This document shows positions 1 to 28,530 of a DNA stretch of 28,530 nt, in pieces (within the stretch, counting starts at the first letter, position 1; every line of letters starts with the position of its first letter). Source of the stretch: a virus. Position numbers and translations under genes: made by a program. The notes under the pieces were generated by a model. It was not told where the DNA came from. It saw nothing but the letters and a program-made list of their open reading frames with translations, and ran no database searches. The DNA lies in IMG/VR virus record IMGVR_UViG_3300030090_000659, positions 1 through 28,530 of that record. One strand, 5' to 3'.

Positions 1-19
1 CTCAAATCTATTGTAAAAA

Positions 20-193
20 ATGGCAAAGAAAAGAGCAAAAAGCGGAGGTAAGATATGCCCCGAAGGTAAAGCTTGGGCGAGACGGACGTTTGATACGTAT
101 CCGTCCGCTTACGCCAACCTAGCTGCATCTAAGTACTGCAAGGATCCTAACTACGCAAAGAAGGCTAAGGGTGGCAAACGAAAGGGTAGGTAA
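20..193 (+). CDS. Small basic Cys-containing phage protein (57 aa)
   Basis: This 57-residue protein is too short for most gene callers but is clearly coding: it starts at ATG 20 and its TAA shares one base with the ATG of the next gene at 193. It opens with MAKKRAKSGG and contains an aromatic core with AWARRTFDTYPSAYAN and SKYCKDPNYAKK, and ends in KGGKRKGR. Lysine and arginine are abundant, and there are two cysteines, near residues 13 and 38. I recall similar small proteins in many marine phages, without a known function. It heads a cluster of four basic proteins just before the tail genes. A virion-associated nucleic-acid binding role is an inference from composition only. Confidence 0.8.
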   Translation: MAKKRAKSGGKICPEGKAWARRTFDTYPSAYANLAASKYCKDPNYAKKAKGGKRKGR

Positions 194-432
194 TGGCTCA
201 ACTAAAAGAATGGCTCAAGCAGAACTGGGTAAGGATAGGAACGGATGGATCGATTAAAGGCCCTTGCGGAACGTCGAAAGATAAGAAAAACCCTGACCGT
301 TGCTTGCCTAAAAGAAAGGCTCTTAGCCTCACGAAAGCGGAGAGAGCAAGCACTGCTAGAAAGAAAAAGAAAGCAGGAGCAAGGGGAAAGACAGTCGTAG
401 CCAATACACCCAGAGCAAAGGTAAGAAGCTAA
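193..432 (+). CDS. Small basic protein, DUF5872-like (79 aa)
   Basis: The start codon overlaps the stop of the preceding gene (TAATG), and its own TAA overlaps the next ATG in the same way, so the three genes look translationally coupled. The N-terminal half has a conserved-looking core, WVRIGTDGSIKGPCGTSKD followed by NPDRCLPKRKALSL, with two cysteines. The C-terminal half is a lysine/arginine/alanine tail. I remember this KGPCG pattern from small phage and giant-virus proteins (DUF5872-like), but that name is from memory and unchecked. No enzyme motif is visible. A structural or DNA-condensing role is only inferred from charge and position beside tail genes. Confidence 0.8.
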   Translation: MAQLKEWLKQNWVRIGTDGSIKGPCGTSKDKKNPDRCLPKRKALSLTKAERASTARKKKKAGARGKTVVANTPRAKVRS

Positions 433-668
433 TGAGAAAGGAACACAAAAGTAAAAAGGGAGGACTGACTGCCGCTGGTCGTGCTTATTTTAAGCGCAAG
501 ACAGGAGCTAACCTCAAGCCACCAGTCACGGAGTCTAATCCCAAGGGCAAAAAACTAGCTAGAAAGAAATCATTTTGTGCCAGAATGGCTGGTGTAAAAG
601 GTCCAATGAAGGACAAGAAAGGTAGACCAACACGCAAGGCACTAGCCTTGAAGCGTTGGAAATGTTAA
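432..668 (+). CDS. Small basic protein, DUF6321-like (78 aa)
   Basis: Coupled to the previous gene by a one-base TAATG overlap. The protein reads as KKGGLTAAGRAYFKRKTG, NLKPPVTESNP, then KKSFCARMAGVKGPMKD and a closing KALALKRWKC. This is a pattern I recall as widespread in marine podophages and related viruses (DUF6321-like), with unknown function. Two cysteines, one of them the last residue, lie in a strongly basic protein. Its repeated company with the two preceding small proteins suggests they act together, perhaps as minor virion or DNA-binding proteins. That functional idea is inference. Confidence 0.82.
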   Translation: MRKEHKSKKGGLTAAGRAYFKRKTGANLKPPVTESNPKGKKLARKKSFCARMAGVKGPMKDKKGRPTRKALALKRWKC

Positions 669-687
669 TAGTTTAATAATTAATACA

Positions 688-1143
688 ATGAGAAAAGAAA
701 AACTCCGTCGCGGTACAGCGGCATATAACTTGGCAAAGGCTCAAGGTCGTTTGCCTTCACAAATAGCAGCAAAGAAAAAAGCTAAGTTCGAAGAGTCCAC
801 CGCTGGCAAAGTGTTAAAGGGCTTTGGTAAGATGAAAGCTACTCCTAAGGCAAAGGCCGCAAAGAAAGCGACTGTAAAAAGAACACCTAGTGGTCGTAAG
901 ACTAAAGCTACAGCAGTCAAAAAATCTGGCGGCGGTCGTGGCAAGGGCGAGCGTCTAGTCAGCATGAAGGCTGTTGAATCAAAGGGCGGTAGCCGCAAGG
1001 GTTCATCGGGTACAACTAAAGGATCCAAAACATCTCCAAAGGCTACAACACGTTCTAATACTAGAACCGGAGGCCGAGGCAAGCAATCCAGAGATACCAA
1101 GTTATTCAGCGGCAAGTTTACCTCCAGGGGTAATCGTCGTTAA
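688..1143 (+). CDS. Histone H1-like low-complexity basic protein (151 aa)
   Basis: The protein begins MRKEKLRRGTAAYNLAKAQGR and then becomes low complexity, made almost entirely of K, R, A, S, T and G. Runs such as KATPKAKAAKKATVKR and SRKGSSGTTKGSK resemble the tails of H1-like bacterial proteins. There are very few acidic or aromatic residues after residue 40, so it is probably disordered and nucleic-acid binding. No Shine-Dalgarno is visible; the leader is AT-rich with the ATG preceded by TAATACA. It follows three other basic proteins and precedes the tail nozzle gene by 3 bases. A condensing role for DNA or RNA inside the virion or in the host is inferred. Confidence 0.78.
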   Translation: MRKEKLRRGTAAYNLAKAQGRLPSQIAAKKKAKFEESTAGKVLKGFGKMKATPKAKAAKKATVKRTPSGRKTKATAVKKSGGGRGKGERLVSMKAVESKGGSRKGSSGTTKGSKTSPKATTRSNTRTGGRGKQSRDTKLFSGKFTSRGNRR

Positions 1144-1146
1144 TCA

Positions 1147-3303
1147 ATGCCTGAATACCGCACATATTCAGGACTAGATGACCGCATCTCTAAAGATGGA
1201 GATGTTGGTTTTCTAGGCTTCAATAATAGAGTAAGACCTGATCAATTACCAACAGGTATACTTGCTGATGCACAGAACCTACGAACTGACCGTAGGGGTG
1301 AGGCACAGGTGCGAAAAGGTATTGATTTAATTGTTAGCCCTCTTTCTAGTGGAGCGTCCGCACTTACGCTTCCGTTTACTTTAGTTGCAGATGATACATC
1401 GGTAACCGCTACGCAAACTGGTGGAGATGTAGTTCTAACAAACGTTACTGCTACAAACTTTCCTAGTTCTGGAACTGTTAACGTGTCAGGTGTATCTGGA
1501 CTTAGCCCTGTCGTAAATGGCGATCGAGCTTTTACAAAAAATAGCAGCACGCAAATTACAATATCTGATCAAACATACACCGGAACAGCCAGTGGGACTG
1601 CTACTGTTAAGTTCGGTATACTCAATGATGGTGCTGTTAATGCTATCTACGCATCCTGTGCATTCTCAGATCCAAACGCATCAGCAAGTCAGTACATTAT
1701 ATTTGCTGCTAATACTAAAGCGGTTGCCGTTAATATAGATACTGGAGCTACTACCGACATTGCTTATCCAACTGGATTAACTGTGACTGCAGCAGGATCT
1801 ATGCTACAGGCTTTCAACAAAGTTTTTATATTTCGTAATGGCGAAACTGCTTTGGAGTGGAATGGATCTTTTAGCGGAACACCCGCATTTACAAAAGTGG
1901 CTAGCGGTACTTACACTCAACCAGTTAATCTAGCAGCTACTGGTTTTACGATTACAAACGGAGTAGCTACCGTTACGGTGTCTAATACCCTATCGGCTGG
2001 GGACACAGTAAATCTGATTACTGCTGGTGGTAGTACATTGACCAAAGGAACTGAGTTTACTGTATCCGAAGCTAGTTCCTCTAATTTTAAATTTTTTGTT
2101 AATACTGACGATGTATCAAATCAAACTGACGTTCATTTTATTAAGAAGGTATCAGTTGGCTTAGGCTTTAGTCATATGCCAGCACCACCATATGCGGTCT
2201 ACCATCAGCGTAGATTGGTGATGCCATTCAAGTTTAGTGTTGATGCGTCAGCGGACTCATTTACTGCAAGAGGTATACTCGATGAAGTCATAGCATCTGA
2301 CATTCTGGATACTGACACCTATGATCAAATCTTTGCTCAGTACAGGTTCAATGCTGGTGAGGCTGACTTCAACGTAGGTCTGCATTCTTTCTCAGAGGAC
2401 AACCTAATGGTGTTCAACCGTAACAGTATTCACTTAATTACAAATACAACGTCCCTACAATCGGCTAGCACCAAACTTTTGACTAATGAAGTTGGCTGCG
2501 TAGCCCGTCGGTCTATTGTACAGGTTGGCAACCAAGTAATCTTTCTCTCTGACAACGGCGTTTATAGCACTCAGTTCTTTGATGAATACAACCTTCGTGG
2601 CACAGAGACTCCACTTAGTGAGCCAATCAACGTAACTGTTCAAAGAATAAATAGAGATCATTGGCAGAACTCCGTGGGTGTTTACTTTGATAATAGGTAC
2701 TTTTTAGCTGTCCCTGTAGATACCGCAACTAAGAATAATGCTATAATAATTTACAACTTTCTTAATAAACAGTGGGAAAGCATTGACCAAGTAGCTGATG
2801 CGGACTTCCATATTTCTAATTTACTGGTTGTTGGCGAAGGAGAAGAACGTGGGGTGTACATAGTAAACGACCTTGGCGGTGTGCAAAAACTAGATGAACG
2901 AGTTGATGGGGTTGACAGGGTGATTACTCAAATAGGTGGAGCCGAAAAAACGCTTAATGTCCCAGGCTCTCTAACTACTCGTCAATACACACTAGGAACT
3001 CTAGAAAGAAAAAACTGGAAGCAGTTTGAAATGCATCTTGAATCCGATACTTCAGCAGTGTCTAACTTTAATATATCTGCTGAGACAGAAAATCCAGATG
3101 CTAATTTATCGTTAGGCACGCTTAGTGACTTTGTTGGATCAACTTTAGCTGAGGATGAAGATGTGTCCATACGTGGTAGAATAGGTAACCGTCGAGGTTA
3201 CGGAATCCAGTTTACACTTAATAACACACTTGGAAGACCAAAAATTAGAGCCATTGAAGCTGATGGAGCTATATCCTTCCGTTCAACTAATAAAGCAGAA
3301 TAA
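1147..3303 (+). CDS. Tail nozzle / DNA stabilisation protein, beta-propeller type (718 aa)
   Basis: The N-terminus (DVGFLGFNNRVRPDQLPTGILADAQNLRTDRRGEA, roughly residues 18-55, broken here only by notation) matches the opening of podoviral tail nozzle or P22 gp10-like stabilisation proteins, which seal the portal and hold the packaged DNA. Residues about 60-150 and 255-330 look like inserted Ig-like beta domains rich in T, V and S. Residues about 340-610 carry repeated beta-strand blocks such as VYHQRRLVMPF, DNLMVFNRNSIHLI, VIFLSDNGVYS and NRYFLAVPVD, typical of a propeller. It sits at the head of the tail module and its stop overlaps the fibre start. T7 gp12-like nozzle is the alternative name for the same role. 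Confidence 0.78.
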   Translation: MPEYRTYSGLDDRISKDGDVGFLGFNNRVRPDQLPTGILADAQNLRTDRRGEAQVRKGIDLIVSPLSSGASALTLPFTLVADDTSVTATQTGGDVVLTNVTATNFPSSGTVNVSGVSGLSPVVNGDRAFTKNSSTQITISDQTYTGTASGTATVKFGILNDGAVNAIYASCAFSDPNASASQYIIFAANTKAVAVNIDTGATTDIAYPTGLTVTAAGSMLQAFNKVFIFRNGETALEWNGSFSGTPAFTKVASGTYTQPVNLAATGFTITNGVATVTVSNTLSAGDTVNLITAGGSTLTKGTEFTVSEASSSNFKFFVNTDDVSNQTDVHFIKKVSVGLGFSHMPAPPYAVYHQRRLVMPFKFSVDASADSFTARGILDEVIASDILDTDTYDQIFAQYRFNAGEADFNVGLHSFSEDNLMVFNRNSIHLITNTTSLQSASTKLLTNEVGCVARRSIVQVGNQVIFLSDNGVYSTQFFDEYNLRGTETPLSEPINVTVQRINRDHWQNSVGVYFDNRYFLAVPVDTATKNNAIIIYNFLNKQWESIDQVADADFHISNLLVVGEGEERGVYIVNDLGGVQKLDERVDGVDRVITQIGGAEKTLNVPGSLTTRQYTLGTLERKNWKQFEMHLESDTSAVSNFNISAETENPDANLSLGTLSDFVGSTLAEDEDVSIRGRIGNRRGYGIQFTLNNTLGRPKIRAIEADGAISFRSTNKAE

Positions 3304-3980
3304 TGTCAATTTTATCAAAAGGAACAACATTTTCAACGGGCGATCAGGTTACGGCAACTAACCTCAACGCCCTAGTAGACAGTGCTACGTTTGCGGCAGG
3401 AGCCGTAGATGACAGCACTACAGCCCTCGATAGTTCTTCTCCACAAAAAATTATTGTAAAAAATGGAGGAATAGGCACTACCCAGCTAGCCGATAGTTCA
3501 AGTAAAACAACTGGCGTGACCTTTGCTAAAATGCAGCATATCAGCACAGCTAAAGTGCTTGGTCGATCCACCTCTGGCGAAGGGGATGTAGAAGAGGCAT
3601 TTGATTTTAAGGACGAAGACGATATGTCTTCTAACAGTGCCACTGCTCTAGCATCTCAACAAAGTATTAAGGCTTACGTAGATTCTGCTCCTAACTTTAC
3701 TCCAAGCAGTTATTCTGGAGGAGAAAGTGTGACGCTTCCCAATGGTCTTATTATGAAAATGGGACTGACGGCAAGTGTTTCTGCCGATAGCAGTCTTGCA
3801 GTTAGCTTTGGAAGTGCTTTTCCAAATGCCGTAATATCTGTGGTTCTAACCAAAAAAGTAGCGATACAAACTATGGGTCAGGGTGAACTTACAGTAAACT
3901 CTGTATCTACAAGTGGCTTTACTATTAGAAACGGACAAGATTCTGCTGGTCAAGTATTTTTCCAAGCAATCGGACATTAA
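3303..3980 (+). CDS. Tail fibre protein with gp53-like C-terminal domain (225 aa)
   Basis: Overlaps the preceding gene by one base (TAATG). The N-terminal 30 residues (FSTGDQVTATNLNALVD) are the usual start of short fibres that attach to the tail. Residues 30-130 are serine, threonine and alanine rich with fibre-shaft motifs such as KVLGRSTSGEGDVEE and ALASQQSIKAYVDS. The last 90 residues, with GLIMKMGL, FPNAVISVVLT, SGFTIRN and the terminal FFQAIGH, resemble the gp53-like receptor-binding tip found on many phage fibres. The short length suggests a compact trimeric spike or fibre tip and makes it a candidate host-range determinant. Family assignment is by motif reading. Confidence 0.75.
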   Translation: MSILSKGTTFSTGDQVTATNLNALVDSATFAAGAVDDSTTALDSSSPQKIIVKNGGIGTTQLADSSSKTTGVTFAKMQHISTAKVLGRSTSGEGDVEEAFDFKDEDDMSSNSATALASQQSIKAYVDSAPNFTPSSYSGGESVTLPNGLIMKMGLTASVSADSSLAVSFGSAFPNAVISVVLTKKVAIQTMGQGELTVNSVSTSGFTIRNGQDSAGQVFFQAIGH

Positions 3981-4462
3981 TGAACCCTCTCTTGCAATCA
4001 GTTCAAGTAGCATTGCAAAACGCTACTCAAAAAGAAGCTATTACCTTTATCAATAAGGTTGTAGATTTCTGTTTTAAAAATGAGAACGGAAAAGTTTTAG
4101 CAGGATGGCCAGAAGATCGTATTCAACTGCTTATTGCTTATCATTTGGCAAAACATACCTTCTTGTGCGAACAGGATAAAGATGGCAACATACAAGGTGT
4201 CTTTATGTGGTATAATTGTAACGAGGACGACGGCTGGTCATTTGTTCAGAATTGGGAGGCCGATGACTCTGAAGGCAACGCAATCTTTATGGCTTTCTTA
4301 TTTGCAGACAGCACCGACACTTTTAAACGACTTACACAGAATTTTATTATTAAATGCCCTGAGGTTATGGAAAAACAATTGATAAGCATAAGGTATAGGA
4401 ATCACAAACCTACTAGGGTAGAATACACACCTAAGTTATTTAACAGAATACTAAGCATATAA
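3980..4462 (+). CDS. Hypothetical virion-module protein, possible HlyC/GNAT-like acyltransferase fold (160 aa)
   Basis: Starts in a one-base TAATG overlap with the fibre gene. The sequence alternates helix and strand in a way reminiscent of the GNAT lineage, especially toxin-activating lysine acyltransferases of the HlyC type: GVFMWYNCNEDDGW, NAIFMAFLFADS, and a C-terminal RYRNHKPTRVEYTPKLFNRIL. No catalytic set can be confirmed by eye. Its place between fibre and ejection proteins means it may instead be a small internal virion protein comparable in position to T7 gp13. The gene is certain from coupling and codon structure; the function is tentative. Confidence 0.7.
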   Translation: MNPLLQSVQVALQNATQKEAITFINKVVDFCFKNENGKVLAGWPEDRIQLLIAYHLAKHTFLCEQDKDGNIQGVFMWYNCNEDDGWSFVQNWEADDSEGNAIFMAFLFADSTDTFKRLTQNFIIKCPEVMEKQLISIRYRNHKPTRVEYTPKLFNRILSI

Positions 4463-4466
4463 TATT

Positions 4467-5708
4467 ATGGGAGGAAAAGGATCACCACCACCACCACCAG
4501 CACCTATTGACCCTGGTCAGTCAATGGGCGAATACTTATTTGGCTCTGATTTTGCAAGTCAAGGGCGAGGAATTACGGACCCTGTATTGCAACAGCGTTT
4601 ACTTGATGCTGAAAGAACCTTTCGTCCGCAATACACTGCGCTAGAGCTTGCTGACATAGGAACAATGGCACGTGGACTAGAAGAAAGAGAAGTTGCTGAT
4701 CCTCGATTTGCACAAACTCAGGACCGAATTAGTCAATTACAAGCCGAATTAGCCCAGACTCCAGAAACAATCGATAGAACTGAGACTTTTGGTAGAGGAC
4801 AAACGCGAACAGTGCAAGAGGCAAATCCAAGGCGTGCAGAGCTTGAAAGAGCGATTGCATCTCAGCAAGAAACTCTTGCGAGTCTATCTCCTACTATGAT
4901 GCAGAGCGAAGTTCCAGGTCTGTTTGGTTTGTTGGAAGAATCATCCCGAAGAGCATTTGACTTACAACAGGAGCAACTACCACAGCAACGTGAAGCTGAC
5001 GTAGCTGCGTTAGAAGAATTTGCACCTCGTGTTGTAGAGGCTTTCCGTGCCGCTGACCCTGCTAGCACAGCAATCGCAGAACGTATGTCCCGTCGAGCTT
5101 TGGGTCAACTAACTCCAGAGGAAGAACGTAATATACAACAAAGGTCTAGGCAAGCAAGTCTGGCTAGGGGTCGCATTGGTGACTCTTCATCTCTTGCAGC
5201 AGAGGCACTTGGTCGCTCGGATTATACTGCTCAGTTCGCACAGCCAGCTTTTGCAATGAACCGTCAGCTAGCCGGTGACATAGGTAGTACTATTCTTGGC
5301 CGTCCTTCTTCAGCTATTAGTCTAGGCGGTCAACTCTTAGGACAAGCACAGCAAGGCGCAGCAGGTCCTGTAGGACCTCAGCTATTTGATTCTAACGTAG
5401 GCTTAAACCTAGCTTTACAACAGCGTGGACAGGACGTTACCTTTCAGGGTATGCAAGCTCAAGCTGACGCGGCCAGGACTGCTGGTATAGCGCAAGGAGT
5501 TGGCAATCTTTTCTGTTGGGTAGCCCGTGAAGTCTACGGTATTGAGAATCCTAAGTGGTTACAGTTCCGTTATTGGATGTTAAATGATGCACCTTCTTGG
5601 TTCCGTAACCTGTACATGAAGTACGGTGAAAGAATAGCTAAGTTTATCTCCAACAAGCCACGTATTAAATCTATCATCCGCAAGTGGATGAATACAAAAA
5701 TTAAATAG
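4467..5708 (+). CDS. Internal/ejection virion protein with conserved C-terminal WVAREVYG domain (413 aa)
   Basis: The N-terminus has a proline stretch (GGKGSPPPPPAP) followed by a long glutamine, alanine and glutamate-rich helical region (about residues 40-350) with coiled-coil character, as in podoviral ejection proteins of the T7 gp14 class. The last 65 residues form a distinct module: CWVAREVYGIENPKWLQFR, WMLNDAPSWFRNLYMKYGER and a basic tail. I recall this module recurring at the ends of phage tail or internal proteins. Overlap and spacing with neighbours are tight (next ATG at 5710). A role in the channel that carries DNA across the envelope is inferred from position and composition. Confidence 0.72.
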   Translation: MGGKGSPPPPPAPIDPGQSMGEYLFGSDFASQGRGITDPVLQQRLLDAERTFRPQYTALELADIGTMARGLEEREVADPRFAQTQDRISQLQAELAQTPETIDRTETFGRGQTRTVQEANPRRAELERAIASQQETLASLSPTMMQSEVPGLFGLLEESSRRAFDLQQEQLPQQREADVAALEEFAPRVVEAFRAADPASTAIAERMSRRALGQLTPEEERNIQQRSRQASLARGRIGDSSSLAAEALGRSDYTAQFAQPAFAMNRQLAGDIGSTILGRPSSAISLGGQLLGQAQQGAAGPVGPQLFDSNVGLNLALQQRGQDVTFQGMQAQADAARTAGIAQGVGNLFCWVAREVYGIENPKWLQFRYWMLNDAPSWFRNLYMKYGERIAKFISNKPRIKSIIRKWMNTKIK

Positions 5709-5709
5709 T

Positions 5710-6369
5710 ATGGCATTTCAAGTAGGATCAAGAGTACGCCCAGAACTGGCTGATGCAGACTTCAGTGGCTTTGCGAGAGCCGCTGAGATACAGGCTAATA
5801 CCTTAGCCCAGCTAGGTGCTACTATTGGTGGGGCTATTGCTGTAAATAAACAAAAAAAACAAGAGAAGGCTTTGAGTGAACAAGCGGCTAACCTAGTTTT
5901 TAGTTTTGCAAATGCTAATCCTGAAGCTGGTAAACAGCTAGGTATTGAAACCTTGGACGATGCAAAGGTAGTAGTCAAAACACTAGGTGGGGCTAAACCC
6001 ACACTTAGCTTACTTATGGAGCTGCAACCCTCTCAACAAACAATAAGACCATCTACCCCTAATACTATGGCAAGCGCAGAAACTTACGCTAAAATGTTAG
6101 GTTTTGAATTTAATCCAGAAACAGGAAAAATGGAGAAGGTTGAAGGTCCCGGATTCTTGCGAAGCCTAGGTAACATTTTTACACCTGGTCAACCATTTGG
6201 ATCTCCGCAAACCGTAGAGCTACCTCAAGAAGTTATTGAAGGCACAACAGGATTGCCACAATTTATACAGCAGCAACAGGCTTTAACTAGCACTAGTGAT
6301 GTTCCAGAAGTTGATACAAATCAATTACCAGACGTAGATAGTGACGATCCAATCGAACTCTTTAAATAA
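5710..6369 (+). CDS. Putative internal virion protein (219 aa)
   Basis: The first 50 residues (MAFQVGSRVRPELADADFSG, then AAEIQANTLAQLGATIGGAI) have the look of the N-terminus of internal or ejection proteins placed between the gp14-like and gp16-like genes of podoviruses. The middle is helical and alanine rich; the C-terminal third is low complexity with many T, P, Q and D residues and ends in VDSDDPIELFK. It starts 2 bases after the previous stop. No enzyme motif is visible. The role is inferred from gene order, with the giant internal protein directly downstream. Confidence 0.68.
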   Translation: MAFQVGSRVRPELADADFSGFARAAEIQANTLAQLGATIGGAIAVNKQKKQEKALSEQAANLVFSFANANPEAGKQLGIETLDDAKVVVKTLGGAKPTLSLLMELQPSQQTIRPSTPNTMASAETYAKMLGFEFNPETGKMEKVEGPGFLRSLGNIFTPGQPFGSPQTVELPQEVIEGTTGLPQFIQQQQALTSTSDVPEVDTNQLPDVDSDDPIELFK

Positions 6370-6395
6370 GTATACCGACAAGGTATGATGTCATT

Positions 6396-9300
6396 ATGGC
6401 GATTACGGAATCAGAGTTTGCCGAAAGGGTCAAAAGTAAGTATCCTCAGTACAAGGATATTGATGATACGGAGTTAGTCTCCCTGGTACTTGACAGGTAT
6501 CCGGAGTACAGCACTCAGCTAGGCGAGAAAGAATACAGCAAGAACCTTTTTACTAATACTGCAAAGACATTAGTATCTGGTGGGGTCCAGGCCGCAATCA
6601 ATGCAGGTGCTGGTGTATCTCAATCTTACTCCCTGTTGCTCGGAGATAAAAGCGACACATCAGAGGAGGCTGTCGAGGAGTACGCATCTCAGCGTCGCGT
6701 AAAGCAACGCAAGGGTGGTAGCCGCATGGCGAAAGGCAAGATCCTCGCTCATCGAAAGCGTAAGAACGAAGTTATTCAGTCACTGAACGAGAACGCTCAC
6801 CGTCTTCGTACACTAGCTAACAGCACTGACGAAAGATTTAATATTGATCCGAAGTTTGCTAATTCCTTTGGCGGCCAGGTCCTTAAGGGATTCGGTCAGA
6901 TGGTAGGTAACATTGGTGCGGCTGTCGTAGGTACGGCCGTTGCTGGACCTGTTGGCGGTGTAGCTGCCGCAGTAGGAACGATTGCGCCTCAGATGGTCAG
7001 TGAATCTGTCAGTGACTCCGAGGCTACACTAGGTAAGTCCTACATGGACATGACCGAAGAAGAGAAGGAACAAGTAGCACTAGCTACCGCAGGGTATGCG
7101 ACACTTGGAACTGCCTTGGAGTTTGCACCTGTGGCTAGATTACCTTGGGTCAAAAACTTTCTTAGAGGTAAAACAAAGGTAGCAGCAGGAGTACTAAAAA
7201 GTCCTAGCGTTCGTCGTGAAATAGCTAAGGGTTTTGCTGCTGAGGGATTTACGGAAGCGGCACAGGGACAACTTCTGGACAGCCTAGCTAGGGCTACGTT
7301 TGATGATGACCGCGAACTAATGTCATGGGATGTTCTGCGCCAAAGATTCAATGAGTTTGCTGTAGGTGGTATCGTTGGTGGCGGTACTAGTGGTGGTATT
7401 GCGACCATACAAAAAGCAGCACAGGGTGAGTTGTTCAAGCCGAAGGAAACAAAAGAAGTCTTTCAAGTTAGTTACGCGGACCAAAACACAGGTCAGCCAG
7501 CAACCATTGAGATTGACGCAGAGAACCAAGAAGACGCAACAAGGATAGCAGGAGAACGTCTAGCTGAGTTAGCTACAGAAGGCACTATCGTTGCACGGCC
7601 TAAGCCTGCGCCTGAGCCTGTTACAGAAGAGGTTGTTGCTGAAGAGGTTATACCCGAAACAGAACAAGCGGAACTACAGGAGGAGTTACAGGAAGAGGTA
7701 TCAGAACCTGCGCCTACCCCTGAACCTGCACCTGCGCCTCAACCAGAACCCGTTCAGGAGGTTGACTCCGAGGCTATCAAGGAGCAACAAGATACCATTG
7801 ATGACTCCGAGGCTCGTATTGCTGACTTGCAGTCAGAGATAGAGATTGAGAAGAGCAACATCAAGGAGGCTAGAGCTAGAAACAAAAAAGAGATCGCTGA
7901 TGTCCGCAAGTCCAAGCTATCTAAAGAAGAGAAGACCGAACAGATAGAGGATCTGAAGGCATCACTCCAGGACGAGATCGATGACGTTAACGGAAACATT
8001 GGCATCTACAAAGAAGAGATGTCCGGGTTCAAGAAGGATCTACGTAAGGCCAAGAAAAAACTAGCTGGGCTACAACCGAAAGAAGATATAACAGCCGGGG
8101 CTGCTGCTGTTGGACTTACCCCAAAGGAGTTCACCAGTAGATTGAAGGACACAAAAGTTGTTGATGATCAAGGCAAGCCACTAAGAGTCTATAGAGGAAC
8201 TAGTAACATCGAGTTTGAGACGGAGGGTCGAGGTCGAGTTTCATCTTTTACAAGTTCACCCGATGTTGCCTCTACTTATTCTTCAACAATAGGAGGTGGA
8301 CCGTTTAATATTCGTCTGTCTTTCAAAGAAGGTGCATCTGTATCTCCTGTGTTTCTTTCAATGAAGAAGCCTCTGGACTTTACTGCGGAGGATAACTTTA
8401 TGTCGCTAGGAAATTATCTAGCGTACATGGAATATGGCAATGATAAGAATGGCATCACCAAAGAAGAGGTTGATCAACTTATCAACTATATGGTAAAAAG
8501 GGGAAGAGGAAAAACTAAAGCTAAGGGTGATTTTGTTTTTAGATTAGATGATTCATTTACGACTCCAGAATACAGACCTTCAGATTTTTCTAGGGATGAA
8601 TACAGTGACCTTGTTGAGTTCAAAGATGAATACGATTCTGGCCTCTCTTTAGAAGACGGTGCAATTCAAGATGGGCTTTACTTTGACCAGTTCATTGCTG
8701 CTGATGCTCCAGTTACTAAGAGGGTGGCAGAGAGATTAGGATTCGACGGGATCATACATAAGGATGCTTTTGGACTAAAAGAAGAATACGAACAGTTAAC
8801 AGGTAAAAAAGTTGAAGGGCTTAGCCAAGAAACAAGAGAAGACGGTCTTAATATAATTGAAGATGATATTCATATTACATATCGCCCATTCTCTGAGGAA
8901 CAAGTTATTGGTTCTTTGCAACAGCCAGAAGTAACAGCCGGGGCCGCACCTGTAGAACCAGGTGATACAACGGAGATACGTTCAGTAGTCCGTGACGCGA
9001 TGAAGATTCGCATTATACAGCGTCACTTCACAGAAACGCTAGTGGAAGACGGTGTATTCGAAACAGGATCTTTAGAAGAAATCAACGAAAAGGTAAGTGA
9101 CTTTGCATTACTAAAGGAAGCTGAATACTTTTTGGACTTTGCTGAATCTGAATCAGAGAGAGGACGGGTTCAATCTTTGATAGATACGCTGAAGGCTATA
9201 CGGGCAGAAGATACAAGACCCCGAACGAAAATCGATGAAGAGATTGAAGCGTTTGCACCCTTTGGCAAAAGTATTACAAGCAGAGAAGAGTTAAGGGACT

Positions 9301-12068
9301 TTGTATTTAGTTTTTCTCCTATAGCAGAGAAACTTGGTTTTAAAATTAAGCCTAGAAGGTCAGGAAATTTTGCTAGATTTTCTCCTAGCAACAATGCTGT
9401 AGAAATAGTTTTTCCAAAGCTGTATCGAAGAATATCAGAAGCTCTGGACTTGCAAGGTGGAGGCAGGAGAACAGGCACTGGTTTTGTTACTGCTTTGATG
9501 CGTGAAGAAATTATTCACGGAACTGTAGAACAAGTATTGATAAAAAAGGGTATTAAAGATACTCAAGCCTGGTATGAACAACTTGGCAGAGATTTAACTC
9601 AGGCTCAAAGGGATGAAGTCAACGATGTATACAACATAGAGGAAGGCTATGAGGGCATTTTAGATTATGGATATGGCGTTGAATACTCACGGATGATTAT
9701 ACAGCGTGGCTTGTATGGCAACGTAACCGAGGCATTTACAGGATTAAATAAAGGAACGGCTTATGATAAAATGGTAGCACTGCTGAAGTCAGTCCAAGCC
9801 TACATAACTAAAGCCCTAAAAGGTGAAGTGACTACGAACCCTGAGGCTGCGGGAGTAATCATGGAAGCAGCAAGACTTTTACAGTCAGTTGATCCGGAAG
9901 CTAAATTAGTAAACCAGAAGGTAGTAAATGACTCGTTAGCTTATTCGGTAGATGTGAATCCAAACGCTGAAGTTACCTCAGAGCAAGTTGCTGAGTCCGG
10001 CAAACCACCAAGCGAAAAGAAACTAAATGTTAACTTTGCTAGGAAGTATCTATTCACGGTCAGTTCGTTGCTGAACTCCATACACCCTAGACTAAAAAAA
10101 CTTGTTAGGGATTACTACGGTGCTATACAGGGAGAGGTCCTGGACTACCAAAAGCGGGTAGCCCCATTCTTCAAAAAGTATCGTGGCATCAAGAACGCAG
10201 ATGACAGGAAGAGACTCAAGCAGTTACTTTCATACAGCCCAGTAAGACAAGAAGGTGTGGATCCTTTGATAGAAGAAAGGGATGCGTTACTTCGTAAGTA
10301 TGATTTGTTCAATGACTATCAGCTAGAGATACGTCCCGTTCTCAATGAGCTATACAATAGGTTAGGAAACGAAGGTATTATGATAGGTTTTCTTGAGCAG
10401 TACTTCCCTCGCTCAATCAAGGATCTTGACAAGGTCAAGAACCGTGCAGGCAAAGAACTCAGGGATGCCTTCCGTGAATTTATTGAAACAAGAAATGAAA
10501 GAATAGAAAAGGCACGAAGAAACATTGAGGAAGGTAATCCGAAGCCTGGGGATGTAGCTCTATCTAAGGAGACAACTATTCAAATAGGTAACCCAAAGAC
10601 TGCGGCACTGGAGGCACAGCAGTGGGATCAATTTACACGGGGATTTAATGCACAAGGAAGAAGAAATCTACCAGGAAACTTTCTCTCTAGAAGCGAGGAG
10701 TTGAACGTTATACCTGACAACTTGCTGGACGCTTACGCGGATCCCGCTGCTGCCATGGAGCGATACATTTACAATGCTGTAACGGCTATACAGACTACTC
10801 GACTGATGGGCAGTAAGTTTGCTAACGTGCCTGAGGGACTCAAAGTTCCACCAGCAAGTGAGCTAGGTTTACTTATACAGGAACTAAGGGCCAACGGAGA
10901 GATCTCTATGGAGGATGCCGATGGCACTGTGCCTGATATATTTGCCATGATACTTAGCCCGGTGCAGGTTGAGAATATTTACTTTCAATTAGCTCGTACA
11001 TTTGGATACGGAACATTGCTAGTGGAGTTTACATCAACACTGTCTCAGCTATATGATCTACCGTTTATTATGTTGGACAACGGTATCTTTGGGACTGCGG
11101 TTGCGGCGTTTGGACCTAGACTCAAGGGCGATGACTTCGGGATTGATGTAAACCAAGTCAGCGTGGAGTTTGCGTCAGACAATAGAGTCCTAGATAAGGC
11201 AGTCCGTCTTGGACTCAAGGCAACTGGGTTTACGAAACTAGATCAGGTAATGAAGGAGACTAATCTGACCGCTAACTACAATCGTTACAGAAAGTTAGCT
11301 CGTGGATACTTCAAGGATCGTAATTCTGCTAAATCTAAAAAGTTTGTAGCTGAGTTAACTTCTATGGGCTACAGCGAGCAGGAGCAGACAAAGCTGATTG
11401 CGGATCTCAAAGCAGGTAACAGGGACTCAGCCTACATTCGGACCCTGTTGTTCAACAAGTTATCTGAGACTCAGCCGTTGACAAAAGCTGAGATGGCCCT
11501 GGGTATTGTGAATAACCCGAATCTAAGATTCACGGTGGCGATGAAGTCATTTATGGTCAAGCAACTTAACTTTGTTAAGGATCGTATGGTCAATGAATTC
11601 ATTGACGGCGTAAGAACTGGTAACGCAAGAAAAATAAAGAAGGCATCAAGTGACATAGCCTTGCTGATGACATTTCTGCTTATGATAGGATTGCCGGTGG
11701 ACGCACTCAAGGACTTCTTGGCTGGTAGACTAGGATACATGAGTGACTACCTGTTCAACGGCATGTTCCGTGTATTTGGTATCAGCAGATACACAGTTTA
11801 TCAAGCTCGCAAGGAAGGTGTAGGACAGGCCGCGTTAGATTTCTTTACACCGGTTGCTATACAGCAGTTTGTTGATGCGACCAGTGAACTAGATCGTGTC
11901 ATACGAGGAGAGCGTGCGATTACAGAAAGTAAGTTCGTTACGCTACTGCCGTTCTCTGATGTGATAAACAGAATCTTTGGCTTTCAACAAGAGCGTGAAC
12001 GCAAGGAGTTCATGCGTAGAGTTAGGGAGGGCGAGCGTCCATTCATAGTGCCGCCTGGAGCTTTATAG
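6396..12068 (+). CDS. Giant internal virion protein with ADP-ribosyltransferase-like domain (1890 aa)
   Basis: This is the largest gene in the window and the last of the tail/ejection set, the position of T7 gp16. Residues 5-40 contain a KYPQYKDIDDTELVSLVL motif that often starts phage polyvalent proteins. A glycine/alanine hydrophobic segment lies near residues 180-205, then a proline/glutamate linker (about 400-455) and a charged coiled coil (about 455-565). Residues about 569-850 resemble an ART: LRVYRGTS, FTSSPDVASTYSS, VSPVFLSMKKPLDF and RLGFDGIIHKDAF. A degenerate metalloprotease-like EEIIHG lies near 1035. A long helical C-terminal half includes a hydrophobic stretch near 1750-1765 (ALLMTFLLMIGLPV). 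Inference: ejected into the host, forms part of the conduit and may modify host proteins. Confidence 0.8.
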   Translation: MAITESEFAERVKSKYPQYKDIDDTELVSLVLDRYPEYSTQLGEKEYSKNLFTNTAKTLVSGGVQAAINAGAGVSQSYSLLLGDKSDTSEEAVEEYASQRRVKQRKGGSRMAKGKILAHRKRKNEVIQSLNENAHRLRTLANSTDERFNIDPKFANSFGGQVLKGFGQMVGNIGAAVVGTAVAGPVGGVAAAVGTIAPQMVSESVSDSEATLGKSYMDMTEEEKEQVALATAGYATLGTALEFAPVARLPWVKNFLRGKTKVAAGVLKSPSVRREIAKGFAAEGFTEAAQGQLLDSLARATFDDDRELMSWDVLRQRFNEFAVGGIVGGGTSGGIATIQKAAQGELFKPKETKEVFQVSYADQNTGQPATIEIDAENQEDATRIAGERLAELATEGTIVARPKPAPEPVTEEVVAEEVIPETEQAELQEELQEEVSEPAPTPEPAPAPQPEPVQEVDSEAIKEQQDTIDDSEARIADLQSEIEIEKSNIKEARARNKKEIADVRKSKLSKEEKTEQIEDLKASLQDEIDDVNGNIGIYKEEMSGFKKDLRKAKKKLAGLQPKEDITAGAAAVGLTPKEFTSRLKDTKVVDDQGKPLRVYRGTSNIEFETEGRGRVSSFTSSPDVASTYSSTIGGGPFNIRLSFKEGASVSPVFLSMKKPLDFTAEDNFMSLGNYLAYMEYGNDKNGITKEEVDQLINYMVKRGRGKTKAKGDFVFRLDDSFTTPEYRPSDFSRDEYSDLVEFKDEYDSGLSLEDGAIQDGLYFDQFIAADAPVTKRVAERLGFDGIIHKDAFGLKEEYEQLTGKKVEGLSQETREDGLNIIEDDIHITYRPFSEEQVIGSLQQPEVTAGAAPVEPGDTTEIRSVVRDAMKIRIIQRHFTETLVEDGVFETGSLEEINEKVSDFALLKEAEYFLDFAESESERGRVQSLIDTLKAIRAEDTRPRTKIDEEIEAFAPFGKSITSREELRDFVFSFSPIAEKLGFKIKPRRSGNFARFSPSNNAVEIVFPKLYRRISEALDLQGGGRRTGTGFVTALMREEIIHGTVEQVLIKKGIKDTQAWYEQLGRDLTQAQRDEVNDVYNIEEGYEGILDYGYGVEYSRMIIQRGLYGNVTEAFTGLNKGTAYDKMVALLKSVQAYITKALKGEVTTNPEAAGVIMEAARLLQSVDPEAKLVNQKVVNDSLAYSVDVNPNAEVTSEQVAESGKPPSEKKLNVNFARKYLFTVSSLLNSIHPRLKKLVRDYYGAIQGEVLDYQKRVAPFFKKYRGIKNADDRKRLKQLLSYSPVRQEGVDPLIEERDALLRKYDLFNDYQLEIRPVLNELYNRLGNEGIMIGFLEQYFPRSIKDLDKVKNRAGKELRDAFREFIETRNERIEKARRNIEEGNPKPGDVALSKETTIQIGNPKTAALEAQQWDQFTRGFNAQGRRNLPGNFLSRSEELNVIPDNLLDAYADPAAAMERYIYNAVTAIQTTRLMGSKFANVPEGLKVPPASELGLLIQELRANGEISMEDADGTVPDIFAMILSPVQVENIYFQLARTFGYGTLLVEFTSTLSQLYDLPFIMLDNGIFGTAVAAFGPRLKGDDFGIDVNQVSVEFASDNRVLDKAVRLGLKATGFTKLDQVMKETNLTANYNRYRKLARGYFKDRNSAKSKKFVAELTSMGYSEQEQTKLIADLKAGNRDSAYIRTLLFNKLSETQPLTKAEMALGIVNNPNLRFTVAMKSFMVKQLNFVKDRMVNEFIDGVRTGNARKIKKASSDIALLMTFLLMIGLPVDALKDFLAGRLGYMSDYLFNGMFRVFGISRYTVYQARKEGVGQAALDFFTPVAIQQFVDATSELDRVIRGERAITESKFVTLLPFSDVINRIFGFQQERERKEFMRRVREGERPFIVPPGAL

Positions 12069-12069
12069 T

Positions 12070-12112
12070 AAAAGGGGCTGTCCCGCGCCTAATAAAACGG
12101 AACAGCCCCCAA
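12070..12112 (-). terminator. Strong minus-strand hairpin terminator in the convergent gap
   Basis: Arms at 12074-12084 and 12099-12109 pair (GGGGCTGT with ACAGCCCC, extended by a G-U and two G-C pairs on the minus strand). The minus-strand RNA then runs into UUUU. On the plus strand no T tract follows, so the hairpin best serves minus-strand transcripts coming from the HNH/helicase side or from the local promoter at 12233. Confidence 0.7.
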
Positions 12113-12226
12113 GGACTGAACAAAAGTGCGGACCATGAAAAAACCGCACTGCGCCAGGGATTACTCCGTAGGCTTACCTTGTATTTACTATGATTGAACC
12201 AACTAACACACGAACCTTTGTGTGGT
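12070..12226 (-). ncRNA. Possible small RNA, complementary to ACTAAC leaders
   Basis: A minus-strand extended -10 promoter lies just upstream (12233-12241), and the terminator at 12070-12112 would end a transcript of about 157 nt that has no good reading frame. The RNA would begin with a short stem (CACAC 12218-12222 with GTGTG near 12209-12213), followed by a stretch at 12197-12210 reading TGTGTTAGTTGGTT. That stretch is the complement of the leader found before several minus-strand genes. A second stem pairs 12125-12131 with 12144-12150 (AGTGCGG/CCGCACT). The transcript itself is a prediction; the plus-strand reading, in which this is just an orphan leader copy, is equally open. Confidence 0.35.
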
Positions 12227-12232
12227 AGAATA

Positions 12233-12265
12233 ATTATAACATAGGTGTCCTATGTCTTCTGTCAA
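12233..12265 (-). promoter_or_regulatory. Minus-strand extended -10 promoter with overlapping palindrome
   Basis: On the minus strand, TGTTATAAT (12241-12233) is a full consensus -10 with the TGn extension. TTGACA lies at 12265-12260, 21 bases from TATAAT or 16 bases from an alternative TATGTT. A palindrome, CATAGG-tgt-CCTATG (12240-12254), lies between them and could be an operator. The promoter sits at the very end of the HNH gene and points into the convergent gap. Confidence 0.45.
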
Positions 12266-12513
12266 GAGTAATGCTCCAGCCTGTGACAATTTGCACAAAG
12301 AAGTTCGCACTTCTTTAACTCATTAATAAATGTCTCTCGATCTCCTGTCCTTCTGAACTGAGTAATCGGCCTAATTTTTTCGTGTCCAGGCAAGTGATGG
12401 CAGTCAAACTGCGCCGCTTTGCCCTTGAAACCGCACCTTTTGCAGACATATCCACCGAAAAAATCCTCTATGGTTTTGTGGTAAATGAGTGTCCGCTTCT
12501 GGTGACGCTTCAT
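12262..12513 (-). CDS. HNH endonuclease (83 aa)
   Basis: A compact HNH nuclease. It has a first zinc pair in CKRCGFKG, the catalytic-type DCHHLPGHEK, and the second half CELLCANCHRLEH, where CxxC-type cysteines and the final H complete the beta-beta-alpha metal fold. The protein begins MKRHQKRTLIYHKT. It starts 1 base from the helicase stop, so it belongs to the end of the replication operon. Small stand-alone HNH genes are often homing nucleases, but in this type of phage they can also nick DNA during replication or packaging. The choice between these cannot be made here. Confidence 0.85.
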   Translation of the reverse strand: MKRHQKRTLIYHKTIEDFFGGYVCKRCGFKGKAAQFDCHHLPGHEKIRPITQFRRTGDRETFINELKKCELLCANCHRLEHYS

Positions 12514-12514
12514 A

Positions 12515-13801
12515 TCAAATGAACTGCGAATAATCCTCCATCTGCTGAGTGCCTTTGTTGAAGAGTATCCGGCCTTGGGTGTATCCCATGCCCTCCCTCT
12601 GCTTGGCTAGAGTCCAGCGGACGTAGTCAGTCCCCTGTTCCCTCTCTGATAGCGTCTGCCACAAGAATATAATACTGTCAGCATCCTGCTCCAAGGCTCC
12701 GCTTTCACGCAGGTCGGACATAATTGGTGATCGGTCATCCCTTTCAGATTCACGGTTCACCTGTGCTAGCAACAGGACGGGTATGTCTAAGTCCTTGGCT
12801 AGTAGTTTTAACTCACGGCTTATCTCTGCAACTTGCTGCTCTCTGGATATGTTCTTGGACATGGGCTTTATAAGTTGGCAGTAATCAATAATGATTCCAT
12901 TTAAGTCGTGCTTCCTGTGCATACCTCTAGCAGTTGCTAGAATGTGGTCCAGCCGATACACGTTGTCACGGATCCAACAGTTCCAACCCTTCACGGTTTC
13001 GGTAGTCTCCTGTAGTGTCTGCATCTTGTCTTCTGGGGCTAGCCCGTCCTCAAACCTACGCATATGTAAGCCTGAGTTAATGCTGAAGATGCGCTTCATG
13101 ATTTGGTTCACGCCCATCTCAAGATTGAATAGAAGCACACCGTAGCCATTCATGCAAACATTCTTCAAAAAGTTTAAAGCGTAGGCTGTCTTGCCGCACC
13201 CTGGCCGTGAAGCTAGGACGCACAACTGACCTGACCCGTAGCCGTTTCTGTACAGGACATCGTCTATGGACTGTATGCCTGTCCGCAAGTATCGAGAGTA
13301 ATCTACTTTACCTATGACATCCTTATATGTTTGATCAACAATAGTTTGTAAATTTTCTTTGTTTGGAGTCAAAGAGGATATGGCATCGCACTGACCCTGT
13401 ATAGAAGTAAGGATTTCTTCGGAGTCCTTACCCTCCTGTAAGCCGTCCTTGATTATAAGGGAGAGACGATGAAGGTTCCGCGATTTATAGGACTCCACCA
13501 TGTCATCCGTCAGTCCTTTGAATTGTAACTCGCTAAGTCCTGCGTCATGCGTGGACCAGACTGTGTTAGCATCGAGTCCCTTCTGACCCTTGGACAGATC
13601 CGTGAACAGGGACATCGTGCCAAGGATCACACCCTTGGAGTCCAGCTTGCACATGGCCTCCCACATTGTTTGAGTGTCGTGAGCCGTAAAGAAGTCAGCG
13701 TTGATGCCGGACTCCTTTGCCTCGTTCAATAGGGCATTGCACCCATCGTTTATCTCAGCCTTCAAGATTGTCCCCAGAAGGCTCTTCTCTAGCTCCTTCA
13801 T
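12515..13801 (-). CDS. DnaB-type replicative DNA helicase (428 aa)
   Basis: Residues 1-165 match a DnaB N-terminal helical domain and linker in size; the RecA-like core follows. The Walker A is ASRPGCGKT at residues 197-205, Glu228 in FNLEMG fits the catalytic glutamate region, Walker B is GIIIDYCQL with Asp306, and LLLAQVNRE and LRESGALEQDADSI match DnaB motifs H3-H4. It would unwind the fork 5'-3' as a hexamer for phage DNA replication. Its ATG overlaps the upstream gene's stop as ATGA. No helicase loader or DNA polymerase is visible in the window, so those are host-supplied or lie outside. Confidence 0.93.
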   Translation of the reverse strand: MKELEKSLLGTILKAEINDGCNALLNEAKESGINADFFTAHDTQTMWEAMCKLDSKGVILGTMSLFTDLSKGQKGLDANTVWSTHDAGLSELQFKGLTDDMVESYKSRNLHRLSLIIKDGLQEGKDSEEILTSIQGQCDAISSLTPNKENLQTIVDQTYKDVIGKVDYSRYLRTGIQSIDDVLYRNGYGSGQLCVLASRPGCGKTAYALNFLKNVCMNGYGVLLFNLEMGVNQIMKRIFSINSGLHMRRFEDGLAPEDKMQTLQETTETVKGWNCWIRDNVYRLDHILATARGMHRKHDLNGIIIDYCQLIKPMSKNISREQQVAEISRELKLLAKDLDIPVLLLAQVNRESERDDRSPIMSDLRESGALEQDADSIIFLWQTLSEREQGTDYVRWTLAKQREGMGYTQGRILFNKGTQQMEDYSQFI

Positions 13802-14052
13802 ACTTGTGATATGAGGAAGCAGGGTGTCCTGTCACCTACCCATGCTCCTATTTGATTGTATTCAAAAAATTCTACGGCCTCCTCTTGAGTCATGCCCTCG
13901 GAGATCATCTGGTCAATGACCTTGGACTTGTCATAGCAAACAATAGGCTCCTGGCCAAATCGTTCTACGACCCCTGCAATACAGTCATCAAAGCCGTCCA
14001 TCTTGAGAAGCGGTTCTCCCGCATCAATGTATCCTTGTAGCAATTCGTTCAT
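13798..14052 (-). CDS. Conserved small phage protein of unknown function (84 aa)
   Basis: A protein with the pattern DGFDDCIAGVVERFGQEPIVCYD, then MTQEEAVEFFEYNQIGAWVGDRTPCF. I recall this pattern in many unrelated phage genomes as a conserved unknown. Three cysteines are present. It is directly coupled to the helicase by an ATGA overlap, which points to a replication-time function. No catalytic motif is recognised. Confidence 0.8.
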   Translation of the reverse strand: MNELLQGYIDAGEPLLKMDGFDDCIAGVVERFGQEPIVCYDKSKVIDQMISEGMTQEEAVEFFEYNQIGAWVGDRTPCFLISQV

Positions 14053-14063
14053 GGTAATTAATT

Positions 14064-14270
14064 CTAGTTATCGATTTGTGGATACCACTGGTCCTTAGCG
14101 GTCATTACCCATTCTTCTAGGTAAGCTAGGTCCTCGGAGTAAAGTGGTTGGTCAGAAGAAATGGAAGTGAATCCATCAAAAGTTCCGGATGGGTCAATGA
14201 GAAACTTGAGAACAACATCACAGGACTCTGCCTTCTCGTTGTCCATGTTGAGCATATATGTATATTTCAT
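14064..14270 (-). CDS. Hypothetical acidic protein (68 aa)
   Basis: A short protein starting MKYTYMLNMDNEKAESCDVVLKFL and ending YLEEWVMTAKDQWYPQIDN. It is acidic with no recognised motif. It lies 11 bases upstream of the conserved 84-residue gene and about 35 bases downstream of a strong terminator, so it may head its own transcript. The leader before the ATG is an A-rich tract without a Shine-Dalgarno. Confidence 0.6.
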   Translation of the reverse strand: MKYTYMLNMDNEKAESCDVVLKFLIDPSGTFDGFTSISSDQPLYSEDLAYLEEWVMTAKDQWYPQIDN

Positions 14271-14303
14271 AGTTTTGTTTTTGTAAGTTCATGTTAAAAA
14301 GAA

Positions 14304-14336
14304 ATAAAAAGGGGAGAGGTGTTACCCCCTCCCCTT
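14304..14336 (-). terminator. Minus-strand intrinsic terminator after the SSB-like gene
   Basis: Arms 14309-14316 and 14329-14336 (AAGGGGAG with CTCCCCTT) form an 8-base-pair GC-rich stem. On the minus strand it is followed by TTTTTATTTCTTTTT. It lies between the SSB-like gene (stop at 14352) and the 68-residue gene, dividing the replication block into two transcripts or allowing partial read-through. Confidence 0.75.
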
Positions 14337-14351
14337 GTCAACCAATCAACC

Positions 14352-14618
14352 TTAAAAGGGATCGTCCGCAATGGCTGCCGCCGCGGGTTGGTTCGGGATG
14401 CCGCCCCTGCGGTATTGCTCAGGCTGTTTGTCTTCATCGAGACGAGTCAAGCGAAGGTTCATAACAGGGCCTGCTTTGCTCTGGTTTTTCCAAGCCGCCG
14501 CGCGGTATTTACCTGGCGCTGTGACTTCGATTGTTCCTGTGGCGTGAGGCGATGAATCGGACTCACGGTCACTTTCGGGGAATAGTACCCCAGTGTTTTC
14601 ATTATTGTATTTTGGCAT
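14352..14618 (-). CDS. Putative single-stranded DNA-binding-like protein (88 aa)
   Basis: The middle (GTIEVTAPGKYRAAAWKNQSKAG, then VMNLRLTRLDED) reads as the beta strands of a small OB-like domain similar to phage SSB-like proteins. The C-terminus is a flexible Q/P/A linker ending AIADDPF, which resembles the acidic SSB tail ending in DDxPF that recruits repair proteins. At 88 residues it is much shorter than E. coli SSB. It lies 14 bases downstream of the ERF annealing gene, a usual partnership. The SSB role is inference from the tail and context; the gene itself is well supported. Confidence 0.65.
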   Translation of the reverse strand: MPKYNNENTGVLFPESDRESDSSPHATGTIEVTAPGKYRAAAWKNQSKAGPVMNLRLTRLDEDKQPEQYRRGGIPNQPAAAAIADDPF

Positions 14619-14632
14619 TGTATTATACGTTA

Positions 14633-15103
14633 TTAGAATTCAAAGTCCGCATCAGCATGAGCTAAGGGGCTTGTCTTCTTGGTTTGTGTTATTGGCTTCT
14701 TGCCGTGAGTGTTGGTAGCATCAGCGTCCTTTGTATCATCGATAGCAAAGAGTCCGTTGAGAGCGTATTTACGAGCGTAGGAACTAGCACTACCAGTTAC
14801 CTGCGCTTCGTCCATACCCTTTTTTATCTCAGCTTCACGGGCAAAAGCCGCAACTGGTATTCCGTTATCACTATCATTATCGAGTAAAGTAGCCAAGGCC
14901 TTGACGTAAATACGCCCTGAAACTTCAATGATAGAATCGGTGATAGTTAGAGAGCAACCCCACTCGGCTAGCAGAGGCTTCAGTGCAGTAAGGATGTCCT
15001 CACAGGATCGGTATTTGTATCCACCGAATTTGTTAGTCTGCCCCTTTGGAGCTTTCAAAGAGGATTGTATCCCCTGTAGTTTTTGACGTATGTTTTTATT
15101 CAT
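14633..15103 (-). CDS. erf: ERF-family single-strand annealing recombinase (156 aa)
   Basis: The protein shows the ERF signature: NKFGGYKYRSCEDILTALKP, LLAEWGCSLTITD, and the very conserved QVTGSASSYARKYALNGLFA followed by IDDTKDADA. ERF proteins of the P22 type form rings on single-stranded DNA and anneal homologous strands for recombination and genome circularisation. The C-terminal 25 residues are a basic linker and an acidic tip ending DADFEF, likely an interaction tail. It overlaps the endonuclease VII-like gene by 8 bases and its leader carries the recurrent AACTAAC motif. The symbol is by family. Confidence 0.92.
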   Translation of the reverse strand: MNKNIRQKLQGIQSSLKAPKGQTNKFGGYKYRSCEDILTALKPLLAEWGCSLTITDSIIEVSGRIYVKALATLLDNDSDNGIPVAAFAREAEIKKGMDEAQVTGSASSYARKYALNGLFAIDDTKDADATNTHGKKPITQTKKTSPLAHADADFEF

Positions 15104-15536
15104 GTTTATGTTTAGTTAGTTCACGGAATAGTTTGGTTCGTTCTGAGGCATTAGAACATTCCATGAGTTGTTTTCGTTTTGCCCCTAGATCTACTAAAGT
15201 GGCTTTCTGCTTTTCAGATGTCAAGCCTTTAAATTTTTTTGCAAGTTGAGTCAGTCCCACGGGGTGCAATACATCCAGTTGCTCCTGCTCCAGATAGTCT
15301 GCTATGCCGCGTAGCACTGCGGGTAAATGACCGTGACTGATTTGGCATCTTCGGTAAGCGAAGTTCTCGATTTTACCTAGCAAGGCGTTGCCAACCCGTG
15401 ATACTACACCTCGAACCATACCGGATTGATGGCAATGATCGACCACCCAGTCCGATGTCTTTCGCAATATCAGTGGACAGGTTTTGGGCTGATGTTTGAC
15501 CCTCCAGTCCTTGAGTTTATTTTGTGGAAGATACAT
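15096..15536 (-). CDS. Endonuclease VII-like Holliday junction nuclease (146 aa)
   Basis: The core WVVDHCHQSGMVRGVVSRVGNALLGKIEN corresponds to the His-Me finger of recombination endonuclease VII (pattern DHxH..G.vRG....N..LG..EN). Only the first cysteine of the usual zinc sites is visible (KTCPLIL); the second CxxC is replaced by SRVGN, as I recall in SP6-like podophage versions. It would cut branched DNA before packaging. The C-terminal half is helical and lysine rich, ending in LTKHKHE. It overlaps ERF at its end and the 61-residue coiled-coil gene at its start. Confidence 0.82.
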   Translation of the reverse strand: MYLPQNKLKDWRVKHQPKTCPLILRKTSDWVVDHCHQSGMVRGVVSRVGNALLGKIENFAYRRCQISHGHLPAVLRGIADYLEQEQLDVLHPVGLTQLAKKFKGLTSEKQKATLVDLGAKRKQLMECSNASERTKLFRELTKHKHE

Positions 15537-15702
15537 TGAGTTCCCTAAGTAAATCCTTCAGGGCGTTCTTCTCTTGAGTCAGGTTTTTGCGTTGCTCCAT
15601 CATCCTTTCGATTCTGAAGGACAGAGTCCGTGACTCCTGTCGGATCATATCGATCCTAGTCTGTATTCTTTCGACGTTACTTTCTACTTGTGTCATACTC
15701 AT
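15517..15702 (-). CDS. Small coiled-coil protein (61 aa)
   Basis: Nearly the whole protein is a predicted heptad helix: QVESNVERIQTRIDMIRQES and RIERMMEQRKNLTQEKNALK. It is probably dimeric. It overlaps the start of the endonuclease VII-like gene by 20 bases and follows the 48-residue gene by one base. No catalytic motif is present, and its function is unknown; it could be an accessory subunit of the recombination proteins next to it. Confidence 0.6.
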   Translation of the reverse strand: MSMTQVESNVERIQTRIDMIRQESRTLSFRIERMMEQRKNLTQEKNALKDLLRELNVSSTK

Positions 15703-15703
15703 A

Positions 15704-15850
15704 TTATTTTTTATCGTTTCGTTCTTTAATTTGGTTTAATATCTGTCGTAAAGATTTGAGATATATTCCCATCTCATGCTTCTTTTTTGCCGTTAGAGCT
15801 TCTTCAACAATGTTCAAAGCCATCGTTACAAGTTCATCAATCTCTTTCAT
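15704..15850 (-). CDS. Small helical protein (48 aa)
   Basis: An open frame of 48 codons starting MKEIDELVTMALNIVEEALT and ending NQIKERNDKK, wholly helical and charged. It sits exactly between the PD-(D/E)xK nuclease (stop at 15872) and the coiled-coil gene (start at 15702) with no gaps, which is the main support for its reality. No function can be proposed. Confidence 0.55.
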   Translation of the reverse strand: MKEIDELVTMALNIVEEALTAKKKHEMGIYLKSLRQILNQIKERNDKK

Positions 15851-15871
15851 TTAGTCTTTCTATTTTGAACA

Positions 15872-16342
15872 CTACTTTTTGAAGGGACGAAGTTGGCTCT
15901 GCTCAAGTGCATAACCTTTTCCGTAACCCAGATCTTTTATGTTTTTCTTGTTTATTAGTTCCTTCTTCCAGCACCAGCCAACCAATTTCACAGTCCAACG
16001 ATCTGGAGTTATGCACATGATATACATATCTACATCGGGGTTGTCCTTGAGGGTTGCCAGTAGCTTTCCGAGGGCGTGGTGAGTGCTTTTGACATCGTAG
16101 GAGTAACCGTTCATTACCCCATCGGCTGACCCAGTACGAGGGCTGAGGCCAAGGTCAAAAAATACATTGAAATGTTTGGCTACCGCATACTCAGCGGTAA
16201 CGCCTTGAGCATCTATATCTAGGCCAGCCATGTCTGTGCGCTTCATATCCTTGACTTTGTTGCCTCTGGACAGCACGGACCGCAAGTGTCCTACGTGCTG
16301 GCACATCATGACTTCGTCATCAGTTAGGTTAATCTCAATCAT
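15872..16342 (-). CDS. PD-(D/E)xK nuclease-like protein (156 aa)
   Basis: From the start at 16342, chosen because it gives an ATGA overlap with the upstream gene, the protein is MIEINLTDDE onward. A restriction-endonuclease-like core is visible: Glu51 in TAEYAVAKHF, Asp74 in GSADG, and Asp83-Val-Lys85 in YSYDVKST, followed by a hydrophobic strand DMYIMCI and VGWCWKKE. These fit the metal-binding residues of the PD-(D/E)xK fold. A longer frame continues upstream to 16426 but lies inside the previous gene. The target DNA is unknown; nearby recombination genes suggest a role in DNA processing. Confidence 0.75.
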   Translation of the reverse strand: MIEINLTDDEVMMCQHVGHLRSVLSRGNKVKDMKRTDMAGLDIDAQGVTAEYAVAKHFNVFFDLGLSPRTGSADGVMNGYSYDVKSTHHALGKLLATLKDNPDVDMYIMCITPDRWTVKLVGWCWKKELINKKNIKDLGYGKGYALEQSQLRPFKK

Positions 16343-16638
16343 TTCGTGATCCCATTTGAGTATGAACATTTGCCAGTAAGTTTTCGTTCTAAATTTGCTA
16401 AGGCCCTCCATGCTACCTTGTCCCAATCTTCTTCAACCATGTGTCGAATGAGTGCGTCCAGTTCGTCGGCGGACTTGTCCATGTCCCAGTGAAGGGGCTT
16501 GTCAGGGTGATGCTGTTCGTTGCCTTGATAGCTACAGTGTGACACCGCGGCTAGTGCGTGAGGAAAGTATTTGATAAGGCCAGAATACATTGGGTATTTC
16601 TTGCGTTCTTTTGCGTCAGTTGGTAGTGCTTTATTCAT
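16339..16638 (-). CDS. DUF5664-like protein, dATP/dGTP diphosphohydrolase N-terminal domain (99 aa)
   Basis: The core MYSGLIKYFPHALAAVSHCS, GNEQHHPDKPLHWDMDKS and DELDALIRHMVEE, then KVAWRALANLE, matches the DUF5664 domain often labelled as the N-terminal part of a phage dATP/dGTP diphosphohydrolase. The start at 16638 is preferred over an upstream ATG at 16737, because the upstream extension overlaps the exonuclease gene and lacks the family look. Enzyme activity for this short form is not proven; the histidine and aspartate pattern suggests a helical metal-binding fold. A nucleotide pool function fits the replication operon. Confidence 0.8.
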   Translation of the reverse strand: MNKALPTDAKERKKYPMYSGLIKYFPHALAAVSHCSYQGNEQHHPDKPLHWDMDKSADELDALIRHMVEEDWDKVAWRALANLERKLTGKCSYSNGITK

Positions 16639-16640
16639 AG

Positions 16641-17420
16641 TTATTGTTTTACTGCGGGTTGCATTCGTAGCATCCAGTAAAGGTTGGCCGCGGCCTTGGC
16701 TACACGGATACCCCACTGGCTCTCTTCGTCCGTCCACTCGTAGTGCATATGTTCTGCTGTCTCGCAGTCCACTATGACGGATCTAATTTTTGGTAAATAA
16801 GGTAATCTCTGTAAGTGCATCAGCATATACGCTTCAATGGCTAGCTGACAGCAGTCCTTCTGGTATCGTTTAGCCTTACCTTTAGTATTTACACGGCACT
16901 TGTAGTCCGCAAGAAAGATTCTAGAGTCCTTGATACCTACGAAGTCAACGGATCCAGCAATTTTGATGCCGCCGTGACTGACTAGCTTTTCACAGCCCAA
17001 GGCTTGGACATTGTTGTCATCAATCCAATCTAGAAACGGTAAGGCCCACTTGTCCCAGCATGACTTACCTGGATGCTCGTTAATGCCCAGAACGTGGTGG
17101 TTTATCATTCTCTCGATAGTTCCGTGAACCGATGTGCCGAACTCATGCGATGGTATTAACTCACCATCCTTTGGGTGCGGTCTAGTTCCGTAGACCATCT
17201 CTGCAAGATTAGCCCAAGGCAAGTCTGGATGCTCTCTGGCTAAGTCCGTCATCATTTTAGGCTTGTAGACTTCATCAAGGAACGAGTCCTTGACTATGCC
17301 TAGCACCGTTGTAACTGACGGATAAATATCTGCGCCAGCCTTACGGGCTTGTGCAGGAGTCCCCACCTTCGCCTCAAACTGAGGCTCCGATGGGTTCTTG
17401 CAGTTATAGAAGTGACTCAT
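16641..17420 (-). CDS. RecB/Cas4-type PD-(D/E)xK exonuclease (259 aa)
   Basis: Ordered motifs of the RecB-like nuclease domain are present: His99 in GTSVHGTIERM, Asp159 in IAGSVDFVGI, Asp172-Tyr-Lys174 in FLADYKCR, and the QxxxY-type Gln192 to Tyr198 in QLAIEAYML. This family digests or resects double-stranded DNA, giving ssDNA for an annealing protein such as the ERF encoded 1.5 kb downstream. The pair would form a phage exonuclease-annealase recombination system. It starts 4 bases inside the upstream 125-residue gene (ATGA overlap) and ends 3 bases before the DUF5664-like gene. Confidence 0.85.
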   Translation of the reverse strand: MSHFYNCKNPSEPQFEAKVGTPAQARKAGADIYPSVTTVLGIVKDSFLDEVYKPKMMTDLAREHPDLPWANLAEMVYGTRPHPKDGELIPSHEFGTSVHGTIERMINHHVLGINEHPGKSCWDKWALPFLDWIDDNNVQALGCEKLVSHGGIKIAGSVDFVGIKDSRIFLADYKCRVNTKGKAKRYQKDCCQLAIEAYMLMHLQRLPYLPKIRSVIVDCETAEHMHYEWTDEESQWGIRVAKAAANLYWMLRMQPAVKQ

Positions 17421-17794
17421 ATTTCCTCTTGATCGAGGATGAAGTTAAGTGTGTCACGGAGGGCGTCCAAGTCAGAGCATTCCTGTGTATTATACTGCTG
17501 TTGGCATAGCTCCGAGGAGTCCGATGTTAGAATCATTATAGTTTTAAGCTCTGGGTTTACTAGATTATCTACATAGATTGCTTTAAGATGTCTTTGCGCC
17601 ATCAAAGCAAGTAGTTGCGTGTCGTTGCGAGGCTCTAGCTCGGTCTGGATTGGCATGATATACCGATCCCCAGCTTCAAGTTGTCCGATGCGAGCATCAG
17701 AGAATCGGCCACGGAGTCCCATGGCTGATACGATTTCATCATGAGGCAAGCCTATGGCTGGCCCGTCTGGATACGTGTGTATTTTTACTTTCAT
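17417..17794 (-). CDS. Hypothetical protein (125 aa)
   Basis: Starts MKVKIHTYPDGPAIGLPHDE and ends with an acidic tail DTLNFILDQEEI. The middle has a mixed alpha/beta character (QLLALMAQRHLKAIYVDNL, KTIMILTSDSS). No family is recognised. It is the first gene of the exonuclease operon and is preceded by an AACCAACTAAC leader and, about 130 bases upstream, a good minus-strand promoter at 17924-17953. Confidence 0.65.
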   Translation of the reverse strand: MKVKIHTYPDGPAIGLPHDEIVSAMGLRGRFSDARIGQLEAGDRYIMPIQTELEPRNDTQLLALMAQRHLKAIYVDNLVNPELKTIMILTSDSSELCQQQYNTQECSDLDALRDTLNFILDQEEI

Positions 17795-17923
17795 ATGTTT
17801 AGTTAGTTGGTTTTATGTAGGCACAGCTTCACTTAAAAACTATGCAGTAGAATTTTAGTAACACGGTTGGATCATCCTAGTAACAAAGTGGAGTATACGA
17901 TTAACATAACTTACACCTAATTT

Positions 17924-17953
17924 TATATAGGCTTACCCCTTTTTATATGTCAA
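17924..17953 (-). promoter_or_regulatory. Minus-strand sigma70-like promoter for the recombination/replication operon
   Basis: TTGACA at 17953-17948 is separated by 18 bases from TATATA at 17929-17924 (TATAAA at a 20-base spacing is an alternative). The spacer holds GGGGTAAGCC, and GTGTAAG follows downstream, both related to the GTAAGC repeats near 18751 and 19910. The leader to the ATG at 17794 would be about 120 nt. Apart from the end of the 158-residue gene, 17795-17993 has no gene. Confidence 0.6.
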
Positions 17954-17993
17954 GAAAAAGTTTGGTAAGTGATTCAAGTTCAAAGAGATTTAA

Positions 17994-18470
17994 TTATTTT
18001 TTTACCTTTTTAATATGAGGTAAATTCAACCTACCTTTAGCGGCGTAGTATTGATTCAAACTTATCTTGCTGTCTTTTATAACATCTTTCAGGTCAAGAT
18101 TTTTGCTACGGGCCAGCTTGTTTATTCTTCGGGCTTCCTCGTTGATTCTTTTGGTTTCCTCAGACTTCTTCGCCCTCAACATTTTCGTGCTGTAAACGCC
18201 TCGTCGGATTGCAAGGTGACGCATCGCCTCTGGTCTACCCTCCCACGGGGTTCCTTTAATAGCTTGGGGCCAGCTCATTTTTTGTTCCTCGACTCGCATG
18301 ATGACCAGTGACAGCCAGTTAGCCTCAGCCTCTGGATCGACACAGATTTTTTGCCTGTTCGGCCTACGTTCTACGCCATCGGTAATGTCCGCAGTCTTGA
18401 GGAGTTCGTGATATTTTTCTGTCATGGACTGGCAAAAGGCCAGCGCTGATCGTGCTGATTCTGTATACAT
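17994..18470 (-). CDS. Hypothetical basic protein, possible DNA-binding (158 aa)
   Basis: Begins MYTESARSALAFCQSMTEKY. The centre contains EANWLSLVIMRVEEQKMSWP and QAIKGTPWEGRPEAMRHLAI, and the C-terminal third is lysine rich with a helix-turn-helix-like segment LDLKDVIKDSKISLNQYYAA near residues 125-147. A regulator of phage transcription is possible but unproven. It is bounded by a strong terminator upstream (18559-18588) and a promoter downstream, so it may be its own unit. A perfect inverted repeat, CTGCGC...GCGCAG (18495-18517), lies in its leader. Confidence 0.62.
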   Translation of the reverse strand: MYTESARSALAFCQSMTEKYHELLKTADITDGVERRPNRQKICVDPEAEANWLSLVIMRVEEQKMSWPQAIKGTPWEGRPEAMRHLAIRRGVYSTKMLRAKKSEETKRINEEARRINKLARSKNLDLKDVIKDSKISLNQYYAAKGRLNLPHIKKVKK

Positions 18471-18558
18471 ATTGATTTGCGGTTAGTTGTTTTCCTGCGC
18501 TTGATCGTCTCGCGCAGTCTCGTTTAGATGCTACAGAAAAAACGTAGCCTTGTCTACC

Positions 18559-18588
18559 AAAAAAGCCCGCACCGGTAAAGGTGCGAGC
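18559..18588 (-). terminator. Minus-strand intrinsic terminator
   Basis: Arms 18565-18573 and 18580-18588 (GCCCGCACC and GGTGCGAGC) pair fully on the minus strand with one U-G wobble, and that RNA continues into UUUUUU. It ends the transcript carrying the 42-residue membrane protein. Confidence 0.8.
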
Positions 18589-18595
18589 CTAATTT

Positions 18596-18724
18596 TTAGA
18601 GATAGTGAGATATGATTGTGACCGCTAGCAGTATGCCGCCAACAATGATGCTCCAGAATACGATGTACGCACTCTCCTCTTGCCGGTCTGTCTTGACTAG
18701 CTTGTTTGGTTTTTTGATTTTCAT
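18596..18724 (-). CDS. Small single-pass membrane protein (42 aa)
   Basis: Too short for common ORF cut-offs. It reads MKIKKPNKLVKTDRQEESAY followed by a clear membrane span, IVFWSIIVGGILLAVTII, and a short tail SHYL. Positive residues at the N-terminus suggest the tail lies outside the cytoplasm or N-in topology. The gene is framed by an ACTAAC leader with a GTAAGC inverted repeat before it and a terminator immediately after it, strong support that it is real. It could be a small membrane toxin, a superinfection-exclusion factor or a holin-like protein; none is proven. Confidence 0.62.
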   Translation of the reverse strand: MKIKKPNKLVKTDRQEESAYIVFWSIIVGGILLAVTIISHYL

Positions 18725-18750
18725 ATTTTCTATTGGTTAGTTAGTTGATC

Positions 18751-18767
18751 GTAAGCCGATTGCTTAC
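18751..18767. repeat. GTAAGC-N5-GCTTAC inverted repeat, copy 1
   Basis: Perfect 6-base arms around CGATT. It lies just downstream (minus sense) of a terminator and just upstream of the ACTAAC leader of the 42-residue gene. A near-identical arrangement occurs at 19910-19926. Confidence 0.75.
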
Positions 18768-18771
18768 ACCC

Positions 18772-18801
18772 AAAAAGCCCCAGCCTTGGAGGGCTGGAGC
18801 T
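18772..18801 (-). terminator. Minus-strand intrinsic terminator
   Basis: Arms 18776-18785 and 18792-18801 (AGCCCCAGCC and GGCTGGAGCT) pair with one U-G wobble on the minus strand, followed by UUUUU. It is nearly the same sequence as the terminator at 19931-19959. It ends the 61-residue gene. Confidence 0.8.
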
Positions 18802-18809
18802 TGTGGTTG

Positions 18810-18995
18810 TTACGCTTTAGTAGTTATGTTTGTAAGGGACTGTGACGAATCGGTCTCTTCAAATGAGCCTTCTTCGACATCCCATTCGATGTCTCCGACA
18901 TCTACTTGAGCCATAGCTTCGTAAGGTGCATCGAACTCATTGTCCGCTTGAACTGTTACTCGGATGGTTGCTGTGCATATGTATGTATTACTCAT
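18810..18995 (-). CDS. Small acidic protein (61 aa)
   Basis: Starts MSNTYICTATIRVTVQADNE, a short beta-rich segment, then an acidic stretch VDVGDIEWDVEEGSFEETDS. It has the size and charge of small early phage proteins that mimic nucleic acid or block host enzymes, but no family is recognised. Its leader has the shared CACAAACCAATCAAAA sequence, and a terminator follows 9 bases after the stop. Confidence 0.6.
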   Translation of the reverse strand: MSNTYICTATIRVTVQADNEFDAPYEAMAQVDVGDIEWDVEEGSFEETDSSQSLTNITTKA

Positions 18996-19016
18996 GATAT
19001 TTTTGATTGGTTTGTG

Positions 19017-19247
19017 TTAATTGTCGGTTGCTAGCACTTCTGATTCATCAGCGTCGATCACGTAGCATACGTCGGAATCTAGTTCCTCAAACCACTGCGA
19101 GTCGTGTTCGGTTAGGTTGTTGTTTTTAACCTTATCGATAGCCTCTTGCTCATTCCGTGCGAAGACAGTGTATCTTCTGACTCCAGACACGGGTTGATCT
19201 ACATCGAAGGCTATTGGTGGGTTGTATTGTTTCTTGTATTGTCTCAT
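19017..19247 (-). CDS. Hypothetical protein (76 aa)
   Basis: The start at 19247 (MRQYKKQYNPPIAFDV) is preferred, since it sits right after the ACTAAC leader. An upstream in-frame ATG at 19334 would read through the tRNA-like element. The protein has a compact pattern RRYTVFARNEQEAIDKVKNN followed by an acidic C-terminus DADESEVLATDN. No family is recognised. It is immediately downstream of the tRNA/tmRNA-like element. Confidence 0.6.
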   Translation of the reverse strand: MRQYKKQYNPPIAFDVDQPVSGVRRYTVFARNEQEAIDKVKNNNLTEHDSQWFEELDSDVCYVIDADESEVLATDN

Positions 19248-19271
19248 AGTTTGTATTGCTGTGTTAGTTAT

Positions 19272-19338
19272 TGGTGGAGGTGGGAGGAGTCGAACCTCCG
19301 TCCTTGGACTGGATCCAAGTCGAAACCTTGGCACCCCC
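19272..19338 (-). ncRNA. Minimal tRNA/tmRNA-like element (67 nt)
   Basis: On the minus strand, a 7-base-pair acceptor stem (GGGGGTG with CACCTCC) contains a G3-U70 pair, then discriminator A and an encoded CCA. The T-arm is GGAGG-TTCGACT-CCTCC. Instead of a normal D-arm there is CCAA-GGTTTCGAC, the form of the tmRNA D-loop (GGnTTCGAC), and one short stem CTTGGA/TCCAAG. The internal part is only 32 nt, so there is no room for a full D-arm plus anticodon arm and variable loop, nor for a tag reading frame. A D-armless tRNA with anticodon CCA (7-nt loop ATCCAGT) is the other reading. It lies between a terminator and the ACTAAC leader of the 76-residue gene. Confidence 0.7.
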
Positions 19339-19347
19339 GTTCACCCA

Positions 19348-19375
19348 GAAAGCCCCACCCTTGTGAGGTGGAGCT
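19348..19375 (-). terminator. Minus-strand hairpin terminator before the tRNA-like element
   Basis: Arms 19351-19359 and 19367-19375 (AGCCCCACC and GGTGGAGCT) pair with one U-G wobble on the minus strand. The U tract is short (UUU), so termination may be partial, letting transcripts continue into the tRNA-like element. Confidence 0.65.
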
Positions 19376-19380
19376 GATGG

Positions 19381-19617
19381 TTAAGCATTTTCTAAAGAGC
19401 GAAATATTTGACGTCTCTCGTGGTTGCTTATGGGGAATATGACGCCTGCTTCGGTTTGACATATGCTCCACTCACGCTCGACTGCTTCCCACACCTGTTG
19501 CTTTTGGTGCGCTGTCAGTCTACCGTTTTCATGTTGCCAGTCTTGCAGGGCCTCTCTCTCGTCGCCGCATAAATCACGGGTTTCGATTATGGTTTGAACT
19601 GCATCGTTTATATTCAT
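19381..19617 (-). CDS. Hypothetical protein (78 aa)
   Basis: The start at 19617 (MNINDAVQTIIETRDLCGDE) follows a CAACCAATCAAAA leader; a longer frame to 19665 overlaps the upstream gene and lacks such a leader. The sequence REALQDWQHENGRLTAHQKQ and EREWSICQTEAGVIF contains two cysteines and is mostly helical. It has no known family. A terminator follows the stop directly. Confidence 0.6.
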   Translation of the reverse strand: MNINDAVQTIIETRDLCGDEREALQDWQHENGRLTAHQKQQVWEAVEREWSICQTEAGVIFPISNHERRQIFRSLENA

Positions 19618-19640
19618 AGTTTTGATTGGTTGATTGTTAA

Positions 19641-19880
19641 TTAGTAGCCGTTGGCTAAAGCCCATCTTTCAATTCTTTTGAATGTCCCGTCTGGGACTAT
19701 TAGCTCTTCGCCGCATCCATCTTCAAGAGGATATCCTTCCATAAAACGCTGTAAGGAAACATAGAAATCGCCCTTGTTTACCGTGCCGCAACTAAAGCTC
19801 TCGTCTGGGTAAGAAGGATCTCCTTCAATCTCTAGTTCGATGTCATAGCCGTTGATTGTAGTTTGTTTGTATTCGTCCAT
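19641..19880 (-). CDS. Hypothetical acidic protein (79 aa)
   Basis: Starts MDEYKQTTINGYDIELEIEG; the middle has FSCGTVNKGDFYVSLQRFME and ends KRIERWALANGY. It is acidic with two cysteines and probable beta strands. No family is recognised. Its leader combines the GTAAGC inverted repeat, CAACTAACACA and ACCAATCAAAA, the fullest example of this leader in the window. Confidence 0.6.
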   Translation of the reverse strand: MDEYKQTTINGYDIELEIEGDPSYPDESFSCGTVNKGDFYVSLQRFMEGYPLEDGCGEELIVPDGTFKRIERWALANGY

Positions 19881-19909
19881 AATTTTGATTGGTTTGTGTT
19901 AGTTGATTT

Positions 19910-19926
19910 GTAAGCGACCTGCTTAC
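19910..19926. repeat. GTAAGC-N5-GCTTAC inverted repeat, copy 2
   Basis: Perfect arms around GACCT, 4 bases from a terminator U tract and just before the CAACTAACACA leader of the 79-residue gene. Its wider context (about 60 bases, including the terminator) matches the copy at 18751-18801. Confidence 0.75.
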
Positions 19927-19930
19927 ACCC

Positions 19931-19959
19931 AAAAAGCCCCAGCCTTGAAGGGCTGGAGC
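19931..19959 (-). terminator. Minus-strand intrinsic terminator
   Basis: Arms 19935-19944 and 19951-19959 (AGCCCCAGCC and GGCTGGAGC) pair with one U-G wobble on the minus strand and are followed by UUUUU. It ends the 77-residue gene. Confidence 0.8.
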
Positions 19960-19968
19960 CGTGTGTAA

Positions 19969-20202
19969 TTAAATTTGGTCTGGGTGGTCGAATAATTCGC
20001 TCCAAGAACCATCAGCGCGATATATTTGTTGATATAAACTTGTGGTATTTTTGTCTTTATAAGTGACCGTTATATCACCCTTGCTTATTGGTGAGTTAAT
20101 TGACACTATCCGCAGATTTATGCCTGCGTCTTCGTGGTGTTTAAATTGAGCGTCAATTTGCTCAGCTACTTTGATTAAGTCCGTGTGTCTTGTTGTATTC
20201 AT
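19969..20202 (-). CDS. Hypothetical protein, first gene of the early minus-strand series (77 aa)
   Basis: Starts MNTTRHTDLIKVAEQIDAQF; continues with beta-type segments INLRIVSINSPISKGDITVT and YKDKNTTSLYQQIYRADGSW. No family is recognised. As the first minus-strand gene after the 880-base control region it would be the earliest expressed if transcription starts at the divergent promoter near 21005. A structured leader precedes it. Confidence 0.6.
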   Translation of the reverse strand: MNTTRHTDLIKVAEQIDAQFKHHEDAGINLRIVSINSPISKGDITVTYKDKNTTSLYQQIYRADGSWSELFDHPDQI

Positions 20203-20214
20203 GATATTTGATAT

Positions 20215-20541
20215 TTGATTGGTGATCTGTATTTACACGGGCTGTCAACCGTCCCAGAATGGGGCTACATTACCAATCTGTGTCCCACTTACTACGTCAT
20301 CGAGGGTGCTTTTAGCATCCCACCTCTCCACTTCCAGAGAGGTCATCCGAGGTATCACCGTATCGAAGGTCGGTCTGTCGCATGTATCCGCAAGTCCCAG
20401 TGATATCTGTCGGGGCTTCTCAAGCGGTAGAGATGCGAGGTGCGATCTCCAAGGTCGGAGTCGGTAGCGTTTGGACTGTCAAAGAACGGGAACTGCGGCC
20501 ACATACTAGCACAGATTCCAAACATCACCAAGCTTTTTTTT
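20215..20541. other. Structured non-coding segment, possible RNA
   Basis: TTGGTGAT (20219-20226) is complementary to ATCACCAA (20524-20531), closing a segment of about 300 bases. On the plus strand this helix is followed by GC and eight T residues. Local hairpins inside include GGGTGC/GCATCC (near 20305-20321), CCTCTC/GAGAGG (near 20323-20342), GAGAT/ATCTC and CTCC/GGAG (near 20430-20460). Either strand could be the RNA: a plus-strand stand-alone RNA ending at the T tract, or the leader of the first minus-strand gene. No known RNA family is recognised. Confidence 0.4.
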
Positions 20542-20679
20542 CCACATAAACTAGGAATTAGCAGTAACTCGTTGACAATCAATGAAATTTAAATGTTCTC
20601 AGTTTCCGTGATACCGTAGAATCCCCTCCGATAAGCACCCTTAAACAGCTACCTTATGACATCCGTGAATGGCCGAATC

Positions 20680-20750
20680 ATGGCACTGAATCTGGGACTC
20701 AATAATGGCACTGAATCATAGCACCCGTGGATGAATGAATGGCACTGAAT
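20680..20750. repeat. Three direct 12-base repeats (iteron-like)
   Basis: ATGGCACTGAAT occurs at 20680-20691, 20705-20716 and 20739-20750, all in the same orientation, with partial copies between. Start-to-start spacing is 25 and 34 bases. Such clusters are typical of protein-binding iterons at origins or regulators. Confidence 0.75.
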
Positions 20751-20794
20751 ACATCTCGTCCATCAAGAATAAATTGATCCTCCACGCGAAGCTC

Positions 20795-20814
20795 GACTGA
20801 GCCAGACTGAGCCA
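20795..20814. repeat. Tandem duplication of a 10-base unit
   Basis: GACTGAGCCA is repeated twice without a gap, 45 bases to the right of the iteron-like repeats. Confidence 0.7.
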
Positions 20815-20822
20815 AGCTAGGC

Positions 20823-20872
20823 TATGCGCGTGCGCGTGCTAGGGGGAGGAGGGGGTCACCAACGCGTGCGCG
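20823..20872. other. Alternating purine-pyrimidine tracts flanking a G-rich run
   Basis: 20823-20839 and 20862-20872 strictly alternate purine and pyrimidine and are mostly CG/TG steps, sequences able to adopt left-handed DNA under supercoiling. Between them lies GGGGGAGGAGGGGG (20842-20855). TATAAT follows at 20878-20883 on the plus strand, without a good -35. Confidence 0.5.
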
Positions 20873-20896
20873 ACTTTTATAATGTATCATCAGACG

Positions 20897-20998
20897 CCCC
20901 TCTAAAAAATACAAGCCTCATGGGGCTTACTATCCGGATCGTCCCCCTGTACTACTCAGTAGGGTTACTGCTCTAATCATCCTTTGTTCCAGCGGAGA
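20897..20998 (-). ncRNA. Possible attenuated leader / short RNA from the divergent promoter
   Basis: The minus-strand promoter at 21005-21033 would start RNA near 20998. About 80 bases later a hairpin AAGCC/GGCTT (minus strand; near 20913-20928) is followed by GUAUUUUUU, an intrinsic-terminator shape. This would give an RNA of about 100 nt unless terminated transcription is relieved, so it may be an attenuator that controls entry into the early minus-strand genes. Transcription is predicted, not shown. Confidence 0.4.
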
Positions 20999-21004
20999 AT
21001 CCGG

Positions 21005-21033
21005 ATTCTATGTAGCCGAAAAATACGTGTCAA
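21005..21033 (-). promoter_or_regulatory. Minus-strand half of a divergent promoter pair
   Basis: TTGACA (21033-21028) and TAGAAT (21010-21005) are separated by exactly 17 bases on the minus strand, a near-consensus sigma70 promoter. It faces the early minus-strand genes. Its -35 is one arm of the inverted repeat TGTCAAG (21028-21034) / CTTGACA (21043-21049). Confidence 0.7.
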
Positions 21034-21043
21034 GCATAAAATC

Positions 21044-21072
21044 TTGACATTTATCTAAGTACTTCCTATCAA
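21044..21072 (+). promoter_or_regulatory. Plus-strand half of a divergent promoter pair
   Basis: TTGACA (21044-21049), 17 bases, then TATCAA (21067-21072). The predicted start site is within a few bases of the ATG at 21081, so the terminase small subunit mRNA would have almost no leader if this promoter is used. The two -35 boxes are only 10 bases apart, so the promoters may compete or share a regulator. Confidence 0.6.
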
Positions 21073-21080
21073 AGGAAATA

Positions 21081-21653
21081 ATGAGTGCAATTAATCCTAG
21101 CCCTGAAGAGATGCGACTGGACCTGATGGCTAGTATATCTGAGAGTATTCAGGAGGTCAGCAAAGAGAAGGAGGCCATGAAGGTCAACAGCCTTAGCCGT
21201 GCAAACCCAGGAAAGGTAGCTGAGATACTGTATCACTACGCTATGGGCGAGACTCAGACAAAGATGGTCAGGAAGTATAAGTTCAGTCGAGATACTGTGA
21301 TCTCAGTACTAACTGATTATGCGGACCACATAGGGAAGTTCCGAGAGGTAACTGGCCGACTAGCGGCCAGGAACTACTTGAACTTGTCCTCACTGGAAGA
21401 GGACCTCATTGAGAAAGTCCGTGGTAGGTTAGAGGGGGATCCTGACTTTGAGGTATCATTCCGTGACCTAAAGGAGCTATCCATAGCAAAGGCGAATGCA
21501 GGTAGGGAGGCTTTGACTGCTAGAGGTGAAGCTACACAGATCACGGAAGATAGAAAGGTCTTTACGCAGGATGACTACGAGGCTACGATCAAGGCAGCAA
21601 GGGCCAGGATACAAGAAGCCAAAACCATAGAGGCAGAGGTGCAGGATGCCTAG
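21081..21653 (+). CDS. terS: Terminase small subunit (190 aa)
   Basis: A helical protein with a helix-turn-helix-like segment at about residues 53-76 (YHYAMGETQTKMVRKYKFSR then DTVISVLTDY) and a long charged C-terminal helix with ARARIQEAKT. This is the composition and size of small terminase subunits that recognise packaging sites. It lies directly upstream of the terminase large subunit with only one 82-residue gene between. AAAGGA before the ATG is a fair ribosome-binding site. The name depends on position and shape rather than a clear family signature. Confidence 0.72.
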   Translation: MSAINPSPEEMRLDLMASISESIQEVSKEKEAMKVNSLSRANPGKVAEILYHYAMGETQTKMVRKYKFSRDTVISVLTDYADHIGKFREVTGRLAARNYLNLSSLEEDLIEKVRGRLEGDPDFEVSFRDLKELSIAKANAGREALTARGEATQITEDRKVFTQDDYEATIKAARARIQEAKTIEAEVQDA

Positions 21654-21894
21654 GTCAATCATGGATTCAAGCTACGATCCGATTTATGATCAGGTTCGGG
21701 GAATACTAGGAGAGCATTTTGAGAACTACTGCTTCATCGTCATGAATGAGCAGGGTGAACTATTTTATGATTACAATCACCTGCCAGCAGGGAGGATGCT
21801 AGTGCATGAAATGCAGAAAGAGATTACTAACGGGGACATAAACTTTGAGTGGGAGTTCGAGAACGACCCAGAGGATCTAGAGGAAGAAGAATGA
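21646..21894 (+). CDS. Hypothetical acidic protein between terminase subunits (82 aa)
   Basis: Overlaps the small terminase gene by 8 bases. The start at 21646 has a GAGGTG ribosome-binding sequence 7 bases upstream; ATG 21661 (MDSSYDPIYD) is an alternative. The sequence YDPIYDQVRGILGEHFENYC and FIVMNEQGELFYDYNHLPAG is followed by a highly acidic tail NDPEDLEEEE. I recall comparable small proteins next to terminases in related phages, without a known role. Its stop overlaps the terminase large subunit start as ATGA. Confidence 0.75.
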   Translation: MPRSIMDSSYDPIYDQVRGILGEHFENYCFIVMNEQGELFYDYNHLPAGRMLVHEMQKEITNGDINFEWEFENDPEDLEEEE

Positions 21895-23540
21895 CTATTG
21901 AGTTCACAAATCATCCTGTCCTAGAAACTCCTACTGATGAAGAGATAGTTATCTTAGGTGAGGCGGATCCCAAGCTATTGGTTGAATTACATGAGGCTCA
22001 TGAGGGTAGGATTCAGTCAGCACGGGAGGATCCACTGCGTCACGGATTTGAACTAACTGGTTGGAGCCGGATGCGAGATGCTTTGAAGGACTACGACGAG
22101 GTCATTACTTTTGGCGGGAACAGAAGCGGCAAGACAACGGGATGCGCTAAGATGGTAATGGAGGCTGTGACTGAGAACATGGACGGACATGTGGTATGCT
22201 TCAGCCAAAATTCGGACACATCTATTAAGGTCCAGCAAGCTGCAATCTGGGAGATGATGCCTAGAGAGTTCCGCAGGAAGACCAAGAGTATCGATGGTTA
22301 CGTGAACTACAGTATGCAGAACGGGTTCACGGGCAGCTCTTTTATCTTTCCGGACACTAGGACCAGGGTAGACTTCAAGACTTATACGCAGTTCAGTAAT
22401 AACCAAACAATCCTAGAAGGCTTTGAGTTCGGTTTCCGTAACCCTACGGGAACAAATATAGGAGCCTGGCTGGACGAATACTTGGGGGACGCTGCGCTAG
22501 TCAACACCCTACGCTTTCGTCTTGCGACCAGAGATAGTAAGATGCTTTTGGGATTCACGCCGATTGATGGATACACGCCCTTCGTGGCTGAGTACCTCAA
22601 AGGAGCCGAGACACTGGAGACTAAGTCCGCGTCCCTACTGGATGGAGAACAGGTTCCGGTGATTCAATACAGCCCTGAGCGAGATGCCGGTGTGGTTTAC
22701 CTGCACTCCGACGAAAACCCCTTTGGCGGTTATGACCGCATAGCCAAGGACCTCAAGAACGCGAACCGTGACACGATCATGGTCCGTGCCTACGGATTAC
22801 CTACGAAGTCAATGACTTCTCTGCTGCCGAACTTCAGCCCAGAGGTCAATGTCCTTAGCGACAAGCCAAACAAATATGGCATGTCCTTTCCTGATAAGGA
22901 CTCACTGACTTGGTATCATGTAGTTGACCCAGCATTCGCTAGGAACTACGTGGCAATATGGGCAGGGGTATCCGAGGACGAAGAGATATTTATACGCAGG
23001 GAGTGGCCAGACCGAAATACTTACGGCGAGTGGGCATTATTTGGTGACCCAAAGTGGCGCAAGGGTCCCGCTGCCGACAAGATAGGCTACGACGTAGAAA
23101 GGTACTGCGAACTATTTCAGGACATTGAAGAAGAGCTAGGCATCGAGGTCACGGAACGTATAGGGGATTCTAGGTTCTTTGCAAAGGAGAATGAGAACAA
23201 TGTAGATCTGTTCACGGCCTTCTATGACTTCGGTATGAACTTTACACCGTCAGATGGACAGCAGGAGGGCATTGGTAACACAAGCCTGGACGATTGGTTC
23301 TTCTACAATCCGAACTACGACCTTGATCCTGCCAACAGACCGAGGTGTTACGTGCATGAAGACTGCGGAAATCTTATTGAGAGCATGATTAATTACAATG
23401 CAGCCGGTAAATCTGACGAAGCTCTTAAAGACTTTTTTGACCTTATCCGTTATTTGCGAATGTCAAATGGCGGTATGGGTCCGGATTACTTTGCATCCTC
23501 CGATATGGGGATCACCAGAAAACAACAAGGAGGATACTAA
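21891..23540 (+). CDS. terL: Terminase large subunit (549 aa)
   Basis: The ATPase and nuclease that pumps DNA into the head. Walker A is GGNRSGKTT at residues 75-83, Walker B with the catalytic glutamate is AWLDE at 192-196, and a coupling-type segment GFTPIDGYTP lies near 221-230. The nuclease half begins with YHVVDPAFAR (Asp346) and has a further acid site in IGDSRFF near residue 428. The start at 21891 gives an ATGA overlap and a GAGGAAGA ribosome-binding sequence; a longer frame to 21849 adds residues of no family character. The length fits the family. Confidence 0.93.
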   Translation: MTIEFTNHPVLETPTDEEIVILGEADPKLLVELHEAHEGRIQSAREDPLRHGFELTGWSRMRDALKDYDEVITFGGNRSGKTTGCAKMVMEAVTENMDGHVVCFSQNSDTSIKVQQAAIWEMMPREFRRKTKSIDGYVNYSMQNGFTGSSFIFPDTRTRVDFKTYTQFSNNQTILEGFEFGFRNPTGTNIGAWLDEYLGDAALVNTLRFRLATRDSKMLLGFTPIDGYTPFVAEYLKGAETLETKSASLLDGEQVPVIQYSPERDAGVVYLHSDENPFGGYDRIAKDLKNANRDTIMVRAYGLPTKSMTSLLPNFSPEVNVLSDKPNKYGMSFPDKDSLTWYHVVDPAFARNYVAIWAGVSEDEEIFIRREWPDRNTYGEWALFGDPKWRKGPAADKIGYDVERYCELFQDIEEELGIEVTERIGDSRFFAKENENNVDLFTAFYDFGMNFTPSDGQQEGIGNTSLDDWFFYNPNYDLDPANRPRCYVHEDCGNLIESMINYNAAGKSDEALKDFFDLIRYLRMSNGGMGPDYFASSDMGITRKQQGGY

Positions 23541-23911
23541 TGAAAATTAAATTAACTGAGTTTGCCGAATATCACGATACTGACTTCGATGAAGCTCTTA
23601 AAATAGCTAAAGAAAAACTACCGCCTGAATACATAAGTGGTAAAGGCAAAAACACTTGGATTAGCCCAGAGGGACAGGACATACTGTGTGACGGTATGCT
23701 AATTAATGAAATAATACCTAAACACTTCAGGGGCAAAGTGTTATCAATTTGTCCGAATCCTAGATTTAACATGGTTCACTTTGTAGAGATAGGTAAAAAA
23801 GTTCCTGTCCTTATGCCCAACAGGTTGAAGGATAAGTTTTTAGGTAAAATAATTTGTTTTGAGGTAATTGAGTCCGAAACAGGGGTCAGCTATCGTTATG
23901 TCAAAGGTTGA
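23540..23911 (+). CDS. Hypothetical protein (123 aa)
   Basis: Begins in a one-base overlap with the terminase large subunit and has the strongest ribosome-binding site seen here, AAGGAGG at 23527-23533, 6 bases from the ATG. The N-terminal half (DFDEALKIAKEKLPPEYISG, TWISPEGQDIL) looks like a small winged helix; the C-terminal half (HFRGKVLSICPNPRFNMVHF, FLGKIICFEVIE) looks like a beta-barrel segment. No known family. It may be a regulator of packaging or late expression, which is speculative. Confidence 0.65.
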   Translation: MKIKLTEFAEYHDTDFDEALKIAKEKLPPEYISGKGKNTWISPEGQDILCDGMLINEIIPKHFRGKVLSICPNPRFNMVHFVEIGKKVPVLMPNRLKDKFLGKIICFEVIESETGVSYRYVKG

Positions 23912-24164
23912 TAGAACAAAGATATTTTATGATAGAAATCCTCTAACCGGACAAGTAGAGGACGAAAACCTGACGCTCGATTACAAGTGGAATCAGCAGA
24001 ACAGGGATCGTCTTATAATGTGGGAGACATTCAAGCGATACGTAAAGCATGAATCCAAGGTTCCCATGACAAACATAGAGTTATGTGATAAGATAGGCAG
24101 TTCTAGGACTCATCTTGCTAGCATGATTCAACTAATTAAAGATAGACTAAATGCAGAACAGTAA
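23898..24164 (+). CDS. Hypothetical protein, helix-turn-helix-like (88 aa)
   Basis: The start at 23898 (MSKVDRTKIFYDRNPLTGQV) overlaps the previous gene by 14 bases; an upstream ATG at 23868 would overlap by 44. Near the C-terminus VPMTNIELCDKIGSSRTHLA and SMIQLIKDRL form a probable helix-turn-helix. Its end overlaps the portal start by 14 bases. Its function is unknown; a head- or packaging-associated DNA-binding role is possible. Confidence 0.65.
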   Translation: MSKVDRTKIFYDRNPLTGQVEDENLTLDYKWNQQNRDRLIMWETFKRYVKHESKVPMTNIELCDKIGSSRTHLASMIQLIKDRLNAEQ

Positions 24165-26241
24165 TATTTCAAAGGCCCTCACTTATGTAGGCACTGAGCC
24201 AGACATCACAACTCTTCGATACGCTTACGAGGAAACAATAACGGAGCTTGAATCCTATTTTGATTTATGTCGTACGAGCTACGACGACCGTCGCAACTGG
24301 TGGCCAGGCAAGAGCCGCGATCATCGCAAGCACGGATCCGATGCGTTTCCTTGGGAGGGTGCTAGCGATACTGAGTGTCACCTCATAGATGAACGCATTA
24401 CAAAACTTGCGTCCTTATTTATTTCTGCGCTCAAGAGAGCTAACGTCCGCGCGTTTCCCGTAGAAAGTGGAGACATTGCTCGCAGCAAACTTGTGTCAGG
24501 ATTCCTCAAGTGGATGATACGATCCGGATATATCCCCCGCTTTTACAGGGAGATGGAACTCGGTGCTAACTACATGCTAGAGCGTGGACTGCTAGTTACT
24601 TATGTTGGCTGGCACATGGAGGATCGATCTTTTGAGCAAGAGATTGATCTTCAACAGATTGCACAAATATCTCCAGAAATCTTTCAAGCTGTCGAGCAAG
24701 GTGAAAACGATGAAGAACTTATCCTGCTTATGCAGCAAGTTTTTGACGGCGTTACAGAAAAGCGAGCAAAGGATGCGCTCAAAGATCTACGTAAACAAGG
24801 AATCGCAAAACTGCCCGTAGTGCGTCGTCAAATTAATTGCCCCGAAGTCAAAACTCTAGCACCTGATGGTGACTTTGTCTTCCCTCCGTATGTCACTGAT
24901 CCGCAACGCGCACCGTATTGCTTTTGGAAAACGTATTACACTCCACAAGAACTAGAACTCAAGGTAACAACCGATGGTTGGAACCAGGACTTTGTGGACC
25001 TAATGATCGAAAGATACCGAGGTGTAAACATTGACAGCCTTGAGCGATACGAAGAAGGCCGTCGAAGCATGAGCCTAACCGATACTGCATACGAAGCTGA
25101 TGAACTTATTGAAATTATTTACGGATACCAGAGACTAATTAACGAAGAGGACGGATCCGAAGGAATTTACTGCACAGTATTTCATAAGAACTTTGATGGA
25201 GATGATGGCACTGGGACTCCCGGATATGCAAAGTTTGAACTACTTAACGGATACGAAGACTATCCAGTAGTAGTAACGCGCCTGTCTGAGGACACTAAGC
25301 GTCTTTATGATGTGTCCACTGTTCCCAGTATTCTTCGTGGTATTCAGAACCAAGTTAAGGTAGAGCGTGATTCACGGATTGACCGCAATAGTCTAGCGAC
25401 CCTGCCTCCCATTCTTCACCCAGTAGGCCAAGCACCCAATGACTGGGGACCAGGTCGTATGATTCCATACCGCCGCAAGGGTGATCTGGACTTTGCACCG
25501 ACTCCTGCGTACAACCAAGGTTCGCTTGAGATGGAGCAGACACTGCTCAATCAAGCTGACCGGATGATTGGACTGGATCCAAATGATCCAATGTCTCAAT
25601 CCAGACAGCAGTTCATGGTTGATAAATACCTTAGCCACGTATCCGAGGTGATTCGCATGGCTTACAAGTGCTTCCAGAGATTCGGACCCGATGAAGTATT
25701 CTTTCAGGTTACTGGTATCCCTGACCCCCAAGTGATGAACAAAGGGAACCCGAATGAGAACTTTGACATAATGATCAACTTTGATGTGCTTGACACTGAC
25801 CCAGATACAGTAGAAAGAAAACTACAAGGGTTCGTTGCATTAAATCAACTTAATGTAAACAACCGAATGAATGTTGATGGATTACTTGATATTGCAGCCG
25901 CTAGTATTGATCCAGTTATGGCTGACGCGGTTCTACAACCTGCACAAGATGCTCAACAAGAGATGGTTAAGAATGTTACAGATGATCTTGCAAAGATTTT
26001 TGCAGGTATTGAAATGCCAGCCCGTCCTACAGGCGCACAGATTGCTATGCAAGTTATTCAGCAATACGCACAACAGCCCGACATCCAGCAACGCTTGCAA
26101 CAGGACGAAGCGTTCCGGGGACGCATGGAGAAATACCAAGGTCAATACACCTTCCAGATGCAGCAAGCGCAGAACGCCCAAATCGGTCGAGTTGGCACAG
26201 CTCCTGCACGGATGGGTCAAATTAGTACTCAGACTATGTAG
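24151..26241 (+). CDS. Portal protein (696 aa)
   Basis: The length is close to that of P22-type portals. The N-terminal region contains KHGSDAFPWEGASDTECHLI and ERITKLASLFISAL, a pattern common in large podoviral portals. The core has MELGANYMLERGLLVTYVGW and a central stretch with SRIDRNSLATLPPILHPV. The C-terminal 130 residues are glutamine-rich helices with QYAQQPDIQQRLQQ, as in the barrel and tail of P22-like portals. It sits between terminase and scaffold/capsid genes. It forms the dodecameric ring through which DNA enters and leaves the head. Confidence 0.85.
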   Translation: MQNSNISKALTYVGTEPDITTLRYAYEETITELESYFDLCRTSYDDRRNWWPGKSRDHRKHGSDAFPWEGASDTECHLIDERITKLASLFISALKRANVRAFPVESGDIARSKLVSGFLKWMIRSGYIPRFYREMELGANYMLERGLLVTYVGWHMEDRSFEQEIDLQQIAQISPEIFQAVEQGENDEELILLMQQVFDGVTEKRAKDALKDLRKQGIAKLPVVRRQINCPEVKTLAPDGDFVFPPYVTDPQRAPYCFWKTYYTPQELELKVTTDGWNQDFVDLMIERYRGVNIDSLERYEEGRRSMSLTDTAYEADELIEIIYGYQRLINEEDGSEGIYCTVFHKNFDGDDGTGTPGYAKFELLNGYEDYPVVVTRLSEDTKRLYDVSTVPSILRGIQNQVKVERDSRIDRNSLATLPPILHPVGQAPNDWGPGRMIPYRRKGDLDFAPTPAYNQGSLEMEQTLLNQADRMIGLDPNDPMSQSRQQFMVDKYLSHVSEVIRMAYKCFQRFGPDEVFFQVTGIPDPQVMNKGNPNENFDIMINFDVLDTDPDTVERKLQGFVALNQLNVNNRMNVDGLLDIAAASIDPVMADAVLQPAQDAQQEMVKNVTDDLAKIFAGIEMPARPTGAQIAMQVIQQYAQQPDIQQRLQQDEAFRGRMEKYQGQYTFQMQQAQNAQIGRVGTAPARMGQISTQTM

Positions 26242-26269
26242 TATTGTTTTATTAACAAATACTTACACA

Positions 26270-26797
26270 ATGGCTGATAACAAAACACCCTCACAACTTG
26301 CCCAACAGCGAGTCCGCGAACAGCGTTCACAGAATTACTTTAGCATGCTCTCCCTTAATGAGGGTAACAAATCTAAGGTTTATAAAGATAGTAAAGGAAT
26401 ACCTCATATTGGTATTGGTTTTAATCTAGAAGATTCTGGAAATAAAAAGTTTCTCAAGCAGCAGGGTATTGACATCAATGAGTTATTGGCTGGTCGAGAG
26501 CTTACTGAAAGGGAAACAAAAAAACTTTACAACCATAGTCTTACTCAGGCATTCAAGGACGCTCAATCCTATGATCCTAACTTTGCAAAAAGACCAGAAG
26601 CAGTTAAGATGACTTTAGTTGACATGGCTTTCAATCTAGGTTTAACAAAACTAAATAAATTCGTGGACATGAAGAAAGGTCTTATGAATAATGACTACAA
26701 TATGGCGGCTGATGAAATGGTTGACAGTAACTGGTACAAGCAGGTAAAGTCTAGAGGTCCTAGAATGGTGGACGTAATGCGTTCCGCAGCAAAATAA
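26270..26797 (+). CDS. T4-type lysozyme, GH24-like, with His in place of the catalytic-site Thr (175 aa)
   Basis: The start at 26270 (MADNKTPSQLAQ) is preferred; a longer frame from 25871 overlaps the portal gene. The catalytic region is SLNEGNKSKVYKDSKGIPHI followed by GIGFNL. Glu31 and Asp40 match T4 lysozyme Glu11 and Asp20 in both type and spacing, but the residue equivalent to Thr26 is His46. The rest has the helical features of the family (LVDMAFNLGL, WYKQVKSRGPR). No signal peptide or membrane anchor is evident. Its place among head genes, not a lysis cassette, suggests a virion-associated or arrest-type endolysin. It would cut peptidoglycan. Confidence 0.85.
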   Translation: MADNKTPSQLAQQRVREQRSQNYFSMLSLNEGNKSKVYKDSKGIPHIGIGFNLEDSGNKKFLKQQGIDINELLAGRELTERETKKLYNHSLTQAFKDAQSYDPNFAKRPEAVKMTLVDMAFNLGLTKLNKFVDMKKGLMNNDYNMAADEMVDSNWYKQVKSRGPRMVDVMRSAAK

Positions 26798-26798
26798 T

Positions 26799-27017
26799 AT
26801 GAATATCCAAGACGACATAAAGACACTTCATAACTACGAGGCTTTTGCTAGGTTCATGAAGATGGTGCATGATCTTAGAGAAGAAGCTATTGAAGAACTG
26901 CACGAAGCAACTAGCGAAAATATTCAACAAATATCCGGACGAATTATTACCTACGATCAGCTTTTACAACTATCAAGCTGGCAGGAACTCAGTGTCCGTC
27001 ACCGTGAACATTTCTAG
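26799..27017 (+). CDS. Conserved small helical phage protein (72 aa)
   Basis: Begins MNIQDDIKTLHNYEAFARFM; a central REEAIEELHEATSENIQQIS and ITYDQLLQLSSWQ follow. This helical pattern recurs in phage genomes close to head genes, as I recall, without a known function. Translation would start 1 base after the lysozyme stop. The protein is probably a helical pair that binds another head protein. Confidence 0.72.
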   Translation: MNIQDDIKTLHNYEAFARFMKMVHDLREEAIEELHEATSENIQQISGRIITYDQLLQLSSWQELSVRHREHF

Positions 27018-27034
27018 GCTGAACAACAACTGTT

Positions 27035-27049
27035 CACCTATGTTATATT
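27035..27049 (+). promoter_or_regulatory. Extended -10 promoter before the scaffold/capsid genes
   Basis: TGTTATATT at 27041-27049 is an extended -10 (TGn plus 5 of 6 consensus bases). The preceding CACCTATG is identical to the sequence upstream of the minus-strand promoter at 12233, giving a shared 13-base block. An inverted repeat, GTGAACA (27004-27010) / TGTTCAC (27031-27037), overlaps the upstream side. The predicted start is near 27056, 32 bases before the scaffold ATG, so it could raise scaffold and capsid expression. Confidence 0.45.
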
Positions 27050-27087
27050 AACGTATCGCAATCTCTCGGCGTAAATGAGTGGAACTT

Positions 27088-28194
27088 ATGACAGATGAAA
27101 TCACGACTGCTGACTCTGGGGCAGACCAAATACCAGTGGACAATACTAATATATCCGTAACGGATTTTGCAAATCGCCGATTGGGGCAGATGAAGGCTCA
27201 ACAAAATGTTGAGACAGAATCAGAACCAGTTGCCGAAGAGCCAACGGAAGAGACACCCGAAGAGGTCGTTGAGGAGACTGAGGAAACTCAAGAAGCTCAA
27301 GAGGTTACAGAGGGTGAACCAGAAGTTGAATCAACATCCGAGGATGTTCTTTCACAGATTGATTTGGACAACGCGTCCGAAGAAGAATTACGGGAACTAG
27401 CTGATAAGTTAGGCAGTAAAGCTGTAGCTCGTTTTGGGGAACTTACCGCAAGACGCAAAGCGGCAGAAGAAAAACTGGCTAAACTAGAGGCTTCGCTTCA
27501 ACAGCGAGATCCCCTTGAGTCAAAAAAGAAAATAGAAAATAACCCATTTGGAGATTTAGATTCTATCGAGAGCCTTCAATCCAAGGCCGAAGAGGTAGAG
27601 CAAATAGTCAACTGGGCTGAGGACCTTCTTTTTGAAGGTGCTGACTATGCGGCTGACGATGTCATTACTGAGATCGAAGGCAAAGAAATGACCAAGGCAG
27701 AAGTCCGTAAATCTCTAATACAGGCGCGTAAAGCTCAGAAAACTTTTCTTCCTGATCAACTTTCTAAAATACAAGCTAAACAACATGCTGCAGATATGGA
27801 AGTTGCTTTCAAGCAGAGAGCGAAAGAAGAGCTATCCTGGCTAGAAGGTGAAGACAATGATGTACGCAAACAATACGAAGCTACAGTCAACGATGCTCGT
27901 TTTCAAAAGATGAAAGAGATCGTGGCAAAAGAAGCTCCGGATGTTGCGGGTCAACTAGATTACTGGTTTGCTCATGCAGCAAACAGTATCTATGGTCGTA
28001 AACCTGTAGTCGAAAGCAAGCCAAGCATGAAACTTACACCACCTAAGGGTGCAACAACAAGTAATGCAAATGCTGCTACGTCCCCATCAAGAACTGCAAA
28101 GGCACTCAAGGAACTGCAAAGTCAGTTTAAAAAATCGGGTAACGCTCGTGATTTTGCCGCACTTAGAAAACTACAAATGGCTTCGCGCCAATAA
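27088..28194 (+). CDS. Scaffolding protein (368 aa)
   Basis: An acidic, helical protein without cysteine-rich or catalytic motifs. Residues about 40-95 are almost pure E, T, P and V; residues 100-150 contain a coiled coil (SKAVARFGELTARRKAAEEK); a second acidic helix region near 160-220 precedes a basic C-terminus (PSRTAKALKELQSQFKKSGN) that would contact the capsid protein. The position between portal and capsid genes is the usual one. A GTG start at 27079 is possible; ATG 27088 (MTDEITTADS) is preferred. Confidence 0.8.
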   Translation: MTDEITTADSGADQIPVDNTNISVTDFANRRLGQMKAQQNVETESEPVAEEPTEETPEEVVEETEETQEAQEVTEGEPEVESTSEDVLSQIDLDNASEEELRELADKLGSKAVARFGELTARRKAAEEKLAKLEASLQQRDPLESKKKIENNPFGDLDSIESLQSKAEEVEQIVNWAEDLLFEGADYAADDVITEIEGKEMTKAEVRKSLIQARKAQKTFLPDQLSKIQAKQHAADMEVAFKQRAKEELSWLEGEDNDVRKQYEATVNDARFQKMKEIVAKEAPDVAGQLDYWFAHAANSIYGRKPVVESKPSMKLTPPKGATTSNANAATSPSRTAKALKELQSQFKKSGNARDFAALRKLQMASRQ

Positions 28195-28213
28195 CTCATA
28201 ATCATTAAATAAA

Positions 28214-28530
28214 ATGGCATTCTCAAATACATTCGATACTACAAATACAGGATCGGCTGTCTCCAATCGTGAGGACCTGACTGATGTCTTGACTATTCTT
28301 GCGCCTGAAGAGACTCCTATCCTTTCGTCTGCTAATAAAGAACGTGCATCTGCAACTAATGTTGAGTGGACTGTTGACAGCCTTTCTGCACCTGTAACTA
28401 CAGGTATTTCGGAAGGTGCTGACGTTTCAGCATTCACGGACAAGTTTGCAAGTCGCGCTCGTCTTAGCAATCGCATCCAAAAATTCCGTCGTGACTACAT
28501 GGTTTCTGATCTGCAAGAAGCAGTTGATTC
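28214..28530 (+). CDS. Major capsid protein, DUF5309-like, N-terminal part
   Basis: The gene runs off the right edge after about 105 codons. It begins MAFSNTFDTTNTGSAVSNRE and continues DLTDVLTILAPEETPILSSA, then NVEWTVDSLSAPVT and FRRDYMVSDLQEAV. This N-terminus fits the DUF5309 type of HK97-fold capsid proteins I recall from P22-like and marine podophages. It lies directly after the scaffold. It starts at 28214 in an AT-rich leader with no Shine-Dalgarno. Only the N-terminal arm and first strands can be judged. Confidence 0.85.
   Translation, partial: MAFSNTFDTTNTGSAVSNREDLTDVLTILAPEETPILSSANKERASATNVEWTVDSLSAPVTTGISEGADVSAFTDKFASRARLSNRIQKFRRDYMVSDLQEAVD

Follow-up and report, generated by a model that had tools for sequence, protein, structure and literature searches.

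What might a phage do with an RNA that carries the alanine identity pair of tmRNA and is too small to hold either an anticodon arm or a tag frame? The question is raised by a 67-nt element on the minus strand of the viral record IMGVR_UViG_3300030090_000659, at positions 19338-19272 of the 28,530-base stretch analysed here, which is referred to as the window.

Anatomy and classification of the element

The initial annotation described this locus as a minimal tmRNA domain that has the alanine identity pair and lacks a reading frame, and this description holds: the coordinates and the anatomy that it gave (G3-U70, discriminator A, CCA, perfect T-arm, tmRNA D-loop and 6-bp internal stem) are confirmed by the sequence and by the Rfam tmRNA model RF00023. 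The element is a complete tmRNA tRNA-like domain (TLD), whose segments follow in the order GGGGGUG CCAAGGUUUCGAC UUGGAU CCA GUCCAA GGAC GGAGG UUCGACU CCUCC CACCUCC A CCA. These segments, together with the features that surround them, are given below.

19272..19338, minus strand: mini-tmRNA (TLD-only tmRNA), whole element; RF00023, and 52.3 bits with the custom model R1
19332..19338, minus strand: 5′ strand of the acceptor stem, GGGGGUG, with G3 at 19336; sequence and pairing in relatives
19319..19331, minus strand: D-loop region CCAAGGUUUCGAC, of tmRNA form; aligned with the tmRNA consensus
19304..19318, minus strand: P2 arm UUGGAU-CCA-GUCCAA, which replaces the mRNA-like domain or an anticodon arm; two-sided changes in 5/5 counted pairs among 19 distinct relatives
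19300..19303, minus strand: GGAC linker, conserved in tmRNA; RF00023 alignment, and invariant in relatives (alignment A4), though the search patterns also fix GGAC
19283..19299, minus strand: T-arm GGAGG-UUCGACU-CCUCC, perfect; RF00023 alignment, helix 100% paired in relatives
19276..19282, minus strand: 3′ strand of the acceptor stem, CACCUCC, with U70 at 19278; G3-U70 in 74/75 aligned elements
19272..19275, minus strand: discriminator A (19275) and encoded CCA (19274-19272); sequence
19351..19375, minus strand: terminator-like hairpin AGCUCCACC-UCACAA-GGGUGGGGCU with a poor T tail, directly upstream of the element; seen in the sequence and not called by the terminator scan
19017..19247, minus strand: small ORF of 76 aa, start codon 24 nt past the CCA; no family match
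21005..21033, minus strand: candidate sigma-70-like promoter of the leftward unit, TTGACA-17-TAGAAT; 11/12 in a consensus scan whose totals are not above shuffles

The acceptor stem comprises 7 pairs, G3·U70 included, the tmRNA-type D-loop sequence is GGUUUCGAC, and the internal arm of 15 nt formed by P2 contains 6 pairs, one of which is G-U. Against RF00023, for which the cut-off is 47 bits, the element scores 69.2 bits (E 3.5e-25) and is aligned end to end (model positions 1-374), with 310 model positions deleted that correspond to the mRNA-like domain and its tag frame and pseudoknots. The element contains the tRNA-like domain of a tmRNA (7-bp acceptor, tmRNA D-loop, T-arm and CCA) and its alanine identity (G3-U70 and discriminator A), and it lacks the whole mRNA-like domain. 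A phage gene that consists of a tmRNA TLD and little else is what is understood by the TLD-only form, and the element at 19272-19338 is of this form.

A covariance-model check, as proposed in the initial annotation, places tmRNA at the top of its clan when the surrounding 301 bases are searched; in the same search mascRNA-menRNA (18.7 bits) and permuted tmRNA (RF04321, 14.8 bits, cut-off 47) both remained under cut-off. A permuted two-piece tmRNA was also rejected on the layout, as the halves stand in ordinary order and the 3′ half is not upstream. An ordinary tRNA (RF00005) was discarded, since the element is devoid of a D-arm and of an anticodon arm with a 7-nt anticodon loop and tmRNA is the best model of the clan, and the tRNA-Glu(UUC) reported by ARAGORN at 19272-19362 is a forced fit, which takes in part of the upstream hairpin and runs 24 nt past the acceptor. 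Regarding the fold, the minimum-energy structure of the isolated RNA contains a CCAAG/CUUGG stem in place of P2 (-27.9 vs -22.8 kcal/mol). This stem was rejected, because it is 73.7% paired in relatives with covariation not above controls, whereas P2 is 100% paired and shows two-sided changes in 5/5 pairs.

Distribution and selection

The search pattern TTCGAC-N(8-38)-GGACNNNGGTTCGANTCC, in which neither the acceptor stem nor P2 is constrained, matched at least 119 stretches of viral contigs, nearly all of them TLD-only tmRNAs, and the same kind of element is present in at least about 115 IMG/VR contigs. The false positives L012, L046, L064 and L113, whose acceptor is incomplete, were removed, as were L013 and L026, whose acceptors are imperfect. 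The matches listed fall into two size classes, a short one that resembles the window element (64-74 nt) and a longer one (78-85 nt), whose P2 includes an internal loop rich in A and a hairpin of three pairs. Two narrower patterns matched 25 and 43 stretches, mainly of the window's class. In members of the long class (L018, L073, L006 and others), the A-rich loop is recurrent and asymmetric and the 3-bp hairpin, often CCG/CGG, has a short loop; this extra feature of P2 is perhaps a protein- or ribosome-contact motif. Contig L054 has two mini-tmRNA-like elements (5-84 and 1317-1395), one of which lies close to the end of the contig, scores lower (45.6 bits) and is possibly a duplicated or decaying copy.

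The relatives of the window's phage, in which the initial annotation had suggested looking for the element, were searched with a covariance model built from nine long-class members. With this model, seven relatives were found to carry the element; it lies 3.5-4.3 kb upstream of their terminase gene, compared with 2.5 kb in the window, and in most relatives of the window group it shortly precedes a small ORF, as it does in the window. It is absent from four related records, and the existence of relatives that lack it indicates that it is dispensable. In bacterial and archaeal genomes (257 Gb), the pattern gave 114 matches, only about eight of which are convincing mini-tmRNAs. One of the matches, a mini-tmRNA, is located on a 130,604-base contig (QCKN01000003.1, L248) that is filed as a Prochlorococcus single-cell genome and is probably an infecting cyanophage; the IMG/VR record L120 is also 130,604 bases long.

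Isolated phages with the element include the Streptomyces phages LuckySocke, BRock and Shaeky and the Stenotrophomonas phage Jojan60, the annotations of which contain no feature labelled tmRNA. GiJojo, Alone3 and pSt2308 are matches by BLAST only, and no DNA similarity to the 261-base region was found in isolated phages. S-SSM7, Rb1, DLP_6 and cr10_1 (28-30 bits, weak 5′ halves) were rejected as not being of the mini form. At L008:2976-3318, L078:5905-6228 and L317:1485-2110, ARAGORN extends mini-tmRNAs to 'tmRNA' genes whose tags, such as AWDYNPMWVQCSA, are implausible, and this family is not reliably handled by automatic annotation of phages.

A tRNA gene lies within 1 kb of 17 of 86 distinct elements, on the same strand in 16 cases and at most 7 nt away in five. 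tRNA genes are also found near the element in LuckySocke, BRock, Shaeky and Jojan60, and some elements are located inside tRNA arrays. This proximity to same-strand tRNA genes fits a tRNA-like transcription and processing. The CCA is encoded in 30/93 distinct elements among the matches listed, so that many of them would need a CCA-adding enzyme. In each of the 19 larger element-bearing records the mini form is the single tmRNA match above cut-off, and no full-length tmRNA reaches it; SmpB was detected in 0/23 records, most of which are contig fragments, with all ten control bacterial genomes positive.

Selection on the structure is visible in two alignments. Among 75 model-aligned elements, 97.0% of the cells are paired, two-sided changes occur in 17/22 pairs and the covariation score is 0.712 vs 0.134 in shuffled controls, in an alignment that is model-guided and leans towards the model. 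The second alignment, made with MAFFT and free of structure, covers 19 distinct short-class elements, the window among them; here 100% of the cells are paired, the score is 0.431 vs 0.155, two-sided changes are seen in each of the five P2 pairs and the signal is lost in slid controls. Compensatory changes in relatives, on which the initial annotation had made its reading depend, are thus present (P2 5/5 two-sided; 0.712 vs 0.134). Within the acceptor, pair 3-70 is G-U in 74/75 aligned elements, and pairs 4, 5 and 6 switch among GC, CG, AU and UA. Among the pattern matches listed, G3-U70 is found in 87/87 distinct elements with a complete 7-bp acceptor, although it was not required by the pattern; TTCGAC, GGAC and the T-loop were fixed by the search pattern, and their conservation is not judged in the same way. 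Since G3-U70 is invariant while its neighbours vary freely, the charging of mini-tmRNAs with alanine appears, at the sequence level, to be selected.

Known counterparts and possible functions

The window element belongs to an already known kind of RNA, the TLD-only tmRNA, as mycobacteriophage DS6A has a tmRNA listed as 'TLD only' by Hudson et al. 2014 (PMC4131195). The two are likened by description, and DS6A is a single phage in PMC4131195 and PMC11915505, whereas here the form is found in many. PMC4131195 cites Mao et al. 2009 for the strong inhibition of tmRNA in E. coli by a DS6A-like molecule, charged or not, and offers SmpB titration as a possible cause; the 2025 tmRNA database paper (PMC11915505) repeats both the TLD-only form of DS6A and the inhibition by such a molecule. 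CDS-less tmRNAs have also been described in mitochondria (jakobid, oomycete) and in Mallomonadaceae plastids, where they measure about 65 bp, and they persist beside SmpB in mitochondria, and in two plastids (PMC11915505). They are likewise without a tag reading frame, and those of the plastids are similar in size, but they derive from the organelle's own ssrA, whereas the window element is phage-borne and no SmpB was found in the phage. The full-length or two-piece tmRNAs of the phages Wildcat, Bxz1, Bacillus phage G and Melnitz are phage-borne ssrA genes with a tRNA-like domain, as here, but they keep the mRNA-like part that the window element lacks. Phage tRNA genes resemble mini-tmRNAs in the acceptor and T-arm, and some mini-tmRNAs share their arrays, although mini-tmRNAs have neither D-arm nor anticodon arm and present a tmRNA D-loop and GGAC instead. 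In the openly searchable literature, outside which most subscription journals lie, no description of a phage TLD-only form beyond DS6A was found, DS6A being the only phage said there to carry a tmRNA reduced to the TLD. Neither the large phage family nor the apparent selection of its alanine identity pair was found described in that literature.

In normal trans-translation, alanyl-tmRNA enters the stalled ribosome with SmpB and EF-Tu, receives the nascent chain and thereafter provides the resume codon (PMC8012679). The element has all the parts needed up to chain transfer and none of those needed after it, so that it should compete with host tmRNA. On balance, the mini-tmRNA seems to be an alanylated decoy that acts on host SmpB and stalled ribosomes and inhibits or diverts trans-translation; the idea of a trans-translation decoy, already put forward in the initial annotation, matches what is reported for DS6A. 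We infer the following course of expression, processing, charging, SmpB binding and inhibition. The mini-tmRNA would be transcribed early together with the leftward genes, trimmed in the fashion of a tRNA and charged with alanine by host AlaRS via G3-U70. Host SmpB and EF-Tu would bind the charged molecule in competition with host tmRNA, and it would sequester SmpB and/or fill the A site of stalled ribosomes. The nascent chain would pass to its alanine with no resume codon supplied, and trans-translation and tagging would be inhibited or diverted during infection. The alanine may serve on the ribosome in this way, or may just assist the decoy in forming a complex. Against this decoy speak the dispensability of the element in relatives and the preference of the window RNA alone for another fold in silico. 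Additionally, inhibition by a similar molecule independently of charging, as given in PMC4131195, leaves the strict G3-U70 unexplained; of all the findings, this strict retention alone is not accounted for by a simple titration of SmpB.

The G3-U70 pair, kept almost without exception, would be superfluous in a pure SmpB sponge, which favours a tagless rescue, an unlikely alternative that still deserves some weight. Alanylated mini-tmRNA and host SmpB would here enter stalled ribosomes and accept the nascent chain, and the ribosomes would be freed without tagging of phage proteins or a template switch, either because the complex falls apart or because other factors release it. We know of no release step for a TLD that lacks a resume codon, which counts against such a rescue. 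CDS-less tmRNAs do persist with SmpB in mitochondria, and in two plastids (PMC11915505), but in PMC4131195 and PMC11915505 a TLD-only molecule is reported to inhibit tmRNA in E. coli. An improbable function is that of an RNA-processing element, also considered in the initial annotation, which would recruit RNase P and 3′ processing enzymes, provide a defined 5′ end for the downstream small gene and separate it from the upstream hairpin. The position between the terminator-like hairpin and the short leader of the 76-aa ORF fits this role, as does the small ORF that shortly follows in most window-group relatives. As a sole role, it is weakened by the strict G3-U70, which is retained together with the tmRNA D-loop though RNase P / tRNase Z processing requires neither, and by the location of other members in tRNA arrays or different contexts.

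It is very unlikely that the element serves as a general sink for alanine or EF-Tu, or as a decoy for host defences that cleave tRNA or tmRNA, instead of one for SmpB and the ribosome. Charging appears to be selected, and the tRNA arrays of phages, in which some copies lie, are often considered a response to defences that target tRNAs; however, an ordinary tRNA-Ala would suffice, and there would be no reason for a tmRNA D-loop, GGAC and P2 over an anticodon arm. Hardly credible is an attachment-site remnant or ssrA pseudogene derived from integration or imprecise excision, an explanation that the initial annotation had entertained for a host ssrA. Although ssrA is a common integration site and ssrA fragments occur in prophages (PMC9004378), both halves are intact here and linked through a P2 arm that covaries, many unrelated phages carry the short form and no integrase is present among the window proteins scanned. 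The recurrence of the same kind of element in at least about 115 contigs, in relatives and in isolated phages argues that it is neither chance nor such a remnant. Taken as a whole, the interpretation given in the initial annotation is partly supported.

With the alanylated decoy as the preferred reading, it may be proposed, more tentatively, that TLD-only tmRNAs represent a large and so far unrecognised class of phage RNAs, directed at ribosome rescue in the host and dependent on the alanine at their 3′ end, as a mere SmpB sponge would not be. If so, stalled ribosomes would accept them as alanyl decoys or as tagless rescuers, and trans-translation, which is nearly universal in bacteria, would be a common phage target. 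A widespread family that includes culturable Streptomyces and Stenotrophomonas phages, in which it is apparently unannotated, suggests that phages commonly interfere with ribosome rescue, and an invariant G3-U70 amid changing neighbours points to selection for alanylation.

The leftward unit in the window

The genes of the window phage include those for terminase, a DnaB-like helicase, Erf, endonuclease VII and an exonuclease. The element is part of a leftward unit, flanked by the terminator-like hairpin and the leader of the 76-aa ORF, and the three small ORFs around it have no match in PHROGs and Pfam. In neighbouring spacers, the terminator scan calls hairpins similar to that upstream of the element (19960-19935 and 18795-18776). 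The spacers at 19960-19881 and 18805-18725 (minus strand) share a module composed of a terminator hairpin AGCTCCAGCCC..GGGGCT TTTTGGGTG, a GTAAGC..GCTTAC hairpin and an A/C-rich leader, in that order, and in its own spacer the mini-tmRNA occupies the place of the GTAAGC hairpin. Finally, an RAGATH-24 RNA (RF03049), which is named in no paper of the openly searchable literature, is found at window positions 20280-20482 (minus strand; 54.1 bits, E 3.3e-9), just upstream of small ORFs and in the same leftward unit as the mini-tmRNA, and also in the relative L126 (4636-4744, 80.2 bits).
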